DNA of 64,000 nucleotides from Sphaerisporangium corydalis (GTDB lineage: Bacteria; Actinomycetota; Actinomycetes; Streptosporangiales; Streptosporangiaceae): assembly GCF_025506355.1 (NCBI RefSeq), contig NZ_JANZYP010000009.1, positions 62,001-126,000 on the forward strand, in the 5' to 3' direction. Shown here one piece after another: positions 1-64,000 of this stretch (positions are counted from its first letter, which is position 1; every line of letters begins with the position of its first letter). Under the pieces are notes generated by a model that was not told the origin of the DNA, searched no databases, and saw nothing but the letters and a program-made list of their open reading frames with translations. A program made the position numbers and the translations under genes.

Positions 1-313
1 CGACGTGCCCGCCGACGAGCCGCAGCACGGCGGTGGCCCCGGTGTAGACCCCGTCCAGGAGGCCGAACTGCATGGGGCTGAGCGCGAGCTGGTAGATGAG
101 GTACAGCGGCAGGATCGCCGTCACCATCTCCGAGGAGATGTCGGTGAACAGGCTGACCGTGCCGAGCGCGATGACGTTGCCGGTGAGGACGCGTCCGGCG
201 CCGCCCGCGCGCCCGCCGGACGGCGGTCGACCTCCCGGAGGCGTCTCACCGTCCTCGGCTCCGGGCGCCGGCGTCTTGCCGGAGTCGGCCCCGCGGGTCT
301 CCGACAGGTACAT
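1..313 (-). CDS. MFS transporter, N-terminal part (runs off left edge)
   Basis: Reading leftward from an ATG at 313, the frame is open to the window edge for 104 codons. After a hydrophilic Gly/Pro-rich leader of about 45 residues it reads GNVIALGTVSLFTDISSEM, then a hydrophobic stretch ending LPLYLIYQLALSPMQFG. This 'SLFTDISSEM' block is the first-helix signature of a common actinobacterial MFS family (usually LVSLLTDVSSEM). The start overlaps the rmlD stop in the arrangement TGATG, so it is the last visible gene of the polysaccharide operon and probably translationally coupled. The substrate cannot be told; export of a sugar or an unrelated solute are both possible. The C-terminal part lies outside the window. 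Confidence 0.75.
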   Translation of the reverse strand, partial: MYLSETRGADSGKTPAPGAEDGETPPGGRPPSGGRAGGAGRVLTGNVIALGTVSLFTDISSEMVTAILPLYLIYQLALSPMQFGLLDGVYTGATAVLRLVGGHV

Positions 314-1185
314 CAGGCCGGGCCCCCGACCATGGAGGGCCAGGCCGCGTGCAGCGCGTCGCGCCAGTGGCGGATCGGCGCCAGCCCGGCGGCGGCCCAG
401 CGGTCGTGCCCGAGCACGCTGTAGGCGGGCCGGACGGCCGGGGCGGCGAAGGCGGCGGCGGTGGTGGGCCTGACCCGGCCGGGGTCGGCGCCGAGCAGCG
501 TGAAGACCTCGCGGGCCAGTTCGTACCACGTCGCCTGGCCCGAGCTGGTGCCGTGGTAGACCCCCGGCGGGGCGCCGGCGCGGGCCAGCCGGACGAGCTG
601 CCCGGCGAGGTCGGCGGACCAGGTGGGCTGGCCGAGCTGGTCGTCCACCACCTCGACCGTGTCCCGCCGTCCCTCCAGGGAGATCATCTTGCGCACGAAG
701 TTCGTCCCGGCCGACCCGTACAGCCAGGCCGTCCTCACGACGTACCCGGTCTCGGGCAACGCGTCGAGCACGGCACGCTCGCCGGCGAGCTTGCCCCGGC
801 CGTAGGCGTTGGCCGGGCTGGTCGGCGCGTCCTCGGCGTACGGGGTGGTGGCGGTGCCGTCGAAGACGTAGTCGGTGGACAGGTGGATCAGGCGGGCGCC
901 GGCCTCCGCGCAGGCCAGGGCGAGCGCGCGCACGCCGTCGCCGTTGACCGCGAGCGCGACGGCCTCGCGGGCCTCGGCGTCGTCCACGGCCGTCCAGGCG
1001 GCGCAGTTGATCACGACGTCGGGCTTCTCCCACTGGATCACGTCGCGCACGCACTCCGACTGCCGCAGGTCCAGGTGGTCGCGGTCGTAGGCCAGGACGT
1101 CGGGCGCGGCCGGGTCGGCGGCCAGCACGGCCAGCAGGTCGGTCGCGAGCATGCCGGCCGCACCGGTGACCAGCAGGCGGTTCAC
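313..1185 (-). CDS. rmlD: dTDP-4-dehydrorhamnose reductase RmlD
   Basis: A 290-residue protein that reduces dTDP-4-dehydro-L-rhamnose to dTDP-L-rhamnose with NAD(P)H, in the cytoplasm. The Rossmann motif VTGAAGMLA lies at about residues 6-14, the family signature STDYVFDG at about 103-110, and the catalytic Tyr-x-x-x-Lys (YGRGK) at about 128-132. The length is normal for the family. The start was taken as GTG at 1185 because it overlaps the rmlB stop (GTGA) and gives the usual N-terminus NRLLVTG; a longer frame to 1236 would add an unconserved tail inside rmlB. It is third of the three rml genes, after rmlA and rmlB. Confidence 0.93.
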   Translation of the reverse strand: MNRLLVTGAAGMLATDLLAVLAADPAAPDVLAYDRDHLDLRQSECVRDVIQWEKPDVVINCAAWTAVDDAEAREAVALAVNGDGVRALALACAEAGARLIHLSTDYVFDGTATTPYAEDAPTSPANAYGRGKLAGERAVLDALPETGYVVRTAWLYGSAGTNFVRKMISLEGRRDTVEVVDDQLGQPTWSADLAGQLVRLARAGAPPGVYHGTSSGQATWYELAREVFTLLGADPGRVRPTTAAAFAAPAVRPAYSVLGHDRWAAAGLAPIRHWRDALHAAWPSMVGGPA

Positions 1186-2153
1186 CGGGCGTCCTTCCTG
1201 AGGTGCTTCCACCAGGAGGGGTTGTCGCGGTACCACTGGACGGTCGCGGCGATGCCCTCGTCGAACCCGGTCGCGGGGACGTATCCCATGCCGCGCAGCC
1301 GGGAGTCGTCCAGGGAGTAGCGGCGGTCGTGGCCCTTGCGGTCGGGGACGCGCTCGACGACGTTCCAGCCGACGTCCAGCTCGTCGAGGATCCGCTGGGT
1401 GAGTTCGAGGTTGGTCAGTTCCGCCGTGCCGGCGATGTTGTAGACCTCGCCTGGCTCGCCCTTCTCGGCGACGAGCTGGATGGCCCGGCAGTGGTCGTCG
1501 ACGTGGACCCAGTCACGCACGTTACCGCCGTCCCCATAAAGCGGGATTTTCATGCCTTCGAGGATGTTCGTCACGAAGAGCGGGACGACCTTCTCCGGGT
1601 ACTGGTACGGCCCGTAGTTGTTGCCGCAGCGGGTGATCGACACCGGCAGGCCGTGCGTGACGGCGTAGGCCTGGGCGATCAGGTCGCCGCCCGCCTTGGC
1701 CGCCGAGTACGGCGAGCGCGGCCTGAGCGGGGCGTCCTCGTCCCAGGAGCCCTCGTCGACCGACCCGTACACCTCGTCGGTGGACACCTGGACGATCTTC
1801 GGCACGCCCGCGTCCAGGCAGGCCTGCAGCAGGGTCTGCACCCCGAGCACGTTGGACCGCATGAACGCCGCCGGGCCGTCGATCGACCGGTCGACGTGCG
1901 ACTCGGCGGCGAAGTTGACGACCAGGTCGTGGCCGGGGACGACCCCGGCGAGCAGCCCGGCGTCGCAGACGTCGCCGTGGACCAGGTCGAACCGGCCGCC
2001 GACCGGCTCCAGGTTGGCCAGGTTGCCCGCGTAGGTGAACGCGTCCAGCACGGTCACCTCCGCCCCGGCGAGCGCCGGGTAGCCACCCGACAGCAGCGTG
2101 CGGACATAGTGCGACCCGATGAACCCGGCACCGCCGGTTACCAGAACCCTCAT
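1182..2153 (-). CDS. rmlB: dTDP-glucose 4,6-dehydratase RmlB
   Basis: A 323-residue extended SDR that converts dTDP-D-glucose to dTDP-4-keto-6-deoxy-D-glucose. The NAD-binding motif GGAGFIGS is at residues 7-14. The catalytic Asp-Glu pair that follows Thr in STDEVYG is at about 124-130 and YxxxK (YSAAK) at 149-153. The substrate-binding RCGNNYGPYQ block is also present. Its ATG overlaps the rmlA stop by 4 nt (ATGA), and its own stop overlaps the rmlD GTG. The 4-keto product is the branch point for rhamnose and other deoxysugars, so the pathway could also feed glycosylated metabolites; the neighbouring polyprenyl transferase favours a surface glycan. Confidence 0.95.
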   Translation of the reverse strand: MRVLVTGGAGFIGSHYVRTLLSGGYPALAGAEVTVLDAFTYAGNLANLEPVGGRFDLVHGDVCDAGLLAGVVPGHDLVVNFAAESHVDRSIDGPAAFMRSNVLGVQTLLQACLDAGVPKIVQVSTDEVYGSVDEGSWDEDAPLRPRSPYSAAKAGGDLIAQAYAVTHGLPVSITRCGNNYGPYQYPEKVVPLFVTNILEGMKIPLYGDGGNVRDWVHVDDHCRAIQLVAEKGEPGEVYNIAGTAELTNLELTQRILDELDVGWNVVERVPDRKGHDRRYSLDDSRLRGMGYVPATGFDEGIAATVQWYRDNPSWWKHLRKDAR

Positions 2154-3217
2154 GAACTGATCTGCACCTTGCTGTGATCGCCCAGCACGAGTCGATGGGC
2201 TCTGGGTGTGTTGGGAGCGGGCGTGACCTCGACGTCCCGCCCGATCAGGGACGCCTCGATCCGGCGAACCCCGTGAATGGACGCGCGCCGCAGCAGGATC
2301 GAGTACTCGATCTCGCTGTCCACAACGTGACAGTCCTCCGCGACCGAGGTGAACGGCCCGATGTAGGAGTCACGCACGACGGCGCCCGCCCCGACGATCG
2401 CCGGGCCGACGATGCGCGAGCGGGAGACCCGCGCCCCCGCCTCGACCACGACCCGGCCGATGATCTCGGAGGCGTCGTCGACCGAGCCGTCCAGCCGCTG
2501 GTCCAGCTCTTCGAGCAGCAGCCGGTTGACCTCCAGCATGTCGGTGACGTTGCCGGTGTCCTTCCAGTAGCCGGAGATGACGGTGGACTCCACCCGGCGG
2601 CCGGAGTCGAGCAGCCACTGGATCGCGTCGGTGATCTCCAGTTCGCCGCGCCACGAGGGCTTGAGCGACGAAACGGCCTCGTGCACCTCGGGGGTGAACA
2701 GGTAGACGCCGACCAGGGCCAGGTCGCTCTTGGGCACCTGGGGCTTCTCCTCCAGGCCGACGACCCGCCCGGCGGCGTCCAGCTCGGCCACCCCGAACTG
2801 CCGGGGGTCCCCGACGCGGGTCAGCATGATCTGGGCGGCCGGGCGCTCGTCGTGGAACCGCCGCACCAGCGGCTCGATGCCGCCGACCACGAAGTTGTCC
2901 CCGAGGTACATGACGAAGTCGTCGTCACCGAGGTAGTCGCGGGCGATCAGCACGGCGTGCGCCAGCCCGAGCGGGGCCCGCTGCCGCAGGTAGGTCACCT
3001 CCAGGCCGAACGAGCCCCCGTCGCCGACGGCCCCCTCGATCTCCTCGTGGGTGTCGCCCACGACGATGCCGACCTCACGGATCCCGGCCGCCGCGATGGA
3101 CTCCAGCCCGTAGAACAGCACGGGCTTGTTCGCCACGGGCACGAGTTGCTTGGCGGAGGTGTGGGTGATCGGTCTGAGCCGTGTGCCGGACCCACCGGCG
3201 AGCACGAGCGCCTTCAC
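2150..3217 (-). CDS. rmlA: Glucose-1-phosphate thymidylyltransferase, long form (RmlA/StrD type)
   Basis: A 355-residue enzyme that makes dTDP-glucose from dTTP and glucose-1-phosphate. The N-terminal nucleotidyltransferase domain shows LAGGSGTRLRPIT at residues 6-18 and KQLVPVANKPV at about 23-33. The C-terminal third (from about 245) is a left-handed beta-helix with hexapeptide-like repeats (RSRIVGPAIVGAGAVVRDSYIG). That tail marks the 'long' StrD-like class common in actinomycete deoxysugar pathways, rather than the roughly 290-residue RmlA. The start is GTG at 3217, sharing one base with the TAG stop of the upstream transferase (TAGTG). A much longer frame to 4567 exists but is antisense-free read-through inside the upstream gene and was discarded. 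Confidence 0.93.
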   Translation of the reverse strand: MKALVLAGGSGTRLRPITHTSAKQLVPVANKPVLFYGLESIAAAGIREVGIVVGDTHEEIEGAVGDGGSFGLEVTYLRQRAPLGLAHAVLIARDYLGDDDFVMYLGDNFVVGGIEPLVRRFHDERPAAQIMLTRVGDPRQFGVAELDAAGRVVGLEEKPQVPKSDLALVGVYLFTPEVHEAVSSLKPSWRGELEITDAIQWLLDSGRRVESTVISGYWKDTGNVTDMLEVNRLLLEELDQRLDGSVDDASEIIGRVVVEAGARVSRSRIVGPAIVGAGAVVRDSYIGPFTSVAEDCHVVDSEIEYSILLRRASIHGVRRIEASLIGRDVEVTPAPNTPRAHRLVLGDHSKVQISS

Positions 3218-4680
3218 TAGTAGGCCCCTCCACCGCGGATGACCGCGGACCAGGTCTTCCACAGGATCTGCAGGTCCAGGATGAGCGACCAGTTCTCGAC
3301 GTACCGCAGGTCCAGCCGGACCGACTCCTCCCACGACAGGTCCGACCGGCCGCTGACCTGCCACAGGCCGGTCATGCCCGGTTTGACCACGAGGCGCCGG
3401 CGCACGTCCGTGCCGTACTGGGCGACCTCTTCGGGAAGCGGCGGGCGCGGCCCGACGAGGGACATCTCGCCGCGCAGGACGTTGAGGAGCTGGGGGAGCT
3501 CGTCCAGCGAGTAGCGGCGGAGGAAACCGCCGACCCGCGTGATCCTTGGATCGTTCCGCATCTTGAACAGCACGCCGTCGAACTCGTTGTCCTCGGCGAG
3601 GTCGGGTTTGCGGTTCTCGGCGTCCTGGACCATGGTCCGGAACTTGAACACCCTGAACTCGCGGCCGTCGCGGCCGACCCTGGTCTGCCTGAACAGCGCG
3701 GGCCCCGGGCTGGTCGTCCTGACCAGGACCGCGATCACCAGCATGGGGACCGCGAGCACGGTCAGCGCCGCGGTCGCCACCAGCCGGTCGAACAGGCTCT
3801 TGACGATCTGGCGCGTCCCGTCGAACTCGGGGTGCTCGACGTGCAGCAGCGGCATCCCGGCGACCGGGCGGATGCTGGTGCGCGGCCCGGCCACGTCCAT
3901 CAGCGCCGGGGCCACGAACAGCTCGGTGCCCTTGGTCTCGATGCTCCAGGCCAGCCGGCGCAGCGCGGCGCCGTCCAGCTCGGGGCAGGCCAGCACGGCG
4001 ACCGCGTCCGCGGACACCTTGTCGGCCACGGTCCCGACGTCGGCGAAGTCGCCGTAGACCGGGACGCCGTCGATGTCGAGCCCGTTCCCGGGGAACTGCC
4101 CGGGCGGCAGGCACGCCGCGACGACCCGCATGCCGTGGTACGGCTGGCGGCGGAACTGCATGACCAGGTCGAGCACCGCCGTGCGGTGGCCGACGGCCAC
4201 CACGCGCCGGAGGTACTCTCCCTCCGAGCGGCGCCGGTGCAGGCGCTTGCGCATGCGGTAGCGGAACACCAGCGTCAGGACCGTCGCCAGCGGCAGCATC
4301 GCCATGACGTAGCTTCGCGCGATCATGGTCTGGGTGGCGTAGGCGCCGATGGCCACCACGGCCGTCAGCCCCACCCCGCCGTCGAAGACCGCGCGGAACT
4401 CCTCGCTTCCCTCCCCATGACTCTTCTCCCGGTAGACGCCGGCCAGTGCCATCGCACCCGGCCACACCAGCCCGAGACCGAACCCGAACAACAACTCCGA
4501 CCACGGGATGAAGGCCCCCACCCAGAGCCTGAATCCCATGACCGCCTCGCAGGCGATCATGGCGCATGCCATGTCACCGGCGAGAAGAGCCCGCATATAG
4601 GAGCGCGTCCAGATGCTCGACGCCGTCAGCGGGCCCGTGTCGAGAAGCGCGACACCGCGCTCCGCCAACCCCACCCTCAT
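3217..4680 (-). CDS. Polyprenyl-phosphate sugar-1-phosphate transferase (exopolysaccharide initiating enzyme)
   Basis: A 487-residue membrane enzyme of the WbaP/CpsE type. It moves a sugar-1-phosphate from a nucleotide sugar onto undecaprenyl phosphate and starts a surface polysaccharide repeat unit. Hydrophobic segments lie at about 30-50, 58-80, 103-120 and 125-140, followed by a cytosolic CoA-binding-like domain at about 155-290. A last membrane segment at about 298-320 precedes the catalytic Bac_transf domain with KFRTM (346-350), RRYSLDELPQ (388-397), GEMSLVGPRP (404-413) and KPGMTGLWQVSGRS (433-446). It is the first gene of the operon with rmlABD. The run of G-rich purines just upstream of its ATG supplies the ribosome binding site. 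Confidence 0.92.
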   Translation of the reverse strand: MRVGLAERGVALLDTGPLTASSIWTRSYMRALLAGDMACAMIACEAVMGFRLWVGAFIPWSELLFGFGLGLVWPGAMALAGVYREKSHGEGSEEFRAVFDGGVGLTAVVAIGAYATQTMIARSYVMAMLPLATVLTLVFRYRMRKRLHRRRSEGEYLRRVVAVGHRTAVLDLVMQFRRQPYHGMRVVAACLPPGQFPGNGLDIDGVPVYGDFADVGTVADKVSADAVAVLACPELDGAALRRLAWSIETKGTELFVAPALMDVAGPRTSIRPVAGMPLLHVEHPEFDGTRQIVKSLFDRLVATAALTVLAVPMLVIAVLVRTTSPGPALFRQTRVGRDGREFRVFKFRTMVQDAENRKPDLAEDNEFDGVLFKMRNDPRITRVGGFLRRYSLDELPQLLNVLRGEMSLVGPRPPLPEEVAQYGTDVRRRLVVKPGMTGLWQVSGRSDLSWEESVRLDLRYVENWSLILDLQILWKTWSAVIRGGGAY

Positions 4681-4932
4681 GCCTACCTACCCCTACCCCT
4701 GCCCTGCTCCTGCCGGACTGTGCAGATAACAGACGGCCGTTGCGTCACTTTGGTTGACACAGGGCTCCGAAACACCACGAGCGCGGGTACCCGCTCCAAA
4801 TACTAAAGATCGTCATTAACGAGCGATATAGCTGGGCAATGGCCACAATAGGCCTCCATCTCGTCGCGCTGAGCTACTTGACGGAACGGTCCAAAAACGT
4901 GTAGGCGGCGATGACCGGGCTACATTCAGCGC
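4681..4932. other. Divergent intergenic region, polysaccharide operon / crotonase
   Basis: This stretch of 252 nt separates the minus-strand polysaccharide operon from the plus-strand crotonase and must hold both promoters. A 10-bp palindrome CGGGTACCCG lies near 4787-4796. The region is less GC-rich around 4800-4900. No promoter can be called with confidence. Confidence 0.5.
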
Positions 4933-5688
4933 ATGCCTGGCATCCATATAGAACGGTCCGGCCTGGTCACGACGGTCGTCCTGTCCCGGCCCGAGGTGCG
5001 CAACGCCGTGGACGGACCGGCCGCCGCCGCGCTCGCCGCGGCCTTCCGCGAGTTCGAGGCCTCCGACGCGGCCGTCGCCGTGCTGTGGGGCGAGGGCGGC
5101 ACCTTCTGCGCGGGCGCGGACCTGCACGCCGTCGGCACCGGGCGCGGCAACCGCGTCACCGAGGACGGGGACGGGCCGATGGGGCCCACCCGGATGCGCC
5201 TGTCCAAGCCCGTGATCGCCGCCGTCGAGGGGTACGCGGTGGCGGGCGGGCTGGAGCTGGCGATCTGGTGCGACCTGCGGGTGGCCGCCGAGGACGCCAC
5301 CTTCGGGGTGTTCTGCCGCCGCTTCGGCGTCCCCCTGATCGACGGCGGCACCGTACGCCTGCCGAGGCTCGTCGGCGCGGGACGGGCGATGGACATGATT
5401 CTCACCGGCCGGGCGGTCGGGGCGGCGGAGGCGCTGGCGATGGGCCTGGCCGACCGGGTCGTGCCACCGGGCACGGCACGGGAGGCCGCCGAGGAGCTGG
5501 CCCGCGGGCTCGCGGAGCTCCCCCAGACGTGCCTGCGCCAGGACCGCCTGTCGGCCCTGGAACAGGAGGGCCTGCCGGAGGAGGAGGCCCTGCGCAACGA
5601 GCTGCGGCACGGGATGGTCTCGCTGCGCGGCGAGATGGCCGGCGGGGTGGCCCGCTTCCGCTCGGGCGCCGGCCGCCACGGCGCCTAG
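4933..5688 (+). CDS. Crotonase / enoyl-CoA hydratase family protein
   Basis: A 251-residue crotonase-fold protein. The oxyanion-hole segments are visible as FCAGADLHAV (about 57-66) and EGYAVAGGLELAIWCDLRVA (about 98-117). The segment that normally carries the first catalytic Glu (FGxPExxxGxxPGGGGTQRLPR) reads FGVFCRRFGVPLIDGGTVRLPRLVG, so that Glu is replaced. This is typical of a large actinobacterial subgroup annotated only as 'crotonase family', so a hydratase reaction should not be assumed; isomerase, thioesterase or decarboxylase activity on a CoA thioester is possible. It appears monocistronic. GC-rich inverted repeats at about 5690-5720 separate it from the convergent small gene. Confidence 0.88.
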   Translation: MPGIHIERSGLVTTVVLSRPEVRNAVDGPAAAALAAAFREFEASDAAVAVLWGEGGTFCAGADLHAVGTGRGNRVTEDGDGPMGPTRMRLSKPVIAAVEGYAVAGGLELAIWCDLRVAAEDATFGVFCRRFGVPLIDGGTVRLPRLVGAGRAMDMILTGRAVGAAEALAMGLADRVVPPGTAREAAEELARGLAELPQTCLRQDRLSALEQEGLPEEEALRNELRHGMVSLRGEMAGGVARFRSGAGRHGA

Positions 5689-5756
5689 CCCCGCCCCGCG
5701 GCCCGGGGCCGGTCGTCCTCCAGGTCCCTGGATCGGTCCTCTCGCGAGGTCCCGGG

Positions 5757-6107
5757 TCAGTCGTACTCCAGGTCGGGGAGGGGCGACGGCGGATCGGGGC
5801 TGCGCCACACGACCACGTACGCGGCGGCCGCGGCGGTGAACGCCTCGCTCAGCCGTTCCAGGTCGAACTCCGGCAGGTAGCGCAGCCGCGCGAGGAAGGT
5901 CGCGTCCGTCGCGGAACGCGGCACGACACATCCCTGACCGTCGCGGTCGAGCAGGACGATCAGGATGTCGGATTCCGTGACGCCGCCGACGCGGACCTCG
6001 ACGACGTCCTCCCACGCGAGGGCTTCGACACTGCCGTCGGCGTAGTGGCGGGTGACGCCCTCTTCGGTTACGTAGACATACGAATCCGGCACTGAGTTGC
6101 CGTGCAT
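5757..6107 (-). CDS. Hypothetical protein, 116 aa
   Basis: Not recognised. From ATG at 6107 the protein reads MHGNSVPDSYVYVTEEGVTR, followed by alternating short beta segments (VTRHYADGSVEALAWEDVVEVRV, ILIVLLDRDGQGCVVPRS) and a C-terminal amphipathic helix ending DLERLSEAFTAAAAAYVVVW. The pattern 'W-E-D-V-V-E-V-R-V' followed by a strand is like PH-like or immunity-protein-type small beta domains, but this is only an impression. A longer frame to 6287 adds low-complexity Arg/Pro residues and was rejected. It is convergent with the crotonase and downstream of the GntR gene on the same strand, with a 46-nt gap. Confidence 0.6.
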   Translation of the reverse strand: MHGNSVPDSYVYVTEEGVTRHYADGSVEALAWEDVVEVRVGGVTESDILIVLLDRDGQGCVVPRSATDATFLARLRYLPEFDLERLSEAFTAAAAAYVVVWRSPDPPSPLPDLEYD

Positions 6108-6153
6108 GGGCGCGATTGTGACGACTTCAGAGTGCTCCGTGCAAGAGAAGTCG

Positions 6154-6771
6154 CTAATCAGCGCCCCAGGTGTGATCCAAATGGGCCGCCACCGCCCGGC
6201 GCGCCGCCTCGGCGGGCCCGAGGGCGATGGCCTCCAGAAGCAGCCGGTGCTCGCCGACCAGGGTCTCCCTGTCGGGATACACGGCACGCAGCCGTACGAG
6301 GCCGAGGCGCGTCTCGGAGGCCAGCGCGGCGTACAGGCGCTCCAGCCGGGGGCTGCCCACGGCGAGGATCAGTTCCTCGTGCAGCGCCATGTGCTCGGCG
6401 ACGATGTCCGCCCAGGGCGCGTCGGCCGGGAGCGCCGCCATGCGGGCCAGCGCCCAGTCCGCCGGGGCCACCCGGCGGCCCGCCAGCCGCGCGGCCATGA
6501 GGTCCTCCAGCGGCCTGCGGACGTACATGAGGTCGTCCAGGTCGCCGTTGGTCACCACGGGGACGTACGCGCTGCGGTTGCGCTCGCGGCGCAGCAGCCC
6601 CTCGTGGACCAGGACGGCCAGCGCCTCGCGGACGGTCGGGCGCGCCACGCCGTACATGGAGGAGATCTCCTGCTCGGGCAGGGACGTGCCGGGGGCGATC
6701 TCACCGGACAGGACGCGCCGGCGCAGGGCGCCCGCGAGCGCGTCGACCGTCGAGACTGGACGCAGTTTCAC
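6154..6771 (-). CDS. GntR family regulator (FadR/FCD subfamily)
   Basis: A 205-residue transcription factor. The winged helix occupies about residues 5-70 (ALAGALRRRVLSGEIAPGTSLPEQEIS, then the recognition region GVARPTVREALAVL). The rest is a helical FCD ligand-binding domain whose metal-site pattern is partly visible (RRPLEDLMAARLAG, EHMALHEELILAVG, EHRLLLEAIALG, AHLDHTW). Its GTG start overlaps the stop of the EamA transporter gene (GTGA), so exporter and regulator are one operon. A perfect FadR-type operator lies in front of that operon, which suggests autoregulation and ligand-controlled export. Confidence 0.9.
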   Translation of the reverse strand: MKLRPVSTVDALAGALRRRVLSGEIAPGTSLPEQEISSMYGVARPTVREALAVLVHEGLLRRERNRSAYVPVVTNGDLDDLMYVRRPLEDLMAARLAGRRVAPADWALARMAALPADAPWADIVAEHMALHEELILAVGSPRLERLYAALASETRLGLVRLRAVYPDRETLVGEHRLLLEAIALGPAEAARRAVAAHLDHTWGAD

Positions 6772-7697
6772 GCCGATGATTGTGCCCGCTCCTGGGCCGT
6801 GGTTCGCGCCGGGCGGGCCCGTTCCGGGACGGCGGCGACGACCAGACCGGCGCCGAGCAGCACGAGCCCCGCCCAGGAGACGGCGGTGAGCCGCTCGTGC
6901 AGGACGAACAGCCCGAGCAGCGCCGCCACGGCGGGTTCGGCCAGCGCCAGGGTGGCCGCCCGTGCGACCGGGGTGGTGCGCAGGCCCCTGCCGTACAGGA
7001 AATAGGCCAGGGCGGTCGTGGCGCACCCCAGGTAGAGGACGGTGAGCAGGCCGCGCGGCTCGCCGAGCCACGCCGTCCCCCGCCAGAGCAGGACCGGCAG
7101 CATCACCGCCGCCGCGCCACCGAACATCACGCCCATCACCGCGCCCGACGGCGCGCCCGCGGTGATCGCCCGGGAGGCGGTCACCGCGTAGAAGCCGTAG
7201 AGCAGCCCGCCGGCCAGCGCCAGCAGCACGCCGCCGGGGTCGGCGCCGACGGACTGTCCCCCCGAGACCAGGGCGGCGCACCCGGCGACGGCGGCGGCGG
7301 TGGCGAGGGTCCAGCGGCGGCCCGGCCTCCTGCGGTCGTACAGCCAGGAGATGAGGCCGGCGAAGACGGGCCCGCTGCCGATCGCGACCACCGTCCCGAC
7401 GGCGACGCCGGTGCGCCCGACGGCGGCGAAATAGCAGAGCTGGTAGGCGGCCACGGCCACCGCGCCGGCCGCCAGGGAACGCGCCCGGGCCGGCCTCCGC
7501 CAGGCGGCGGGACCGGCCGCCACGGCGAGGACGAATCCGCCGGACACCAGGCGCGCGGCCGCGAGCGCCACCGCGTCGGGCCGCCCGCCGAGGCCGAGCG
7601 TGCCCACGGTGCCCGCCGTGCCCCACAGGACGGCGGCGGCGACCACGGCGGCGGTGCCCCGGGCGGTTGGGGAGACGATGTCCGGTCTGACGGCCAT
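6768..7697 (-). CDS. EamA/DMT-family membrane transporter
   Basis: A 309-residue integral membrane protein with about ten hydrophobic helices arranged as two EamA repeats; each half starts with a W-G-T or Y-G-F-Y motif (AAVLWGTAGTVG near the N-terminus, LAGGLLYGFYAVTASRA near the middle). The family exports amino acids, drugs or other small metabolites. The start was set at ATG 7697, since an in-frame TTG at 7715 would place the N-terminus inside the operator palindrome. It is the first gene of a two-gene operon with a GntR regulator, whose ligand is likely the exported compound or a precursor. Confidence 0.88.
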   Translation of the reverse strand: MAVRPDIVSPTARGTAAVVAAAVLWGTAGTVGTLGLGGRPDAVALAAARLVSGGFVLAVAAGPAAWRRPARARSLAAGAVAVAAYQLCYFAAVGRTGVAVGTVVAIGSGPVFAGLISWLYDRRRPGRRWTLATAAAVAGCAALVSGGQSVGADPGGVLLALAGGLLYGFYAVTASRAITAGAPSGAVMGVMFGGAAAVMLPVLLWRGTAWLGEPRGLLTVLYLGCATTALAYFLYGRGLRTTPVARAATLALAEPAVAALLGLFVLHERLTAVSWAGLVLLGAGLVVAAVPERARPARTTAQERAQSSA

Positions 7698-7704
7698 GAA
7701 AATA

Positions 7705-7715
7705 TTGTCAGACAA
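7705..7715. promoter_or_regulatory. GntR (FadR-subfamily) operator
   Basis: TTGTCAGACAA is an 11-bp inverted repeat with perfect 5-bp arms and fits the TNGTNNNACNA pattern of FadR-subfamily operators. It lies 8 nt upstream of the transporter ATG. On the minus strand a TCGACA box sits 17 nt upstream of GACAAT, so transcription could start at or next to the ATG (leaderless mRNA), and the operator would overlap the -10 region. Confidence 0.6.
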
Positions 7716-7742
7716 CTAGACACTGCTGTCGAGCCTCCGGGA

Positions 7743-7769
7743 GCTCCTATCTCGAATAGGAGCCTTTTT
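7743..7769 (+). terminator. Rho-independent-type hairpin in the histidine-kinase leader
   Basis: Perfect 8-bp stem GCTCCTAT / ATAGGAGC (7743-7750 and 7756-7763), loop CTCGA, followed by CTTTTT on the plus strand. No plus-strand gene ends here, so it is either an attenuator in the leader of the kinase gene at 7864 or a stop for transcripts running out of the divergent region. Confidence 0.6.
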
Positions 7770-7863
7770 GTTGTGGAAGGACCCTAGTTAGAGGCCATCC
7801 TCATTGGTACTGTTTCGCCACCAATAACCCGCGTGTAACGATGCGGTTCCCCTGCGAGGTCAC

Positions 7864-10299
7864 ATGGGCGGGCGTAAGAGGTCCATCAAGTTCAAGATCC
7901 TGACCCTGGTGCTGGTGCCACTGGTGTCCCTAGTAGGGATCTGGGCTTTCGCCGCGACGATCACGATTCAGAAGGGGCTCAGCCTTCTCGACGTTCAGAA
8001 GGTCTTCACCAACACCATCGTCCCCGCGCGCGCGGTGATGACGGAGGTCGAGCAGGAGCGCTACCTGTCGATGCTCTACCTCGGGACGGCCTCCGCCGAC
8101 CGGGGCGAACTCGATCTCCAGCGCACGAAGACCGACCAGGCGCGTGCCACGCTCGAACGGCTGGCCATGGCCCCCGACGTGCAGGCGGTCACCGGCCCGG
8201 CGCTGCTGCAGCGGGTCACCGAGCTCATCGCGGTGACGCGCAGGCTGCCGGAGATCCGCGCCCGGGTCGACTCCAAGAGCTTCACCCGGCTGCTGACCCT
8301 GGACGCGTACCGGCTGGTCACCGACGCGGTCGGCCGCGTCTACGACAAACTGGCCGTCGCCTCGTCCGACCAGGGCGAGCCGACACGCGCCATCGTGCTG
8401 ATCGGCCGCAGCCGCGAGCTGATGAGCGAGCAGTCCGCGCTGCTCGCCGGGGCGGTCGCCTCGGGCACGATCAGCAACGAGGAGCGCACCGCCTTCACCG
8501 CCATGGTGACCAAGCGCCGTCTCCTCTACGACATGGGCTTCCAGCGGCTCGACGACACGCTTCGCCAGCCGTACCTCGTCCTGCAGAACTCCCCCGCCTA
8601 CGCCAAGTACGCCTCCATCGAGGACCAGGTCACGCAGGACGTGCGGCCAGGCAGGCCGCTGCCCGGCTCGGCGGCGATCTGGGGCCCGACCCTGCAGAGC
8701 CTCAACCTCACCTTCGACAAGCAGGCGGGGGTCGCGTCCCAGAAGATCGCGGACGCCGCCGTGCCCCTCGTCGTGTCCATCGTGTGGCAGATCGCCATCG
8801 CCGCCGGGCTCGGGCTCGTCGCGGTCGCCCTGTCGCTGTTCGTCTCGGTCCGCTTCGGCCGGCACATCACCGCCGAGCTGGTCGAGCTGCAGCGCGTGGC
8901 GCTGGAGCTGGCCCGCGAGAAGCTGCCCTCGGTCGTCCGCCGCCTTCGCGACGGCGAGGACGTCGACGTGGCCGCGGAGACCCCCTCGATCTCCACCGGC
9001 ACGACCGAGGAGATCGTGAGCGTCAGCGAGGCCTTCACCTCGGTGCAGACCACCGCCATCGAGGCGGCCGTCGGCCAGGCCGAGATCCGCAAGGGCGTCG
9101 CGAAGGTCTTCCTCAACCTCGCGCGCCGCAACCAGTCCCTGCTGCACCGTCAGCTGTCCATGCTCGACGGCATGGAGCAGCGGGTGACCGACCCCGAACT
9201 GCTCGACGAGCTCTTCGGCATCGACCACCTCACCACCCGCATGCGGCGGCACGCCGAGGGCCTGATCATCCTGTCCGGGGCCGTCCCCGGGCGCGGCTGG
9301 CGCAACCCGGTGCCGCTGTACGACGTCGTCCGCGCCGCGGTCGAGGAGGTCGAGGACTACCTGCGCGTACACGTGGCCGTGCCCGAGGGCATGGCGGTGT
9401 GCGGGGCCTCGACCACCGACGTCATCCACCTGATCGCCGAACTGGTGGAGAACGCGACGATCTTCTCTCCCCCGCAGACCCACGTCGAGGTCCGCGGCGA
9501 GCTCGTGGCGCGAGGCTTCGTCATCGAGGTCGAGGACCGGGGTCTCGGCATGACCGCCGCCGAGATGGACCAGATCAACCAGAGGCTGGCCGATCCTCCG
9601 GAGTTCGACCTCGCCGACAGCGACCGGCTGGGCCTGTTCGTCGTGGGGCAGCTCGCGGCCCGGCGCGGCATCCGCGTCTCGCTGCGCCCCTCGCCGTACG
9701 GCGGCACCACCGCGATCGTCCTCATCCCCGAGGGCATGGTCTCGCCGACCGGGCCCGCTCCGCACCAGCACGCGGTCGAGCAGGTCAGCGCCCTGGAGCC
9801 GGGGCCCGCGACCGGGCCGGTCAACGGCGGCGGGCGCACCCTCGCCGCCGCCGGCTCCGCGACCGGCGGGACCACCAACGGCAACGGTCACGGAGGGCCC
9901 GCAGGAAACGGGGGGCCCGCCGGGAACGGAAGCGCCTTCGGGAACGGGAGCGCCTTCGGGAACGGCCGCCCGAACGGGAACGGGCACGAGAGCGGCCACG
10001 CCGGCAACGGGCGCAACGGGAACGGCAACGGGGCCGGGAACGGGAATGGCAACGGGAACGGCCGGGGGCTCGGCCTCCCGCAGCGGGTGCGCCAGGCGAA
10101 CCTGGCCCCCCAGCTTCGCGACGAGTCCGCGCCGGCGGGCAGCACGGCCGAGCACACGCCCAAGCACCTGGCCGGGCCGATGAGCAACCCGCTTGAGGAC
10201 CCCCTGGACGTCCAGCCGTTCCAGCCCGCCCCCGACATGTTCTCCTCGTTCCGGGCAGGCTGGGAGCGGGCTCACGAAGGGGAGGGGAACATGTCATGA
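7864..10299 (+). CDS. Sensor histidine kinase with nitrate/nitrite-sensing-type (NIT) domain
   Basis: An 811-residue conservon-type kinase (CvnA class). A transmembrane helix at about 10-33 is followed by an extracellular NIT-like helical sensor to about 290, a second transmembrane helix at about 303-328, a HAMP-like linker, the dimerisation segment FLNLARRNQSLLHRQLSMLDGMEQ (His near 435) and an HATPase domain (LIAELVENATIFSPP, DRGLGMT, GLFVVGQLAARRGI). From about residue 665 comes a low-complexity tail dominated by Asn-Gly repeats, then a conserved C-terminal stretch ending FSSFRAGWERA. It overlaps the DUF742 gene by 4 nt. Roadblock and GTPase partners, normally next in a conservon, are absent here. 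Confidence 0.92.
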   Translation: MGGRKRSIKFKILTLVLVPLVSLVGIWAFAATITIQKGLSLLDVQKVFTNTIVPARAVMTEVEQERYLSMLYLGTASADRGELDLQRTKTDQARATLERLAMAPDVQAVTGPALLQRVTELIAVTRRLPEIRARVDSKSFTRLLTLDAYRLVTDAVGRVYDKLAVASSDQGEPTRAIVLIGRSRELMSEQSALLAGAVASGTISNEERTAFTAMVTKRRLLYDMGFQRLDDTLRQPYLVLQNSPAYAKYASIEDQVTQDVRPGRPLPGSAAIWGPTLQSLNLTFDKQAGVASQKIADAAVPLVVSIVWQIAIAAGLGLVAVALSLFVSVRFGRHITAELVELQRVALELAREKLPSVVRRLRDGEDVDVAAETPSISTGTTEEIVSVSEAFTSVQTTAIEAAVGQAEIRKGVAKVFLNLARRNQSLLHRQLSMLDGMEQRVTDPELLDELFGIDHLTTRMRRHAEGLIILSGAVPGRGWRNPVPLYDVVRAAVEEVEDYLRVHVAVPEGMAVCGASTTDVIHLIAELVENATIFSPPQTHVEVRGELVARGFVIEVEDRGLGMTAAEMDQINQRLADPPEFDLADSDRLGLFVVGQLAARRGIRVSLRPSPYGGTTAIVLIPEGMVSPTGPAPHQHAVEQVSALEPGPATGPVNGGGRTLAAAGSATGGTTNGNGHGGPAGNGGPAGNGSAFGNGSAFGNGRPNGNGHESGHAGNGRNGNGNGAGNGNGNGNGRGLGLPQRVRQANLAPQLRDESAPAGSTAEHTPKHLAGPMSNPLEDPLDVQPFQPAPDMFSSFRAGWERAHEGEGNMS

Positions 10300-10667
10300 G
10301 CGACGGTGGCGAACGCTGGCTCGACCAGGAGGCCGGACCTCTCGTCCGCCCGTATACCGTCACACGAGGGCGCACCCGTCCCACGGGTCCCGCCTTCGAC
10401 ATGGTCGCGATCGTCAGGGCCGTCTCCGGCGCCAGGTTCCCCGCCGGGCTCGGCCCCGAGCACGCGCGCGTCCTGCGTCTGTGCGCGCAGCCGACCTCGG
10501 TGGTGGACCTGGCCTCCGAGAGCGGCCTGTCGCTCGGCGTCGTCCGGGTCCTGCTGGGCGACCTGCGCGACCAGAAGCTGGTCACCGTACGGCCTCCTGC
10601 GACCATCTCGCAGCTTCCTGAGGAACGCCTCCTGCGGGAGGTGATCCAGGGCCTCCAGGCCCTGTAG
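10296..10667 (+). CDS. DUF742 family protein (CvnC-like)
   Basis: A 123-residue DUF742 protein: WLDQEAGPLVRPYTVTRGRT near the N-terminus, the central ARFPAGLGPEHARVLRLCAQPTSVVDLA, and the C-terminal LGVVRVLLGDLRDQKLVTVR, which together look like a winged-helix fold. In conservons such proteins sit between a roadblock protein and a Ras-like GTPase and take part in a membrane-associated signalling complex with the kinase. Here it is coupled (ATGA overlap) directly to the kinase, and a strong terminator follows, so this is a two-gene, incomplete conservon. Confidence 0.9.
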   Translation: MSDGGERWLDQEAGPLVRPYTVTRGRTRPTGPAFDMVAIVRAVSGARFPAGLGPEHARVLRLCAQPTSVVDLASESGLSLGVVRVLLGDLRDQKLVTVRPPATISQLPEERLLREVIQGLQAL

Positions 10668-10678
10668 AGCGGCATCGG

Positions 10679-10710
10679 GAAGGGCCCCCTGGCGGACCAG
10701 GGGGCCCTTC
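10679..10710. terminator. Bidirectional terminator hairpin
   Basis: A perfect 14-bp stem, GAAGGGCCCCCTGG (10679-10692) with its complement (10697-10710) around a CGGA loop. It sits between the convergent DUF742 and chitosanase genes and can serve both. Confidence 0.8.
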
Positions 10711-10725
10711 TCGCATGCGGGGCCG

Positions 10726-11598
10726 CTAGCTCTTGATGCTGAAGGGGTCGCCGTAGACCTTCCAGTTCAGCGGCGGGTTCAGGTCGAGGTTGCCGGCCTT
10801 CAGGAAGACCCGCTGCTCGGTGTCCACCCTGCTGGTGTCGCTGTGCGCCTCCTCGGTCTTCATGGCGGCCTTGCGGGCGTCCAGGAAGGCGTTGAGGTAC
10901 GCGGTCTCGTCGCCGCCCTGTGCGGGGCTCTTGGCCTTCTTCAGGGCCGTCTTGCGTATGCCCCCGAAGCTGACGCTGTCCTCGCCGGGACCGTGCATGA
11001 CGATGGCGTCGTAGTAGATGAACTGGCCGAGCGCCCGCAGGCCGTCCGCCTTGGCCTGCTGGACCGCCGGGTTGAAGTAGACCCGGTCGCGCTCGGAGTT
11101 CTGCGCCTCCTGGAAGACGGTGTCCTTGGCGGCGGTCTTCCAGTCCTTGGTGAAGTTCGGGTCCAGCCCCGCGTGCGAGTCGCTGTTGTTGACCTTGCGC
11201 AGCGCCGGGAGGTACTTGGCGAGGACGTTGCCCGGCTTCCTGGTGGCGTATAGCTCGACGAGGTCGAGCATGTCGCCGGTGCCCGAGCAGAACCCGATGA
11301 TCCCGGCCGTGTAGCCCCGGCCGTCGTCGATGTCCTCGATGTACTTGTACTGGGCCTTCCAGTCGAGCGAGGAGTTCTCCGCGCTCGACACCAGCTGCAT
11401 GGCGATGTCCTTCTTGTGCGGATCAGTCAGGTCGACGGACGCGGCGGCGGCGGCCGTGGACGACGCCGGGATGACCGGGCCCGCGGCCCGGGCGGCGCCC
11501 GTGCAGCCGAGAAGGGCCGGGGCCACCAGGGCCACCGCCAGCGTGGGGACGAGGAGGCCCGCTCGTCGGGAGAACTGCCTGGCCGGGGGGATGCGCAA
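10726..11598 (-). CDS. csn: GH46 chitosanase, secreted
   Basis: Hydrolyses beta-1,4 links in chitosan outside the cell. The block SSAENSSLDWKAQYKYIEDI followed by DDGRGYTAGIIGFCSGTGD is the GH46 core. The general acid Glu (about residue 74) and the Asp nucleophile activator (about 92) are 18 residues apart, as in the well-studied Streptomyces chitosanase. The start was set at TTG 11598 because GGAGAG stands 6 nt upstream and the resulting N-terminus RIPPARQFSRRAGLLVPTLA is a good signal peptide with a twin-arginine pair; the reading frame could also open at GTG 11637. ALLGC at about 28-32 could be a lipobox, so a lipoprotein is an alternative. A CsnR-type operator lies upstream. Confidence 0.93.
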   Translation of the reverse strand: MRIPPARQFSRRAGLLVPTLAVALVAPALLGCTGAARAAGPVIPASSTAAAAASVDLTDPHKKDIAMQLVSSAENSSLDWKAQYKYIEDIDDGRGYTAGIIGFCSGTGDMLDLVELYATRKPGNVLAKYLPALRKVNNSDSHAGLDPNFTKDWKTAAKDTVFQEAQNSERDRVYFNPAVQQAKADGLRALGQFIYYDAIVMHGPGEDSVSFGGIRKTALKKAKSPAQGGDETAYLNAFLDARKAAMKTEEAHSDTSRVDTEQRVFLKAGNLDLNPPLNWKVYGDPFSIKS

Positions 11599-11997
11599 CT
11601 GTCTCTCCGTTCCCGCCACTCCGGCCGGGCCGCGCACTTGGGCCGCCTGAGCGGCGGCGCGCCACGGGGAGTCGACTGGCGGTCTGGCCGAAGGCGTGGG
11701 CCTTCAGGTATCGTTAGGAAAGTTTCCCAACGAATACAAGCACTAGCGCTCAAGCCATGTCAACGTCTTGGGGCCTCCCGCCCGAGGCAAAGAGGAGGTG
11801 ACCCTCGGGACGGCACCAGAGGCCGCCTGGGTCACCCTCACCTCGCGCGAAGGTAAAGAAACAGTCCCCGTTCGTGTGGAATGGGTAGCAATAGGGGTAG
11901 TTGTCCCGTTACTAGGTATGGACGCGTCGGGAGATGCTCGACGTGTTGGTAAAGAGAACGACCTAGCAAAGAGATCTATCGGATTCAGGTGCAAGCC
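11599..11997. other. Divergent intergenic region, chitosanase / DUF5999
   Basis: About 400 nt. It holds the CsnR-type operator and the chitosanase leader on the left, and the promoter region of the DUF5999 gene on the right. An open frame at 11768-12061 (about 97 codons) has no convincing start or family features and is not called as a gene. Confidence 0.5.
11713..11731. promoter_or_regulatory. CsnR-type chitosanase operator
   Basis: GTTAGGAAAGTTTCCCAAC is a 19-bp inverted repeat with one mismatch between its 9-bp arms. It matches the GTTAGGAAAnTTTCCTAAC site bound by the ROK-family repressor CsnR in front of actinobacterial chitosanase genes. It lies about 115 nt upstream of the chitosanase start; no CsnR gene is in the window. 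Confidence 0.8.
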
Positions 11998-12210
11998 ATG
12001 TGTCAACACCAGCCTCAGTGCCCGCCCGCGGACGCCGTCGACCACGAAGCGGCGTGCTTGATCGCGTTCCACCCCGAGCAGGGGTGGGGGTTGCTGTGCA
12101 ACGGCGTCGTGGTGTTCGACGACACAGGTGAGCTCCTGCCCGACGGACGGAGCATCCCCCCCGTGCACCGGGCCGACTATGGCTACGCGAGCTGCGGAAG
12201 GGCGGCATGA
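11998..12210 (+). CDS. DUF5999 family small protein
   Basis: A 70-residue protein starting MCQHQPQCPPADAVDHEAAC and continuing HPEQGWGLLCNGVVVFDDTGELLPDG, the diagnostic pattern of the actinomycete DUF5999 family (Cys-His-rich start, then the HPEQGW-x-LLCNG core). The Cys/His content suggests metal or redox sensitivity, but no function is established. The next gene starts inside its stop codon region (ATGA), so it is co-translated with the ATP-binding protein. This pairing suggests an anti-sigma or developmental-signal context. Confidence 0.85.
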   Translation: MCQHQPQCPPADAVDHEAACLIAFHPEQGWGLLCNGVVVFDDTGELLPDGRSIPPVHRADYGYASCGRAA

Positions 12211-12680
12211 TGATCGCTTACGTCACCCCGGCGAAGCGCATGGACCGCAGGCGCGCGCTCGCCGCCCTGCACGTCCGGCCCGCCCGGCACCGTGAGAGGC
12301 AGACCTCCTGGGTGCTCCTGCCCGACCCGGTCACCGTCCCGAGGATCCGCAGGCAGGTGCGCCGCCAGCTCGACGCCTGGAAGGCCGGCACGTGCTGCGA
12401 CGTGGTCGAGCTGCTGGTCAGCGAGGTCGTCACCAACGCGATGCGGCACTCCTGGGGAGCGGTCATGACGGTCTCCCTGGACGAGCGCACACTGCGCTGC
12501 GAGGTGCAGGACACCAATCCCGCGATGCCCCAGATGCGTCAGGCCCACGAGGGCGACGAGGGCGGGCGGGGCATGATCCTCATGGAGGCGCTTTCCCGTG
12601 ACTGGGGCAGCTACGGCGTTCCCGCCGGGAAGGTCGTCTGGTTCGAGATCTCCCTGGACGAAGAGGACGCGGCGGCCTGA
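12207..12680 (+). CDS. Anti-sigma-factor-like ATP-binding protein (HATPase_c_2)
   Basis: A 157-residue serine-kinase-like ATPase of the RsbW/SpoIIAB type common in streptomycetes. The N-box is VVELLVSEVVTNAMRHS (about 66-82), the G1 box region is EVQDTNPAMPQM (about 100-111) and the G2 box is EGGRGMILMEALSRDWG (about 118-134). The N-terminal 25 residues are basic and unconserved. Such proteins bind a sigma factor or phosphorylate an anti-anti-sigma factor, but neither partner lies nearby. Translationally coupled to the DUF5999 gene. Confidence 0.88.
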   Translation: MMIAYVTPAKRMDRRRALAALHVRPARHRERQTSWVLLPDPVTVPRIRRQVRRQLDAWKAGTCCDVVELLVSEVVTNAMRHSWGAVMTVSLDERTLRCEVQDTNPAMPQMRQAHEGDEGGRGMILMEALSRDWGSYGVPAGKVVWFEISLDEEDAAA

Positions 12681-12856
12681 CGTGATAGACCGGTCGGCGG
12701 CCTGTGACCAGGCGGCCCCGCACGTGACAGGCCATTCCCCCGGTTCGGCGGCCTGATCGGGCGGTCCGGCCGGGCACGCACGTGACAGACCATCCCCCGG
12801 TTCGGCGGCCTGATCGGGCGGTCCGGCCGGGCACGCACGTGACAGACCATCCCCCG
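12681..12856. repeat. 57/58-bp tandem repeat between convergent genes
   Basis: Two full copies begin CACGTGACAG at 12721 and 12779 and are almost identical apart from one inserted T and a G/A change. A third copy is cut after about 21 bp (12836-12856), and a degenerate, shortened copy precedes them from 12681. The repeat sits exactly between the stops of two convergent genes. Confidence 0.85.
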
Positions 12857-12862
12857 AAGCCT

Positions 12863-12893
12863 TGACCGGCGGGCGGCCCCCCGCCGCCGGTCA
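12863..12893. terminator. GC-rich hairpin over the LuxR-gene stop codon
   Basis: TGACCGGCGG pairs with CCGCCGGTCA at the two ends of 12863-12893, with a further GCGG/CCGC pairing inside. The stop codon of the minus-strand regulator lies in the right arm. A likely bidirectional transcription stop. Confidence 0.6.
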
Positions 12894-15326
12894 GCCCCGG
12901 CGCTCCCCCTCGGGCGCCCGGCCCCCGGGCGGCGGCCCCTCCGGCTCCCCAGCCGGAGGGGCCGCTTCCTGACCGTCCGCGCCCTGCCGGCCCTCGGCCC
13001 CCCGGGCCTGCTCGGCCACCCATACCGCGATCTGCGCGCGGGAGTGGAAGCCCAGTTTGCTCAGGATGTGCTCGATGTGACCCTCCGCCGTCCGCTGGGC
13101 GATGACCAGGGCGGCGGCGATCTCCTTGTTGCTCAGGCCCTGGGCGACGAGCCGGGCGATCTCCCCCTCCCTGCGGGTCAGCGGTGAGGTCCGTACGACG
13201 CCGGGGGAACAGTCGGCGGCGGACGTGCCGATCTCCAGCGCGAAGGCGAGCGCGTCCTCCTCGGACAGCCTGGCGCCCCGCTGGACCTCGGCCTTGAAGC
13301 CCGGTTCGCCCAGAGCCTGGTGCATCCGGAACTCGCACTCGTCGTGGTAGGCCACCAGGTGCCCGAACCCGGACATCGGCGCCCCGTCGGTCCGCCAGAC
13401 GCCCCGCAGGATGCCGAGCAGCCGGGCGGCCCGCTCGTACTGGCCCTCACTGGCGGTGATCCACGCCAGCACCGCCACGTTGACGCCCATCCCCGGCCGG
13501 TCGCGCAGGGTTCCGTCGAACCGCAGGCTCTCCTTGGCCAGATCGCCGGCCCGCACGACGTCGCCCCGGCGCCAGGCGTCGATCCCGAGGGCCATGATGG
13601 CGTACGACCGGTGCCACTCCTCGCCGCGGGCGTCGCAGATGCGCAGGGCCTCCTCGCCGGCCGCGACGGCCCTGTCGGAGTCGCCCTCGAAGGAGTGGGC
13701 GAGGCAGAGCCTGGTCAGCGCCAGCACCTCGCCGGTCTCGTCCCCGCACGCGCGGTGGGCGGCGAGCGCCTCCTCGAACAGCTTGATCGCGGGCTTGGTG
13801 TCGCCCTGGTACAGATCGACCATGCCCGAGAAGAGGGCGACGTAGGCGAGGACCGAGTCCAGCCCGAGCCGCTCCGCGAGGACGCGGCACTCCTCCAGCC
13901 GGGAGACGGCGTACTCGATCTCCCCCTCCAGGATCGCCATCCACGCGTCGCCCCACAGGGCCCGTGCCCGCAGCTCCGACGGCTCGGTGACGACGTGGAG
14001 CCCGTGGCCCACCCAGTGGCGTCCCTCGTCGGAGTGGTGGCCGGTCCTCCAGTGGTACAGCAGGTCGATGGCCGCCCGCAGGCCCTCCTCGGGCTCCCCG
14101 CAGTCGAAGCTGGACTTCAGGGCGACCCGGAGGTTGCCGTGATCGAGCCGCAGCCGCTCCAGCCACCTCACCTGCGAGCCGGTGAAGAGCTGGGCCCTCG
14201 CCTGGGCCGCCAGGTCGCGGTAGTACTCGCGATGGCGCCGCCACAGGTCCCGCTCCTGGCCCGACTCGGCCAGCCGGTCCCCGCCGTACTGCCGGATGGT
14301 CTCCAGCAGCCGGTACCTGACCCCCTGCGGGTGGTCCTCGCGGACCAGCACCGACTTCTCCACCAGGCCGATCACCAGGTCGATGACGTCCTCGCGCTCG
14401 ATGCCGTCACCGGAGCAGACCCCCTCGGCGGCCTCCAGGTCCAGGCCGCCACGGAAGACCGACGCCCGGGCCCACAGCAGCCGCTCGGGGCCGGTGCACA
14501 GGTCGTAGCTCCAGTCGATCAGCGCCCGGAGCGTCTGGTGCCGCTGGGACACGACCCGGGAGCCCGCCGTGAGCAGCCGGAACCGGTCGTCGAGCCGGTC
14601 GAGCAGCTGCTGCACCGACAGGGCCCGCAGCCGGACGGCCGCCAGCTCGATCGCCAGCGGGAGGCCGTCCAGGCGGCGGCAGATCCGCTCCACGGCGTCC
14701 CGGTTCTCGTCGGTGATCGTGAATCCCGGCAGGACCGCCTCGGCCCGCTCCACGAACAGCCGCACCGCGTCCACGTGGGCCAGCGCGTCCGTCGAGAGCC
14801 TCGCCGCGTCGGTGCCGGGGACCGCCAGGGGCATGACGGCCAGCGTCTGCTCGCCGCCGATCCGCAGCGGCTGCCTGCTGGTGACGATGATCCACAGTTC
14901 GGGGAGGGAGGCGAGGAGCTCCTCGGCGAGTACCGCGCAGGCGTGCAGCAGGTGCTCGGAGTTGTCCAGGACCAGCAGCGCCTTCTTGCCGGTGAGGTGG
15001 TCGATGACCGACTCCATCGGGGACCGCGTGAGGTCCTGCCTGAGCCCGAGGACCTCCATGAGGGTCTGCGGGAGCAGGTCGGGGTCGTCCAGGGGGGCCA
15101 GCTCGACCGGCCACACGCCGTCGGGGAACGCCCGCCGCACGTCCGAGGCGACCCTGGCGGCCAGGCGGGTCTTGCCGACCCCGCCGGCGCCGGTGAGGGT
15201 GACCAGCCGCGACCTGGACAGGAGGGTCTTGACCTCGGCCACTTCCCGCCGTCGTCCGACGAAGCTCGTCACTTCGGCGGGCAGCACCCGCCGCCGCTTC
15301 GGGGTGCTCGACGCCATCCGGCTCAC
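12891..15326 (-). CDS. LuxR-family regulator with NB-ARC-like ATPase and TPR region
   Basis: About 811 residues. The N-terminal part carries VTLTGAGGVGKTRLAARVA (Walker A, about 43-61) and KALLVLDNSEHLLHA (Walker B, about 115-129), with the sensor-like WIIVTSRQPLRIGGE. The winged-helix end of the NTPase (QRHQTLRALIDWSYDLC) precedes a TPR-like helical region at about 370-690. The C-terminus is a LuxR/GerE helix-turn-helix (LTRREGEIARLVAQGLSNKEIAAALVIAQRTAEGHIEHILSKL in two halves) and a Pro/Gly tail. GTG 15326 was preferred as start because AGAAGG is 5 nt upstream. Its target genes are unknown; the divergent SDR is the obvious candidate. Confidence 0.9.
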   Translation of the reverse strand: MSRMASSTPKRRRVLPAEVTSFVGRRREVAEVKTLLSRSRLVTLTGAGGVGKTRLAARVASDVRRAFPDGVWPVELAPLDDPDLLPQTLMEVLGLRQDLTRSPMESVIDHLTGKKALLVLDNSEHLLHACAVLAEELLASLPELWIIVTSRQPLRIGGEQTLAVMPLAVPGTDAARLSTDALAHVDAVRLFVERAEAVLPGFTITDENRDAVERICRRLDGLPLAIELAAVRLRALSVQQLLDRLDDRFRLLTAGSRVVSQRHQTLRALIDWSYDLCTGPERLLWARASVFRGGLDLEAAEGVCSGDGIEREDVIDLVIGLVEKSVLVREDHPQGVRYRLLETIRQYGGDRLAESGQERDLWRRHREYYRDLAAQARAQLFTGSQVRWLERLRLDHGNLRVALKSSFDCGEPEEGLRAAIDLLYHWRTGHHSDEGRHWVGHGLHVVTEPSELRARALWGDAWMAILEGEIEYAVSRLEECRVLAERLGLDSVLAYVALFSGMVDLYQGDTKPAIKLFEEALAAHRACGDETGEVLALTRLCLAHSFEGDSDRAVAAGEEALRICDARGEEWHRSYAIMALGIDAWRRGDVVRAGDLAKESLRFDGTLRDRPGMGVNVAVLAWITASEGQYERAARLLGILRGVWRTDGAPMSGFGHLVAYHDECEFRMHQALGEPGFKAEVQRGARLSEEDALAFALEIGTSAADCSPGVVRTSPLTRREGEIARLVAQGLSNKEIAAALVIAQRTAEGHIEHILSKLGFHSRAQIAVWVAEQARGAEGRQGADGQEAAPPAGEPEGPPPGGRAPEGERRG

Positions 15327-15379
15327 CAAAGCCTTCTACCGGTCACGGATGCCGGATAACTGGACACGGCTCACGAGTC

Positions 15380-15399
15380 GGCATAAATCAGGTTATGCC
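15380..15399. promoter_or_regulatory. Inverted repeat between LuxR and SDR genes
   Basis: GGCATAA-N6-TTATGCC, perfect 7-bp arms, in the 209-nt divergent region. A plausible operator for one or both genes; no protein can be assigned. Confidence 0.4.
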
Positions 15400-15535
15400 C
15401 GGTGGGTGGGCGAACCCACGTCCCTGGCGCACCGATCGCCCCAGGTGAACGCAAAGTTTTGCTCTCCTCGGCCCTCCCCGGGCGCCCGGCGATCACCGGC
15501 CGATTTTGTCGGTGGCCGATGGCACCATCTTCGTC

Positions 15536-16459
15536 ATGACATCTTCAAGCGGACCGCTCACGGGCAAGGTAGCGCTGGTCGCCGGGGCCACCCGCGGCGC
15601 CGGGCGGGGCATCGCGAGAGAGCTCGGCGCCGCCGGCGCCACCGTGTACGTCACCGGGCGCACCACGCGGGACCAGCCCTCTGAGATGAACCGGCCGGAG
15701 ACGATCGAGGAGACCGCCGACCTGATCAACGCCGCCGGCGGCACGGCCGTCGCCGTCCAGTGCGACCACCTCGAGCAGGACCAGGTCAAGGCGCTGGCCG
15801 AGCGGGTCGAGCGCGAGCAGGGGCGGCTCGACGTGCTGGTGAACAACATCTGGGGCGGGGAGTCGCTCTTCGAGTGGCACTCCAAGCTCTGGGAGCACTC
15901 CCTCGACGCCGGCCTGCGCCTGCTGCGGCTCGCCATCGACACCCACCTCATCACCGGCCACTTCATGCTGCCACTGCTGATCAAACGGCCGGGCGGGCTG
16001 CTCCTGGAGATCACCGACGGCGTCGCCGAGTACAACGCCGCCCACTACCGCCTGTCGGCCTTCTACGATCTGGCCAAGACCTCGGTGATCCGGCTGGCGT
16101 TCGGGCAGGGCGAGGAGCTGAAGCCGTACGAGTGCACGGCCGTCGCGCTCACTCCCGGCTGGCTGCGCTCGGAGATGATGCTGGAGCACTACGAGGTCAC
16201 CGAGGAGAACTGGCTGGACGGCACCTCCCGCGTCCCGCACTTCGCGATCTCCGAGTCCCCGGCCTTCGTCGGGCGGGCGGCCGCCGCGCTCGCCGCCGAC
16301 CCCGACGTCGCCCGCTGGAACGGCCGCTCGGTCTCCAGCGGCGGGCTCGCCCAGATCTACGGCTTCACCGACCTCGACGGCAGCCGTCCGGACGCCTGGC
16401 GCTACATGGTCGAGGTGGTCGACGCCGACAAACCCGCCGACACGACCTCCTACCGCTGA
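15536..16459 (+). CDS. SDR family oxidoreductase (DHRS1-like)
   Basis: A 307-residue short-chain dehydrogenase. The cofactor motif is GATRGAGRGIA (about 17-27) followed by VYVTGRTTR, which suggests NADP(H). The NN-motif is VLVNNIWGGE, and the catalytic tetrad Tyr-Lys is YDLAK near 180. The catalytic Ser position reads ITDG instead of ISS, so Thr may substitute. The 'NNIWGG' insert and long C-terminal part resemble DHRS1-type enzymes. ATG 15536 was chosen because ten upstream residues of the longer frame are not conserved. Transcribed away from the LuxR regulator. Confidence 0.87.
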   Translation: MTSSSGPLTGKVALVAGATRGAGRGIARELGAAGATVYVTGRTTRDQPSEMNRPETIEETADLINAAGGTAVAVQCDHLEQDQVKALAERVEREQGRLDVLVNNIWGGESLFEWHSKLWEHSLDAGLRLLRLAIDTHLITGHFMLPLLIKRPGGLLLEITDGVAEYNAAHYRLSAFYDLAKTSVIRLAFGQGEELKPYECTAVALTPGWLRSEMMLEHYEVTEENWLDGTSRVPHFAISESPAFVGRAAAALAADPDVARWNGRSVSSGGLAQIYGFTDLDGSRPDAWRYMVEVVDADKPADTTSYR

Positions 16460-16487
16460 CCCCAGCGACACACCCGCACCCCGCGGA

Positions 16488-16571
16488 GCACGGCCGGTAC
16501 ACGGCGGCTGGAAAGCGGCGGCCGCTACACGGTCGGAGGCCCGGCACGGCCGGTACACGGTGGGTGGACAG
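16488..16571. repeat. 28-bp tandem repeat, three copies
   Basis: Copies begin near 16488, 16516 and 16544. The first and third share GCACGGCCGGTACACGG exactly, while the middle one is diverged (CGGCGGCCGCTACACGG). It lies in the gap between the SDR and methyltransferase genes. Confidence 0.75.
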
Positions 16572-16644
16572 GCCGATGAAAGGTCAGTCGAACGTCGGTG
16601 GAAAAGGGAGTGCGGGTCGCTGGATGGCGTGTCAGCATCGAACG

Positions 16645-17343
16645 ATGATCAAGCAGTGGACGCTGGACGAGACGGCGCACGCGGGTCCCGAGCACCTCGA
16701 CCCCGCCTTCGTCGCCGGGTTCGACCGCAAGCAGGGGCGCCCCGACCCGGCCGAGGACCTCGCCGTGCTCGCCGGGCTCGGGGTGGGCGAGACGGCGACC
16801 GTCGTGGACCTCGCCGCGGGCACCGGCCAGTTCGCGCTGGCCGCGGCCAAGCGCTTCCGCCGCGTGGTGGCCGTCGACGTGTCCCCCGCGATGCAGGAGT
16901 ACCTGCGCGCCCGAGCCACGGACGCCGGGCTGTCGAACATCGAGTTCGCCCAGGCGGGCTTCCTGTCCTACGACCACTCCGGCCCGCCGGCGGACGCCGT
17001 CTACACCCGCCACGCCCTGCACCAGCTCCCCGACTTCTGGAAGGCGCTCGCGCTCGACCGCATCGCGGCGATGCTGCGCCCGGGAGGCGTCCTGCGCCTG
17101 CACGACCTGATCTTCGACTTCCGCCCGCACGAGGCGGACGAGATCCTCGACGCCTGGCTCGACGGCGCGGCCGACGACCAGGCGGGCGGCTACACCCGCG
17201 AGGACTACGCCGAACACCTCCGCACCGAACACAGCACCTTCCGCTGGCTACTCGAACCGATGCTCACCGCCGCCGGCTTCGAAATCGTCGACACCCACTT
17301 CCGCGGCTCCATCTACGGCGCCTACACCTGCCGCAAACCCTGA
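16645..17343 (+). CDS. Class I SAM-dependent methyltransferase
   Basis: A 232-residue methyltransferase. Motif I is VVDLAAGTGQFALAAA (about 50-65), the acidic end of beta-2 is VVAVDVSPAMQEYLR (about 73-87) and the post-motif region is DAVYTRHALHQLPDFW (about 115-130). A GGVLRLHDLIFDF strand (about 148-160) completes the Rossmann-like fold. The frame extends far upstream to 15760 but overlaps the SDR gene there; ATG 16645 gives the normal family N-terminus. The substrate is unknown. The gene is 185 nt downstream of the SDR and could be co-transcribed, but tandem repeats lie between. Confidence 0.88.
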   Translation: MIKQWTLDETAHAGPEHLDPAFVAGFDRKQGRPDPAEDLAVLAGLGVGETATVVDLAAGTGQFALAAAKRFRRVVAVDVSPAMQEYLRARATDAGLSNIEFAQAGFLSYDHSGPPADAVYTRHALHQLPDFWKALALDRIAAMLRPGGVLRLHDLIFDFRPHEADEILDAWLDGAADDQAGGYTREDYAEHLRTEHSTFRWLLEPMLTAAGFEIVDTHFRGSIYGAYTCRKP

Positions 17344-17470
17344 ACGCACCCCCGCCCAGATCTGTCGAGACCCACCGGCCCACCTCGGCTCCAGGCGCGC
17401 AGGGCCCGGCCCGTCTCCCTTGAGAGACGCGCAGGCCTCCCTTCCGCCAGCTCAATGTATTTAAGAGTTG

Positions 17471-17482
17471 ACTTATATAAGT
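17471..17482. promoter_or_regulatory. ArsR-type operator/promoter palindrome
   Basis: ACTTATATAAGT is a perfect 12-bp palindrome in an AT-rich patch (TATTTAAGAGTTGACTTATA) just ahead of the ArsR-like gene. It can act both as a -10 region and as the autoregulatory operator. No Shine-Dalgarno sequence precedes the gene, so a leaderless transcript is likely. Confidence 0.55.
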
Positions 17483-17492
17483 GGTCGCTGGC

Positions 17493-17897
17493 ATGCTGTC
17501 ACCCGTGCACGCGTTCGACGTCCTCGGGGATCCGGTGCGGCGGCGGATCCTGGAGCTGCTCACCGACGGTGAACTGGCGGCCGGGGAGGTCAGCGCGGTC
17601 ATCCGGGAAGAGTTCGGCATCTCCCAGCCCGCCGTCTCCCAGCACCTGCGGGTGCTCCGGGACAACGGGTTCGCCACGGTCCGCGCGGAGGGCACCAAAC
17701 GCCTGTACGCCGTGGACCCGGCGCCCCTGCGCGAGATCGACGTCTGGCTTGATCGCTACCGGCGGTTCTGGAGCCACAGCCTGGACGCCCTCGGCACCGA
17801 ACTCGCCCGCGGCCGCCGTGAACGCCGCATGCGCGAGCAGACGGGCCCGGCGCCGGACGATCCCATCGACCACCAGGAACAGGAGACACCACCATGA
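17493..17897 (+). CDS. ArsR-family winged-helix regulator
   Basis: About 134 residues. The HTH is typical of the ArsR/SmtB subgroup paired with SRPBCC proteins: HAFDVLGDPVRRRILELL, then EFGISQPAVSQHLRVLRDNG and a wing (FATVRAEGTKRLYAVD). No Cys metal site is visible, so it probably does not sense metals. ATG 17493 was chosen; an in-frame GTG at 17481 falls inside the palindrome. It is first in an operon with the VOC and SRPBCC genes and overlaps the VOC gene by 4 nt. Confidence 0.88.
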   Translation: MLSPVHAFDVLGDPVRRRILELLTDGELAAGEVSAVIREEFGISQPAVSQHLRVLRDNGFATVRAEGTKRLYAVDPAPLREIDVWLDRYRRFWSHSLDALGTELARGRRERRMREQTGPAPDDPIDHQEQETPP

Positions 17898-18283
17898 TCA
17901 AGCTCTGGATCGCGAGCGTTTTCGTCGAGGACCAGGCCAAGGCCCTCACCTTCTACACCGACGTCCTCGGCTTCACCAAGCTGCAGGACATCCCCCTCGG
18001 TGAGGCCCGCTGGCTGACCGTCGCCTCGCCGTCGGGCCCCGAGGGCGTCCAGCTGCTCCTGGAGCCGAACGACAACCCGATCGCCAAGACCTTCCAGCGG
18101 TCGCTCTTCGAGGCCGGGATCCCCGCGACCTCCCTCGCCACCGACGACATCCACGTCGAGTTCAAGCGCATGACCGACCTCGGGGTGACCTTCACGATGG
18201 AGCCGACGGAGATGGGCCCGGTGACCCACGCCGTCTTCGACGACACCTGCGGCAACCTCATCGGACTCGACCAGCTCGCCTGA
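17894..18283 (+). CDS. VOC family protein (glyoxalase/dioxygenase fold)
   Basis: A 129-residue single-module vicinal-oxygen-chelate protein. Two beta-alpha-beta-beta-beta repeats are visible: WIASVFVEDQAKALTFYTDVLGF (about 5-27) and the second half ATDDIHVEFKRMTDLGVTF with FDDTCGNLIGLDQ at the end. The usual metal-binding His/Glu positions are not all obvious, so a binding or resistance role is as likely as catalysis. Start overlaps the ArsR stop. Together with ArsR and SRPBCC genes it forms a module seen widely in actinomycetes, perhaps for handling a small hydrophobic compound. Confidence 0.88.
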   Translation: MIKLWIASVFVEDQAKALTFYTDVLGFTKLQDIPLGEARWLTVASPSGPEGVQLLLEPNDNPIAKTFQRSLFEAGIPATSLATDDIHVEFKRMTDLGVTFTMEPTEMGPVTHAVFDDTCGNLIGLDQLA

Positions 18284-18322
18284 CCGGCCGGACCCCTGGC
18301 ACCAAGAAAGGCACGACCGCAC

Positions 18323-19003
18323 ATGCCCGACCCGACCACCGGCCCGAACGCGGCCGACGCCCCCGGCCCGACCGGCGGCGAGACCTTTCCGACGTCCGGC
18401 ACCGAGCGTGAGCTCGGCCACCACGACGCCTCGGGGGAGGCCCGGAGCATCCTGATGCGGCGACGGTACGACGCCGAGCCCAAGGACGTCTGGGACGCCT
18501 GCACCGACCCCGACCGGATGAGCCGCTTCTTCATGCGGCCGACCGGGGACCTGCGGGTCGGCGGCACCTTCAGCTTCGAGGGCAACGCGGGCGGCAGCAT
18601 CCTGCGCTGCGAACCGCCCAAGCGCCTCACGGTCACCTGGATCTACGGCCCACCTGGCGACCTCCCGCCGGATCAGGTGGAGCTGCGGCTGACCCCGGAC
18701 GGCGACGGCACCGTCCTGGAGCTCGAACACTCCTCCTCGTCCGGGATCACCGGCAACCTCCTGAACGACCCCGAGCGGGGCCTGTGGGGCCTCGGCGCCG
18801 GCTGGGAACTGGGCCTGCTCGGCCTGCACGCCTACCTGCGCGGCGACTTCCCCGAAACCCCCCCGTCCGACCTCGGCGAAACCTCCGAAATCGCCACCCT
18901 CGCCGACCACATCAGCGCCGCCTGGTCCAAGGTCCTCGACCAGGACACCCGCGACACATCGCCCACCACCAGCGAGAAGCCGCCCGGCTCGCCCCAGCGG
19001 TAA
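18323..19003 (+). CDS. SRPBCC (AHSA1-like) domain protein
   Basis: A 226-residue protein with a START-like hydrophobic-ligand fold. The AHSA1 signature begins at about residue 50 with RRYDAEPKDVWDACTDPDRMSRFF, continues with GDLRVGGTFSFEG and CEPPKRLTVTWIYG, and ends with ELEHSSSSG and the helix GLWGLGAGWELGLLGLHAYL. The first 45 residues are a flexible Pro/Thr-rich leader. Third gene of the ArsR operon, 39 nt after the VOC gene. No enzymatic activity should be assumed. Confidence 0.87.
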   Translation: MPDPTTGPNAADAPGPTGGETFPTSGTERELGHHDASGEARSILMRRRYDAEPKDVWDACTDPDRMSRFFMRPTGDLRVGGTFSFEGNAGGSILRCEPPKRLTVTWIYGPPGDLPPDQVELRLTPDGDGTVLELEHSSSSGITGNLLNDPERGLWGLGAGWELGLLGLHAYLRGDFPETPPSDLGETSEIATLADHISAAWSKVLDQDTRDTSPTTSEKPPGSPQR

Positions 19004-19242
19004 AAGACGATCCGGCCCGGTCCTAACCGGCGGCGCCGTCCGGCACCGGACGGCGGGACCGGACGACCGGGCAGTCGAGAGGGCTCCCGGCCTGCGGCCG
19101 CCGAGGGCCACCCCGTGTTCCTGGCCCGTGACGGCCTCTTTTTCCGGCCATGATCCCGGTTACCCGGCAAACACATGAAATACCCCGCGCCGGAGCCGGA
19201 CCGTGCGATCTCCGTTGTGATCACGGTCCGATTCCATTGAGA

Positions 19243-19905
19243 ATGTCCCACGTGGGCGGTATAGCGACAATCCTTCCTCCGCAGGCCTGGCAACGGCTGA
19301 CAGAGGCGGGTACTCCTCGTCTTTTCGATGCGAACGTCGTTCTGATGAGTCAAGGTGGTCCCGCGGACCGAGTCCTGGTGCTGCTCCGCGGACGCGTCAA
19401 GGTGACACGCGTGGACGCCGAGGGCCGGAATCTCGTTCTGGCCGTTCGCGGTCCGGGAGAACTCCTCGGTGAGATGGCCGTACCCGACGGAAACGTCAGA
19501 TCGGCCACGATCACGACGATCGATCCGTGCGGCGTGCGCGTGATTCCCGTCGACCGATTCCTCGCCTTGGTCGACACGATGAAGCTCGGAAACCTTCTCC
19601 TTCGCCACGCGTTCACGCGGCTACGCGAGGGCGAGGAGCTACGCTCCGAGCTGGCGAGCCTGCCGGCGGGCCAGCGGACGGTACGCGGCCTGCTCCGGCT
19701 GGCGCTTCCCGAGGCTTCGCCCCGCGCTCCGGGAGAGATCGACGTGGGCCTTGACCAGACAGAGCTCGGCAGGGCGATCGGGTTGTCACGGGGGACGGTG
19801 GCCGCGGAGCTGCGGCCCCTGCGCGACCAGGGCCTGATCGACACGAAGCGCGGCCACGTGGTCATCCTCGATCTAGGAGAGCTTCGCCGTCTGCTGGTGG
19901 AATGA
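19243..19905 (+). CDS. Crp/Fnr-type regulator
   Basis: About 220 residues. A cyclic-nucleotide-binding beta-roll spans about 10-120 (LFDANVVLMSQGGPADRVLVLLRG, VRGPGELLGEMAV) and a C-terminal Crp-type winged helix spans about 160-215 (LDQTELGRAIGLSRGTVAAELRPLRDQGLI). The canonical cAMP-binding Arg-Ser pair after GE(L)xG is not clear (the loop reads GELLGEMAVPDGNVRSATI, which retains RSA), so nucleotide binding is plausible. The frame opens at 19150, but ATG 19243 gives the normal domain start. It stands 247 nt upstream of the candidate signalling locus on the same strand and could regulate it; that is inference. Confidence 0.85.
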   Translation: MSHVGGIATILPPQAWQRLTEAGTPRLFDANVVLMSQGGPADRVLVLLRGRVKVTRVDAEGRNLVLAVRGPGELLGEMAVPDGNVRSATITTIDPCGVRVIPVDRFLALVDTMKLGNLLLRHAFTRLREGEELRSELASLPAGQRTVRGLLRLALPEASPRAPGEIDVGLDQTELGRAIGLSRGTVAAELRPLRDQGLIDTKRGHVVILDLGELRRLLVE

Positions 19906-20152
19906 ACGATGCGCGATCCGCGGTGTGTCGGATTTCAGACACATCACGCTGCGGATCCCCTCCAGAGTAGAGATCCCAAGTGATCGTCGGCCGCCGATGA
20001 GTATTGTCCCATTTCTAGTCATTAATATGGATTTATCATCCTATTCTGTTCGATTGCTCGGGGTCATGATGTTTGCTGGAGTTCAGGGGGAACTGCTAAC
20101 ATCTGGCGCCTCAATCCCCCTTAATAGTTATAGATCCATTAAAGGTGGGTCA
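19906..20152. other. AT-richer upstream region of the cyclase-like/NTPase locus
   Basis: This gap of 247 nt is clearly lower in GC than its surroundings (for example TAGTCATTAATATGGATTTA near 20018-20037). It ends in AAAGGTGGG ahead of the ATG at 20153. It likely holds the promoter of the following operon. Low GC at this point also fits an acquired locus. Confidence 0.55.
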
Positions 20153-20941
20153 ATGATGCCCGAAACCCCTCTTGTCAGCCGCTGCGTGATCGGTATCGAC
20201 GTGGAGAAGTACAGCGTCGGCCGCAGAATCCGCCAGCAGGACGGTGTCCAGCGCACTTTGGACACCATGCTCAGCCAGAGTGCCGAGTCGGCGGGGCTTG
20301 ACCGCACGATTTGGGACCGGCTTCCGGCGGGAGACGGGGAAATGGCCGTCCTCCCCGAATGCGATCTGACCACGGTCGTCGGTGGTTTCGTGCGCGATCT
20401 CGACGACCGCCTCGCCGTGCACAACGAGGATCACGGTCCCGGCATGCAGATCAAGCTCCGGATGGCCGCCCACATCGGCCTGCTGAAAAGGAGCCCGCTG
20501 GGGTACGCGGGGCCCGCGCTCGTCGTGCTCAGCCGTCTTCTCAACGCCGACGAGCTGAGGCGGGCGCTGAGGAACGCCGAGGACACCCACCTCGCCCTGA
20601 TCGTGTCCTCCTCCATGTTCCCGGTCGTCGAGTCGGGAGGCCTCGGCCTCCGGCCGTGGACGTTCCGGAAGATCGAGGTGGTGGACGACGCCAAGGGGTT
20701 CAGCGAGGTCGCCTACATCCACCCCGCCAACGAGGTCGCCGCCGGCCGCCCCTCGGACGGGCCTCCCGTGCCAGGACCACCGCCGTCGCGGGAGCCGGCC
20801 GCTCCTGCCGAGGAGAAGGCCGGGAAGGAACGTTCCGGGACGATGATCGGGACCCAGTGGAACATCAGTGGTCCGGACGCCCGGATCAACCACAGCGACC
20901 GGGACATGTACCTCTTCGAAACCACGGCGGACGACGCATGA
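20153..20941 (+). CDS. Nucleotide-cyclase-like domain protein with C-terminal amyloid-type motif
   Basis: A 262-residue protein. Residues 8-190 resemble a class III nucleotide-cyclase homology domain: CVIGIDVEKYS (Asp16 in the first strand), LPAGDGEMAVLP (Asp61), KLRMAAHIGL and GYAGPALVVLSRLLNADELRRAL. Both candidate metal Asp residues are kept. The Asn of the usual VNxAAR motif is replaced by a hydrophobic residue while the Arg is kept, so catalysis is uncertain. A Pro-rich linker (about 195-225) leads to a short motif at 233-253, GTQWNISGPDARINHSDRD plus a Tyr, near the C-terminus. A closely similar motif lies in the next protein. The start with AAAGGTGGG upstream is at ATG 20153; ATG 20156 is equally possible. 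Overlaps the next gene by 4 nt. Confidence 0.75.
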   Translation: MMPETPLVSRCVIGIDVEKYSVGRRIRQQDGVQRTLDTMLSQSAESAGLDRTIWDRLPAGDGEMAVLPECDLTTVVGGFVRDLDDRLAVHNEDHGPGMQIKLRMAAHIGLLKRSPLGYAGPALVVLSRLLNADELRRALRNAEDTHLALIVSSSMFPVVESGGLGLRPWTFRKIEVVDDAKGFSEVAYIHPANEVAAGRPSDGPPVPGPPPSREPAAPAEEKAGKERSGTMIGTQWNISGPDARINHSDRDMYLFETTADDA

Positions 20942-23202
20942 GCGACGAGCCGTCCGGTGCGCGGCAAGAAGCCGGTGATCGGCGCCCGGCGGAGGAGGGC
21001 CCACGACGGCCGGCGGCCGACCCGGAGGCCAAACCGGAAGCCGAACCTGAGGCCGAGCCGGAGGCCAAGCCCGGCCAGGAGGAGCAGAAGCCGGCGGTCT
21101 CCTCTCCCGATGCCCTGGAAGGTGAGTACGAGGAGTCGCTCGCGCCCGAAGAGCAGATGGTGCGCGAGACCCTGGAGCGCGACCGCCGCGGGGAGAACCT
21201 GCGCCGGCTGGTGTCCGACCTGCAGGACACGGCGGGCGCGGACGCCGGCACCTTCGTCGGGAACCAGTTCACGATGGGGGACGACAGCCGGGTCAACCAC
21301 GCCGGCCGCGACTTCTACGTCACCTACGGGAACGCCGGGGAGAGGCCGCAGGCGACCCCGCTCACCAAGGAGCAACTGGCCCGGCTCTCTCCCTCGCACG
21401 TGGTCTCCACCGGAAGCCTCTCCTGCCTCACCGAGCATCTGGGGCCTGGACGTGTCGGCGTCCTTTCCGGTCCGCCAGGCACGGGACGGACGATGACGGC
21501 GCTGGCGGGTCTCCTGCACAGCTCGGCGCAAGGCGCGGCGGAAGCGCGGATCGCCACGTTCCCCCACGGGATCGACCCCTCCCGGCTGAGGACGGGCGAC
21601 CTGCGGGAGAGCACCGGCTACCTGCTCGACGCTTCCGGGGCCGATTGGGTACGGACCAGGGACGACTCGGGGTTCCGGCAGCTGTCCTACCTCGCCACGC
21701 GCACCGGATCCGCCTTCGTGGTCCTGGTCGACGGTGACACACGGTTCGCCCCCGACCATGGTGAGATCCGCGTAGTGCCCCACACGGCCCCCGGCGCCCT
21801 CGCGGTGTTCGAGCGTTGCCTGGCCTACCGGCTGTGGCGTTCCGGCGTGGCCGACGGGAACACGCGGGCCCGCGAGACGGCGTCCGACCCGCGGGTGCGT
21901 GAGGAACTCGGCGACAACAGCCGGCCTCGGGAAGCCCATGCCCTGGCCGGGGCCGTGGCCCAGAGCATGGTCGACGGCCGCCGGCTCGACGAGGTGCTCG
22001 ACGAGCGCCCGCAACGACTGCGCGAGTGCGCCCAGGAACTGCTGTCCGACCAGGGGAGGAAGTACGAGCGGAGCTTCCTGCTGGCGATCTCCGTGCTCGA
22101 CGGGAAGTCCATGGTCAGGACGACGTCGGCCGCCCTCCGCCTGGCCGACCTGGTGGACTCGGTCAAGACCGTGCCACCCGCGCCGGGCTCCCTGTGGTCG
22201 GCCTTCGACGAGACCCTGGGAACGTGGCTGCAGTACGCCGAAGCCGATGACGACTCCGGGCCGGACGAGAGCAGGCGGCGCATCCGGCTGCGCAAGCCGA
22301 GACTGACCACCGCGGTCCTCGACACGGCCTGGCACAACCATCCGGCACTGCGCGAACCGATGATCACATGGCTGCGCGACCTCACCGAGGATCCCGACCC
22401 CGAGATCCGCTTGGCCGCCGCGCAGGCGGTAGGGAAGCTCGCCGTCTACGACTACGCCGAGATCGAGAAGGAGTTCCTCAGCGGATGGGTCCGCTCCAAC
22501 CGCGTCGGCCACCACTGGCTGGCGGCGTGGGCGCTGGAGGTGACCGCCCGGCACCCGGCCGTGACCAGGCAGGTGAACGAACTCCTGCGGACCTTGGCCG
22601 ATGGTTCGCTTGCCCGCCGTTCCACGGCCGTGCGGGCCTACAGCACATCCCTCGGGATCTTGTTCTTCCGTGACGCGCTAACCGCCCTGCGTCGTGCCGC
22701 GTCCCGGGGGAGGCTGCACGACGAGGTCGCGCGTGCGATGAAGGAACTGTTCCTGTCCGGTTTCCGGGACGAGGTCATCGGAGAACTCGCGCGATGGGCT
22801 CGTTCCGGCGAGCCGCTCCTCGACCTCGCCGTCCACCGGTCCCTCACGCGGCTGGCAATGATTCCCGGCGAGGTCGCGGGAGACGATCGGCCGTCGCTGC
22901 TGGCCCTGCTCTGCGACGGCGACGACGAGCGCCGCGTCCAAATCGGGCTGCTCTGGCGGTCCGCCTTCTCCGACGCGGAGGGAAACGGGCCGACCTGGGC
23001 CGCCCTGCTCCATTGGGTGCGGTGCGCGGGCCGGGAGCCTGACGCGGTCCACGCGATCGGCGCACTCGTGGCGGACCTGGGCGAGGACCGGCGGCTGAAC
23101 ACGGCGCTCCGTTTCCATCTGCATTGGTGGGGCCGTCACACCATCTCCCGGCTGACCGCCGAGGAGCTGCTGCCGTATCTGGAGAGGAGGATCCTCCGAT
23201 GA
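20938..23202 (+). CDS. STAND-like P-loop NTPase with HEAT-like repeats and N-terminal amyloid-type motif
   Basis: A 754-residue protein. Residues 1-60 are charged low-complexity sequence with Glu-Ala-Lys-Pro repeats, and 65-95 is a helix. At 104-130 lies the motif GTFVGNQFTMGDDSRVNHAG followed by RDFYVTY. The P-loop is GVLSGPPGTGRTMTALAG (Walker A 178-185), and a probable Walker B is FVVLVDGD (260-267). After a helical middle, residues from about 475 contain HEAT/Armadillo-like helical pairs (DPDPEIRLAAAQAVGKLAVY, HHWLAAWALEVTARHP) to the C-terminus. The order motif, NTPase, repeat sensor is that of NLR-like STAND proteins. No NACHT or NB-ARC signature is complete, so the NTPase class is uncertain. 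Confidence 0.75.
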   Translation: MSDEPSGARQEAGDRRPAEEGPRRPAADPEAKPEAEPEAEPEAKPGQEEQKPAVSSPDALEGEYEESLAPEEQMVRETLERDRRGENLRRLVSDLQDTAGADAGTFVGNQFTMGDDSRVNHAGRDFYVTYGNAGERPQATPLTKEQLARLSPSHVVSTGSLSCLTEHLGPGRVGVLSGPPGTGRTMTALAGLLHSSAQGAAEARIATFPHGIDPSRLRTGDLRESTGYLLDASGADWVRTRDDSGFRQLSYLATRTGSAFVVLVDGDTRFAPDHGEIRVVPHTAPGALAVFERCLAYRLWRSGVADGNTRARETASDPRVREELGDNSRPREAHALAGAVAQSMVDGRRLDEVLDERPQRLRECAQELLSDQGRKYERSFLLAISVLDGKSMVRTTSAALRLADLVDSVKTVPPAPGSLWSAFDETLGTWLQYAEADDDSGPDESRRRIRLRKPRLTTAVLDTAWHNHPALREPMITWLRDLTEDPDPEIRLAAAQAVGKLAVYDYAEIEKEFLSGWVRSNRVGHHWLAAWALEVTARHPAVTRQVNELLRTLADGSLARRSTAVRAYSTSLGILFFRDALTALRRAASRGRLHDEVARAMKELFLSGFRDEVIGELARWARSGEPLLDLAVHRSLTRLAMIPGEVAGDDRPSLLALLCDGDDERRVQIGLLWRSAFSDAEGNGPTWAALLHWVRCAGREPDAVHAIGALVADLGEDRRLNTALRFHLHWWGRHTISRLTAEELLPYLERRILR

Positions 23203-24029
23203 CCCTGGCCCCCGGCGATCTCGCACTGGTCCGTCACGGCTGGTTCGCGAGGTTCGGGCACTGGCTGAAATCCCTGTTCGGTCCGCCGCGCCTCCCTGAC
23301 GAGATCACCGTCCGCCGCATCGACTCTCCCTTCTCCTTCGAGACCCCGGCGCTCAGCGACGGCTTCGCGTTCACGGTGTCGATCCGGTTGCACTGGTCGG
23401 CGACCGGCCGCAGCGACGTCTCCCTCCTGCACGACACGATCGACGTCCACCGCGAGGGGATCCGGTGGCATCTCAGCGACATCGTCCGCCGCATCGCGCG
23501 CCAGTATGGCCCGCACCTCCCCCACGAGGCCGAGGCGGAGATCAACAGGCAGATCAAGGGCGCGCGGCTCTTCCACGAGTACGACGCGGTCCAGCTCGAA
23601 TGCGTCGCCTACTCACGGGTCGGGTCCGCCCTCCCTGTCGTGGGCCTGCAACAGGAGATCTGGCGTGAACGTCTCGCCCGCGTGGAATCCCACGAGGCCG
23701 CCAAGGTCGATATCGACCGGATGCGGGAGCTTCGGCGGCTCTGGCGCGATCTGCTGGCGGAGGGCATCGACGACTGGATCGCCCCGTACGCCGTCCGTCT
23801 CGCCGAGGATCCCCGGAACGTCGCCCAGACCGTCCAGGAGATGTTCGCCCATCGCCGGCAAGAGGCCGAGCGCCTGCTCACGCTGGTCAGGGAGATCATG
23901 ACCACCCAGCAGTCCACGAACGTCTACGAATTCGTGGTGAGCAGCGAGACGGTGCTGCGCAACACCCTCACGATGATGGGCATACCGGTGCCCGACCCCG
24001 ATCCGGAGTCGCTCTTCTCCGGCAGATGA
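23199..24029 (+). CDS. Unrecognised protein of the cyclase-like/NTPase operon (possible SPFH-like fold)
   Basis: A 276-residue protein with no family I recognise. The N-terminus (LAPGDLALVRHGWFARFGHW) may be an amphipathic or membrane-associated helix. A beta strand DGFAFTVSIRLHWSA, helices with conserved-looking IVRRIARQYGPHLPHEAEAEI, a second strand AVQLECVAYSRVG and then a long charged helix (RLARVESHEAAKVDIDRMRELRRLW) follow. That succession is reminiscent of SPFH/band-7 domains, but the match is weak. It overlaps the NTPase stop by 4 nt (ATGA), so its product is made in step with it. No transmembrane helix is evident. Confidence 0.7.
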   Translation: MTLAPGDLALVRHGWFARFGHWLKSLFGPPRLPDEITVRRIDSPFSFETPALSDGFAFTVSIRLHWSATGRSDVSLLHDTIDVHREGIRWHLSDIVRRIARQYGPHLPHEAEAEINRQIKGARLFHEYDAVQLECVAYSRVGSALPVVGLQQEIWRERLARVESHEAAKVDIDRMRELRRLWRDLLAEGIDDWIAPYAVRLAEDPRNVAQTVQEMFAHRRQEAERLLTLVREIMTTQQSTNVYEFVVSSETVLRNTLTMMGIPVPDPDPESLFSGR

Positions 24030-24119
24030 GCGGGCGGCGCCCCCGGCGTCCGGCCGGCCAGGCCCCAACGGCTCAGACGCCTTCGGATGCCTCGTGGACA
24101 CCTCGCCTCAGGAGAGACC

Positions 24120-24875
24120 TTGCTGGACGGAACGGAAATCGGCTGGTTGTGCGGTAGCTGCGGAGCCGATTCGAGGGGCCTTGACCGGTGCCCTGAGTGC
24201 GAGACGGTCCTGGTGTCACACGACTTGCCGCGCCCACCGCGGCGCGTGAGGCGCCGGCACTTCGCGCCGGTGTTCGTGACGCTGGGGGTGGTGGCGATGG
24301 TGGTCACCGTGTGGTTCTCGGCATCAGGCCGTACCGGGCGGCTCCTCGCGGAGCCCCGGCCCTTGGCCGTTCCCACGGCCGCGTCGCCGTCGCCCGCCGC
24401 CACCCCCGAGCCGTCCCCGTCCTCGGCGGACGCGGCCGGCGCACAGGCCATCGCGATCGACGGCCTGTTGTCGAACAGCAGCACGGCCCGCTCCGGCCTC
24501 ACCGCGGCGATCACCAGGGTCCGCGGGTGCGACCGCGAGGGGATGCGGACCATCAACGGGATCGCCCGGGCCCGCCAAAGGCAGCTCAAGCTCGCCCGGT
24601 CCCTGGAGACCGGCCTCCTGACGGAGGGGACGCGGTTGAAGCGATCCCTCATCGAGGCCCTCGACAACTCCTACAAGGCCGACGCCGCCTTCTACTCGTG
24701 GGCGCGGCGCTACCTCCGCGGCGGATGCGGTGGGCGGGTGGAGACGGACCGCGACTACGGCCGCGGTCTGAACTTCTCGTCGGCCGCCGAGACGGCGAAG
24801 GCGGACTTCATCGAACTGTGGAACCCGGTCGCGATGGGCTTCGGCCTGAAGGCACGACAGAGCGGCGGGATCTGA
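24120..24875 (+). CDS. Zinc-ribbon single-pass membrane protein
   Basis: About 251 residues. The N-terminus has a four-Cys zinc ribbon (Cys11, Cys14, Cys24, Cys27 in LCGSCGADSRGLDRCPECE), followed by a basic stretch RPPRRVRRR and one transmembrane helix at about 48-67 (APVFVTLGVVAMVVTVWF). Next come a Pro/Ser/Ala-rich linker and an outer helical domain of about 140 residues (from AIAIDGLLSNSSTARSGL) of unknown family with two Cys. TTG 24120 was chosen as the start because AGGAGAG precedes it; ATG 24087 is in frame but lacks a ribosome binding site. The positive-inside rule places the zinc ribbon in the cytoplasm. Last gene of the locus. Confidence 0.65.
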   Translation: MLDGTEIGWLCGSCGADSRGLDRCPECETVLVSHDLPRPPRRVRRRHFAPVFVTLGVVAMVVTVWFSASGRTGRLLAEPRPLAVPTAASPSPAATPEPSPSSADAAGAQAIAIDGLLSNSSTARSGLTAAITRVRGCDREGMRTINGIARARQRQLKLARSLETGLLTEGTRLKRSLIEALDNSYKADAAFYSWARRYLRGGCGGRVETDRDYGRGLNFSSAAETAKADFIELWNPVAMGFGLKARQSGGI

Positions 24876-24925
24876 CGCGCGCCTCGTCGACCACGTTCCT
24901 CACCGCGACCGACGCACGGTCGATC

Positions 24926-26470
24926 TCACGGGAGGAGTAGGCCCCAGTAGAGGGACCAGGGGATGAAGAGGGTGCCTGCTGTGAGGAGGAGGGTGAAGCG
25001 GGTGCGTTCGGTGGGGGGGACGGGGGACGGGGTGCGGTGCCAGGAGAGGGCGGTGCGGGCGGTGGCGAGGACGGCCACCACGGCGACGGCCTGGAGGGCG
25101 AGCCAGATCAGGGGGCGGCCCGCCAGCACGGGGCCGGGGGCGGCGAGCTTGCCGCCGGTCATCACCAGGTAGAACATGTAGCAGAACGACCCGAGGACCG
25201 CCGTGAGGCCGGTGGCGCTGAGCAGCCGCGCGGCCCTGCTGACCGGGGCCCGGCCGCGTCCCCGCAGGCGCCGTACCAGCGCGGTCAGCGGGTAGCCGAT
25301 GAAACCGGCCGCGAACAGCACCAGGGCGGCGAGCTGCGCCCACGCCGACGCCCACCAGGCCGGCGGGTCGACCGGGACGCTCGGCGAGACCTGTACGGGC
25401 GGCGGTCCTGACACGCGGACCGTGGGGTACTTGCCCGAGGTGACGTCCTTGACCCAGGAGCCGACCAGGTCGGCGTACCCGGGGATCAGCTCGGGCAGCC
25501 GGGTGACGCCGCGGTCGGGGGTGCGGTGGGCGGCGTGGTCGGCGCCGGCGAAGTAGCGGAAGGTGTAGTGCTCGTTGCCGCCCTGCTGGAGGGCCTTGGC
25601 GAACATCGGCGGGTTCTCCACGGGCGGGGTCAGCAGGTCGTCGACGCCCCAGATGCCGAGGACCGGCTGGCGGACCGCCGCGATGGTCGGCCTGGCGTCG
25701 TAGTAGGGCTCGGGGAACATGCCGCCGTCGGCGATCGTCCGGTAGAGGTTGAGCTCGGCGTGGTCGATCAGGGATCCCGACACGCCCGCCTTGCGCAGCC
25801 CGGCCGCCACCGCCCAGGTCTGCTGCCGCAACGGTTGCATGGCGTTGGCGCCCACGGTCACCAGGAAGGCGATGTCCTTCGAGCGTGCCGCCGCCATCGG
25901 GGCCACCCAGCCGCCCTCGCTGAGCCCCCAGATGCCGACCTTCGCCGGGTCGACGCCCGGCTGGGCGCGCAGCGCGGCGATGCCGCCGATCGCGTCGTCG
26001 GCGAGCTGCGAGTAGGACCGGTGGAAGAGCGAGTAGCCCAGGGTGCGCTTGTCGTAGACCAGTACCGACAGGCCCTGGTGGGCGAACGCGATGGCCTCGC
26101 CCATCAGCTTCGTGCGCAGGGTGGCGCCCGCTCCGTGGACCAGGACCATGCCCGGCAGGGCGGTCTTCGCCCCCACGGGCGACAGGACGGTGCCGTGCAT
26201 GGCCAGTCCCCCGGCACCGGTGAAGCTCACCTCCGTCGCCCGGAGGTCGGACGGCACCGCCAGGGTCGGCGGGTCATCGGCCGTACTCACGGTCGGGGAG
26301 AGCAAGGGCCCGGCCTGGGGTGGCGGATCGCCGGCCGTGCTCGCGGGCGCGGTGAGCAGGGACGCGCTCAATGATGGTGGGGCGTCGGGGGTGCTCGCGG
26401 TCGCTGGGGGTGCGGGGAGCAGGGTCAACAGGCCGATGGCCAGGGTGGTTGCCGGAAGGAGGCGTCTCAT
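24926..26470 (-). CDS. Alpha/beta hydrolase with C-terminal membrane helices
   Basis: About 514 residues. A signal sequence (LLPATTLAIGLLTLLPAPPATA) is followed by a 45-residue Ala/Pro/Ser linker and a prolyl-oligopeptidase-like hydrolase domain at about 75-370. GIWGLSEGGWV carries the nucleophile Ser, GIWGVDDLLTPP the Asp, and AGADHAAHR the likely His. MVLVHGAGATLRTK is the oxyanion region. The C-terminal 130 residues contain four hydrophobic helices, which is unusual for the family and would tether the enzyme to the outer face of the membrane. ATG 26470 is used; ATG 26497 is in frame. The divergent ArsR-like gene probably regulates it. Confidence 0.87.
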   Translation of the reverse strand: MRRLLPATTLAIGLLTLLPAPPATASTPDAPPSLSASLLTAPASTAGDPPPQAGPLLSPTVSTADDPPTLAVPSDLRATEVSFTGAGGLAMHGTVLSPVGAKTALPGMVLVHGAGATLRTKLMGEAIAFAHQGLSVLVYDKRTLGYSLFHRSYSQLADDAIGGIAALRAQPGVDPAKVGIWGLSEGGWVAPMAAARSKDIAFLVTVGANAMQPLRQQTWAVAAGLRKAGVSGSLIDHAELNLYRTIADGGMFPEPYYDARPTIAAVRQPVLGIWGVDDLLTPPVENPPMFAKALQQGGNEHYTFRYFAGADHAAHRTPDRGVTRLPELIPGYADLVGSWVKDVTSGKYPTVRVSGPPPVQVSPSVPVDPPAWWASAWAQLAALVLFAAGFIGYPLTALVRRLRGRGRAPVSRAARLLSATGLTAVLGSFCYMFYLVMTGGKLAAPGPVLAGRPLIWLALQAVAVVAVLATARTALSWHRTPSPVPPTERTRFTLLLTAGTLFIPWSLYWGLLLP

Positions 26471-26484
26471 GATGCCGACGGTAG

Positions 26485-26522
26485 TCTGCAGAGACATCTC
26501 GGCAAAGAGTTATCTGCAGATA
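26485..26522. promoter_or_regulatory. Paired palindromic operator, hydrolase / ArsR-like divergent promoter
   Basis: TCTGCAGA occurs twice, at 26485-26492 and 26513-26520, with centres 28 bp apart. The right copy is extended to the perfect 12-bp palindrome TATCTGCAGATA (26511-26522). Placement between divergent starts suits a dimeric winged-helix regulator binding two sites. Confidence 0.6.
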
Positions 26523-26549
26523 TCGTTCTGCATGACTAGGCTGCTCATC

Positions 26550-27113
26550 ATGAAGGATGACAAGCCGTTCATGCTGGACGACCCGGCGAGGCTGAAGGCC
26601 CTGGCGCATCCCATGCGGCGGCTCATGCTGCGCCACCTGAACGTGCACGGCCCGGCCACCTCCACAACGCTCGGCGAGCTCTTCGACGCCAAGACCGGGA
26701 CGACCAGCTACCACCTGCGCCAACTGGAGAAGTACGGCTTCATCGAGGAGATCCCGGAGCGCTCGACCGGCAGGGAGCGCTGGTGGCGCAAGGCGCCGGG
26801 GCCGAGGGACATGCGGTTGCCCACGCCCGACCAGCTCGCCGCCGAGGACCGTCCCGTGCTCGCCGAGTTCCACCGCATCGGCCTGGACGAGGACCGCGCG
26901 CTGCTCGAACGCTTCCCCGACGCCTACCGGCGCGATCCCGAGTGGGCCAAGGGCTCGCGCGGCCTCGGCCGGATGACCAAGGAGGAGTTCGGGGAGTTCT
27001 ACGAGGCCTACATCGCGCTGCTGATCAAGTACAGCCACCCCGCCGAGGACGCCCCGCCCGGCTCCCGCCCGATGTACGTCCGCTTCTTCGCCTTCCCCGC
27101 CGACGAGGACTGA
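26550..27113 (+). CDS. ArsR-like helix-turn-helix regulator
   Basis: About 187 residues. The winged helix occupies 10-85: FMLDDPARLKALAHPMRRLMLRHL, TTLGELFDAKTGTTSYHLRQLEKYGFIEE and the wing RSTGRERWWRK. The rest is a helical domain rich in charged residues (EEFGEFYEAYIALLIKY). It belongs to the large actinobacterial group of ArsR-like HTH proteins whose ligands are unknown. Three in-frame ATGs exist (26532, 26550, 26571); 26550 gives the usual short leader. Divergent from the membrane-anchored hydrolase and likely its repressor. Confidence 0.85.
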   Translation: MKDDKPFMLDDPARLKALAHPMRRLMLRHLNVHGPATSTTLGELFDAKTGTTSYHLRQLEKYGFIEEIPERSTGRERWWRKAPGPRDMRLPTPDQLAAEDRPVLAEFHRIGLDEDRALLERFPDAYRRDPEWAKGSRGLGRMTKEEFGEFYEAYIALLIKYSHPAEDAPPGSRPMYVRFFAFPADED

Positions 27114-27182
27114 CGTGGCCGACAAAAAACTGGCGCGCGGGCACGCGGACCGGCCGCCAGGCGTGGAGGCGCAGGGCGGGCG

Positions 27183-27755
27183 TCAGGTGCGGTAGCGGAG
27201 GGCGTCCATCAGGAGGTCGAGGATGCGGCCGGCCTGGTCGCGCTGGCTCGGTTCGCCGGCGGCCAGGGACACGCCGCTCAGGCTGGTGAGCACGTCGCCG
27301 GGCTCGACGTCCGCGCGCACGGTCCCGGCGGCGGCGCCGGCGTCGAGCAGAGTGGTGATGGCGCCGACCAGCATGTCGCGGCTCTGGGCGAAGGGGTTGA
27401 CGCCGGAGGCGATGACGGCGCGCAGCGCGTCGGCCATGCCGCGCTTGGTGGTCATGTACTCGACGAACCGGTCCATCCACATGCGGACCGCCTCGTCCGG
27501 CGGCATGGTCGCGAGAAGCTCCCCCACGGCGTCGCAGAGCCGGGTGAGCTCGTTGCGGTACGTCGCCTCGATGAGCGCCTCGCGGGTGGGGAAGTGGCGG
27601 TAGAGCGTGCCGATGCCGACCCCGGCGGACTTGGCGATCGCGTCGAGCGTCACGTCCGCCCCCTCCTCGGAGAACGCCCGCACGGCGACCTCCAGCAGCC
27701 GATCGCGGTTGCGGCGCGCGTCGGCGCGAAGCGGTCGGGACCCGGTGGCCGGCAC
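27183..27755 (-). CDS. TetR family regulator
   Basis: A 190-residue repressor. The N-terminal TetR HTH is RPLRADARRNRDRLLEVAVRAF followed by DVTLDAIAKSAGVGIGTLYRHFPTREALIEATY (about 5-60). The C-terminal ligand domain contains FVEYMTTKRGMADALRAVIA and the closing PSQRDQAGRILDLLMDALR. GTG 27755 was chosen because GAGGAGGAG lies immediately upstream. It is divergent from an SDR gene, and two similar palindromic sites lie between them, so it very probably represses the SDR and itself. Confidence 0.9.
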   Translation of the reverse strand: MPATGSRPLRADARRNRDRLLEVAVRAFSEEGADVTLDAIAKSAGVGIGTLYRHFPTREALIEATYRNELTRLCDAVGELLATMPPDEAVRMWMDRFVEYMTTKRGMADALRAVIASGVNPFAQSRDMLVGAITTLLDAGAAAGTVRADVEPGDVLTSLSGVSLAAGEPSQRDQAGRILDLLMDALRYRT

Positions 27756-27865
27756 TGCTCCTCCTCGGTGGATCAAACCCGGCGGCTCGGGGCGCGGGTC
27801 GCCGCCTCGGCCTGCCGGTCGAGGGGTACGCGACCCTGGCCCACGCCGGCGGACGTCGGCTTGCT

Positions 27866-27917
27866 AACCGGAGCTTCCTCCGCTTAGAGTGGTGAGAGTA
27901 GCGGAGGTTCCTCCGCT
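27866..27917. promoter_or_regulatory. Two TetR operators between TetR and SDR genes
   Basis: AGCGGAGGTTCCTCCGCT (27900-27917) has perfect 8-bp arms. A second copy about 33 bp to the left shares TTCCTCCGCTT exactly but has a diverged left half (CCGGAGC). The pair covers the divergent promoter region. Confidence 0.7.
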
Positions 27918-27976
27918 TTCACTAGCGTACCGTCCAGACCCTCGACCTGGAATGGCCGAGCGAGACAGGAAAAGCC

Positions 27977-28915
27977 ATGACCACGCGCATCACCACGCCG
28001 TTCAACGCCCAGTCCACCGCCGCCGAGGTCCTGGACGGCATCGACCTCACCGGCCGCCGCGCCATCGTGACCGGCGGCGCCTCCGGCATCGGCGTCGAGA
28101 CCGCGCGGGCGCTCGCCGCCGCCGGCGCCGAGGTGACGCTGGCGGTCCGCGACCTCGGCGCCGGGGAACGCACCGCCGGCGACATCATCGCGACCACCGG
28201 CAACAAGCAGATCCTCGTCGCGCCGCTGGACCTCGCCGACCAGGCGTCGGTGGCGGCGTTCGCCGCCGCGTGGGACGGCCCGCTGCACATCCTGGTCAAC
28301 AACGCCGGCGTGATGGCCTCCCCCGAGATGCGCACGCCGGAGGGCTGGGAGCTGCAGTTCGCCACCAACCACCTCGGCCACTTCGCGCTCGCCACCCGCC
28401 TGCACCCCGCCCTCGCCTCGGCCGGCGGCGCCCGCGTCGTGTCGGTCAGCTCCAGCGCCCACTTGCGCTCGCCCGTCGTCTTCGACGACATCCACTTCAA
28501 GAACCGCGAGTACGAGCCCTGGTCGGCGTACGGGCAGTCGAAGACGGCCAACGTGCTGTTCGCCGTCGAGGCGACGAAGCGCTGGGCCGGCGACGGCATC
28601 ACCGTCAACTCCCTGATGCCGGGCGGCATCCGGACCAACCTGCAGCGCTACGTGTCCGACGAGGACCTTGAGCGGATGCGCACCCAGATGGGCGCGACCG
28701 CCTTCACCTGGAAGACGACCGAGCAGGGTGCGGCCACCTCCGTGCTGGTCGCGACCTCGCCCCTGCTCGACGGCATCGGCGGCCGGTACTTCGAGGACTG
28801 CGAGGAGGCCGAGCTCAACGAGCCCGGCAGCCGCCGTGGCGTCGCCGCGTACGCCCTGGACCCCGAGGCCGCGGCACGCCTCTGGCAGGTCACGACCGAC
28901 ACCCTGGCGGCCTGA
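27977..28915 (+). CDS. SDR family oxidoreductase (retinol-dehydrogenase-like)
   Basis: A 312-residue short-chain dehydrogenase. The cofactor motif is VTGGASGIGVETARALAA (about 31-48) with LAVRDL after beta-2. The LVNNAGVMASPE motif lies near 110-121, the FATNHLGHFALATRL helix next, then the catalytic Ser in VVSVSSSAHLRS and YGQSKTANVLF (YxxxK). This arrangement matches the retinol dehydrogenase/WWOX-like group, which in actinomycetes acts on diverse lipophilic alcohols or ketones. Expression is probably controlled by the divergent TetR regulator, presumably in response to the substrate. Confidence 0.9.
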   Translation: MTTRITTPFNAQSTAAEVLDGIDLTGRRAIVTGGASGIGVETARALAAAGAEVTLAVRDLGAGERTAGDIIATTGNKQILVAPLDLADQASVAAFAAAWDGPLHILVNNAGVMASPEMRTPEGWELQFATNHLGHFALATRLHPALASAGGARVVSVSSSAHLRSPVVFDDIHFKNREYEPWSAYGQSKTANVLFAVEATKRWAGDGITVNSLMPGGIRTNLQRYVSDEDLERMRTQMGATAFTWKTTEQGAATSVLVATSPLLDGIGGRYFEDCEEAELNEPGSRRGVAAYALDPEAAARLWQVTTDTLAA

Positions 28916-28927
28916 CCCGTTCACCTC

Positions 28928-28968
28928 GGGCGGAGCCGGGCCCTGAGGGTAGGGGCGCGGCTCCGCCC
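28928..28968. terminator. Hairpin between SDR and convergent secreted-protein gene
   Basis: GGGCGGAGCC (28928-28937) pairs perfectly with GGCTCCGCCC (28959-28968), with a 21-nt loop. It lies between two convergent genes. Confidence 0.65.
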
Positions 28969-29006
28969 GGGCGGCTACTCGCCGGCGCAGCTCGGGCTCT
29001 GGGCGG

Positions 29007-29552
29007 CTACTCGCCGAAGCAGCTCAGGTTCTCGCCCTTCTCGGCCGTCCCACTGATACGGGACGGCCCGCCCCCGGTGGACGCCCCGCCCTCGGCGGGC
29101 GTCTTGCTCGTGGCGGACGGCTCGCCCTCGGCGTACGTCTCGACATTGACGGACGTCTCACCTTCGGCGGACTTCCCATCCTTGACGGACTTCTCACCCT
29201 TGACGGACGTATGGAACTCTGCGCCCGGGGGTGTCGGAAGGGCCTTCGCGTCCTCGCCGAAGTAGAGCTTGCCGTCCTTCATCGCGATCACGGAGGGACC
29301 CTCGGCCGGGAGCGTCCCGACCTCCTCGCCGTTGTGGTAGATCTTGCCGTTCTCCACCTTGAAGGTGTCGACCTTCGCGCCAGGAGGCGGGCAGGCCGGG
29401 ACGGCCGGGAGGGCGGGCGCGGTCGTGGTCGTGGTCACCGGCGGGGCCGATCCCGTCGGGGCGGGTTCGCCCGCGTCGGCGGCGGCGGCCGTGACGGCGC
29501 CGGTCAGCCCGAGGGCGAGGACGCCGATGAGGACGGCACGGGAAAGCTTCAT
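29007..29552 (-). CDS. Secreted low-complexity protein divergent from the two-component system
   Basis: A 181-residue protein of no known family. A signal peptide (LSRAVLIGVLALGLTGAVTAAAADA) is followed by a Thr/Pro/Ala linker. Next is a small domain with the strands DTFKVENGKIYHNGEEVGTL and SVIAMKDGKLYFGED, then a degenerate repeat region built on 'S-x-K-x-G-E / S-A-E-G-E-T-S-V' units, which ends ENLSCFGE. The two short strands look like a small beta-hairpin repeat ('NGKIYHNGEEVG', 'DGKLYFGED'). The 3' end including the stop codon is duplicated just downstream. It is divergent from an OmpR-type regulator with symmetric binding repeats, which suggests it belongs to that regulon. Confidence 0.75.
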   Translation of the reverse strand: MKLSRAVLIGVLALGLTGAVTAAAADAGEPAPTGSAPPVTTTTTAPALPAVPACPPPGAKVDTFKVENGKIYHNGEEVGTLPAEGPSVIAMKDGKLYFGEDAKALPTPPGAEFHTSVKGEKSVKDGKSAEGETSVNVETYAEGEPSATSKTPAEGGASTGGGPSRISGTAEKGENLSCFGE

Positions 29553-29599
29553 GAAAGGCTCCTTCTCGCTGGTCGTGTGATCAGATTCCCGCGAGGCAC

Positions 29600-29647
29600 C
29601 TGAACCGGAGCTGAAGACGGCAGAAATGATCTTCAGGCTGCCTTTAG
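29600..29647. promoter_or_regulatory. Divergent OmpR-type direct-repeat operators
   Basis: On the plus strand CTTCAG (29631-29636) and CTTTAG (29642-29647) lie one 11-bp turn apart. On the minus strand TTCAG appears twice with the same 11-bp spacing (complement of CTGAA at 29600-29604 and 29611-29615). The two pairs face away from each other towards the two divergent genes, as expected for a PhoB/OmpR-type dimer site. Confidence 0.65.
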
Positions 29648-29671
29648 CCGCCGTCGTCCAGGCTGTACGGC

Positions 29672-30346
29672 ATGCGTGTACTGCTGGTGGAGGACGAGGA
29701 ACGGCTGGCCGATCTGCTGCGGAGCGGGCTGGGCCAGGAGGGCTTCGCGGTCGACGTGGCCGGCAACGGGCGCGAGGGCCTGTGGATGGCGAGCGAGAAC
29801 CACTACGACGCCATCGTGCTCGACGTGATGCTGCCCATGCTCAACGGGTACATCGTCTGCCGCCGCCTCCGCGACGCCGGCGACTGGACGCCGATCATGA
29901 TGCTCACCGCGAAGGACGGCGAGTACGACGAGGCGGAGGCCCTGGACACCGGCGCCGACGACTTCCTGTCCAAGCCCTTCTCCTACGTGGTGCTGCTGGC
30001 CCGGCTCCGCGCGCTCGTACGGCGCGGCGGGCGCGAGCGGCCGGTCGCGCTCCACGCGGGCGACCTGGTGGTCGACCCCGCCGGGCTGCGCTGCCGCCGC
30101 GGCACCACCGAGATCGCGCTGACGCCGAAGGAGTTCGCCGTGCTGCACGCCCTGGTGCGGCGGGCGGGCGAGGTGGTCTCCAAGGCCGAACTGCTCGAAC
30201 AGGCCTGGGACTTCGCCTACGACGGCGATCCGAGCATCATCGAGGTCTACGTCAGCGCGCTGCGCCGCAAGATCGACGCGCCGTTCGGCAGGTCGACCCT
30301 GGTGACGGTACGCGGAGCCGGGTACCGCCTGGACGGAGAGTCATGA
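29672..30346 (+). CDS. OmpR/PhoB-type response regulator
   Basis: A 224-residue regulator. The receiver domain has the acidic pair in LLVEDEE (Asp8/Glu9), phospho-acceptor Asp51 in AIVLDVMLPMLNG, Thr in MLTAKDG and Lys in SKPFSY. The DNA-binding winged helix starts near 125 (LVVDPAGLRCRRGTTEIALTPKEFAVLHAL) and ends with the usual VRGAGYRL. It is coupled to the kinase gene by an ATGA overlap. Direct repeats just upstream suggest autoregulation and control of the divergent secreted protein. Confidence 0.94.
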   Translation: MRVLLVEDEERLADLLRSGLGQEGFAVDVAGNGREGLWMASENHYDAIVLDVMLPMLNGYIVCRRLRDAGDWTPIMMLTAKDGEYDEAEALDTGADDFLSKPFSYVVLLARLRALVRRGGRERPVALHAGDLVVDPAGLRCRRGTTEIALTPKEFAVLHALVRRAGEVVSKAELLEQAWDFAYDGDPSIIEVYVSALRRKIDAPFGRSTLVTVRGAGYRLDGES

Positions 30347-31785
30347 GGCGCTTGCCGGTGCGGCTCCGGGGCGACGGGCGGGGAGTCATGACGCGCTGGT
30401 CGGTGCGGCTCCGGGCGACGGTCGTCGCGACCATCGTCGTCGCGTTCGCGCTCGGGGTGGCGTCCGCCGTCATGACGGGCAGCCTGCAGCGCAGCCTGCG
30501 CGCGAGCGCCGAGGAGGACGCGGCGCGGCGCGCCGACGCGGCCGTGCACACGATCACCTTCGGCGGGTCCGCCGGGAAGAAGACGCTCGCGGTCGAAGGG
30601 ACGATGGACTCCCTGTCGGCGGTCACCCTTCCGACGGGCACCCTTTCCACTGGCACCCTTCCGACGGGGACCCTTCCGACGGGGACCCTTCCGACGCCGG
30701 GGACCCTTCCGGCGGACCCCGACGTGCGGGTCTCGGGAGAGGCCGAGCAGAGCTGGAGCAACGGGTACGTCACCGCCGAACGCCAGGCGGCCACCGCGAG
30801 CGGGCCGATCTCCGTGCGGTCGCGCGTCTCCCTGGAACCCGCGCGCGAGGCGCTCGGCACGCTGAGGACCCTGCTGATGGTGGGCGTACCGGTGCTGTTG
30901 CTGCTGGTCGCGGGCCTGAGCTGGCTGTTGGTCGGGCACGCGCTGGCGCCGGTGTCGGCGATCCGCGCGAAGTTCGCCGACATCACGGCCAGCGACCTCC
31001 ACCAGCGCGTGCCCGTACCGGCCACCGGCGACGAGGTCGCCCGGCTGGCACGGACCATGAACGCGACCCTGGACCGGCTGGAACACGCCGTCGAACAGCA
31101 CCGCCAGTTCGTCGCCGACGCGGCGCACGAGCTGCGCAGCCCGATCGCGACCCTGCGCACCCGGCTGGAGCTCGGGTCGCGCGAGGCCCCCGACCTGACG
31201 CGCGAGTCGCTGACCGACGTGGGACGGATCCAGGGGCTCGCCACCGACCTGCTCCTGCTGGCCCGGCTCGACGCCGGCGAGCCGCTGCGCATCGAGGAGG
31301 TCGACCTCGGGCAGGTGGCCACCGAGGAGGCGCTCCGCAGCCGGCGGGACGACGTCAGGATATCTCTGGACATCGCCAGTGACGTGGTCGTGCCCGGCTC
31401 CCGCTCCCACCTCGGCCGGATGGTCGCCAACCTCGTCGACAACGCCGTGCGGCACGCCGAGTCCGGGGTGACCGTACGGGTGACCGCGCCCGCGACGGTG
31501 GAGGTGGCCGACGACGGCCCCGGCATCCCCGCCGAGCACCGCGAGTCGGTGTTCGACCGGTTCACCAGGCTCGACGAGGCGCGCACCCGCGACGCCGGCG
31601 GCTCCGGCCTCGGCCTCGCGATCGCCAGGGACATCGCCCACGCGCACGGCGGCACCCTCGTCGTGGCCGACCCCTCCCCCGCCGGCTCCGGCGCCCTGCT
31701 GCGAGCCGTCCTGCGCCCTGCCACCGATCCCCCCACACATCGCCTCACGGGGAGGCCGTCCGTGACCCGGCGGTGGGCGCCTTAG
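30343..31785 (+). CDS. Sensor histidine kinase with repetitive sensor loop
   Basis: About 480 residues. Transmembrane helix 1 is at about 24-46, a periplasmic loop at 47-175, helix 2 at 176-197 and HAMP at 198-250. Phospho-acceptor His262 lies in FVADAAHELRSPIATL, the N-box is NLVDNAVRHAE, and DDGPGIP and GGSGLGLAIARDIA form the G boxes. The loop holds a five-fold TLPTG-type repeat (residues 95-123). ATG 30343 overlaps the regulator stop. A second ATG at 30388 has its own GGGGAG and lies in a duplicated copy of the start region, so it may be the true or an alternative start; it would remove 15 basic residues. Confidence 0.92.
   Translation: MRRLPVRLRGDGRGVMTRWSVRLRATVVATIVVAFALGVASAVMTGSLQRSLRASAEEDAARRADAAVHTITFGGSAGKKTLAVEGTMDSLSAVTLPTGTLSTGTLPTGTLPTGTLPTPGTLPADPDVRVSGEAEQSWSNGYVTAERQAATASGPISVRSRVSLEPAREALGTLRTLLMVGVPVLLLLVAGLSWLLVGHALAPVSAIRAKFADITASDLHQRVPVPATGDEVARLARTMNATLDRLEHAVEQHRQFVADAAHELRSPIATLRTRLELGSREAPDLTRESLTDVGRIQGLATDLLLLARLDAGEPLRIEEVDLGQVATEEALRSRRDDVRISLDIASDVVVPGSRSHLGRMVANLVDNAVRHAESGVTVRVTAPATVEVADDGPGIPAEHRESVFDRFTRLDEARTRDAGGSGLGLAIARDIAHAHGGTLVVADPSPAGSGALLRAVLRPATDPPTHRLTGRPSVTRRWAP
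30626..30713 (+). repeat. 15-bp in-frame tandem repeat inside the kinase sensor loop
   Basis: Units of the form ACCCTTCCGACGGGG recur five to six times with small changes, encoding TLPTG-TLSTG-TLPTG-TLPTG-TLPTPG-TLPAD. Unit number could vary without loss of frame. Confidence 0.8.
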
Positions 31786-31794
31786 GCTGTCCGG

Positions 31795-33144
31795 GTGGTG
31801 GCGATTGAGGCGTATCGCGAGTTGGGTGAGTCCGCTTGGTCGTGGGTCCTGGGCCTCGTGCGGGACGACGACGGCCCGTGGCTCCCGGAGGCGGTGCCGG
31901 AGGACGGGGAGCGGCCGGCGCCGGCCGACGACCGCGACTCGCTGTACGCGGGGATCGGCGGCCTGGCGCCGGTGCTGGCCGAGATCGCCACTTACCGCGC
32001 GCTGAGCGACGCCGAGCGGGACCTCTCGGCCCGCATCGTGGCCCGGCTCCGCGCCCAGGCGGCCGTCCGGGCGGAGCCCTCGCTGTACGACGGGCTGGCC
32101 GGCGACGCGGTGGCGCTGAAGATGCTCGACGGGGGCGGCGAGGCGGTCGCGCTGCGACGGCTCGCCGAGCTGATGACCCCGGCGGGATGGAAGACCACGC
32201 TCCAGATCGACCCGGGCTCCGACGCGCCGAGGACGGACATCATCTCGGGCACGGCCGGGGTGGTGCTGGCCGCGATCTGGGCCGGCGGCGAGCACGCCGA
32301 GACGATCGCGGCCACCGGCGGCGAAGCCCTGCTGCGCGCCGCCGAGCGTACCGAGGCCGGCCTGGACTGGGGGATGGTGCCCGGCGCGCCGTCCCGGACG
32401 CCGAACTTCTCGCACGGCACCGCCGGCGTCGCGAGCGCGCTGGCCGTGGCCGGGGTGGCCCTGGGCCGCCAGGACTTCGTGCGGGCCGCCGAGCGCGGCG
32501 CCCGGCACCTTCTGACCGTGGGCTCCCTGGACGGCGGCGGGTTCGTCATCCCGCACACGATCCCGCCCTCCACGCGGGAGGTGGAGCCGGTGACGTACAC
32601 GTGGTGCCACGGGCCGGCCGGCACCTCCTACGTGTTCGCGGCCCTGGCGCACGCCGGCGTGACCGAGGTCGACGGCCACCCGGTCGCCGGCCTGCGGCGG
32701 CGGTGTCTCGACTCCGTCCTCGGCTCCGGGCTCCCCCGGCGGCTCCGTCCCGGGTTCTGGGACAACGACGGCCGCTGCTGCGGGACCGCGGGCGTCGGTG
32801 AGGCGCTGCTGGACGCCGCCCAGGACGACCCGGACCCCGCGCGGGCCGCGACGCTCCTGGACGCCGCGCGCATCATGGGGGACGCCCTCGCCGAGCGCGC
32901 GATCCGCGACCGGGACGGCACGCGCTGGCGGTTCGTGGAGTACCGCCAGGATCCGCCGCTCCTGCCGCCCGGCACCACGTGGATGCAGGGCGCGGCCGGG
33001 ATCGCCGCCTACCTGCTCCGCCTCGCCCGCGTCGTCCAGGACGGGCTGGACGCCCCCGTGGTCGACCGGCCCGACCAGTGGTGGGCCGTACCCGCCCGCC
33101 TGCGCACCGTGCACGTCGCCCCGAGTACCGCACCGCGATCCTGA
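31795..33144 (+). CDS. LanC-like lanthionine cyclase with CCG zinc site
   Basis: A 449-residue protein with the (alpha/alpha)6-barrel repeats of lanthipeptide cyclases, recognisable as G-G/G-T-A-G turns: YAGIGGLAPVLAE (51-63), SGTAGVVLAA (151-160), SHGTAGVASAL (206-216), WCHGPAGTS (270-278), CCGTAGVGEALLD (328-340) and WMQGAAGIAAYLLRL (396-410). Zinc ligands would be Cys271, Cys328 and Cys329. Classical LanC has Cys-Cys-His (CHG), so the third ligand is Cys here, as in the CCG class of LanM enzymes. No dehydratase, protease or precursor peptide gene is adjacent, so it is an orphan and may act on another thiol target. Starts with GTG 9 nt after the kinase stop and is probably co-transcribed. 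Confidence 0.88.
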   Translation: MVAIEAYRELGESAWSWVLGLVRDDDGPWLPEAVPEDGERPAPADDRDSLYAGIGGLAPVLAEIATYRALSDAERDLSARIVARLRAQAAVRAEPSLYDGLAGDAVALKMLDGGGEAVALRRLAELMTPAGWKTTLQIDPGSDAPRTDIISGTAGVVLAAIWAGGEHAETIAATGGEALLRAAERTEAGLDWGMVPGAPSRTPNFSHGTAGVASALAVAGVALGRQDFVRAAERGARHLLTVGSLDGGGFVIPHTIPPSTREVEPVTYTWCHGPAGTSYVFAALAHAGVTEVDGHPVAGLRRRCLDSVLGSGLPRRLRPGFWDNDGRCCGTAGVGEALLDAAQDDPDPARAATLLDAARIMGDALAERAIRDRDGTRWRFVEYRQDPPLLPPGTTWMQGAAGIAAYLLRLARVVQDGLDAPVVDRPDQWWAVPARLRTVHVAPSTAPRS

Positions 33145-33219
33145 GCCGCCCCGTCTCGAAACGCGTGTGTCGTACTTTGGGCTGATCCGCGATGGCCGTG
33201 GCTCTCGTACGATGACTAC

Positions 33220-34359
33220 GTGCTCGCCCTTGTCCGCTCTGTGTGGGACGAGCCCCGTCCCCCTCATGTGCCGTCACGTGTGTGGCGGGACTGGGCGCTC
33301 GTGGGGGTGCTCGCGCCGTTCGGCGTGGTCGAAGGGGTGCTGCGGCCGGACCTTCCGTGGCGGGCCGTCGCGCTGACCATGACCCTCGGGCTGATGCCCA
33401 CCCTGCTGTGGCGCCGGACCAGACCCCTGCTGATGGTCGCGATCGGCTTCGGCGGCACGGGCCTGGTCCCGCTGGCGCTGGGCGGCGGCACGCCCGAGAC
33501 GTACACGATGGCGTTCCTGCTGCTCCTGCCGTACGCGCTGTTCCGGTGGGGGTCCGGGCGCGAGACCGTGATCGGGCTGGCGATCATCGTCGCCAAGATC
33601 CTGGTCTGGGTGGTCTCCGGCGGCCTCGACCTCGGCGACCTGATCGGCGGGTTCGCCGTCCTGTTCTCGGTCATCGCCCTCGGCGCCGCGTTCCGGTTCC
33701 GGGCCAGGGCCCGGATGCGCGAGGTCGACCAGATCAAGCTGCTCGAACGCGAGCAACTGGCCCGCGACCTGCACGACACCGTCGCCCACCACGTCTCGGC
33801 CATGGCGATCCGCGCCCAGGCGGGCCTCGCCACCTCCGTGTCGCGCCCGGACGCGGCGACCGACGCGCTCCGCGTGATCGAGGCCGAGGCGTCGCGCGCC
33901 CTCGCCGAGATGCGCACCATGGTCCGCGCGCTGCGGCGGGACCAGCCGGCGGACCTGGCGCCCGGCCGGTCCATCGCCGACCTCGAACAGCTCGCGAGCC
34001 GCGCCCGTTCCGGGCCGTCGGTCGAGGTGGAGGTGCACGGTGACCTCGGCGACCTGCCGCCATCGGTCGGGGCCGCGATCTACCGCCTAGCCCAGGAGTC
34101 GATCACCAACGCCCGGCGGCACGCCCGGCACGCCACGCGCATCGAGGTCCGCGTCACCGCCGACGACACGTCGGTGCGCCTGCGGGTGCGCGACGACGGC
34201 GACCCCGGCCCCGTACGCGCGACCGTGACGCCGGGATACGGGCTCATCGGCATGACCGAACGCGCCGGCCTGCTCGGCGGCACCTGCGAGGCCGGCCCGG
34301 ACCCCGGCCGAGGCTGGACCGTCACGGCCGTGCTGCCCCGCACCGGGTCGGTGGCATGA
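33220..34359 (+). CDS. NarL-type sensor histidine kinase
   Basis: A 379-residue kinase with four to five transmembrane helices at about 25-160 and no obvious extracellular sensor, so it probably senses a membrane signal. The HisKA_3 box EREQLARDLHDTVAHHVSAMAIRAQ carries phospho-acceptor His185. The HATPase domain has the N-box YRLAQESITNARRHA (about 288-302), DDGDPGP and GYGLIGMTERAGLLGG. Start is GTG 33220. The gene overlaps its regulator by 4 nt. These actinobacterial pairs often control exporters or antibiotic responses, but nothing nearby identifies the signal. Confidence 0.93.
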   Translation: MLALVRSVWDEPRPPHVPSRVWRDWALVGVLAPFGVVEGVLRPDLPWRAVALTMTLGLMPTLLWRRTRPLLMVAIGFGGTGLVPLALGGGTPETYTMAFLLLLPYALFRWGSGRETVIGLAIIVAKILVWVVSGGLDLGDLIGGFAVLFSVIALGAAFRFRARARMREVDQIKLLEREQLARDLHDTVAHHVSAMAIRAQAGLATSVSRPDAATDALRVIEAEASRALAEMRTMVRALRRDQPADLAPGRSIADLEQLASRARSGPSVEVEVHGDLGDLPPSVGAAIYRLAQESITNARRHARHATRIEVRVTADDTSVRLRVRDDGDPGPVRATVTPGYGLIGMTERAGLLGGTCEAGPDPGRGWTVTAVLPRTGSVA

Positions 34360-35012
34360 GCATCAGGGTGATCGTCGCCGACGACCAGGAGATCGTCCGC
34401 ACCGGGCTGGCGATGATCCTCGACGCCCAGCCGGACATCGAGGTCATCGGCGAGGCCGCTGACGGGCGGCGGGCCGTCGAGCTCGCGCGGCGCCTGCGCC
34501 CCGATGTGTGCCTGTTCGACATCCGCATGCCCGGCGTCGACGGCATTCAGGCCACCCGCACCCTCGCCGGCCCGGAGGTCGCCGACCCGCTGGCCGTCGT
34601 CGTCATCACCACGTTCGACCTCGACGAGTACGTCTACGCCGCCCTGCGGGCCGGGGCCCGGGGGTTCCTGCTCAAGGACGCCGGTGCCGCGCTGCTCTCC
34701 GAGGCGGTCCACGCCGCCGCGGCGGGTGACGCCCTGATCGCCCCGAGCGTCACCGCGCGCCTGCTGCGGACCTTCGCCGCCAACGGGCCCGCCCCGGCGC
34801 CGGCGCGGCCCGCCGAGGCGCTGACGGACCGGGAGGAACAGATCCTCGCCGCCGTGGCGCGCGGGCTGACCAACAGCGAGATCGCCGGCGAGTTCTACGT
34901 CTCCCTCAGCACCGTCAAGTCCCACGTCGCGAGCCTCATGGCCAAGCTCGGCGCCCGCAACCGGGTCGAGATCGTCATCTGGGCCTACGAGACCCGGCGC
35001 GTCAGGAGCTGA
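34356..35012 (+). CDS. NarL/LuxR-type response regulator
   Basis: A 218-residue regulator partnered with the preceding kinase. The receiver has VIVADDQEIVRTGL (Asp9/Asp10), acceptor Asp55 in VCLFDIRMPGVDG, Thr in VVITTFD and Lys in GFLLKDAGA. The C-terminal GerE helix-turn-helix is LTDREEQILAAVARGLTNSEIA followed by VSLSTVKSHVASLMAKLG (about 155-205). Its last 11 bp overlap the 3' end of the convergent DUF2306 gene. Confidence 0.94.
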   Translation: MSIRVIVADDQEIVRTGLAMILDAQPDIEVIGEAADGRRAVELARRLRPDVCLFDIRMPGVDGIQATRTLAGPEVADPLAVVVITTFDLDEYVYAALRAGARGFLLKDAGAALLSEAVHAAAAGDALIAPSVTARLLRTFAANGPAPAPARPAEALTDREEQILAAVARGLTNSEIAGEFYVSLSTVKSHVASLMAKLGARNRVEIVIWAYETRRVRS

Positions 35013-35763
35013 CGCGGCCGACGCTCGGGGACGGTGACGTGCGCCGTCCGCCCGCGAGGACACGGGCCGGCTCCCTGCGAATGATCCACTCGGCCACGGC
35101 GATGTTGATCAGCCAGCCGGCCAGCATGAGCATCGCCTTGGTGAACTGCCCGGGCGGGCCGAAGATCAGCAGCGAGGGGAGGTGGGTCAGCACCTGCGTG
35201 CCCGCGCCCTGGCCGATCGCGTAGCCGCGGATCATCCAGGCGCGGTGCCGGGCGAAGTCCCGCCGCCGGATCGCGACGAAGCCGAGGACGATGGCCGCGA
35301 TCATGGCCGTGCCGAACATGACGCGGATGACGGCGAGGAGGTCACCGTCGGCGGGATGGCGGCCGGCGAACAGCGTCATCCACAGCCCCGAGGCCGCCGC
35401 GACGATCCCGCACGGGACCAGGAGCCGGCCGGTGACGCGGTGCCAGCCGGGCCGGCGGCGGCGGAACCGGGGGGCGAACTGCAGGGCCCCCAGCACGCAG
35501 AACAGGACGGCGCTCGGAATGTGCAGCATCACGGGCAGGGGCATCACGACGTAACGCGCGTTCTCCGCGGTCATCTCCGGGCCGCCCGCCAGCTCGGTCA
35601 TGCGGGCCGCGCCGGCGACCATGGGCACGACGCTGAGCGCGATCAGCCCGGCGGGGCCGAGCCATCCGGCCCGTCGGGAGGGCTTCCCCGCCCTGGTCCG
35701 GCCGGCCGGTCGTCCGTCTGGTGCCGGGCTCGGGAGGTGTCCCGTCGTGCTCTGGTCGGTCAT
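35002..35763 (-). CDS. DUF2306 membrane protein
   Basis: A 253-residue membrane protein. After a 30-residue basic/Pro-rich leader there are six to seven hydrophobic helices. VMLHIPSAVLFCVLGALQFAP with RRRRPGWHRVTGRLLVPCG is the DUF2306 signature, whose His residues (in MLHIP, GWHRVTGR and ARHRAWMIRGYAIG) could bind haem or metal. The family function is unknown. A longer frame to 36075 was rejected because it adds unconserved residues. It ends inside the last codons of the convergent response regulator gene. Confidence 0.85.
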   Translation of the reverse strand: MTDQSTTGHLPSPAPDGRPAGRTRAGKPSRRAGWLGPAGLIALSVVPMVAGAARMTELAGGPEMTAENARYVVMPLPVMLHIPSAVLFCVLGALQFAPRFRRRRPGWHRVTGRLLVPCGIVAAASGLWMTLFAGRHPADGDLLAVIRVMFGTAMIAAIVLGFVAIRRRDFARHRAWMIRGYAIGQGAGTQVLTHLPSLLIFGPPGQFTKAMLMLAGWLINIAVAEWIIRREPARVLAGGRRTSPSPSVGRVSS

Positions 35764-36044
35764 GCCCTGATCCTGACCCCGGAACGGCGACGGCTCATCG
35801 GCGGAAGGGCTCGACCTGAACCGGCCGATCGGCCAGAGAACCGGGCGTACTTTCGGCCGGCGCCCTTCGCGTCGTGGGCGACCACGGCCGCGCGACGGAC
35901 GAACGGCGCACTCAGCCAAATGTCGGCTTAACGATGAAAAGTACAGACATAGACACCAGTCGGTCGACCCTTCACAACCGGCGAACAGCCAGGTCATCAC
36001 CCTTTGGATCACCCTGGGCCCGACGCCCCCACCATCTGACTTTG

Positions 36045-36060
36045 TTGGATAGATATCCAA
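36045..36060. promoter_or_regulatory. Inverted repeat upstream of the LPMO gene
   Basis: TTGGATAGATATCCAA, with perfect 7-bp arms around GA, 86 nt upstream of the start codon and just left of the CebR-like site. Possibly a second regulator site or part of the promoter. Confidence 0.45.
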
Positions 36061-36097
36061 ACTAATTCGGGTCATTTACGATCGCGGCACCGGATCG

Positions 36098-36109
36098 GGG
36101 AGCGCTCCC
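36098..36109. promoter_or_regulatory. CebR/CelR-like cellulose-response operator
   Basis: GGGAGCGCTCCC is a perfect 12-bp palindrome and matches 12 of 14 positions of TGGGAGCGCTCCCA, the operator of the LacI-family cellobiose-responsive regulators CebR (Streptomyces) and CelR (Thermobifida). It lies 36 nt upstream of the LPMO start, a position suited to repression. Confidence 0.8.
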
Positions 36110-36145
36110 GGAACTCGGACCCCCGCGAAAGATCGGAGACCCAAA

Positions 36146-36817
36146 GTGCATTCCCACCCCCATGCCCGGGCTCGCCGCTGGGCCGTCCGTGCCACGGCCC
36201 TGCTGACCGCCATGATGGCCTTCGTGGTGACCTGGGCCGGCGCCGCCTCCGCCCACGGCTCGCTCGTGGACCCGGCCTCCCGCCACTACGGCTGCTGGGC
36301 GCGCTGGGGAAGCGACTTCCAGAACCCGGCCATGGCGCAGCAGGATCCCATGTGCTGGCAGGCGTGGCAGACCGACACCAACGCCATGTGGAACTGGAAC
36401 GGCCTCTACCGCATGAACCTCGGCGGCAACTTCCAGGCCGGGGTCCCGAACGGCCAGCTCTGCAGCGGCGGCCACGCCGAGAGCGGCCGCTACAACGCGA
36501 TGGACGTGCCCGGCGCGTGGAAGGCGACCACCGTACGCAACACCTTCACCGTCAAACTGTGGGACCAGGCCAATCACGGCGCCGACTATCTCCTCGTCTA
36601 CGTGACCCGTCCGGGTTTCGACCCCACCCGTCAGGCCCTCACCTGGAGCGACCTGCAGTTGCTCACCAAGACCGGTAAGTACGCCCCCGCCCCGTACTAC
36701 TCGGTCAATCTGAGCACCTCGGGCCGCACCGGGCGCGCCGTGGTCTACATGATCTGGCAGGCCTCGCACATGGACCAGACGTTCTTCATGTGCAGCGACG
36801 TGACCTTCACCACCTGA
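36146..36817 (+). CDS. AA10 lytic polysaccharide monooxygenase, secreted
   Basis: A 223-residue preprotein. A signal peptide of 36 residues ends TWAGAASA, and cleavage exposes His37 as the first residue of the mature enzyme (HGSLVDPASRHYGC). His37 and His144 (QANHGADYLL) form the copper brace, and Phe213 or Phe214 in QTFFMCSDVTF fills the axial site. The pattern PNGQLCSGGH and the single-domain layout resemble Streptomyces cellulose-active AA10 enzymes more than chitin-active ones. The upstream CebR-like operator supports cellulose as substrate. GTG start with GGAGA 6 nt upstream. It has no carbohydrate-binding module. Confidence 0.93.
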   Translation: MHSHPHARARRWAVRATALLTAMMAFVVTWAGAASAHGSLVDPASRHYGCWARWGSDFQNPAMAQQDPMCWQAWQTDTNAMWNWNGLYRMNLGGNFQAGVPNGQLCSGGHAESGRYNAMDVPGAWKATTVRNTFTVKLWDQANHGADYLLVYVTRPGFDPTRQALTWSDLQLLTKTGKYAPAPYYSVNLSTSGRTGRAVVYMIWQASHMDQTFFMCSDVTFTT

Positions 36818-36838
36818 CCCCCCACAGCCCCCGCTCCC

Positions 36839-36864
36839 GGCCCCGCCGTCCCCTCGGCGGGGCC
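36839..36864 (+). terminator. Terminator hairpin after the LPMO gene
   Basis: Perfect 10-bp stem GGCCCCGCCG / CGGCGGGGCC around TCCCCT, 22 nt after the stop codon; no T-run, as is usual in such genomes. Confidence 0.75.
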
Positions 36865-37016
36865 ATTGACAGCCCCCGTGACAGAGATCACAGTATGCAT
36901 GTTCACGGATCTTAAACGGCACCCTGAGCGGCTCCGCCGCGCGGTCCGGGTGGCCGGACCGGCCGGTTCTCCGGGCCGGATTACCCGAGGTCGAATGAAG
37001 GCGGAAGGTGGCCAAC

Positions 37017-37685
37017 GTGTCGATTGACGCGCACGACCGGCGTCGGCCGGGAATCGCCGGCAAGCTCAACGGGTGGCGCGGGCGGCTTCCCGTGTTCACC
37101 GCGCTCGCCGCCCTGATCTCCGGCCTGGGAATCGTGACCACTCCGGGCGTCGCGCACGCCACCGACTTCGGCCCGGTCATCACCTGCCCCAGCGACCCCA
37201 ACATCGTGTGGCGTCAGTTCACCATCGGCCGCGTGCCCTACTACGAGGGGTACCGGTACACCGCGGTCTCCGCGGCCTCGACGTTCAACGTGAGCGACGC
37301 CCGCGTCGTCGACAACACCCTCGCCGACACGCCGATCACCGCGACGTTCACCTCATCCCAGTCGCGGACCTTCCGGATCATCATCACGGCCACCGTGGGC
37401 ACGACCGCGGAACTGACCAAGTCCCTCCAGGCCAGCGTCAGCACCCAGATCGTCCAGGAACGCACCACCGCCATCGGCGTGAACGCCAGCCTCGTCGTCG
37501 CGCCCCGCACCCGGGTGACCGGACAGTACGGAATACAGGCGTTCGACGTGGTCTACAACGTCCAGACGGTACGAGCCTGGCCGGCCATCCCGAACGGCTT
37601 CACCCGCTGCTGGGACCAGGGCTCCCAACAGGGCACCACCAACGCCCCCACCCTCACCGAAGGCTGGCGCTTCATCGAAGGCTGA
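37017..37685 (+). CDS. Secreted beta-rich protein (possible aerolysin/ETX-MTX2-like fold)
   Basis: About 222 residues. A long signal peptide (RLPVFTALAALISGLGIVTTPGVAHA) precedes a mature domain of about 175 residues. The middle reads NTLADTPITATFTSSQSRTF, then long Thr/Ser-alternating strands (FRIIITATVGTTAELTKSLQ, VQERTTAIGVNASLVVAPRT) and RVTGQYGIQAFDVVYNVQTV. Alternating polar/hydrophobic strands flanking a TVGTTAEL-type turn resemble the insertion loop of aerolysin-family pore formers, but I have no firm family match. GTG 37017 was chosen because GGAAGG is 8 nt upstream; GTG 37008 is in frame. Confidence 0.7.
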   Translation: MSIDAHDRRRPGIAGKLNGWRGRLPVFTALAALISGLGIVTTPGVAHATDFGPVITCPSDPNIVWRQFTIGRVPYYEGYRYTAVSAASTFNVSDARVVDNTLADTPITATFTSSQSRTFRIIITATVGTTAELTKSLQASVSTQIVQERTTAIGVNASLVVAPRTRVTGQYGIQAFDVVYNVQTVRAWPAIPNGFTRCWDQGSQQGTTNAPTLTEGWRFIEG

Positions 37686-37709
37686 CCAAAATCGAGCTTC
37701 TCGCCTCTG

Positions 37710-37886
37710 CTACCCCGCGCGACCGGCATCGTGAGAACCATCACGAATGATCAGCTCGGCGATCCGCAGCAATCGGGCGACGTAAGCGCGATCCTCCCGC
37801 CGCCGGAGGGGGCGGCCCGGGATATGCCATAGGCCGACCGTGTAGGCGAACCCAGCACCAAGATCATCTACTGGCACCAACTCCAC
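37710..37886 (-). pseudogene. DUF4262 remnant (58 codons)
   Basis: On the minus strand, VELVPVDDLGAGFAYTVGLW followed by HIPGRP is the core of DUF4262 proteins, which normally run to about 150-180 residues. It continues directly into a C-terminal-like helix (YVARLLRIAELIIRDG) and stops at TAG. Most of the domain between these parts is missing, so it is probably an internally deleted relic; a miniature gene opening at GTG 37886 cannot be excluded. Confidence 0.45.
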
Positions 37887-37974
37887 GCTCCTGCCAGGAG
37901 CCGGACAAGATCGAAAAGAACCGTGATGACGACATGTTTACTTGAAGCAGTCATCTGAAGGGTAGGATGACTGC

Positions 37975-39144
37975 ATGAAGTCGTCATCGCAACATCTCGC
38001 GATCTATGTCACGCCCCCCTTGACTACCGAGGACCGTGCGGTTCTGGCCGAGATCCACCAGATGCGCAAGCAACTTCGCCACCTGCTGAAAACGCCCAAG
38101 CGCTGGGAGGGGGGCTTGCGTCGATCCGCGCTCGCCCGCGCCATCAGAGGATCAAACAGCATTGAAGGCTATCAAGTCGCCGAAGATGACGCGGCAGCCG
38201 CTATCGACGACGAGGAACCGATCAGTGCCGACGAGCGTACTTTCCTTGAGATTCAAGGATATCGTCACGCCCTGGGCTACGTACTGGCGATGGGCGAGGA
38301 TGACTACTCAACCTTTGATGCCACTGAGATTCGCGCAATGCACTACATGATGCTGCGACACGATCCAGCAAAGTCTCCCGGCCGCTATCGCAAAGGCCCG
38401 GTATTCGTGCATGATGAGCGCTCAGATCTGGTCTACGAAGGCCCCGATGCAGCCGACGTGCCGGCACTCATGGATGCGCTGGTAGCAAGCTTGCACTCTG
38501 ATTCGGACATCGACCCCGTGGTGCGCTCGGCAATGGCGCACTTGAATCTAGTGATGATTCACCCTTTTCGTGACGGGAACGGGCGTATGGCTCGCGCCCT
38601 CGCGACATCTGTACTGACGAGGTCGGACATCGGCGAACCCGAATTCTCCAGCATCGAAGAGTGGCTTGGGGCGAACACCGATGACTACTACGCTGCCCTG
38701 GCTCTCACCGGCCACGGTTCATGGCAGCCACGCCACGATGCGCATCTCTGGATTTCATTCGGCCTCCGCGCCCACCACATGCAAGCCCAGACGGTGGCTC
38801 AGCGGGTTGAGGAAGCTGGAACCACTTGGATCGAACTCGACGCACTCATCGCGGAGCACGCGCTTCCTGAACGCACGATCGACGCGATGTTCGACGCTGT
38901 CTTGGGCTATCGGGTTCGGCGGGCCGGGTATCTGAAGCGTACTGACGTTGAGGAACAGACAGCCACCCGGGACCTGGCGGCTCTTGCTGGTTCCGGACTC
39001 CTGATTCCACACGGCAATGGAAGAGGGCGTTTTTACACTGCCGGCGAGCCGCTCCAGCAAATACAGCAGGACCGCCGGGCGAGACGGAAGCCGCTTAGCG
39101 ATCCCTACCCGTGGATGCGACCGCGACTTGCTGAAGCACCTTGA
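37975..39144 (+). CDS. Fic family protein with N-terminal inhibitory motif
   Basis: A 389-residue Fic protein. The catalytic loop HPFRDGNGRMAR (196-207) has the full HxFx(D/E)GNGRxxR pattern for AMP transfer from ATP to a target hydroxyl. The inhibitory helix SNSIEG (60-65) fits (S/T)xxxE(G/N) and places it in the class with an N-terminal auto-inhibitory motif. The flap region RKGPVFVHDERSDLVYEGP follows the usual layout. The C-terminal 110 residues form a winged-helix-like domain (LKRTDVEEQTATRDLAALAGSGLL), so it may also bind DNA, as in many stand-alone Fic proteins. Codon use is less GC-biased than in the neighbours, which suggests transfer. Confidence 0.92.
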   Translation: MKSSSQHLAIYVTPPLTTEDRAVLAEIHQMRKQLRHLLKTPKRWEGGLRRSALARAIRGSNSIEGYQVAEDDAAAAIDDEEPISADERTFLEIQGYRHALGYVLAMGEDDYSTFDATEIRAMHYMMLRHDPAKSPGRYRKGPVFVHDERSDLVYEGPDAADVPALMDALVASLHSDSDIDPVVRSAMAHLNLVMIHPFRDGNGRMARALATSVLTRSDIGEPEFSSIEEWLGANTDDYYAALALTGHGSWQPRHDAHLWISFGLRAHHMQAQTVAQRVEEAGTTWIELDALIAEHALPERTIDAMFDAVLGYRVRRAGYLKRTDVEEQTATRDLAALAGSGLLIPHGNGRGRFYTAGEPLQQIQQDRRARRKPLSDPYPWMRPRLAEAP

Positions 39145-39599
39145 CCATCATCCGACGGCACCCCCCATCGCGCCTGGCCGCGATCTACCACTCGATCAGC
39201 GAATGTCAGGTCATCGCCCCTCGCCACCCTGTGATGGCTAACGGCTTGTGCTCTTACCTGACGATCGACAACGAGAGACGGCTCGCGTTCGTGGGGTTCG
39301 GGGGTGGGGGGGCGGAGCCCCTGCCTTGGGGTTTGGGGCGGGAGCCCCAAGAAGAACTGTCCGAGCGGAGCGAGGCCCATTTCTTCCCGGCGCGGCCGCA
39401 GGCGTGATCGCGGTTGCCGCGGAGACGCGTGCATGAATGCGGGCCGCGCCCGGATGAGGGCGGCCCGTGGTTCGGAGTACCGTATCAACACCGCCGTTCA
39501 ATGCATCACGGGTTCGTCTATGCCGCGTCGCGTCGTAGAAGGTTTGCGATCAGGTCACGAAAGGGGCCGGGGGGCCCTGCGTTGGTTAGCCTCACCGGC
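39145..39599. other. Intergenic region between Fic gene and lgt
   Basis: About 455 nt without a convincing gene. It carries the dispersed repeat (39291-39374) and a terminator-like hairpin GGGCCGCGCCC / GGGCGGCCC at 39441-39466. The lgt promoter should lie in the last 130 nt. Confidence 0.55.
39291..39374 (+). repeat. Dispersed intergenic repeat, copy A
   Basis: A block ending CTTGGGGTTTGGGGCGGGAG, then CCCCAAGAAGAACTGTCCGA and GCGGAGCGAGG. The same block recurs at 63931-63999, and in shortened form at 61966-62007. It includes a small hairpin, GGGGC-GGGA-GCCCC. Confidence 0.8.
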
Positions 39600-40487
39600 A
39601 TGCCCCTTGCTTCGATTCCGAGCCCTGCCGAAGGGGTCTGGTATCTCGGATTCATCCCGATCCGGGCCTACGCTCTGTGCTTCATCGTCGCGATCGGCTT
39701 CGGTGTCTGGCTGAGCGAGCGCCGCTGGCGCGCACGCGGCGGTGAGAAGGGCGCGATCAGCGACATCGCGTTCCCCGGCGTGGTCTTCGGTCTGATCGGC
39801 GCTCGCCTCTACCACGTCATCACCGACTGGCAGACCTACTTCGGCCCGCGCGCGATCAAGGAGCCCTACCAGGCGCTGTTCATCTGGGAGGGCGGGCTGA
39901 GCATCTGGGGAGCGGTCGCCCTGGGTGGGGTGGGCGTGTGGCTGGCCTGCCGCCGCCGGGGGCTGTCTCTGGGCCCGGTGGCCGACACGGTCGCGCCCGC
40001 CATCGCGTTCGGGCAGGCGATCGCCCGCTGGGGCAACTGGTTCAACCAGGAGCTGTACGGCGGTCCGACCACGTTGCCGTGGGGCCTGGAGATCGACCAG
40101 GCGCACGGCGGCGCGCCAGGCGTGCTCTACCACCCGACGTTCCTGTACGAGTCGCTGTGGGACGCGGCGCTCGGTTTCGGGCTGATCCTGGCCGGCAGGC
40201 GGTTCACGCTGCGCCACGGCCGCCTGTTCGCCCTCTACGTCGCCGGCTACACGTTCGGGCGGTTCTGGATCGAGGGGCTGCGGATCGACCCGGTGGGCGG
40301 GGTGGACCACGCGGTGACGCTCCTGGGGCTGCGGATCAACCAGTGGACCTCGATCGTGCTGTTCGTCGGCGCGCTGGTCCATCTCTGGGTGACACGCCAC
40401 AAGGACACCGAAGAGATCGTGGTACCGGTCTCACGACACACGGCCTCGCACGAGGAGAACGACGGGCAGGCCGTCGGGAGCACCTGA
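39600..40487 (+). CDS. lgt: Prolipoprotein diacylglyceryl transferase
   Basis: A 295-residue inner-membrane enzyme that transfers diacylglycerol from phosphatidylglycerol to the lipobox Cys of prolipoproteins. About seven hydrophobic helices are visible. Family landmarks are WYLGFIPIRAYALCFIVAI at the N-terminus, GVVFGLIGARLYHVITDW, the IWEGGLSIWGAVALGG segment, AIARWGNWFNQELYGGPT with the catalytic-region Arg and Asn, and FRFWIEGLRIDP-like FGRFWIEGLRIDP. ATG 39600 gives the normal N-terminus; the frame is open further upstream to 39414. In many actinomycetes lgt lies next to trp genes, but no trp gene is seen here. Confidence 0.94.
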   Translation: MPLASIPSPAEGVWYLGFIPIRAYALCFIVAIGFGVWLSERRWRARGGEKGAISDIAFPGVVFGLIGARLYHVITDWQTYFGPRAIKEPYQALFIWEGGLSIWGAVALGGVGVWLACRRRGLSLGPVADTVAPAIAFGQAIARWGNWFNQELYGGPTTLPWGLEIDQAHGGAPGVLYHPTFLYESLWDAALGFGLILAGRRFTLRHGRLFALYVAGYTFGRFWIEGLRIDPVGGVDHAVTLLGLRINQWTSIVLFVGALVHLWVTRHKDTEEIVVPVSRHTASHEENDGQAVGST

Positions 40488-40520
40488 CGCGACCAGGCGG
40501 CGGATCGGCCAGACAGGGAT

Positions 40521-41258
40521 TCAGCCGTCCGAGGCCTGATCGTCGGCGAACGCCGCGCGCGGGTCGAGGAGCCGGCCTCGCGCGTACTCCTCGCCGAAGG
40601 TGTCCGGGCCGAGCGCCTCGACGGCGGCGGCGCGTACCTTGGCCAGGTCGGCCGCGTCGTCAGGATCCGGGACCTGGCCGAGCGACGCGAACGCGGCGTC
40701 CGCGACGCCGGTCAGCCGCGCCGCCCTCGCGTGATCACCCTCGGCCGAGGCGAACGCGGCGCCCGCCACGCAGACGCACGGCACGAAGTCGGCCCAGCCG
40801 TTGCGGAACACCTGCTCACGGCCCTCGGCGAACAGTTTCCCCGCCACGTCGAGGTTGCCCAAGCCCAGCTCGCAGAACGCGAGGTTGTGATACTCGGAGT
40901 TGACCGTCTCGGGCCGGTCGAGCGCCTCGTTGAGTGCGATGCTCTCCCGGTACAGAACCCGGGCGCGCGGCAGGTCGCCCGACATGCGCGCCACGGCGGC
41001 CAGTACGTGCCTAGGCCGTTCCTCAAGGCTCCGGTCACCGGAGCGCAGCGCGACCGCGAGCGCCTCCCGCGCCCTGGCCTCCCCGCCGGGCAGGTCACCG
41101 CCGCGGATGGCGACCCGGGCCAGGCTGTACCGGGCCTCCACCTCCCCCGCCGGGTCGCCGGCCGCCTGGGCCCGCTCGATCTCGGCCTCGCTCATGCGCA
41201 CCACGGCGTCGCTCTCACCACGCCGGAAGGCGGAGCGCACGTCCTCACTGAAGTTCAT
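40521..41258 (-). CDS. Tetratricopeptide-repeat protein
   Basis: A 245-residue cytoplasmic protein of TPR-type helical pairs. Clear repeats are AGDPAGEVEARYSLARVAIRGGDLPGGEARAREALAVA, RHVLAAVARMSGDLPRARVLYRESIALNEAL and YHNLAFCELGLGNLDVAGKLFAEG, quoted here in pieces of the fold at about 33-70, 83-115 and 122-145. No enzymatic or DNA-binding domain is present. Such free TPR proteins often resemble the C-terminal part of LuxR/AfsR regulators and may be derived from one. It is convergent with lgt and 26 nt upstream of a GNAT fragment on its strand. Confidence 0.8.
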   Translation of the reverse strand: MNFSEDVRSAFRRGESDAVVRMSEAEIERAQAAGDPAGEVEARYSLARVAIRGGDLPGGEARAREALAVALRSGDRSLEERPRHVLAAVARMSGDLPRARVLYRESIALNEALDRPETVNSEYHNLAFCELGLGNLDVAGKLFAEGREQVFRNGWADFVPCVCVAGAAFASAEGDHARAARLTGVADAAFASLGQVPDPDDAADLAKVRAAAVEALGPDTFGEEYARGRLLDPRAAFADDQASDG

Positions 41259-41283
41259 GAAACCTCTCCCCCGGTCTCGTCCG

Positions 41284-41400
41284 TCACGGTGCTTCGAACA
41301 CGGTCCCCGTCTCCACGAGGCGGAAACCCATCGACTCGTAGAGCGGCCGGCCCATCGTGCTGGAGTGCAGGTAGGCCTCGGTGAGGGTACGGTATCCCCC
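41284..41400 (-). pseudogene. GNAT acetyltransferase, C-terminal fragment
   Basis: The last 35 codons of a minus-strand frame read LTEAYLHSSTMGRPLYESMG and FRLVETGTVFEAP, the standard motif-B end of GNAT acetyltransferases (HSTPMGRPLYESLGF). Upstream, the frame turns into unrelated low-complexity sequence with no acetyl-CoA binding motif, so the gene has lost its 5' part. Confidence 0.6.
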
Positions 41401-41581
41401 CTGCTCAGGCCGCCTGCCCGCCCACCCGGGCGAAGACGAATCCGGCGACCCCACCGGAGGCCATGAGGTCGATCTGTTCGCGCGTTTCATTCGGGCATGG
41501 CGAGCGTCCCCCGTCGGTCCGCCGGTGCTCGCCATGCCCACGTCCGTACAGCCGACCCCAAAAGGTCGCGGCCGGACGGCC

Positions 41582-42403
41582 TCAGCGTGCGGTCTCGCGG
41601 GCCGCTTTCTCGATGAACGCGACCGTCGTGCCCGGCTGCGACACGAACAGCATGTGCGACGCGCCCTTGACCACCTGTGTCCTGGCGCCGGCCCGCTTGG
41701 CCATGAACTCCTGCGCCGCCGGTGGAATGATCTTGTCGGCGCCGCTGATCAGGTTGTAGTTCGGAATCGTGTGCCAGGCCTGCGGACCGGACGCCGGTTC
41801 GCCGAGCGCGGCCCCGGTCGCCGGGCGCTGGGTGATCGCGTAAAGAGCCGCCTCCTTGGCCGGCACGTCTCCCGCGAACCGGGCGTGGAACACCTTCGGG
41901 TCGATGTAGAGGTCGACCTGCCCGTCCGGCAGCGGTACCGGCTTCAGCGACTCGCCCACCGTGCTGCCGGGGAACTGATCGGCCAGCTGCTGCGCGCTCT
42001 CGCCCTCCTCCGGTACGAACGCCCCCAGATAGACCAGGGCCTTCACTTCGGCGTTGCCGGTGGCGGCCCCGGAGATCACGGCGCCACCGTAGGAGTGCCC
42101 GACCAGCACGATCGGCCCCTGGAGGCTGCGCAGCAGAGCCTTGACCTGCGCCGCGTCGTAGGAGAGCCCCCGAAGCGGGTTGGCCGCCGCGACCACCGGG
42201 TAACCGTCGGCGAGCAGCCGCCTGGTCACCTCGTTGAACCCGCTGCTGTCGGCGAACGCGCCGTGCACCAGCACGATCGTCGGCTTCTTTCCCGGATGCC
42301 CGCCCGTGTGCGCCTCCGCGCTGGTCATGGCGAAAATACCCAAGCCCGCGACGACGGCCGCGGTGGTGGCGACTGACGCCACGGATCTGATCGTGCGCAA
42401 CAC
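41582..42403 (-). CDS. Secreted alpha/beta hydrolase
   Basis: A 273-residue hydrolase. A signal peptide (RTIRSVASVATTAAVVAGLGIFAMTSAEA) leads to PTIVLVHGAFADSSGFNEV, the oxyanion-hole region, and VLVGHSYGGAVISGA with the nucleophile Ser in GHSYG. The acid is probably the Asp in NYNLISGADKIIPP or nearby, and the His lies in VKGASHMLFVSQP. This group (EstC/HNL-like, also called MenH-like) includes esterases of unclear substrate. GTG 42403 with GGGAG 6 nt upstream. It is divergent from the cyclic-nucleotide-binding reductase gene. Confidence 0.88.
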   Translation of the reverse strand: MLRTIRSVASVATTAAVVAGLGIFAMTSAEAHTGGHPGKKPTIVLVHGAFADSSGFNEVTRRLLADGYPVVAAANPLRGLSYDAAQVKALLRSLQGPIVLVGHSYGGAVISGAATGNAEVKALVYLGAFVPEEGESAQQLADQFPGSTVGESLKPVPLPDGQVDLYIDPKVFHARFAGDVPAKEAALYAITQRPATGAALGEPASGPQAWHTIPNYNLISGADKIIPPAAQEFMAKRAGARTQVVKGASHMLFVSQPGTTVAFIEKAARETAR

Positions 42404-42543
42404 GTGCTACTCCCTCGTCGATCGGTCAGCGAGCCGTTGCACCCTGACTACGACGAACGCTAGGAGCCCGTTGTGGACAGGCACTGAATCCGATCTCCCG
42501 TCACGGGAACAAGCCGTCAACTCGACGCCGACAGGATCTGAGC

Positions 42544-44154
42544 ATGAACGCGGATCCCGTACCGAACCCGCCGAGCGGCCCGCGCCTGGACGACGAGCAG
42601 TTCCGGCGGCTCGCCTCGTACGGTGACGTCGAGCCGGCCGAGCCCGGCCAGGAGCTGTACGCGCCCGGTGACGACTCCTATGACCTCTTCCTGCTCCGCT
42701 CGGCGACCGTGGACATCGTCCGCGAGGCGACCGCGCTCAAGCCTGAGCACCGGGTGTACGAGGGCGGCCCCGGGGACTTCCTCGGCGAACTGAGCCTGCT
42801 CACCGGTCAGCACGTCTACCTGACCGCCCGTGTGGTGACCGCGGGAACGGTGGTCCGGGTCGGCGCGGCGATGCTGCGCCGGGTCCTCGCCGAACAGGTC
42901 GACATCGCCGACGTGCTGATCGAGGCGTTCCTGGTGCGTCGTGACACCATCCGGGCGGCGGCCGGCAACGCCTTGGAGATCGTCGGCAGGGCGGGCGACG
43001 CGGCGGCGCTGGACCTGCGCACCTACGTGACACAACTGCTCCTGCCGCACGTGTGGCTCGACGCGACAGCGGGATCCGGACCCGCCCTGATGCGGTCGGC
43101 GGGGATCGGCGAGGCCGACCTGCCGGCCGCGGTGATCACCGGCTCGGTCCTGCGGAACGTGACGCCGGGCGCCGTCGCCGACGCGCTCGGCCTCTCCTAC
43201 CGGTCCGATGGACGTCCGGCCGATCTGGTCGTGGTCGGCAGCGGCCCCGCGGGACTGGCCTCGGCCGTGTACGCGGCGTCCGAGGGCCTGGTCACGGTGC
43301 TCCTCGACCGGTCCGGAATCGGCGGTCAGGCCGCCAAGAGCGCCAGGATCGAGAACTACCTCGGCTTCCCGCAGGGCGTCAGCGGCGAGAACCTGACCCG
43401 GCTCGCGATGATCCAGGCGCTGAGGTTCGGCGTGCGGATCTTCTCGCCGTGCGCGGTCACGGGTCTCGATGCGTCCGACGAACACCGGCCGGCGGTGCTG
43501 CTGGCGGACGGCTCACGCATCGAGTCGCGCGCGGTGATCGCCGCGACCGGGGCGCACTACCGGCGCCTCGGCATCCCGCGCTGGGCGACGTTCGAGAAGG
43601 CGGGCTGCATCCGGTACTCGGCGACCGACCTGGAGGTGCGCGGGTACGAGGACCAGCCGGTGGCCGTGGTCGGCGGCGCGAACTCGGGCGGGCAGGCCGC
43701 GCTGTCCCTGGCCGCCCGCGGCGCGTCGGTAGACCTGATCATCCGTGGCACCGACCTCGGCGCCCGGATGTCGTCCTACCTGACCGACCGGATCCGCATG
43801 CATCCCGCGATCCGCCTGCACACCGGCGCCTCGGTGTGTGACCTGGACGGCGAGGACACCCTCGCGTCGATCGTCGTCGAACGGCCCGGCGGGGCCCGGT
43901 ACCGGCTCGGCTGCCGGGCGCTGTTCTGCTTCATCGGCGCCGATCCGGTGTCGGCGTGGCTGACGGGCGTGGCCAAGGACGAGCGCGGCTTCGTCCGTAC
44001 CGATCACCGGTCGGCGCTGCCGTTCCAGACCAGCTCGCCACGGGTGTTCGCGGTGGGCGACGTGCGCTCGGGCTCGATCAAACGCGTGGCGACCGCGGTC
44101 GGTGAGGGCGCGAGCGCGGTCTCCTCGGTGCACGCGGCGCTCGCGGGCGACTGA
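42544..44154 (+). CDS. Cyclic-nucleotide-binding/thioredoxin-reductase-like flavoprotein
   Basis: A 536-residue fusion. Residues about 20-150 form a cNMP-binding-type beta-roll (EPGQELYAPGDDSYDLFLLRS, GPGDFLGELSLLTGQ). Residues about 228-530 are a thioredoxin-reductase-like FAD/NAD(P) module: LVVVGSGPAGLASAVYAASEG for FAD, SARIENYLGFPQGVSGENL, VAVVGGANSGGQAALSLA for NAD(P), and RVFAVGDVRSGSIKRVATAVGEG at the end. The redox-active CxxC that should precede the NAD(P) motif is replaced by IRYSATDLEVRG, so it cannot reduce thioredoxin in the standard way. The cyclic-nucleotide domain suggests ligand-gated oxidoreductase activity. The last 48 bp are duplicated downstream. Confidence 0.9.
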   Translation: MNADPVPNPPSGPRLDDEQFRRLASYGDVEPAEPGQELYAPGDDSYDLFLLRSATVDIVREATALKPEHRVYEGGPGDFLGELSLLTGQHVYLTARVVTAGTVVRVGAAMLRRVLAEQVDIADVLIEAFLVRRDTIRAAAGNALEIVGRAGDAAALDLRTYVTQLLLPHVWLDATAGSGPALMRSAGIGEADLPAAVITGSVLRNVTPGAVADALGLSYRSDGRPADLVVVGSGPAGLASAVYAASEGLVTVLLDRSGIGGQAAKSARIENYLGFPQGVSGENLTRLAMIQALRFGVRIFSPCAVTGLDASDEHRPAVLLADGSRIESRAVIAATGAHYRRLGIPRWATFEKAGCIRYSATDLEVRGYEDQPVAVVGGANSGGQAALSLAARGASVDLIIRGTDLGARMSSYLTDRIRMHPAIRLHTGASVCDLDGEDTLASIVVERPGGARYRLGCRALFCFIGADPVSAWLTGVAKDERGFVRTDHRSALPFQTSSPRVFAVGDVRSGSIKRVATAVGEGASAVSSVHAALAGD

Positions 44155-44217
44155 CCGGAGCACCGCACCGCGAGCGCGGTCTCCTCGGTGCACGCGGCGC
44201 TCGCCGGTGACCGACCG
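44110..44217 (+). repeat. Direct duplication of a gene 3' end
   Basis: CGAGCGCGGTCTCCTCGGTG plus the following 28 bp occur at about 44110-44157 (end of the flavoprotein gene with its stop) and again at about 44170-44217 after it, 60 bp apart with three base changes. Confidence 0.8.
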
Positions 44218-44234
44218 GGGCGCCGCCGGGTGGG

Positions 44235-44540
44235 TCAGTTACGCGTCCCGCCGCCGTGCATCCGGTCGATCTCGCGCTCGATACGCGCCTCGTCGATTCC
44301 CGCACCGGAATGCACGCCCCAGATGTGGAAGAGCAGGCCGATGCCCCAGCCGAGGATCGACCAGAGCGGCCAGAAGAACTGCTGCGGGGTGTACGCGAAC
44401 CACACGACCACCTGGATGGCATTGGCCAGCACGTAGATCAGGACATGGACCTGGAGGCCCCGTCTGAGGTGCAGCTGCCGGATGGCGCGCGCTCGGATCG
44501 GGTCGGGATCGATATCGGGCCAGGGACGGCGATCGTTCAT
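44235..44540 (-). CDS. 2TM domain protein
   Basis: A 101-residue membrane protein. A charged N-terminus (DPDPIRARAIRQLHLRRGLQ) is followed by two hydrophobic helices, HVLIYVLANAIQVVVWFAYT and FFWPLWSILGWGIGLLFHIW, then a charged tail (IDEARIEREIDRMHG). This is the '2TM' family often attached to histidine kinases or found alone next to LytTR systems; the function is unknown. It is convergent with the flavoprotein gene and has its own upstream region. Confidence 0.85.
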   Translation of the reverse strand: MNDRRPWPDIDPDPIRARAIRQLHLRRGLQVHVLIYVLANAIQVVVWFAYTPQQFFWPLWSILGWGIGLLFHIWGVHSGAGIDEARIEREIDRMHGGGTRN

Positions 44541-44654
44541 TTCTGCGCCTCACAATCATGACTTCTTCGTTCCGGGGGAGGCCGGTCATCGAAAGGTACG
44601 AGCCCGCAGTGAACGCGTTGTGGAGGGTTTCTTGACGCCCCCGGGAGCCGGCTG

Positions 44655-47174
44655 TCAGCGATCGATGACCAGGTCACCGGTGGGCAGGGTCTGGCAGGCC
44701 AGCCGCCAGCCCTGGTCGAGCTCCTCGGTGGAGAACATGCCCCGGGCGTCGGTCTCGTAGGTGCCCTCGATCACCCGCACCCGGCAGGTGCCGCAGACGC
44801 CCTCGCCGCAGGACTGCGGGAACGGGACGCGGGCGGCGTTCGCGGCGTCGAGAACCGTCCGTCCCGGCGGGCACGGGAAGGAGTGCCCGCTGGGCGTCCC
44901 GATCGTGTAACCGGTGACGCCGGCCTCCTGGGCCGCGACCGCGATGGCGTGCGCCCGCTCCCGCCGGGTCCGGCCACTGCGGGCCGACACGAACGCCTCG
45001 GTGCGCACGATGTCCCGGGGCACGCCGAGCCTCGCCAGGTGGCCGAGCACGTCCCGCATCATCGGCTCCGGTCCGCACAGGTGCACGCGGTCCACGCCGG
45101 CGGCGTACGGACGCAGGGCGTCGAGGTCGATCCGCCCCCGCCCGCCCGGCCCGGTCCGGAAGACGACCACCTCCAGGCCGGGCAGGATGGCCCTAAGCTC
45201 GTCCAGTTCGCGCTGGAACGGCGGTTCGTCCCGGCAGCCGACCAGCAGCACGACGCGGCCACGATGCCCGGCGGAGGCGGCGGCGGACAGGACGCTCATC
45301 AGCGGGGTGATACCGACGCCGCCGGCGATCAGGAGCAGCGTCCCGCCGCCTCCGGCGGGCACCCACGTGAACTCGCCGAACGGCCCGCTCACCCGCAGGG
45401 CCTGCCCGACCCGCAACTCGTCGTGCAGGAAGGTGGAGCCGAGGCCGTCCGGCTCACGCTTCACCGCGATCTCGACGAAGTCCGTGACGTCCGGACCGCT
45501 GGAGATCGAGTAGGAGCGTTCGATCGGCTCGACCGCGACCGGCAGCTCGATCTTCAGGTACTGCCCAGCGACGAACCCGAACGGCGTCGCTCCGGCGCCG
45601 AGCGGTACCAGGCGGATCCTGCTGATCGACGGGGTCAGGGGCTCGACCCCGGACACCCGCAGGTAGCCACGCCACTCACCCGGACGCGGGGCGATCGGGC
45701 CGCGCACCGCCCGCCACATCGCGCCGACCCGCCGTGGCGGCAGCACCGCGTTGGCCGCCATCACCCCGCCGGCGAGGGCGCCGACCACGCCGGAACCCCA
45801 GGCGTCCTGCCCGGCGACCACCAGGCCCTTCACCGGGGTACGCGTACCCGCGAGCCGGGAGCGCAGCCGCTGCGGGGTCGCCGCGAGACCGTAGAACGAG
45901 CCGCGGACGCTGTGCTGGTAGTTCTCGAACGTCAACGGCGTAGCCAGCTCGGCGAACGCGACGGTCTCCCGGAGACCCGGCCATCGCTCCTCCAGCCGGT
46001 CCAGCAGGCGCTCGGTCCACTCCTCCTTGAGCTTCCGGTACTCCTCCGGCCGGTCCCGCCACTGGTCGAACGTGGCGGGATCGACGAGCTCAAGGACCTC
46101 GACGGTGTGGAAGCGGGCGGCGGGGTTGTTGAGGGAGGCGAACGAGACGTAGAGCGTGCCGTGCGGGGAACCGTCGAGGTCGGGCATGAACCAGTGGTTC
46201 TCACCGCGTAACCCGAACGCGGCCGGGGACCGCTCGAGACCGAGGAAGAGCATGACCGCCGACGGTTCGGCCGGCAGGTCCGCCACCTCGGCCGAGCGGC
46301 CCAGCAGGGCATAGGTGTTGCGTACGCCCGCCGCCGAGACGACCGTCGGCGCCTTCACCCGGTAGGCGCGCCCGCTGCCGGTGTCCCGGACGTCGACACC
46401 GGCCACCCGGCCCCGCTCGACGACGATCCGCTCCACCAGCTGGCGGGTGCGCAGTTCGACGCCGTGCTCGCCGAGGATCTCCAGGACGACCTCGCTGATC
46501 GCCTTCGGGCCGCCCACCGGGTGGGCGGTGCCGTCCATGAAGAACGTCGTCGGGACGGCGGCGTGGTAGCCGAACGCGCTTCTCGCCGGTGGCGTCCCGT
46601 AAAGGCCCCACCGCGCCTGGAGGATCGCCCGGAGCCTCGGGTCGGTGACGCTGCGATGAACCTCGTCGCGCAGCGGGCGGTACGTGGCCGGGAACAGCCG
46701 CTCGACGATGGGGTAGCCGACACCGCGCAGCGGAGCGGGCAGCGACGACAGGACGTTGCGCGCCGCGAGTCCGGCCATGGCACGGCGCGCCTTGCGGAAG
46801 TAGCGGTCGATGGCCTCGGCCTCGCCGGGGAACCGTTCGGCCAGCCGTGCCCGGAACCTCGCCAGGGTGGCGGGCACCGCGAAGTCGAACCCGGGAAAGT
46901 GCAGCACGTCGTAGTCGTCGGGGAGCGGCTGCAGCTGCACCCGCCCGTCGGTCATGAAGTTCAGGAACGGACCCGCGTTCGCGCTGATGTAGTGCACGCC
47001 GGTGCCGAACCGGTACCTGTCCTCGCGGGAGAACTCGTGCGTCATCCCGCCGAGCGTGTAGTGCTGCTCCAGGACGAGGACCCGTGCCCCGCCGAACTGC
47101 GCGAGCATCCGGGCCGCCGCGAGCCCGCCCATGCCCGACCCGATGACGACCACGTCGGTCTCTTCGAATGCCAT
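44655..47174 (-). CDS. CrtI/RetSat-like oxidoreductase fused to ferredoxin reductase and 2Fe-2S domain
   Basis: About 839 residues with three parts. Residues 1-495 are a phytoene-desaturase/retinol-saturase-like flavoprotein (VVVIGSGMGGLAAARMLAQF, LEQHYTLGGMTHEF, and VVAGQDAWGSGVVGALAGG at its end). Residues about 510-745 are an FNR-type FAD/NAD domain (ERSYSISSGP, LLLIAGGVGITPLMSVL, VHLCGPEPMM). Residues about 755-839 are a plant-type 2Fe-2S ferredoxin with CGEGVCGTC and a distal Cys in RLACQTLP. Electrons could thus flow from NAD(P)H through FNR and 2Fe-2S to the CrtI-like flavin, giving a self-sufficient saturase or desaturase. ATG 47174 was chosen; GTG 47189 is in frame. Last gene of the SARP-led operon, 43 nt after the transporter. 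Confidence 0.88.
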   Translation of the reverse strand: MAFEETDVVVIGSGMGGLAAARMLAQFGGARVLVLEQHYTLGGMTHEFSREDRYRFGTGVHYISANAGPFLNFMTDGRVQLQPLPDDYDVLHFPGFDFAVPATLARFRARLAERFPGEAEAIDRYFRKARRAMAGLAARNVLSSLPAPLRGVGYPIVERLFPATYRPLRDEVHRSVTDPRLRAILQARWGLYGTPPARSAFGYHAAVPTTFFMDGTAHPVGGPKAISEVVLEILGEHGVELRTRQLVERIVVERGRVAGVDVRDTGSGRAYRVKAPTVVSAAGVRNTYALLGRSAEVADLPAEPSAVMLFLGLERSPAAFGLRGENHWFMPDLDGSPHGTLYVSFASLNNPAARFHTVEVLELVDPATFDQWRDRPEEYRKLKEEWTERLLDRLEERWPGLRETVAFAELATPLTFENYQHSVRGSFYGLAATPQRLRSRLAGTRTPVKGLVVAGQDAWGSGVVGALAGGVMAANAVLPPRRVGAMWRAVRGPIAPRPGEWRGYLRVSGVEPLTPSISRIRLVPLGAGATPFGFVAGQYLKIELPVAVEPIERSYSISSGPDVTDFVEIAVKREPDGLGSTFLHDELRVGQALRVSGPFGEFTWVPAGGGGTLLLIAGGVGITPLMSVLSAAASAGHRGRVVLLVGCRDEPPFQRELDELRAILPGLEVVVFRTGPGGRGRIDLDALRPYAAGVDRVHLCGPEPMMRDVLGHLARLGVPRDIVRTEAFVSARSGRTRRERAHAIAVAAQEAGVTGYTIGTPSGHSFPCPPGRTVLDAANAARVPFPQSCGEGVCGTCRVRVIEGTYETDARGMFSTEELDQGWRLACQTLPTGDLVIDR

Positions 47175-47217
47175 GCGCGCAGCCAACACCGGGCCACTGG
47201 ACGAATTGTGAATCGCC

Positions 47218-48561
47218 TCATCGAGCCGTCAGGTCGCCGACCGGTGCCCGCTGGGCGCTGGTGTCCAGGGTGTACCGGCGCTGCATGACGATGGCGACCG
47301 CCATAAGCCCGGCCGGCACCAGGGTGAAACCGAGGCGGACCGCGGCCAGCGCCCCGGGGGACTGGGTGATCTGTTCGCCCGCGGTGCTCGCCACGAAGCC
47401 ACCCGCGGCCAGGCAGGCGGAGAACACGTACGGCCCCAGCGCGCCGCCGGTGGCCTCCGCGGTCGTCCACAGGCCGGTGTAGCTGCCCGCGTTCCCGGCG
47501 CCGCCGGGACCGGACGCGGCGATCACGTCGGGGAGCATCGAGAGCGGGATCAGCTGCATCGCGGCGAACGCGACACCCAGCACCGCCACGGACCCGATCA
47601 GCACCGGCATGGTCGACGCGACGCCCAGCGCCAGCACCAGCGAGCCGGCCACGAACGCGGCCTGCGCGGCGAGCAGGCTGCGCTGCTTGCCGAAACGCCG
47701 GGCCACCAGCACCCACGGGGGGATCGCCAGCACCGCCGGCCCCATGAACGCGGCGACAAGCGCCGAGGTGAGCTCGGGGCGGCCCATTTCGTACTCGGCG
47801 AAGTACGGCATGGCGGTCAGCACCAGGTTCATCGTTATCGCCATGAGCAGGTAGGACGTGGCCAGCGTACGGAAGTGCCGGTCGCGCAGCGCCACCAGCA
47901 GCCCGCCGCGGTGTCCCGCCTCGACCGGGGCGCCGGGAGCCGCCCGGTTCAGGCGGGCGACGCCGGCGATGCCGGCCAGCATCGTCACCAGCGTGGCCGC
48001 GCCGAGCACCACGGCCATCCGCGTGTAGTCGCCGACCCCAGGATCGTCGCCCGTGAGCAGCGGCGCGACCACCCCGGCGAGCAGGACGCCCACCGTGATC
48101 ACCACGCTGCGGAAGCCCATGAGGCGGGTCCGCTCGTGGTAGCCGATGCCGAGGTCGGACGGCGTGGCCAGGTAGGACACCTGGTAGAGGGAGTACAGCA
48201 GGTTGCCGGCGACGTACGCCACCGCGACCCAGACCGCGGCGGACGTCCCGCGCAGGCCGGACGGCACCGCGAACATCGCCAGGAAGACGAGCACCACCAC
48301 GCAGCCGACGAACATCAGCCGGAGGCGGTGGCCGCCTCGGGCCCGGTCGGCGTCGGAGAGCCGGCCCACCCACGGATGCAGCACCACGTCCACGACGTTC
48401 GCCAGAAGCAGCGCGGTGCCGGCCACGAGCGGCGCGACGGCCAGGACGTCGGTCAGGAAGTACAGCAGGAAGATGCCCGGCACGGTGACCCAGATGCCCA
48501 TGCCGACCGAACCGGCGGCGAACGGGATGATCGCGCGCAGAGGCAGCCGTACGTCCGTCAC
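47218..48561 (-). CDS. GPH-family MFS transporter
   Basis: A 447-residue transporter with twelve hydrophobic helices. The MelB-like signature VDVVLHPWVGRLSDADRARG lies at about 57-76 (the usual D-P-x-x-G-x-x-S-D pattern with the first Asp-Pro altered to VLHP), and YQVSYLATPSDLGIGYHERTRLMGFRS fits the second GPH motif. This family moves sugars, glycosides or other organic solutes with cations. Its start overlaps the aminotransferase stop by 4 nt. Within the operon it may import the substrate or export the product of the two enzymes. Confidence 0.88.
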   Translation of the reverse strand: MTDVRLPLRAIIPFAAGSVGMGIWVTVPGIFLLYFLTDVLAVAPLVAGTALLLANVVDVVLHPWVGRLSDADRARGGHRLRLMFVGCVVVLVFLAMFAVPSGLRGTSAAVWVAVAYVAGNLLYSLYQVSYLATPSDLGIGYHERTRLMGFRSVVITVGVLLAGVVAPLLTGDDPGVGDYTRMAVVLGAATLVTMLAGIAGVARLNRAAPGAPVEAGHRGGLLVALRDRHFRTLATSYLLMAITMNLVLTAMPYFAEYEMGRPELTSALVAAFMGPAVLAIPPWVLVARRFGKQRSLLAAQAAFVAGSLVLALGVASTMPVLIGSVAVLGVAFAAMQLIPLSMLPDVIAASGPGGAGNAGSYTGLWTTAEATGGALGPYVFSACLAAGGFVASTAGEQITQSPGALAAVRLGFTLVPAGLMAVAIVMQRRYTLDTSAQRAPVGDLTAR

Positions 48562-49766
48562 GAGACGTCTCCGGCTCTGAACGCCGAGGCCAGCCGGCGC
48601 ACGGCCTCCCGCAGCTCGTCCGGGGTCCGGTCACTGTAGGAGAACCGCAGGTGCCGCGCGGCGGAACCCGATCCCGGGTCCGCCGCGAAGTACTCGCCCT
48701 GCTGGTAGACCACGCCGGCGGCGACCGCCCGCCGGAACAGTGCCGCGGGGTCGACATCGTCGTCGGTCAGCCGGGGCCAGAGGAACAGCCCGCCCTCGGG
48801 GGCCTGGATCTCGAAGGCGTCCGGCAGGTGCTCGCGCAGCGCGTCGACCAGAACGCCGGCGCGGTGCCGGTACAGAGCGGTGGCGGTGCCCGCGAGCCGG
48901 TCGTACCACTGGTCGTCGGCGGTGACCAGCCGTTCGACGATCGCCTGGGTCACCGACGACGAGTGCACGTCGAGGCGGCCGCGCAGCCGGATCACCGGCT
49001 CAACCAGATGGTCGGGCAGCACCAGCCAGCCCACGCGCCAGCCGGGGCCGAGGAGCTTGGTGAAGGTGTTGACGTGGATCGCCCGGTCCGACTCGTTGAA
49101 GGGCGCGACGCCCTGATCCTTTCCGGCGAAGCGCAGCTCGCGGTACGGGTTGTCGATGATCACGTAGAAGCCGTACCGCTCGGCGAGGTCGACGAGGCCT
49201 CGTCGCTTCTCCGCCGACAGGCTGACCTGGGCCGGGTTGTGGAAGTCGGGCACGGTGTAGGCCGCGGCGATCCGCGCGCCCTCGGCGAGCCGGGCGGCGA
49301 GGTGCTCGACGTCGAAGCCGTCGGCGACGACCGGCACCGGCAGGATCCGCGTCGTCGCGACCTCGAGCGCCCACAGGAACCCCGGGAACACCGGATCGTC
49401 CACGGCGACGGTGGCGCCGCGCTCGACGATGGTCAGCACGGCCAGCGTGAGTCCGTGCATGCCACCGTTCGTCATCACGATCCGGTGCGGGTCGACGCCC
49501 TCGCGTTTCGCGATCCAGTTCCGCAGCCCGGCCGAGCCGTGCGGCGACGAGTACCGCAGGGCCGTGGCCGCGGCGTCCGCGTCCTGCCACAGTTCCGCCG
49601 AGGCGCGCCCGATCGCCTCCACGGGCAGCGCCTCGGGTGCGGGGACGCCGCCCAGCAGGCGGATCGCGGTGGGGGCGGGGTCGACCAGGCTGGCCTCGAC
49701 GAAGCCCCGGGGCGCCGCGAGACCTCGGGCCAGGGCGGTCAGCCTTGCGTCGGGGGTCGCGGTCAT
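48558..49766 (-). CDS. PLP-dependent aminotransferase (class I/II)
   Basis: About 402 residues. Fold-type I landmarks are LRYSSPHGSAGLRNWIAKREGVDP, MTNGGMHGLTLAVLTIVERG (cofactor-phosphate region), YTVPDFHNPAQVSLSAEKRR, VIIDNPYRELRF (Asp that contacts the pyridine N), and NTFTKLLGPGWRVGWLVLP with the Schiff-base Lys in FTKLLGPG. The C-terminal Arg in HLRFSYS binds the substrate carboxylate. It resembles the 2-aminoadipate/MocR-like group of aminotransferases. The longer frame to 50216 was rejected. Its ATG overlaps the stop of the SARP regulator, and its own stop overlaps the transporter start. Confidence 0.9.
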   Translation of the reverse strand: MTATPDARLTALARGLAAPRGFVEASLVDPAPTAIRLLGGVPAPEALPVEAIGRASAELWQDADAAATALRYSSPHGSAGLRNWIAKREGVDPHRIVMTNGGMHGLTLAVLTIVERGATVAVDDPVFPGFLWALEVATTRILPVPVVADGFDVEHLAARLAEGARIAAAYTVPDFHNPAQVSLSAEKRRGLVDLAERYGFYVIIDNPYRELRFAGKDQGVAPFNESDRAIHVNTFTKLLGPGWRVGWLVLPDHLVEPVIRLRGRLDVHSSSVTQAIVERLVTADDQWYDRLAGTATALYRHRAGVLVDALREHLPDAFEIQAPEGGLFLWPRLTDDDVDPAALFRRAVAAGVVYQQGEYFAADPGSGSAARHLRFSYSDRTPDELREAVRRLASAFRAGDVS

Positions 49767-52700
49767 GCGTCGGCTCCCAGTTCTTCGAGGAATCGTCCGG
49801 CTCGTCCGGCGAACAGGTGCGCCCCGCACGCCGTGGATCGGGAGAAGGCCAGTTCGGCGGCGGCCCTGACCACCGCGGCGGGTTCGCCGCGAGCCTGCGA
49901 CAGACGCGCCCTGACCAGCAGGAGCAGGCCCTCGGCGTAGCGTTGGTCGTGCTCCCAGATGGCGTGATCGGCCTGGTCGAGAGCGGCGGCCGCCTTGTCC
50001 GGCATTCCGGCTTCCAGCCACATCTCGCTGATCAGGAGGTAATGGTAGGCGATGCCCCACTGCGGCGGGTCGAGGAGGGTGGCGGCCAGGAGTTCCTCGG
50101 CCTCGGCCGCGGCGCCGGCCGGATCGTCGCCGGTGAGGGCGCGTGCCCAGCACCAGTACTGCCGGATGTAGTGCTCGAGCTGGGAGCGCAGCCGGGTGAG
50201 GCCGGCGGAGAACCACCGGTCGGCGGCGGCCCGGGCCAGGGCCGCGTCACCGGCCATCGAAGCGATCATGCCGGTGTAGTAGACCCAGACCGAGGCCGCG
50301 TACGGATCGCCCGGGGTGTCCCAGGTGTCGACGAAGGCGAGGGCCGTGCCGACGTCACCGTGCAGGGCGGTGATCACGGCCCGCCATCCCGGCCCCTCCC
50401 CCGGGATGCTCCCGTCCCGCCGGAGCGGTGTCCCGTCGTCCGGTACGACGGCGCCACCGGGGTCGGCGGGGTCGGCGGGGTCGGCGCCGGTCAAGGTCTG
50501 GTACGCGGCGCCGATGTCGCCGATGTCCCACTGATGCAGTCCCCAGGTGTGCCGGCCGTAGCGCCGGACGGCCGGATCGGCGGACGCCCGTCCGAGCTCG
50601 TGCATCCGGCGGGCCAGTCTTCCGCGGCCCTTCTCGACGGAGGTGAAGGCCCCCATCACGCGGATGAAGAGGAAGTCGTCGGCCTCCGCCTCCCGGCCGA
50701 GGGTCCGCGCCAGGTACTCGGCGCGGTCCAGCAGATCGAACGTCGACGCGTCATAGCCCGACTCCCGCCGGACCACGATGGCCAGCAGCGTGAGGGCGGA
50801 CAGCTCCAGCTCCATGACCCCCGACGCGCGGGCGACCTGGACGGCGGAGCGAAGCTGCCGGTTGGCGGACGCGAACGCGAGCTTGTTCGCCGCGCTGCGC
50901 CCGGCGCGGATCAACGCCTCGGCGGTACGAACGGGTTCGGCCAGGGGACCGGCGGCCCACAGGTGGTAGGCGAGGCGTTCGGCGACGACCTCGTCCTCGG
51001 CGTGGATCTGTTCGAGCGCGTCCGCGACACGCAGATGGAGGCGGGTGACCTGCTGTCTGGTCATGGTCTCTGACACCGACTCGCGGACCAGGTCGTGCGC
51101 GAAGCGCAGCGACGACGGGTCCTCAGGCCCGGGGTCGAGCAGACCGAGGGCCTGCACCGGTTCCAGGCGTTCGAGGCAGTCCGCGACGCCCACCCCGGCG
51201 GCGCGGGAGAGCAGGCGGAGGCCGACGTCGCGGCCGATGAGCGCGGCGACGCGCAGCAGGTCCCGCGCGGGGTCGTCGAGGCCGGCCATGCGGTCGCGGA
51301 CGACGTCGCGCACGGTGGACGGAACCCCGGTCTGCGTGGACACGTCGTCACCGGTGAGCGTGCCGGCCTCGTGGAGGAGCCGGGACAGCTCGCGGACGAA
51401 GAAGGGGTTGCCCGCGGTGCGATCGTGGATGGCGCGGGCGACGGAGTCGGCGGGCTCGTGGCCGGTCTCGTGGCGGACGAGTTCGGTCACGTCGTCCAGA
51501 CCGAGCGGGCCGAGCCGGAACCTGTGGTGGCCGGGGAGCCGGCCGGTCGTGGCCAGTACCCGGGACAGGCCCGAACCCGGTGTCGGCGCACGGTCACGAA
51601 GCGCGCCGATGATCGCCGTGCCCGGGGGCAGCCGGCCCGCCAGATGGCCGAACAGCTGCAGGGAGGCCACGTCGGCCCACTGCAGGTCGTCGAGTATCAG
51701 GAGCGTCGGCCGTTGCGCCGAGGCCTGGGCGATGAGGGCGACGACCTGCTCGAAGAGCCGGAACTGGGCGTTGCCGTCGGGCACCGCGCGGGCGACGTCG
51801 TTGTGCGGCCCGAGGAGGATGCCGAGCTCGCTGGCCAGCCACTTCTCCCGCGCGGGCGCGGGCAGGTCGTCGACGACGGCGCCCAGCGCCTGTTCCCACG
51901 GCCACATCGACGGCGTACCGTCGCCCTCCAGGCAGGCGCCCCAGACGACGAGTGCGCGGTGCCGGCCCGCCACGGCCGCGGCCTCTTCCAGCAGGCGGGT
52001 CTTGCCGGCGCCCGGTTCGCCCTCGACGATGCCGATCGCCGTGCGGCCGGCGAGCGCGCTCCGCACGGTGCGCCCCAGCACGGCGAGCTCCTCGGCCCGG
52101 CCGACCAGGGCGGCCGCCGTGACCTCCCCCGCCCCGTCGTCCGCGCCCACCGGGGGCGGCGGTGCCGTGGGCTGTGCCAGGACCCGCCGGTGCGCCTCCT
52201 CCAGCGCCGGACCCGGGTCGACGCCGAGCTCGTCGGCGAGGCGGTCGCGGACCGTGCGGAACACCGACAGGGCCTCCGCCTGACGTCCGGCGGCGCCCAG
52301 GGCACCGACCAGGGCGGCCTGCACGGGTTCGTGGAACGGTGCCATCGACGCGGCCAGCCGGAGCGCCGGGAGCACCCGCTCCGGCCTGCCCCCCGACACG
52401 GCCAGCTCGGCCGCCGCCGTGCACGCGTTGTAGAACTCGTCGTCGAGTGTGGCGAAGGCCGTCGTCGCGCCGGTCCCGTTGGCGATGCCGTTGCCGGCCG
52501 GGCCACTCCAGAGGCCGAGCGCCTCGACGTAGCGATCGAGCGCCGCCTCGTCCTGGTGCTCGGCCAGAGCGGTCCTGGCCACGTCGACGAGCTCCCGGAA
52601 CACGACGAGGTCAAGCGTGCCGGCGGCGGCGATGAAAAGGTAGGAGTTGCCGCGGCGGTGCAGGAACGAGCCGGTGCCACGAACCGGGAGCAGGGGTTCC

Positions 52701-53026
52701 AGGACCCGCCGTAACGCGCCGACGTACTTGTGGATGACGTTCAGGGCGCTGGCGGGGACGTCGTCGCCCCAGATCAGGTCGATCAGCTCACTCGTGCTGG
52801 TCGGCCTGCCGACGCGGGCCAGGAACAGCGCCAGGAGGAGTGCCTGCTGCCGGGGGCCGGCGTCCACTTCCACGCCGTCGCGCCACAGCCGTAAGGGGCC
52901 GAGAACCCGCAGGTACAGTGAAGGTCCGCCTGCCGGCGGATCTGCACCCCCGGTGACCACGGGACGGACTGACTCAGCCACGCTTCGACTCCGGTTGGGC
53001 ATGACGCGATCGTCGCTCGCGACCAT
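49763..53026 (-). CDS. SARP/AfsR-like regulator with BTAD, AAA ATPase and TPR region
   Basis: A 1087-residue regulator. A 35-residue leader precedes an OmpR-type winged helix (about 36-130: LYLRVLGPLRLWRDGVEVDAG, ELIDLIWGDDVPASALNVIHKYVGALRR). The BTAD helical domain covers about 138-285 (VVFRELVDVARTAL, PVQAALVGALGAAGRQAEALSVF). An AAA/NTPase has EGEPGAGKTRLLEEAA (Walker A, about 338) and TLLILDDLQWADVASLQLF (Walker B), and the C-terminal 400 residues are helical TPR-like. In actinomycetes such large SARPs activate secondary-metabolite genes. Here it is the first gene of an operon with the aminotransferase, transporter and redox fusion, coupled by a 4-nt overlap. ATG 53026 used. Confidence 0.92.
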   Translation of the reverse strand: MVASDDRVMPNRSRSVAESVRPVVTGGADPPAGGPSLYLRVLGPLRLWRDGVEVDAGPRQQALLLALFLARVGRPTSTSELIDLIWGDDVPASALNVIHKYVGALRRVLEPLLPVRGTGSFLHRRGNSYLFIAAAGTLDLVVFRELVDVARTALAEHQDEAALDRYVEALGLWSGPAGNGIANGTGATTAFATLDDEFYNACTAAAELAVSGGRPERVLPALRLAASMAPFHEPVQAALVGALGAAGRQAEALSVFRTVRDRLADELGVDPGPALEEAHRRVLAQPTAPPPPVGADDGAGEVTAAALVGRAEELAVLGRTVRSALAGRTAIGIVEGEPGAGKTRLLEEAAAVAGRHRALVVWGACLEGDGTPSMWPWEQALGAVVDDLPAPAREKWLASELGILLGPHNDVARAVPDGNAQFRLFEQVVALIAQASAQRPTLLILDDLQWADVASLQLFGHLAGRLPPGTAIIGALRDRAPTPGSGLSRVLATTGRLPGHHRFRLGPLGLDDVTELVRHETGHEPADSVARAIHDRTAGNPFFVRELSRLLHEAGTLTGDDVSTQTGVPSTVRDVVRDRMAGLDDPARDLLRVAALIGRDVGLRLLSRAAGVGVADCLERLEPVQALGLLDPGPEDPSSLRFAHDLVRESVSETMTRQQVTRLHLRVADALEQIHAEDEVVAERLAYHLWAAGPLAEPVRTAEALIRAGRSAANKLAFASANRQLRSAVQVARASGVMELELSALTLLAIVVRRESGYDASTFDLLDRAEYLARTLGREAEADDFLFIRVMGAFTSVEKGRGRLARRMHELGRASADPAVRRYGRHTWGLHQWDIGDIGAAYQTLTGADPADPADPGGAVVPDDGTPLRRDGSIPGEGPGWRAVITALHGDVGTALAFVDTWDTPGDPYAASVWVYYTGMIASMAGDAALARAAADRWFSAGLTRLRSQLEHYIRQYWCWARALTGDDPAGAAAEAEELLAATLLDPPQWGIAYHYLLISEMWLEAGMPDKAAAALDQADHAIWEHDQRYAEGLLLLVRARLSQARGEPAAVVRAAAELAFSRSTACGAHLFAGRAGRFLEELGADA

Positions 53027-53032
53027 TTCGTA

Positions 53033-53044
53033 CGGCGTACGCCG
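53033..53044. promoter_or_regulatory. Palindrome at the start of the SARP gene
   Basis: CGGCGTACGCCG, a perfect 12-bp palindrome, 6 nt upstream of the SARP ATG. It may be an operator or merely reflect GC-rich composition. Confidence 0.35.
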
Positions 53045-53136
53045 AGCGGGTCGATTCTACCGGGCCCGTATTTCGGCGCCATCACGCGTACGGCCCGCGA
53101 CCGGGCCACGCCCTCACCGGCGGCGGTCTCTCCAAG

Positions 53137-53571
53137 TCACTGGACGGTCGTCACCCCTCCAGACCCTTTGAGCGGTCCCGGCCGGGAACGGATGAGGTCC
53201 ACGACCGAGGGGCCGCCACGGAGGCACCACAGGGCGATGACCGGGTCGCAGATGGCGCAGCCGAAGGACGAGTCATGGGCGAACGGGATGATCGGGTTGC
53301 CCTTGAGATGGTGCAGGACGTCCCACGCGGTGTGCAGCAGCCAGCCGACACCGATGAACGTCCACGAGTCCAGCCCGCGGTAGGCGCAGTAGGTGATGAC
53401 CGCGGTGAAGGCGAACTCCCAGCCGTCCAGGCCACCGCCGCTCAGGTAGGCGCCTCCCGCCCCGGCCAGCATGACGGCGTTGAACCGGCGCCGGTGCGGT
53501 TCGCGAATCAGTGACATCACCACGACGTAGAGCAGACCGATCACCACCGGCACGACGACCCTCGTGATCAT
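53137..53571 (-). CDS. DUF6010 family membrane protein
   Basis: A 144-residue membrane protein with four hydrophobic helices. The family pattern is visible at the end: WLLHTAWDVLHHLKGNPIIP followed by SSFGCAICDPVIALWCLRGG. The two Cys of GCAICDP and the His pair in DVLHHL could form a metal or haem site. No function is known. The gene is upstream of, and on the same strand as, the SARP operon, with a 110-nt gap. Confidence 0.85.
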   Translation of the reverse strand: MITRVVVPVVIGLLYVVVMSLIREPHRRRFNAVMLAGAGGAYLSGGGLDGWEFAFTAVITYCAYRGLDSWTFIGVGWLLHTAWDVLHHLKGNPIIPFAHDSSFGCAICDPVIALWCLRGGPSVVDLIRSRPGPLKGSGGVTTVQ

Positions 53572-53815
53572 CTGGGTGCTCCCATGCGCCGGAAGCCGAT
53601 GCGTACGTGGCCCTGATCTCCACCGGGGTGGACGAACGGATACATGTTCCTTCTCTCGCCGATGCCGGAAACGTCACCGACGCTAACCGGCCGCCCGTTC
53701 GCCTCCCAGGAGGATTCCCGACAGCCGTCAACGGGATACCGCCAGACGAGCTCGGGAGCCGCCTGGCGGATCCGGAGCCTCGGGCGGGACACGGGCGGCT
53801 GGGTACTGTTCCGCC

Positions 53816-54754
53816 ATGCACACCGTCGCCGTCCTCGCCCTCGACCTGGTGATCCCCTTCGATCTGTCCACCCCGATCGAGGTCTTCACCCGTACGCGGA
53901 CACACGACGGCCGTCCCGGCTACCAGGTGCGCATCTGCGCCGAGCGTCCGGAGGTGGACGCCGGCCTGTTCACCCTGCGCGCCCCCTGGGGGCTGGACGG
54001 GCTGGCGGACGCCGACACGATCATCATCCCCGGCACCGCGAGCCCGATGGACCCGCTGCCACCGGCCGTGGGCCACGCTCTGAAGGCCGCCGCCGCCAAC
54101 GGCACCCGCATCGCCTCCATCTGCTCGGGCGCCTTCCCCCTGGCCGCCGCGGGACTGCTCGGCGGGCTGCGTGCCACCACCCACTGGGCCGCGGCCGACC
54201 GGCTGGCCGCCGCGTACCCGGACATCGAGGTGGAGCCCGACGTCCTCTACGTCGACAACGGGCAGATCCTCACCTCGGCGGGCGCCGCGGCCGGGCTGGA
54301 CCTGTGCCTGCACCTGATCCGCCGCGACTACGGTTCCGCCGTGGCCGCCGACGCCGCGCGACTGTCGGTCATGCCGCTGGAACGGGAAGGCGGGCAGGCC
54401 CAGTTCATCGTCCAGCCGCTCCCGCCCGCGCCCCGGGGTTCCGCACTCGAACCCCTGCTCATCTGGCTGCAGGGATCCCTGGCCCGCGAGCTGACCGTGA
54501 CCGACATCGCCGCCCACGCGGGCATGAGCCCCCGCACCCTGACGCGCCGGTTCCGCGACCAGACCGGCGTGACCCCGCTCCAATGGCTGCACCGCGCCCG
54601 CGTCCGCCAAGCCCAGCACCTGCTGGAGACCACCGACCACACCGTCGAACGCATCGGCGCCCAGGTCGGCTTCGCCTCCCCCACCGCCTTCCGCGACCGC
54701 TTCAAACGGGTCGCGGGCGTCAGCCCTCACACGTACCGGCGCACATTCCGCTGA
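53816..54754 (+). CDS. GlxA-type AraC family regulator (DJ-1/PfpI + HTH)
   Basis: A 312-residue regulator. The N-terminal DJ-1/PfpI-like domain (about 1-185) has AVLALDLVIPFDLSTPIEVF, IIIPGTASP, and ASICSGAFPLAAAGLLGG with the nucleophile-elbow Cys of this fold. The C-terminal AraC DNA-binding domain (about 215-310) has ELTVTDIAAHAGMSPRTLTRRF and ERIGAQVGFASPTAFRDRFKR. These proteins usually sense small amines or acids through the PfpI domain. It has no divergent partner gene; the degraded HTH gene follows it. Confidence 0.9.
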   Translation: MHTVAVLALDLVIPFDLSTPIEVFTRTRTHDGRPGYQVRICAERPEVDAGLFTLRAPWGLDGLADADTIIIPGTASPMDPLPPAVGHALKAAAANGTRIASICSGAFPLAAAGLLGGLRATTHWAAADRLAAAYPDIEVEPDVLYVDNGQILTSAGAAAGLDLCLHLIRRDYGSAVAADAARLSVMPLEREGGQAQFIVQPLPPAPRGSALEPLLIWLQGSLARELTVTDIAAHAGMSPRTLTRRFRDQTGVTPLQWLHRARVRQAQHLLETTDHTVERIGAQVGFASPTAFRDRFKRVAGVSPHTYRRTFR

Positions 54755-54769
54755 ACCGACCCAGAATAA

Positions 54770-55632
54770 TCTTTCGGTTTCGGCCACGCCGGGGAGTTCC
54801 GGATACTCCTCGAAGCCATCGACACCCAGATCCCACGCCCGGTGCTGCTGGTTCTCAGCAAACAGACGCTGACACGACAGGCCGTGTCGCTGTGCTCGCA
54901 CACCGGCGGCATCATCGCGGCCCTGTATCGCGCCCGGGAAGCCGCCCAGATATCCCTCGCCTACCGCCGCAAGGCCCATCAGATGCGACTGGCCCTGGCG
55001 ATGGCACTGGTGGCGGGTGAGGTCACGCTGGCTCGGAGGATGAGCGCGGGCGCGATCCCGCCCCTGCTCAACGCGAGCCACGTGCGCGTTTGTATCCTCC
55101 AGTGCGCGCCCGGGGAACGGGACCCGATCGCGGCGACGTACGAGGACGCCTCGGGCTACCACGGCCGCGGCCTCATGGTGCGCTGCCCGGTGTACGACGA
55201 CCACCTCATCTGCCTCGCCGGAGCCGCCTGCTCGCGCCGCTGGACTCCGCCCCCCGGCTGACCGTCGACATCCTCGGTCTGGGCCTGCAGTTCCCCAGGT
55301 CCCGCGTCGCGGGTCTGCTGGGCATCAGCCGCAACACCGTCACGGCCCACTTCAGTCGCGGTGAGGAAGCGCTCAGTCTGGACCTGAAGGATGTCGGCGG
55401 TCGCGCCGTGCTGGCCCTGGCACTACGGATCACCAGCCCCGGCCTCGGCGACGGCCCCGACCCGGGGGCCTCGCCCGGCCTCGCCCCGGCACTCCACGGA
55501 CAGGCCGCCCACCAGTGGGCCGAGGCGTTCCTGCTCAACCGGGACCTCCTCTCCGGCGGCCCCGGCGCGTACGACCTCTTCCACGCGCTCCACGTCACCG
55601 GCCGTATCGCGACGCCGGCGCCCCTGCGCTGA
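54770..55632 (+). pseudogene. HTH-type regulator, 5'-truncated and frameshifted
   Basis: A frame open from 54770 (after TAA) with no good start codes for FGHAGEFRILLEAIDTQIPR and later LAYRRKAHQMRLALAMALVA, RRMSAGAIPPLL and EDASGYHGRGLMVRCPVYDDHL. Near 55230-55250 the sequence switches frame and continues as TVDILGLGLQFPRSRVAGLL, GISRNTVTAHFSRGEEALSL and DLKDVGGRAVLALALRI, a helix-turn-helix C-terminus. Together they look like one PucR/CdaR-like regulator that has lost its start and has a frame change of +2 (or a small deletion). Confidence 0.6.
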
Positions 55633-55889
55633 CGGTCGTGCACCGTGCGCGGTGCGGCTCCCGAATTGGGCATCGTGCCCATTGATCGGCCGTGACGGCT
55701 TCCCTACGTTGAGGACACCTGGAAAACGGCGGAAAAGGCCGCCAGGCGAACGGCGAAGCTCGTTTCCGGCGTGCATCTCGGGGGCGCATACCGGCCGGCG
55801 GTGACCACTGGTCCCGACCGCGACTCCACGTGGTGGTCCGCTATTTCCGTGAACAGCGATTCGTGCGTGTCAACACGATGGGGAATGCC

Positions 55890-56081
55890 ATGCACAACCT
55901 TAAGCGCATCGCCGCCCTCGCGACGGTACTGGCGTCCGGTCTCTGTCTCGCCGTGGCCCCGGCGGCGAACGCGGCCGCGAGGAACTACGAGGCGGGCAGG
56001 GTCAGGGTGACAGCGGCGGCGGCCTCGCCCGCCGTGTCCAGCGTGAAGGCCGCCGACCTCCCGGCCGCGGACACCTCGTAG
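55890..56081 (+). pseudogene. Truncated secreted protein (signal peptide only)
   Basis: ATG 55890 with GGGG 6 nt upstream encodes a complete signal peptide MHNLKRIAALATVLASGLCL then AVAPAANA, and only eight further residues before the sequence becomes the antisense of the convergent GH10-like gene at 55985. It ends at 56081. The mature protein has evidently been lost at a deletion junction. Confidence 0.55.
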
Positions 56082-56695
56082 TCGCCGAGGAACCCGCTGA
56101 ACCGGACGCGGCCGTCGTCGTCGGTGACCAGTGTCGTGGGCGAGAGCCACCACTCGCCCATGACCAGTGAGTGCAGCGCGTCGTACGCCGGCTTCGGAGT
56201 GCCGTCGGCACGGACGAAGCCGCCCGGGGCGCCGGGCCAGCCGCCGTCCTGGAAGCCCCAGTAGGTCGACGCCTCCACGGCCGGGTGCGACAGCAGCGTC
56301 CGGTAGTGGCGGGAGATCGCACCGGCCTGCCGGTCCCCGAACCAGCGCGCGAGCTTCAGCATCCGCTCGGTCTCCGGCCTGCCACGCTCGGGCTCGAACC
56401 CACCCCAGTAGAAGGGCAGCGTGGTGAAGTTGAACAGGTCCAGGAAGCGGCCGGCGAGCCGTTGGTCCTCGGGGACGGCGGGATCGCCGGGCGAGCCGCC
56501 TCCGTCCGCCCTCGGCGGGACGAGGTCGCCGCCGGTGCAGCCGAACAGGAAACGGTGACCGCGCTGGGCGACGACCACCTCCCGTCCGGCGAACGGCGCT
56601 CCGCCCGCCGTGAGGGTGAGCGTGGCGTCGGCGATCCGGTGCCTGAGGGACGGATCGGAGAAGGAGGGGCGGACATACGACGTCATGCTCGCCAT
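55985..56695 (-). pseudogene. GH10-like glycoside hydrolase with in-frame deletion of the catalytic core
   Basis: A 236-codon frame. Residues 1-122 are the N-terminal part of a GH10-like enzyme (beta-domain, GHRFLFGCTGGDL, then FNFTTLPFYWGGFEPERGRP and RMLKLARWFGDR). The sequence then jumps to the C-terminal end of the barrel (RHYRTLLSHPAVEASTYWGF, APGGFVRADGTPKPAYDALH, SLVMGEWW) and a final beta-domain. The middle of the barrel, about 200 residues with both catalytic Glu (WDVINE and HFTET type motifs), is missing although the frame stays open. It cannot be an active glycosidase. Start ATG 56695 (56686 is in frame). It follows the secreted jelly-roll gene by 23 nt. Confidence 0.7.
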
Positions 56696-56718
56696 TGTGA
56701 TGACTTCAGCCTCTGAGA

Positions 56719-57291
56719 TCAGTAAGCACACTGCACCACGACGTCGTCCAGTTCGGTGAGCGCGGAGTACCACCACACCTGTGTCTGCACTACGGCGAAC
56801 CGCAGAACGACGTCAGCGCGCTGCGCGGTCCAGCTCACCGTCTGGAGTGACCACTCATCGGTCCAGTTGTTGGGGACCTGCTTCAGCGCGATGTACCGCC
56901 AGGTGTCGGGATCGATCACTTCCACGTTGAGCTGAGCCCATTCGCCGGACAACTTCATCCAGACGCCCGCGGTACATCTGGCCCCGGGGTGAACGGTCAC
57001 CGGCGTCAGGTGGACGGTCCGCCCGAGCGCGCACCAGTCTCCCTTCGCGAAGGCCTCGAAGGTGGCGAAGCCGATTCCGCTGTGCGTGGGCCGTGAGGAG
57101 CTCTGGTACAGGGGGCCCTCGCAGTGCCCGCTCTCGGTCAGCTCCCACCTGGCGCCGGGATCGGTCCCGGGCTCGAAGCCATCAGTGAGCTGCCAGACGC
57201 CGGCGCTGGCGGGTCCCGCGGGGATCAGCACGACGCCTGCGAGCGTCACGGCGGCCATGAACGTACGGAACAGGCCCGAGCGTATGCGCAT
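56719..57291 (-). CDS. Secreted jelly-roll (carbohydrate-binding-like) protein
   Basis: About 190 residues. A signal peptide (RSGLFRTFMAAVTLAGVVLIPAGPASA) precedes a beta-sandwich-like domain: WQLTDGFEPGTDPGARWELT, GIGFATFEAFAKGDWCALGR, ARCTAGVWMKLSGEWAQLNV and VVLRFAVVQTQVWWYSALTE with a final DDVVVQC. The arrangement (long strands, conserved Trp, end strand with 'LDDVVVQ') is that of galactose-binding/CBM-like folds. No catalytic residues are evident. ATG 57291 has GGAG 7 nt upstream; the longer frame to 57402 is rejected. It is upstream of, and probably co-transcribed with, the deleted GH10-like gene. Confidence 0.75.
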   Translation of the reverse strand: MRIRSGLFRTFMAAVTLAGVVLIPAGPASAGVWQLTDGFEPGTDPGARWELTESGHCEGPLYQSSSRPTHSGIGFATFEAFAKGDWCALGRTVHLTPVTVHPGARCTAGVWMKLSGEWAQLNVEVIDPDTWRYIALKQVPNNWTDEWSLQTVSWTAQRADVVLRFAVVQTQVWWYSALTELDDVVVQCAY

Positions 57292-57559
57292 GTGATCGCT
57301 CCAAGGATCTCGATGTACGCCTCGGGCAGATTGTGTGAGGCGCCGAGCCCGCTGGATAGGGAATACCGGCCGGCCCGGGAAACCCACCCGGCGACCCGAC
57401 ACGACCAGCCGGAACGGCGGCTACTCAGGGTGACCTATGAAGATTTCATGCTTCATGCCAAGAACGATGGGATTTGCGAACCGTCGGCTCGGCGCGGAAC
57501 TGTCGGTCGGCGTGGCTAGTCTCTGCTCGTCCTCGTCGTCATCGACAGATGGGAAAAAT

Positions 57560-58585
57560 GTGAGATTACCCAGTAGGGCGGGGCGTCGGATCGGCTGGCT
57601 GGCGGGCGTCGCGGTCCTCGCGTCCGTTGCTTTCGTTCCCGCCGCGCAGGCCGCACCCCAGCGTTCCTTTTCCAGTACGGCTTCCGCCCCACTCGCATCG
57701 GCCGACAATCCGGTGCGGAAACTCACCCTCTCATTCGAGCGGACCACCGCGTCGAAGTGCCCGGTGACCTTCAAGGTCTACGGGACTTTCGAAGGGCTCC
57801 CTCCCGGCCTGCAACTCATCCAATATCGCATCGTCGGCACCGAGCAATGGAAGAACCTCAAATCCCCCACCAAGCACAACGGCGGCTTCACCGCCCTGCT
57901 GGCGACGCTCGACTGGGAAATGGACTACGAGGCACCGGCACCAGGTCAGACGTCGGTCCAAATCGAGCTCAGGCAGCCCGACGGTCTCACGTCCAACACG
58001 CTCTACTACTTCGAGTGCGGCATGGCCGACGCGGACGACACCTTCGGCGAGACCTCCGAGCCCATCGTCCGGACGCCCAGCGGCGGCCCGCTGGCCGAAC
58101 TGGTCGCCGATGCCAACCTCGACGCGGTCCAGGCCCGGTCGGGCGCGGAGGCCGCCCTGGTCAGCAGGTACGGATTCCACCTCGACCTCGACGCGGGCCC
58201 GGTCACCTACGAGGAGGTCTTCGCGACGCTTCCTGCCGGATTCGCGGTGGACGTGTGGGAGCTCAACGGCGCCGCGCTGAAGACCGTCCTCGCCCACCCG
58301 AACGCCCAGGGCTGGGTGCTCACGCCGTCGTCCTCGCTCCGCTACACGCTGGAGGGCGGCGCCGTCACCGAAATGACCTTGAACGGCGTTCCGGTGACCG
58401 ACGACCAGCTCATCAAGATCGCGGCCAACTACATCCTGGTGGGCGGCTACGAAGGTTTCCCCCGATGGCCCGGAGTCACCAACGTCTATCGCGGCGGCCC
58501 TGACGACAGAGGCGCCCTGGCCACCTACCTGGCGAAGAACTCCCCGGTCGCCGCCCCGGCCGGCGACCGGGTCACCATCCACTGA
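57560..58585 (+). CDS. Secreted protein with a lone 5'-nucleotidase C-terminal domain
   Basis: About 341 residues. A signal peptide (GRRIGWLAGVAVLASVAFVPAAQA) is followed by a beta-rich region at about 45-190 of unknown family (LTLSFERTTASKCPVTFKVY, LQLIQYRIVGTEQWKNLK). The C-terminal 150 residues resemble the substrate-recognition domain of 5'-nucleotidases: GPLAELVADANLDAVQARSG, TYEEVFATLPAGFAVDVWEL, GAALKTVLAHP and NYILVGGYEGFP. The metallophosphatase domain that normally precedes it is absent, so it should not hydrolyse nucleotides. GTG 57560 is used as start; ATG 57437 is in frame but gives no signal peptide at the N-terminus. Confidence 0.75.
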   Translation: MRLPSRAGRRIGWLAGVAVLASVAFVPAAQAAPQRSFSSTASAPLASADNPVRKLTLSFERTTASKCPVTFKVYGTFEGLPPGLQLIQYRIVGTEQWKNLKSPTKHNGGFTALLATLDWEMDYEAPAPGQTSVQIELRQPDGLTSNTLYYFECGMADADDTFGETSEPIVRTPSGGPLAELVADANLDAVQARSGAEAALVSRYGFHLDLDAGPVTYEEVFATLPAGFAVDVWELNGAALKTVLAHPNAQGWVLTPSSSLRYTLEGGAVTEMTLNGVPVTDDQLIKIAANYILVGGYEGFPRWPGVTNVYRGGPDDRGALATYLAKNSPVAAPAGDRVTIH

Positions 58586-58630
58586 CCGTCACGTGCCCAA
58601 GCTGATCGCCGCGTGAAACCGCGGGTATGA

Positions 58631-58666
58631 CCACGGGCCGCACCCGGATGGGGGTGCGGCCCGTGG
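58631..58666. terminator. Strong terminator hairpin
   Basis: CCACGGGCCGCACCC (58631-58645) pairs perfectly with GGGTGCGGCCCGTGG (ending 58666). It sits between two convergent genes. Confidence 0.85.
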
Positions 58667-58696
58667 CTCGGTCACGGCGGTCCACGGGCAACGGCC

Positions 58697-60325
58697 CTAC
58701 AGCGGCCCCACAGACGGTATGTACGGCGAGTGCGTGGCGCGGGCGAAGGCGTCGGCCGGTGACGGAGCGGGGCAGAAGAGATCTCGCCCGGGCAGCGCAC
58801 CGGTGGCCAGGAAGGCGGGCATCACCTCGTCGGCGCAGCTGCCCAGCCCGGTGACGCCGTGGCCGCCCTGGTCGACCGTGATCATGACGGCCCGGCGGCC
58901 GAGCGCGGCGCGCAGGCCGCGTGCGCTCACCAAAGACGTGGACGGGTCACGGGTGTTCTGCAGGATCAGCACGTTGCGCGGTCCGTGACCGGTGACGGGG
59001 ACCAGCGGCTCCACGGGCCGGGTCGGCCACGCCGCGCACGGAAAGACGTTCGACGGCATGCCGGCCGTCAACGGCCACGCCCGCCGGTCGGCCGCGACCT
59101 GCCGGGCGTACGCCGCCACGTCGCGTGGCCAGGCGACGTCACCGCAGAACACCGCGTAGAGCGCGGCGATGCGATTGTCCGCCGGTACCTGCGCCACCTT
59201 GGCGCCATCGGCCAAGCCCAGCCGGTCCAGTCGCGCCAGAATGCCGGCGTCCATGGCGGTGTTCATACCGGATCCTGAGACGGTGGCCGCGAGCTCCTGC
59301 CAGAACTCGGCCAAAGACGGGAAATAGCCGTCGAAGTAGAGCAACGATCGGGTGATCTCGCGCAGAAGGTTGCCGTCGAGCACAGGGCCGCCGGGGTTCG
59401 GCACGGGCTGCCGGTCGAGGGCCGAGGTCAGCCGGTCGTACGTGCGCCTGACCTCGTCCTGCGTCGCGCCGAGGTGGTAGACGGCGTCCCGCTCGGCCGC
59501 GAAGCCGAGGAAGTCGGGCAGGCGCACCGCGACCGCCTGGTTCCAGCCGCGCAGGAGGTCCCGCCACACCAGGCCCGGGTCGACGGCGCTGTCCAGCACG
59601 ATCCGGTCGCCGCGCCCCGGGAACAGCGAGATGTAGACGGCGCCCAGGTAGGTGCCGTAGGACAGGCCGAAGTAGGACAGTTTCGGCTCACCGAGCGCGG
59701 CTCGGATGCGGTCCATGTCCCGTGCCGTGTTGGCCGTGGTGATGAACGGAAGCAGATCGCCGGAATGTTCGGCGCATGCGGCCGCGGTGTCTCGTGCGAA
59801 GGCGATGTTGCGCTCGATGCCGCCATCGGGCGCCGGGTAGGGCAGCAGCAGCGTGGACTGCCGCACGAGATCGAGGCCACAGGTGACCGGGGTGCTGTGG
59901 CCGATCCCGCGCGGATCGAAGCCGATCAGGTCGTAGCGATCCAGGACCTGGCGTGGCAGTACGTCCGCCAGCCCGCTGGGCAGGTCCAGGCCGCTGTCGC
60001 CCGGGCCGCCCGGGTTGGACAGCAGGATCCCGCGACGCGACCCGGGTAGCGCCGTGCCGATCCGGGAGATCGTGATCTCGATGCTCCGCCCGCGCGGGGC
60101 GCGGTAGTCCAGCGGCACCCGTAAAGTCGCGCACTGCTGGCGTGGGTCGCGCGGGATACCGGTTTCCACCGGCGGGCACTCACCCCAGACCGGAGCCGCT
60201 CTCCCGCCTCCGGCCACCTCCGACTCCGGCGGCCCGATCCGGGCCGCCGCCGGCGTGACCGCGCCTGCCGCCACGGTGGCCACCGTCGCCGCGGCGACGA
60301 ACACTGATCGCATGCTTAATCGCAT
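58697..60325 (-). CDS. Secreted TAP-type alpha/beta hydrolase (tripeptidyl aminopeptidase-like)
   Basis: About 542 residues. A signal peptide (RLSMRSVFVAAATVATVAAGAVTPAAA) precedes the SlpD/TAP-type hydrolase. LLSNPGGPGDSGLDLPSG is the oxyanion region, SYFGLSYGTYLGAVYISLFP carries the nucleophile Ser, ILILQNTRDPSTSLVSARGL has the Asp, and VDQGGHGVTGLGSC the His, all in the usual order with the C-terminal TAP domain. Such enzymes remove tripeptides or cleave esters outside the cell. Start ATG 60325 has AAGGGG 5 nt upstream. No regulator is adjacent. Confidence 0.9.
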   Translation of the reverse strand: MRLSMRSVFVAAATVATVAAGAVTPAAARIGPPESEVAGGGRAAPVWGECPPVETGIPRDPRQQCATLRVPLDYRAPRGRSIEITISRIGTALPGSRRGILLSNPGGPGDSGLDLPSGLADVLPRQVLDRYDLIGFDPRGIGHSTPVTCGLDLVRQSTLLLPYPAPDGGIERNIAFARDTAAACAEHSGDLLPFITTANTARDMDRIRAALGEPKLSYFGLSYGTYLGAVYISLFPGRGDRIVLDSAVDPGLVWRDLLRGWNQAVAVRLPDFLGFAAERDAVYHLGATQDEVRRTYDRLTSALDRQPVPNPGGPVLDGNLLREITRSLLYFDGYFPSLAEFWQELAATVSGSGMNTAMDAGILARLDRLGLADGAKVAQVPADNRIAALYAVFCGDVAWPRDVAAYARQVAADRRAWPLTAGMPSNVFPCAAWPTRPVEPLVPVTGHGPRNVLILQNTRDPSTSLVSARGLRAALGRRAVMITVDQGGHGVTGLGSCADEVMPAFLATGALPGRDLFCPAPSPADAFARATHSPYIPSVGPL

Positions 60326-60423
60326 TGATGCCCCTTTCGAAAGGCACAGATGCTTTCTCGATGACGACGAACTCGGCACTGTCGGATACGCAAGACCCTT
60401 CGCTTGATCACAGTTGCTCACGA

Positions 60424-60801
60424 TCATGGCGAGGCCGAGGCCGCCCCGCGAGACGTCAGGGCCGCCTGGACGATGCGGATCGCCTCGCTCGCGTCGATGC
60501 CGACGCTGGCGATCACGGCCGCGTAGTCGGCGGCGGCGCGCCGGGCCCGCTCCCGGCCCTCCTGGCCCGCGGACGACACGAACGAGCCGGCCCGCCCGCG
60601 GGTCTCGATCAGCCCCGACTCCTCCAGCTCGCGGTAGGCCCGGCCGACCGTGTTGACGGCCAGGCCGAGGTCGGCCGCGAGGTGGCGGATGGTCGGCAGC
60701 CGGGTGCCCACGGCCAGCGTGCGTTCCTGGATCTGCCGGGCGAGCTGGGCCCGCAGCTGCTCGAACGGCGGCACCGGCGAGGCCGCGTCGATGACGATCA
60801 T
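60424..60801 (-). CDS. GntR family regulator, YtrA subfamily
   Basis: A 125-residue short GntR protein. The winged helix is FEQLRAQLARQIQERTLAVG then TRLPTIRHLAADLGLAVNTV and GRAYRELEESGLIETRGRAG (about 13-72). The remaining 50 residues form a short helical dimerisation region as in YtrA, with no ligand-binding domain. YtrA-type repressors usually control ABC or membrane-stress transport genes. Here the gene overlaps the preceding membrane-protein gene by 4 nt, so that protein is the likely partner. The frame to 60957 was rejected in favour of ATG 60801. Confidence 0.9.
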   Translation of the reverse strand: MIVIDAASPVPPFEQLRAQLARQIQERTLAVGTRLPTIRHLAADLGLAVNTVGRAYRELEESGLIETRGRAGSFVSSAGQEGRERARRAAADYAAVIASVGIDASEAIRIVQAALTSRGAASASP

Positions 60802-61613
60802 CGGAACCTTATGGCCGTCCGGGCCACCGTCGTGCTCGACGGAGTCCTGGCATGGAGCGCGATCAACGCGACCAGGCCCAGGAGCAGGTAGACGACCGCG
60901 GCGGCGCTCCACCAGGCGGGCGCGCTGCCGAACAGCAGCACCATGGGCAGCGACCACTGCACGCTCGGCGTGGTGAGCTCGCGGGCGTCCTCGACGCGCA
61001 TGATGACGTCGGCGGTGAGCGACTCCTCGTCCTCCGCCACGACCGGGCGCCTGAGCACGTGGCGCAGCTGCACGGCCAGGATTGCCGTCACCCCGAGCAT
61101 GCCGATCAGCAGCACGACGGCCAGCCGCCGCACGGTGGGGTCGGGAACGGCCAGGGCGCTACCGGCCAGCACCATCGCACCGGCGAACGTGGCGACCGAG
61201 AAGACCGCGTACGGCCGGCCGAGCACGGTCCGCCAGCCCGGCTGGATCAGATGGGCGGCCCTGCGGGACAGCGTCGCGCCCACCCGCTGGTCGACGCGCC
61301 GCACCCACCAGTCGAGCAGCGACTGCGCCAGCAGCAGCCCGGCCACCAGCGCCGTCAGGGCCAGCAGCGGCATTGGGCGACGCGGCTGGGAGCCGCCGAA
61401 GGCGGAAGTGGCGGCGAGCGCGCTGGCGATGATCAGCACGGCCAAGATGACCGCGGCGACGATGCGGGCGCGCTGCCGCACCGCCAACCGGCCGGCCAGC
61501 AGCTGGGTCGCCCCGTCCCCGGCCAGCTCGTGCCGAGCCAGCCACTCACCCGCCATCCGCAGCTCGGCCGCACGCACCGTCGGGCCGGCGTCTGGTAATC
61601 GTCCGCGGGCCAT
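60798..61613 (-). CDS. Hypothetical membrane protein of the YtrA-type operon
   Basis: A 271-residue membrane protein. The N-terminal 50 residues are cytoplasmic and helical (RAAELRMAGEWLARHELAGD). Six hydrophobic helices follow at about 52-70, 82-100, 136-156, 165-183, 217-235 and 238-255, with a charged loop (RPVVAEDEESLTADVIMRVE) between the fourth and fifth. I recognise no family. It is first in a two-gene operon with the GntR regulator. An upstream AT-rich patch at about 61635-61670 could carry promoter and operator. Confidence 0.8.
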   Translation of the reverse strand: MARGRLPDAGPTVRAAELRMAGEWLARHELAGDGATQLLAGRLAVRQRARIVAAVILAVLIIASALAATSAFGGSQPRRPMPLLALTALVAGLLLAQSLLDWWVRRVDQRVGATLSRRAAHLIQPGWRTVLGRPYAVFSVATFAGAMVLAGSALAVPDPTVRRLAVVLLIGMLGVTAILAVQLRHVLRRPVVAEDEESLTADVIMRVEDARELTTPSVQWSLPMVLLFGSAPAWWSAAAVVYLLLGLVALIALHARTPSSTTVARTAIRFR

Positions 61614-62201
61614 ATCGCCTCCTCTGTCGCAAGCTTTGTATCAACATGATGGGTCATTCCTTGCGACAAAGTCAACGGACGGCAGGCACTCCCACCCACA
61701 GCAGCAGCCAGAGATTTCCCGGGTGCACAGAGCGAACGACGCCGACTTCGAGGTCCCATGAAAAGCGACCGCACCGGACGGAACCTCGGTCGTGCTGGTG
61801 ATCGAGGCGAGACACGTGGTCGAAGACGCGACCTGCTGGAAAACGACCACCCGGAAGGGGGACCGGCGAACCTGAGACGGTCGGACATCCCTCCTCGCCG
61901 CTGATCTCCTGCGGGCCCTGGAACCGAACTGAGCCATCCCGACCGCGCCCCTATCTTCGGATTCAGGGCGGGAGCCCAATAAGCGCAGTCCGAGCGAACC
62001 GAGGGCCCTTACCGGGCGTAGCCCCGCCCTTCTCGCAGCGGAGCCCGCCCTTCCCGGAAGGGCGGGCTCAGGGTTGGGCTTCGCCGGTGGTCAGGCCGAC
62101 GGGGCAGGAGACCCCGTGCCGCCTATGCCGGAGTAGTCGTTGGGGACCTTGAAGAGGTCTTGCGGGTGGTAGTGCCATCGGCATGGCGATATTTGTCGGC
62201 G
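61614..62201. other. Intergenic region with repeat copy B and a long hairpin
   Basis: About 590 nt with no convincing gene. It has a shortened copy of the dispersed repeat at 61966-62007 and a 14-bp perfect hairpin GAGCCCGCCCTTCC / GGAAGGGCGGGCTC at 62041-62069. A plus-strand frame near 61780-61870 (TEVVLVIEARHVVEDATCWK) may be a gene fragment but was not identified. Confidence 0.5.
61966..62007 (+). repeat. Dispersed intergenic repeat, copy B (short)
   Basis: GGGCGGGAGCCCAATAAGCG, then CAGTCCGAGCGAACCGAGGG; matches the right half of copies A and C with several changes. Confidence 0.7.
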
Positions 62202-62618
62202 CTACACACGGACCAGGCGGACTGCTTTGCCGCATAGCTTGTTCATGTCGTCTTCATCTGACGTGAGGATGATGACCGGCCGGATGGAGCGGAGGGCGGT
62301 GGCGGCGACGACGGCGTCGATCGCGTACTTGTGGCCGTGGAGACCGCTGACACGGAGCAGGTTCAGCGCGTGACCGGAAACGTCCTCGGTCACCGGCTCT
62401 ACGCGCAAGCGCGACAGGTGCCAGCGCAGGCGGTCATTCGTCACACGCGGGTCGAAGGCTTCGAGAGGCGTCAGAGCGCTGACAGCAACGCGGAAATCGT
62501 TGCTCTGCGCCTCTCGAACGATCGCGGTGACCCGCTGATCGGCCGCACACCATTTGGAAAGGCCCTCGGAGTCCAGGATGACGGTTCCGGCGCTCAGCTT
62601 GCTTCGTGCGCGTGCCAT
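62202..62618 (-). CDS. PIN-domain toxin (VapC-like)
   Basis: A 138-residue PIN ribonuclease. The acidic metal site is visible as Asp in TVILDSEGLSKW (about 16), Glu in SALTPLEAFDP (about 52), Asp in HKYAIDAVVAATAL (about 100) and Asp in ILTSDEDDMNKL (about 120). Such toxins cut RNA and are held inactive by their antitoxin. Its ATG lies 25 bp inside the 3' end of the antitoxin gene, so the two are co-translated, antitoxin first. Confidence 0.88.
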   Translation of the reverse strand: MARARSKLSAGTVILDSEGLSKWCAADQRVTAIVREAQSNDFRVAVSALTPLEAFDPRVTNDRLRWHLSRLRVEPVTEDVSGHALNLLRVSGLHGHKYAIDAVVAATALRSIRPVIILTSDEDDMNKLCGKAVRLVRV

Positions 62619-62905
62619 TCGCTGACCTCCTGCAGTTCAGGAGCCGACTTCACGCTGCGGAACAGATCCTCCGCCTCATCACGGAAGCGCTGGGGGACCG
62701 GGCCGTTCTCCTGTTCGTTGGCCTGAAGCGCCTCCTCCAGCAGGTCACGCTCGATCTGGCGCTCCACCGCAGCGTCCACGTAGGCAGAGAAGCCGCGGGT
62801 ACCGACACGTTCCTTCACAGCGCGGATGTTGCCGGCACGCAGAGAGACACTGACCTTGGCCGCCGGGCCCTCGCCGGGCGGAAAGGCTCGTTCAGGCAGA
62901 CTCAT
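62594..62905 (-). CDS. Ribbon-helix-helix antitoxin of the VapBC-type module
   Basis: A 103-residue antitoxin. The N-terminal 55 residues hold a ribbon-helix-helix-like DNA-binding region: AAKVSVSLRAGNIRAVKERV then GTRGFSAYVDAAVERQIERD. The acidic, flexible C-terminus (LEEALQANEQENGPVPQRFR, SAPELQEVSEWHAHEAS) should wrap the PIN toxin. It lies first in the operon. A palindrome 12 nt upstream of its ATG is the likely autoregulatory operator. Confidence 0.88.
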   Translation of the reverse strand: MSLPERAFPPGEGPAAKVSVSLRAGNIRAVKERVGTRGFSAYVDAAVERQIERDLLEEALQANEQENGPVPQRFRDEAEDLFRSVKSAPELQEVSEWHAHEAS

Positions 62906-63443
62906 AGACCAATCTTACTACTTCGAGTAGCAAATCACCCACCTCCCAGGCGGACCAGCGATCCCCGCCCCAGCGGTTACGTACTTCATGCGATCACACC
63001 CAGACAATCTCGGACAGTCAACTTACTGGTTCGGAACCCGGGGGTGGAGCCTCTGCTCAAGGAGGGACGGGCATCGTACGCCTCGGGCGAATCCCCGCAG
63101 GACCCGGCCGCGTAGGTCGCAAGTTCAAGTTTCGCCGGTCGCCTGGCCGATAGGGCTAACGTGTTGACGTCGCGCCAATCGTTGCGACGACGCCGGCACT
63201 AGTGGGCGTTTGATCCCTTCCCATGGATGAATGCCCAGGCATGTCCGGCCAGCGGAGCAGCGGCGTATGCGCAGTCTGAGCGGATGTGCGGGCCCCTGAA
63301 GCGCAGCCGCTCGACCGGCAGCTGCCGATCTCGTACCGAAAACTCCTGTCTCATCCCATGACCTGGCGCTTTGGGCCTTACCCACTGGTGAGGGCCGCCT
63401 CAAAAGGCTGGGCTTGCCCCGCGCCGAAAGGTACGCCGGAGGT
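62906..63443. other. Intergenic region between antitoxin gene and transposase remnant
   Basis: About 540 nt. Besides the antitoxin operator at its left end I see no gene with family features; open frames here are GC-driven. It may contain scars of IS insertion. Confidence 0.45.
62918..62930. promoter_or_regulatory. Toxin-antitoxin operator
   Basis: CTACTTCGAGTAG, perfect 5-bp arms around TCG, 12 nt ahead of the antitoxin ATG. On the minus strand a TAAGAT box lies between it and the ATG, and no Shine-Dalgarno is present, so transcription may begin at the ATG. Confidence 0.6.
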
Positions 63444-63920
63444 ATGGCCAAGCAGCGAACCTACCCCAGCGACTTGTCCGACGCCCGCTGGGCACTCCGC
63501 CAGGCGCTCAGCACCGGCTGTCGCGGTACTGGTCACCGCCCCCGGCGTATCCGACAGCGCCGCCTGCGTACCCTGTTGACCCAGGTCGCCTCCACCCATC
63601 CCACGATCACCAAGATCTGGGCCGACAGCGCCTATCGCACCAAGGTCATCGAAAGCATCGCCACCTGCGGCATCGACGTCGAAGTCGTCCGCCGCGACCC
63701 CACCAGCAGAGGATTCACCGTTCCGCCTCGCCGCTGGGTCGTCGAGCGCACTCTGGGCTGGCCGATGCTCCACCGCCGCCTGGCCCGCGACTACGAGGCC
63801 CTGCCCACCCGCTCCGAAGCCATGATCCACATTCCCATGATCGACCTCCTGGCCCGGCGCCTCACCGGCGAGAACACCCAACCTGGCGAGGGGCTTGAAG
63901 GACCCGACCAGCTTCATGGT
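63444..63920 (+). pseudogene. IS5-type transposase remnant
   Basis: ATG 63444 starts MAKQRTYPSDLSDARWAL, the classical N-terminus of IS5-group transposases. It then jumps to the C-terminal half: TKIWADSAYRTKVIESIATC, GFTVPPRRWVVERTLGWPML and HRRLARDYEALPTRSEAMIH. The second Asp and final Glu of the DDE triad are present (WADSAY, VVERT), but the first Asp and most of the N-terminal half are deleted, so it is inactive. No intact terminal inverted repeats were found. Confidence 0.8.
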
Positions 63921-63930
63921 TCAGGGCATG

Positions 63931-63999
63931 TGGGGCGTAGTCCCTGCCTTGGGGGTTTGGGGCGGGAGCCCCAATAAGAACAGTCCGAGCGGAGCGAGG
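63931..63999 (+). repeat. Dispersed intergenic repeat, copy C
   Basis: CTGCCTTGGGGGTTTGGGGC then GGGAGCCCCAATAAGAACAG and TCCGAGCGGAGCGAGG, nearly identical to copy A; follows the transposase remnant and reaches the window edge. Confidence 0.8.
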
Positions 64000-64000
64000 G

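Follow-up and report, generated by a model that had tools for sequence, protein, structure and literature searches.

The locus described here is probably that of an NLR-like signalosome driving a nucleotide cyclase, a reading to which a probability of about 0.55 is assigned. It lies in a 64-kb stretch of DNA, hereafter the window, and represents an operon type widespread among actinomycetes, with the conserved order crp, cyclase, NTPase/HEAT protein and b7. Within this operon the cyclase and the NTPase appear, from sequence comparison, to share a locus-specific matched terminal motif, and other effectors take the cyclase's place on the same chassis.

Organisation and conservation of the operon

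Four adjoining plus-strand genes with two 4-nt overlaps among the first three (Table 1) agree in position and arrangement with the earlier note on this DNA, which had recognised the four-gene set and overlooked both the crp gene directly upstream and the motif pair in proteins 1 and 2. Conservation was assessed in 89 loci, comprising the 80 best-scoring NTPase hits, six loci chosen for their cyclase or for lying in the window, and three found by the cyclase; because the loci were taken from best-scoring NTPase hits plus a few added, the frequencies given below hold for that sample. Seventy-four loci carry the cyclase, 13 another effector, and two (L120 and L184) have no assigned effector. L193 and L194, the same records as L037 and L039, were removed before all counts except the 80-row residue alignment, and the locus tree is a quick tree without a mixture model.

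Table 1. Features of the locus, in window coordinates
Feature	Position	Strand	Basis
Crp-family regulator: cyclic-nucleotide-binding domain and Crp-type HTH, member of the conserved operon	19150..19905	+	Pfam
crp–cyclase gap, AT-richer, presumed promoter of the cyclase operon	19906..20152	+	GC 0.49
Cyclase-like effector protein (protein 1), 262 aa, predicted class III cyclase fold at residues about 1-192	20153..20941	+	AlphaFold2 model
Effector-side paired motif, residues 229-255 of protein 1, in disordered tail	20837..20917	+	match to NTPase residues 104-131
NLR-like protein (protein 2), 754 aa: disordered N-terminus, motif, degenerate P-loop NTPase domain, HEAT repeats	20938..23202	+	Pfam, model, Foldseek
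Receptor-side paired motif, residues 104-131 of protein 2	21247..21330	+	match to protein 1 tail
Walker A-like loop GPPGTGRT, Arg replacing Lys	21469..21492	+	sequence comparison
HEAT solenoid, confidently modelled, probable sensor	22300..22869	+	pLDDT mostly about 90
b7 (gene 3), conserved partner of unknown fold, 276 aa	23199..24029	+	position behind NTPase
Zinc-ribbon, one-TM protein (gene 4), accessory of the window's clade	24087..24875	+	relatives behind b7 in few loci

The cyclase gene stands directly 5' of the NTPase gene in 65 of the 80 loci picked by the NTPase alone and upstream of it in 53/66 loci, with 18/20 outside the family, and the full order crp, cyclase, NTPase, b7 is found in 41/66. 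Neither homologues lying mostly apart nor a housekeeping NTPase, the outcomes that the earlier note had named as contrary to its proposal, was encountered.

The AT-richer leader, previously read as a sign of acquisition, corresponds to the crp–cyclase gap and was dropped as such a sign; it is poor evidence because gaps of this kind generally have a lower GC content (median 0.63 over 67 loci). Better evidence of acquisition comes from three congeners, at whose corresponding site the locus genes were not found. The system is also present on Streptomyces plasmids. Plasmid searches returned 7, 2 and 6 records and a phage search none, and a one-sequence scan of the genome contigs revealed no relative.

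Gene 3 is a regular partner of the operon, following the NTPase in 56/74 cyclase loci and in 10/13 of the others. The band-7-like character earlier attributed to it gained no support from sequence: the window protein has no Pfam match, Band_7 included, one of 36 b7 relatives matches Band_7 weakly (E 0.016), and a PDB profile search gave four matches (best E 0.016), none of them an SPFH protein, so that the SPFH label was rejected. Gene 4 retains the description first given, a four-Cys ribbon with a membrane helix, in that a CxxC...CxxC pattern and a hydrophobic stretch can be read from its sequence, the Pfam DZR match (E 0.057) lying below the cut-off. Its wider family occurs in 55/120 genomes, and it was seen behind gene 3 solely in the clade that includes the window's locus, with relatives following b7 in L087, L088, L089, L095 and L111 and a partial match behind L090; it was accordingly rejected as a core operon member and retained as an accessory. 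The proposal that these last two genes tie the system to the membrane is not supported.

The cyclase-like protein and its Crp-family regulator

Protein 1 is predicted to have a class III cyclase fold, as such cyclases occupy the PDB structure matches listed for its AlphaFold2 model. The assignment rests on the model because PDB sequence searches gave only weak matches, one returning eight at E 0.18-1.4, including Ma1120 and receptor cyclases, and a further one Ma1120 alone at E 0.24-0.52. No match was obtained to PycC or other cyclase family models, nor to PADLOC models, PycC among them, at E up to 1. The two metal-binding Asp residues recognised in the earlier note are D16 and D61 of protein 1, and over 80 alignment rows, which include L193, L194 and more than one cyclase from some loci, D16 is kept in 79, D61 in 78, R128 in 78 and K181 in 75. 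The cyclase thus appears to keep most of its catalytic residues. At the presumed position of the transition-state Asn (the transition-state Arg, R128, being presumed likewise), Val occurs in the window and in 55/80 rows, and Asn in 15. Class III cyclases need dimers.

The upstream regulator belongs to the Crp family, with cNMP_binding (E 1.8e-17) and HTH_Crp_2 (E 4.8e-13) matches in Pfam and a phosphate-binding Arg, retained in 47/50. Its gene is found upstream in 66/74 cyclase loci as against 0/13 loci with other effectors. A search by eye for Crp operators led nowhere.

The NLR-like protein and the paired terminal motif

The earlier description of protein 2 as a P-loop NTPase followed by HEAT-like repeats stands for the repeats, which are clear (Pfam HEAT, E 3.8e-5; HEAT families match 12-18 of 38 relatives), and needs correcting for the P-loop, which is degenerate, the Lys position being R in 54 and K in 25 of 89 relatives, and the NTPase domain is modelled at low confidence. 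A PDB sequence search with the NTPase returned mainly HEAT proteins (best E 0.02), and NLRC4 stands second in the Foldseek list for the model. The nearest Pfam NTPase family is nSTAND3 (PF20720), matched by 4/38 relatives (best E 2.1e-4); the window protein differs in having no match to it, and the Walker A Lys is mostly lost.

The tail of protein 1 is predicted to be disordered (pLDDT < 50 at residues 210-262) and carries a motif matched in the N-terminal part of protein 2. The window pair scores 74, compared with at most 46 in 5,000 tail shuffles, and over 85 loci, 11 of the 13 other-effector loci among them, the cognate mean is 48.3 vs 22.7, a difference reached in 0/20,000 permutations. 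The own NTPase motif ranks first in 31/85 and in the top three in 53/85, these figures being 30/74 and 46/74 for cyclase effectors and 1/11 and 7/11 for alternative effectors. Just 17/58 effector motifs lie closer to the NTPase of their own locus than to all the other effector motifs, and the motif is not evident in L037, L097, L116, L123, L142 and L131 and weak in L130 and L144.

Effector exchange and linkage to PycTM

In the 13 loci where another effector occupies the cyclase slot, it is a BTAD protein in 11, a TIR protein in one and a Bell-like protein in one. Five of the 11 BTAD proteins were scanned and confirmed by Pfam, and three of the HTH-DUF5753 partners were scanned; L191 and L128 are among the loci with a BTAD-type protein upstream.

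PycTM, the known anti-phage effector of Pycsar that acts at the membrane, goes with the cyclase form of the operon only, being found beside 38/74 cyclase loci vs 0/13 other-effector loci; part of the 38 calls come from an iterated profile and were not made when these genomes were scanned with the Pfam model (e.g. L141 and L143). By the Pfam model alone, 14/60 places lie within 7.5 kb of a cyclase or NTPase match, with about 0.24 expected. No PycTM was seen in 36/74 cyclase loci within the stretch covered, which often extends only 4-5 kb downstream, and none lies within the window's 64 kb; one copy is encoded elsewhere in the genome, on contig C92. On a named plasmid, genes for Crp, a Pycsar effector and a cyclase adjoin. 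Defence genes nearby, a check proposed in the earlier note, did not emerge: PADLOC, applied to 10 proteins around the window locus, Crp included, yielded no model matches beyond those of regulator, CNBD and CARF type.

Comparison with known systems

BASS pairs are described as consisting of adjacent receptor and effector genes with a motif at the receptor N-terminus and effector C-terminus (PMC7889193), as forming several motif families in multicellular actinomycetes, and as having Bell and TIR among their effectors (Dyrka et al., 2020; PMC7889193, PMC8086366, PMC12261475, PMC9815663). The operon resembles them in each of these respects, with the cyclase directly upstream of the receptor in 65/80 NTPase-selected loci, a short matched motif at the corresponding termini in the window pair and across the 85 loci, and Bell-like and TIR effectors on its chassis. 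It differs in its main effector, a cyclase with a Crp regulator, in its receptor, which combines HEAT repeats with a degenerate P-loop, and in the additional conserved b7. For BASS3, GFP foci have been reported in Podospora.

Pycsar stops phage by means of cCMP or cUMP. The operon approaches it (Tal et al., 2021; PMC10286901, PMC12657218) through the predicted class III fold, the PycTM genes at cyclase loci and the cyclic-nucleotide-binding partner, whereas here that binding domain sits on a transcription factor and the tail of the cyclase has its match in an NLR-like receptor. A classification of the locus as Pycsar was rejected, since PycC models are unmatched and the window has no PycTM encoded with the cyclase. 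The VMAP/iSTAND/EAD systems, in which small homotypic adaptors join effectors to sensors (Kaur et al., 2020, 2021; PMC7159879, PMC8195603), likewise bring together cNMP cyclases, HEAT proteins and CRP-like regulators in multicellular bacteria, alongside Band7 and active and inactive STAND proteins; the operon differs in its fixed order and in an adaptor that is a motif of about 27 residues and not an alpha-helical domain. A MoxR-vWA system was rejected, as Pfam detected neither MoxR AAA+ nor vWA in the five genes of the window's locus or in three genes flanking it. Within the literature searched, no NLR-gated Pycsar came to light, and the label 'undescribed' in the earlier note accordingly applies to the combination and not to its parts, which are already known.

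Proposed mechanism and alternatives

The core idea that the cyclase is a signal-making effector, with the NTPase and its repeats as switch and sensor, gains support from the gene order, the paired motif, the effector exchange and the linked Pycsar effector. The HEAT domain would sense an invader or damage, the NTPase domain would oligomerise, and its motif would form a cross-beta seed onto which the disordered cyclase tail could be templated. Crowding would bring the cyclase domains into dimers, and the clustered cyclase may make a cyclic mononucleotide that the Crp regulator would bind, altering transcription, and that PycTM in relatives would bind, damaging the membrane. With no PycTM nearby, the output in the window would run through the Crp regulon, or else through a PycTM from another part of the genome, such as the copy on C92. 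Most likely the locus serves a filamentous bacterium in anti-phage or regulated-death signalling.

Several observations count against the signalosome reading, namely the Asn-to-Val replacement, the degenerate P-loop, the window without PycTM, the modest share of first-ranked own motifs, the small share of effector motifs (17/58) that are nearest to their own NTPase, the six loci without an evident motif and the two with a weak one, the unmatched PycC models and the cyclase loci in which no PycTM was seen.

A regulatory system serving development or stress, with transcription through Crp or BTAD factors as its output, would account for the BTAD-type proteins in the effector slot of 11 loci (five scanned and Pfam-confirmed) and for a window with no toxic effector beside the locus, but it sits poorly with TIR, Bell-like and PycTM proteins on the same chassis, with the genes not having been found at that site in three congeners and with carriage on Streptomyces plasmids; roughly one chance in four seems appropriate for it. 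Somewhat less probable is that the matched tails act as conventional beta-strand docking peptides that form no amyloid, the NTPase keeping the effector bound in a stoichiometric complex until sensing leads to its release or activation. Any specific pairwise contact would give pairing and locus-specific divergence; however, both sides of the motif are alike (homotypic), as co-assembly predicts, the effector C-terminus, receptor N-terminus and adjacent genes reproduce the BASS pair arrangement (PMC7889193), and TIR and Bell-like effectors fill the same slot.

Least probable among these alternatives is a catalytically silent cyclase domain acting only as a nucleotide binder or scaffold, with the Crp regulator answering an unrelated signal. 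Val at the presumed Asn position, the missing match to PycC or other cyclase families and the inactive cyclase domains that Kaur et al. (2020; PMC7159879) report in related systems would suit it, but both metal Asp, the Arg and the Lys are nearly invariant, and Crp and PycTM accompany the cyclase only.

Implications

On a wider reading, for which the odds appear about even, the operon represents a modular actinomycete immune chassis. Its single NLR-like HEAT receptor, whose amyloid-type motif is specific to each locus and diverges fast, would set off any of several exchangeable effectors: a cyclase together with Crp and PycTM, a SARP/BTAD factor beside an XRE-DUF5753 partner, a TIR protein or a Bell-like one. 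The main form of this chassis would be an NLR-gated, cyclic-mononucleotide (Pycsar-like) pathway that unites two immune principles described separately so far. If this is true, bacterial NLR-like proteins would switch on second-messenger synthesis through prion-like templating, which would be the bacterial equivalent of enzyme clustering induced by receptors. It would then be explained what controls the many actinomycete cyclases and Crp regulators of this large, as yet unnamed family, different motifs would account for the insulation of several such systems per genome, and the operon would offer a switch of two parts that lends itself to testing and whose effectors are exchanged in nature.

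Locus organisation and distribution

The earlier note had proposed a four-gene signalling or conflict locus in this actinomycete genome of 9.48 Mb. All four genes lie where it had placed them, with genes 1/2 and 2/3 overlapping by 4 nt each and gene 4 starting after a 57-bp gap, although its account of the extent omitted the Crp-family gene directly upstream.

Features discussed, with positions in the window
Feature	Position	Strand	Length	Matches
Crp-family gene, directly upstream of gene 1	19150-19905			Pfam cNMP_binding 1.8e-17; HTH_Crp_2 4.8e-13
Gene 1, cyclase-like	20153-20941	+	262 aa	
Gene 2, NTPase/HEAT receptor	20938-23202	+	754 aa	
Gene 3, b7	23199-24029	+	276 aa	
Gene 4, zinc-ribbon one-TM protein	24087-24875	+		
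Separate P-loop protein (VTLTGAGG at its start)	12891-15329	-	812 aa	PADLOC CARF3 2.2e-6, across C-terminus

Profiles of all four proteins, run over 66 loci (60 obtained through the NTPase profile, five through the cyclase, and the window), recovered the order crp, cyclase, NTPase, b7 in 41, crp, cyclase, NTPase in eight and cyclase, NTPase, b7 in four; 13 had no cyclase directly upstream of the NTPase. Of 20 loci outside the GTDB family of the window, 18 had a cyclase upstream. With the cut-offs applied, NTPase homologues were detected in 176 of 341 genomes of this GTDB family and, in a sample of 296 genomes from the class, in 35, of which 19 belong to other families. Named cyclase-bearing loci belong to Actinomadura roseirufa, Rhizohabitans arisaemae, Streptosporangium violaceochromogenes, Nonomuraea endophytica and Dactylosporangium sucinum, and one belongs to a MAG whose locus shows the cyclase alone. 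Palindromes GTCATNTGAC and CTGTGCACACGGTCACAG are among those in the crp–cyclase gaps of related loci (L132, L135, L190; L173, L175, L179) and are possible Crp operators.

The right-hand flanking gene has close counterparts in three congeners (69-72% identity). No gene of the locus was found next to these counterparts, which makes the presence of the locus variable. One congener (L213) conserves the flanks on both sides with other genes between, and the other two conserve the right flank alone.

Present in 56 of 74 cyclase loci and 10 of 13 others, b7 is a steady partner. Gene 4 trails b7 in the window and five relatives (L087, L088, L089, L095, L111), with a partial match behind L090, so the proposed four-gene set is real in the window's clade. 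Members of its family, which was detected in 55 of 120 genomes, also stand outside the operon, often two side by side (G001:C590, G048:C259, G067:C26, G098:C1:2210350-2212035). Some loci (L044, L046, L216) carry an OmpA/vWA protein and a large membrane protein downstream of b7. Additionally, cyclase-domain relatives are fused to TPR-like or GUN4 domains in L035, L036 and L038, with a Crp gene upstream in L035 and a true Band_7 protein following in L038 (Pfam 3.9e-14).

Motif pairing between effector and receptor

Protein 1 ends in a tail that AlphaFold2 models as disordered, and residues 229-255 of this tail (GTMIGTQWNISGPDARINHSDRDMYLF) are similar to a segment of protein 2 that precedes the P-loop domain (residues 104-131, GTFVGNQFTMGDDSRVNHAGRDFYVTYG); the local score is 74, against a maximum of 46 in 5,000 tail shuffles. 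Related loci bear a locus-specific version on both effector and NTPase, as in L104 (VSGAGSNVATYGAQTNHQNF / VSGQGSNIATYGNQYNVQQF) and L125 (GAGDAFTGDKVGGNKN / GPGDAFTGDKVGGDKN). Across 85 loci, with low-complexity linkers masked, cognate motifs scored 48.3 on average versus 22.7 for other pairings, and the summed cognate score was 4102 against a maximum of 2300 in 20,000 re-pairings; the cognate partner ranked first in 31 loci and among the best three in 53, and, with similar loci removed, first in 27 and among the best three in 38 of 58.

Because non-cognate pairs within one genome scored 21.8 (22 pairs, maximum 39) versus 47.3 for cognate pairs (16), co-resident systems look insulated from one another. 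The effector motif is closer to its own NTPase than to all other effector motifs in only 17 of 58 loci, a count that speaks against simple concerted evolution of the pairs; for instance, the closest matches to the window's effector motif are the motifs of BTAD effectors from its own clade. Furthermore, a Streptomyces plasmid carries a cyclase followed by a TPR receptor (L217:5756-10510; Walker A GGQGKT) with a matching motif, and pairing thus extends beyond HEAT receptors. The window's own genome holds a second system (L140, C91:42000-61900) in which cyclase, NTPase and b7 are followed downstream by another cyclase, a crp gene and a third cyclase; its paired motif is unlike the window's.

Effector exchange

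In loci without a cyclase, its slot is filled by a BTAD (SARP-type) factor, a TIR protein or a small Bell-like protein. BTAD factors, assigned by Pfam scans of five of the eleven proteins, occupy L088, L089, L090, L095, L111, L128, L131, L136, L137, L138 and L191; TIR proteins occupy L130 and L216 (Streptomyces angustmyceticus plasmid p1); and L144 has a small protein without a Pfam match, which we take to be Bell-like. For seven of the 11 alternative effectors tested for pairing, the cognate NTPase was the best or second-best motif match; it ranked fourth for L137, ninth for L130 and eighteenth for L144, and L131 had no motif match.

The window's NTPase clade (seven rows, support 100) comprises two cyclase loci, the window and L087, and five BTAD loci, and the whole tree, a quick one with 87 of its 89 rows labelled, requires at least nine effector changes. 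Since Crp accompanies 66 of 74 cyclase loci versus 0 of 13 with other effectors (p 2e-10), and the partners of BTAD genes are HTH_31-DUF5753 proteins in all three scanned, the regulator swaps together with the effector.

Link to Pycsar

A plasmid of Streptomyces sp. NBC_00466 has the order Crp, 'Pycsar system effector family protein' (opposite strand), cyclase and TPR gene with a P-loop, with a paired motif matching by eye; its second gene is the Pycsar membrane effector PycTM by Pfam (2.8e-7). A PycTM profile detected such genes at 38 of the 74 cyclase loci versus 0 of 13 other-effector loci (p 4e-4): 25 downstream of b7, four downstream of the NTPase, five between crp and cyclase, and four upstream of crp, the position seen in L087, the window's nearest cyclase-bearing relative. 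With the Pfam model alone, at least 14 of 60 PycTM places in 150 genomes lie within 7.5 kb of a cyclase or NTPase match (about 0.24 expected), a lower bound because the matches listed are incomplete. The window contains none; elsewhere in its genome there is a single copy, on a different contig.

Receptor

Pfam detects HEAT repeats in protein 2 and, depending on the model, in 12 to 18 of 38 relatives; the nearest Pfam family to the P-loop region is nSTAND3, matched in four of the 38 (best 2.1e-4). The predicted structure is confident in the repeats and not in the P-loop domain, and Foldseek placed NLRC4 second (E 5.1e-4, TM-score 0.16) amid HEAT proteins and ORC subunits. In the window, Arg stands in place of the Walker A Lys, as it does in 54 of 89 loci; 25 keep Lys, and 34 of the 89 retain a Walker B-like Asp. 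Protein 2 may bind nucleotide without hydrolysing it, like the iSTAND proteins that Kaur (2020) describes. The separate 812-aa protein is a probable AfsR/LuxR-type STAND regulator.

Proposed mechanism and significance

The system probably acts through a HEAT solenoid that would sense a trigger and through crowding that, the active site of class III cyclases being dimeric, would pair and so activate the cyclases, whose cyclic nucleotide would, judging from gene linkage, be read out by Crp and, in relatives, by PycTM too. Between sensing and pairing, the NTPase would assemble and the cyclase tail would be templated on the assembly, following the precedent of BASS, the amyloid NLR signalosome motifs (PMC7889193).

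The observation in the earlier note is thus confirmed in part, and its interpretation is likewise partly supported; phage defence, regulated death and regulation are all candidates for the role. The locus, itself devoid of PycTM, is a variant that joins BASS-type NLR signalling with Pycsar-type cyclic-nucleotide signalling, a new combination of two known kinds.
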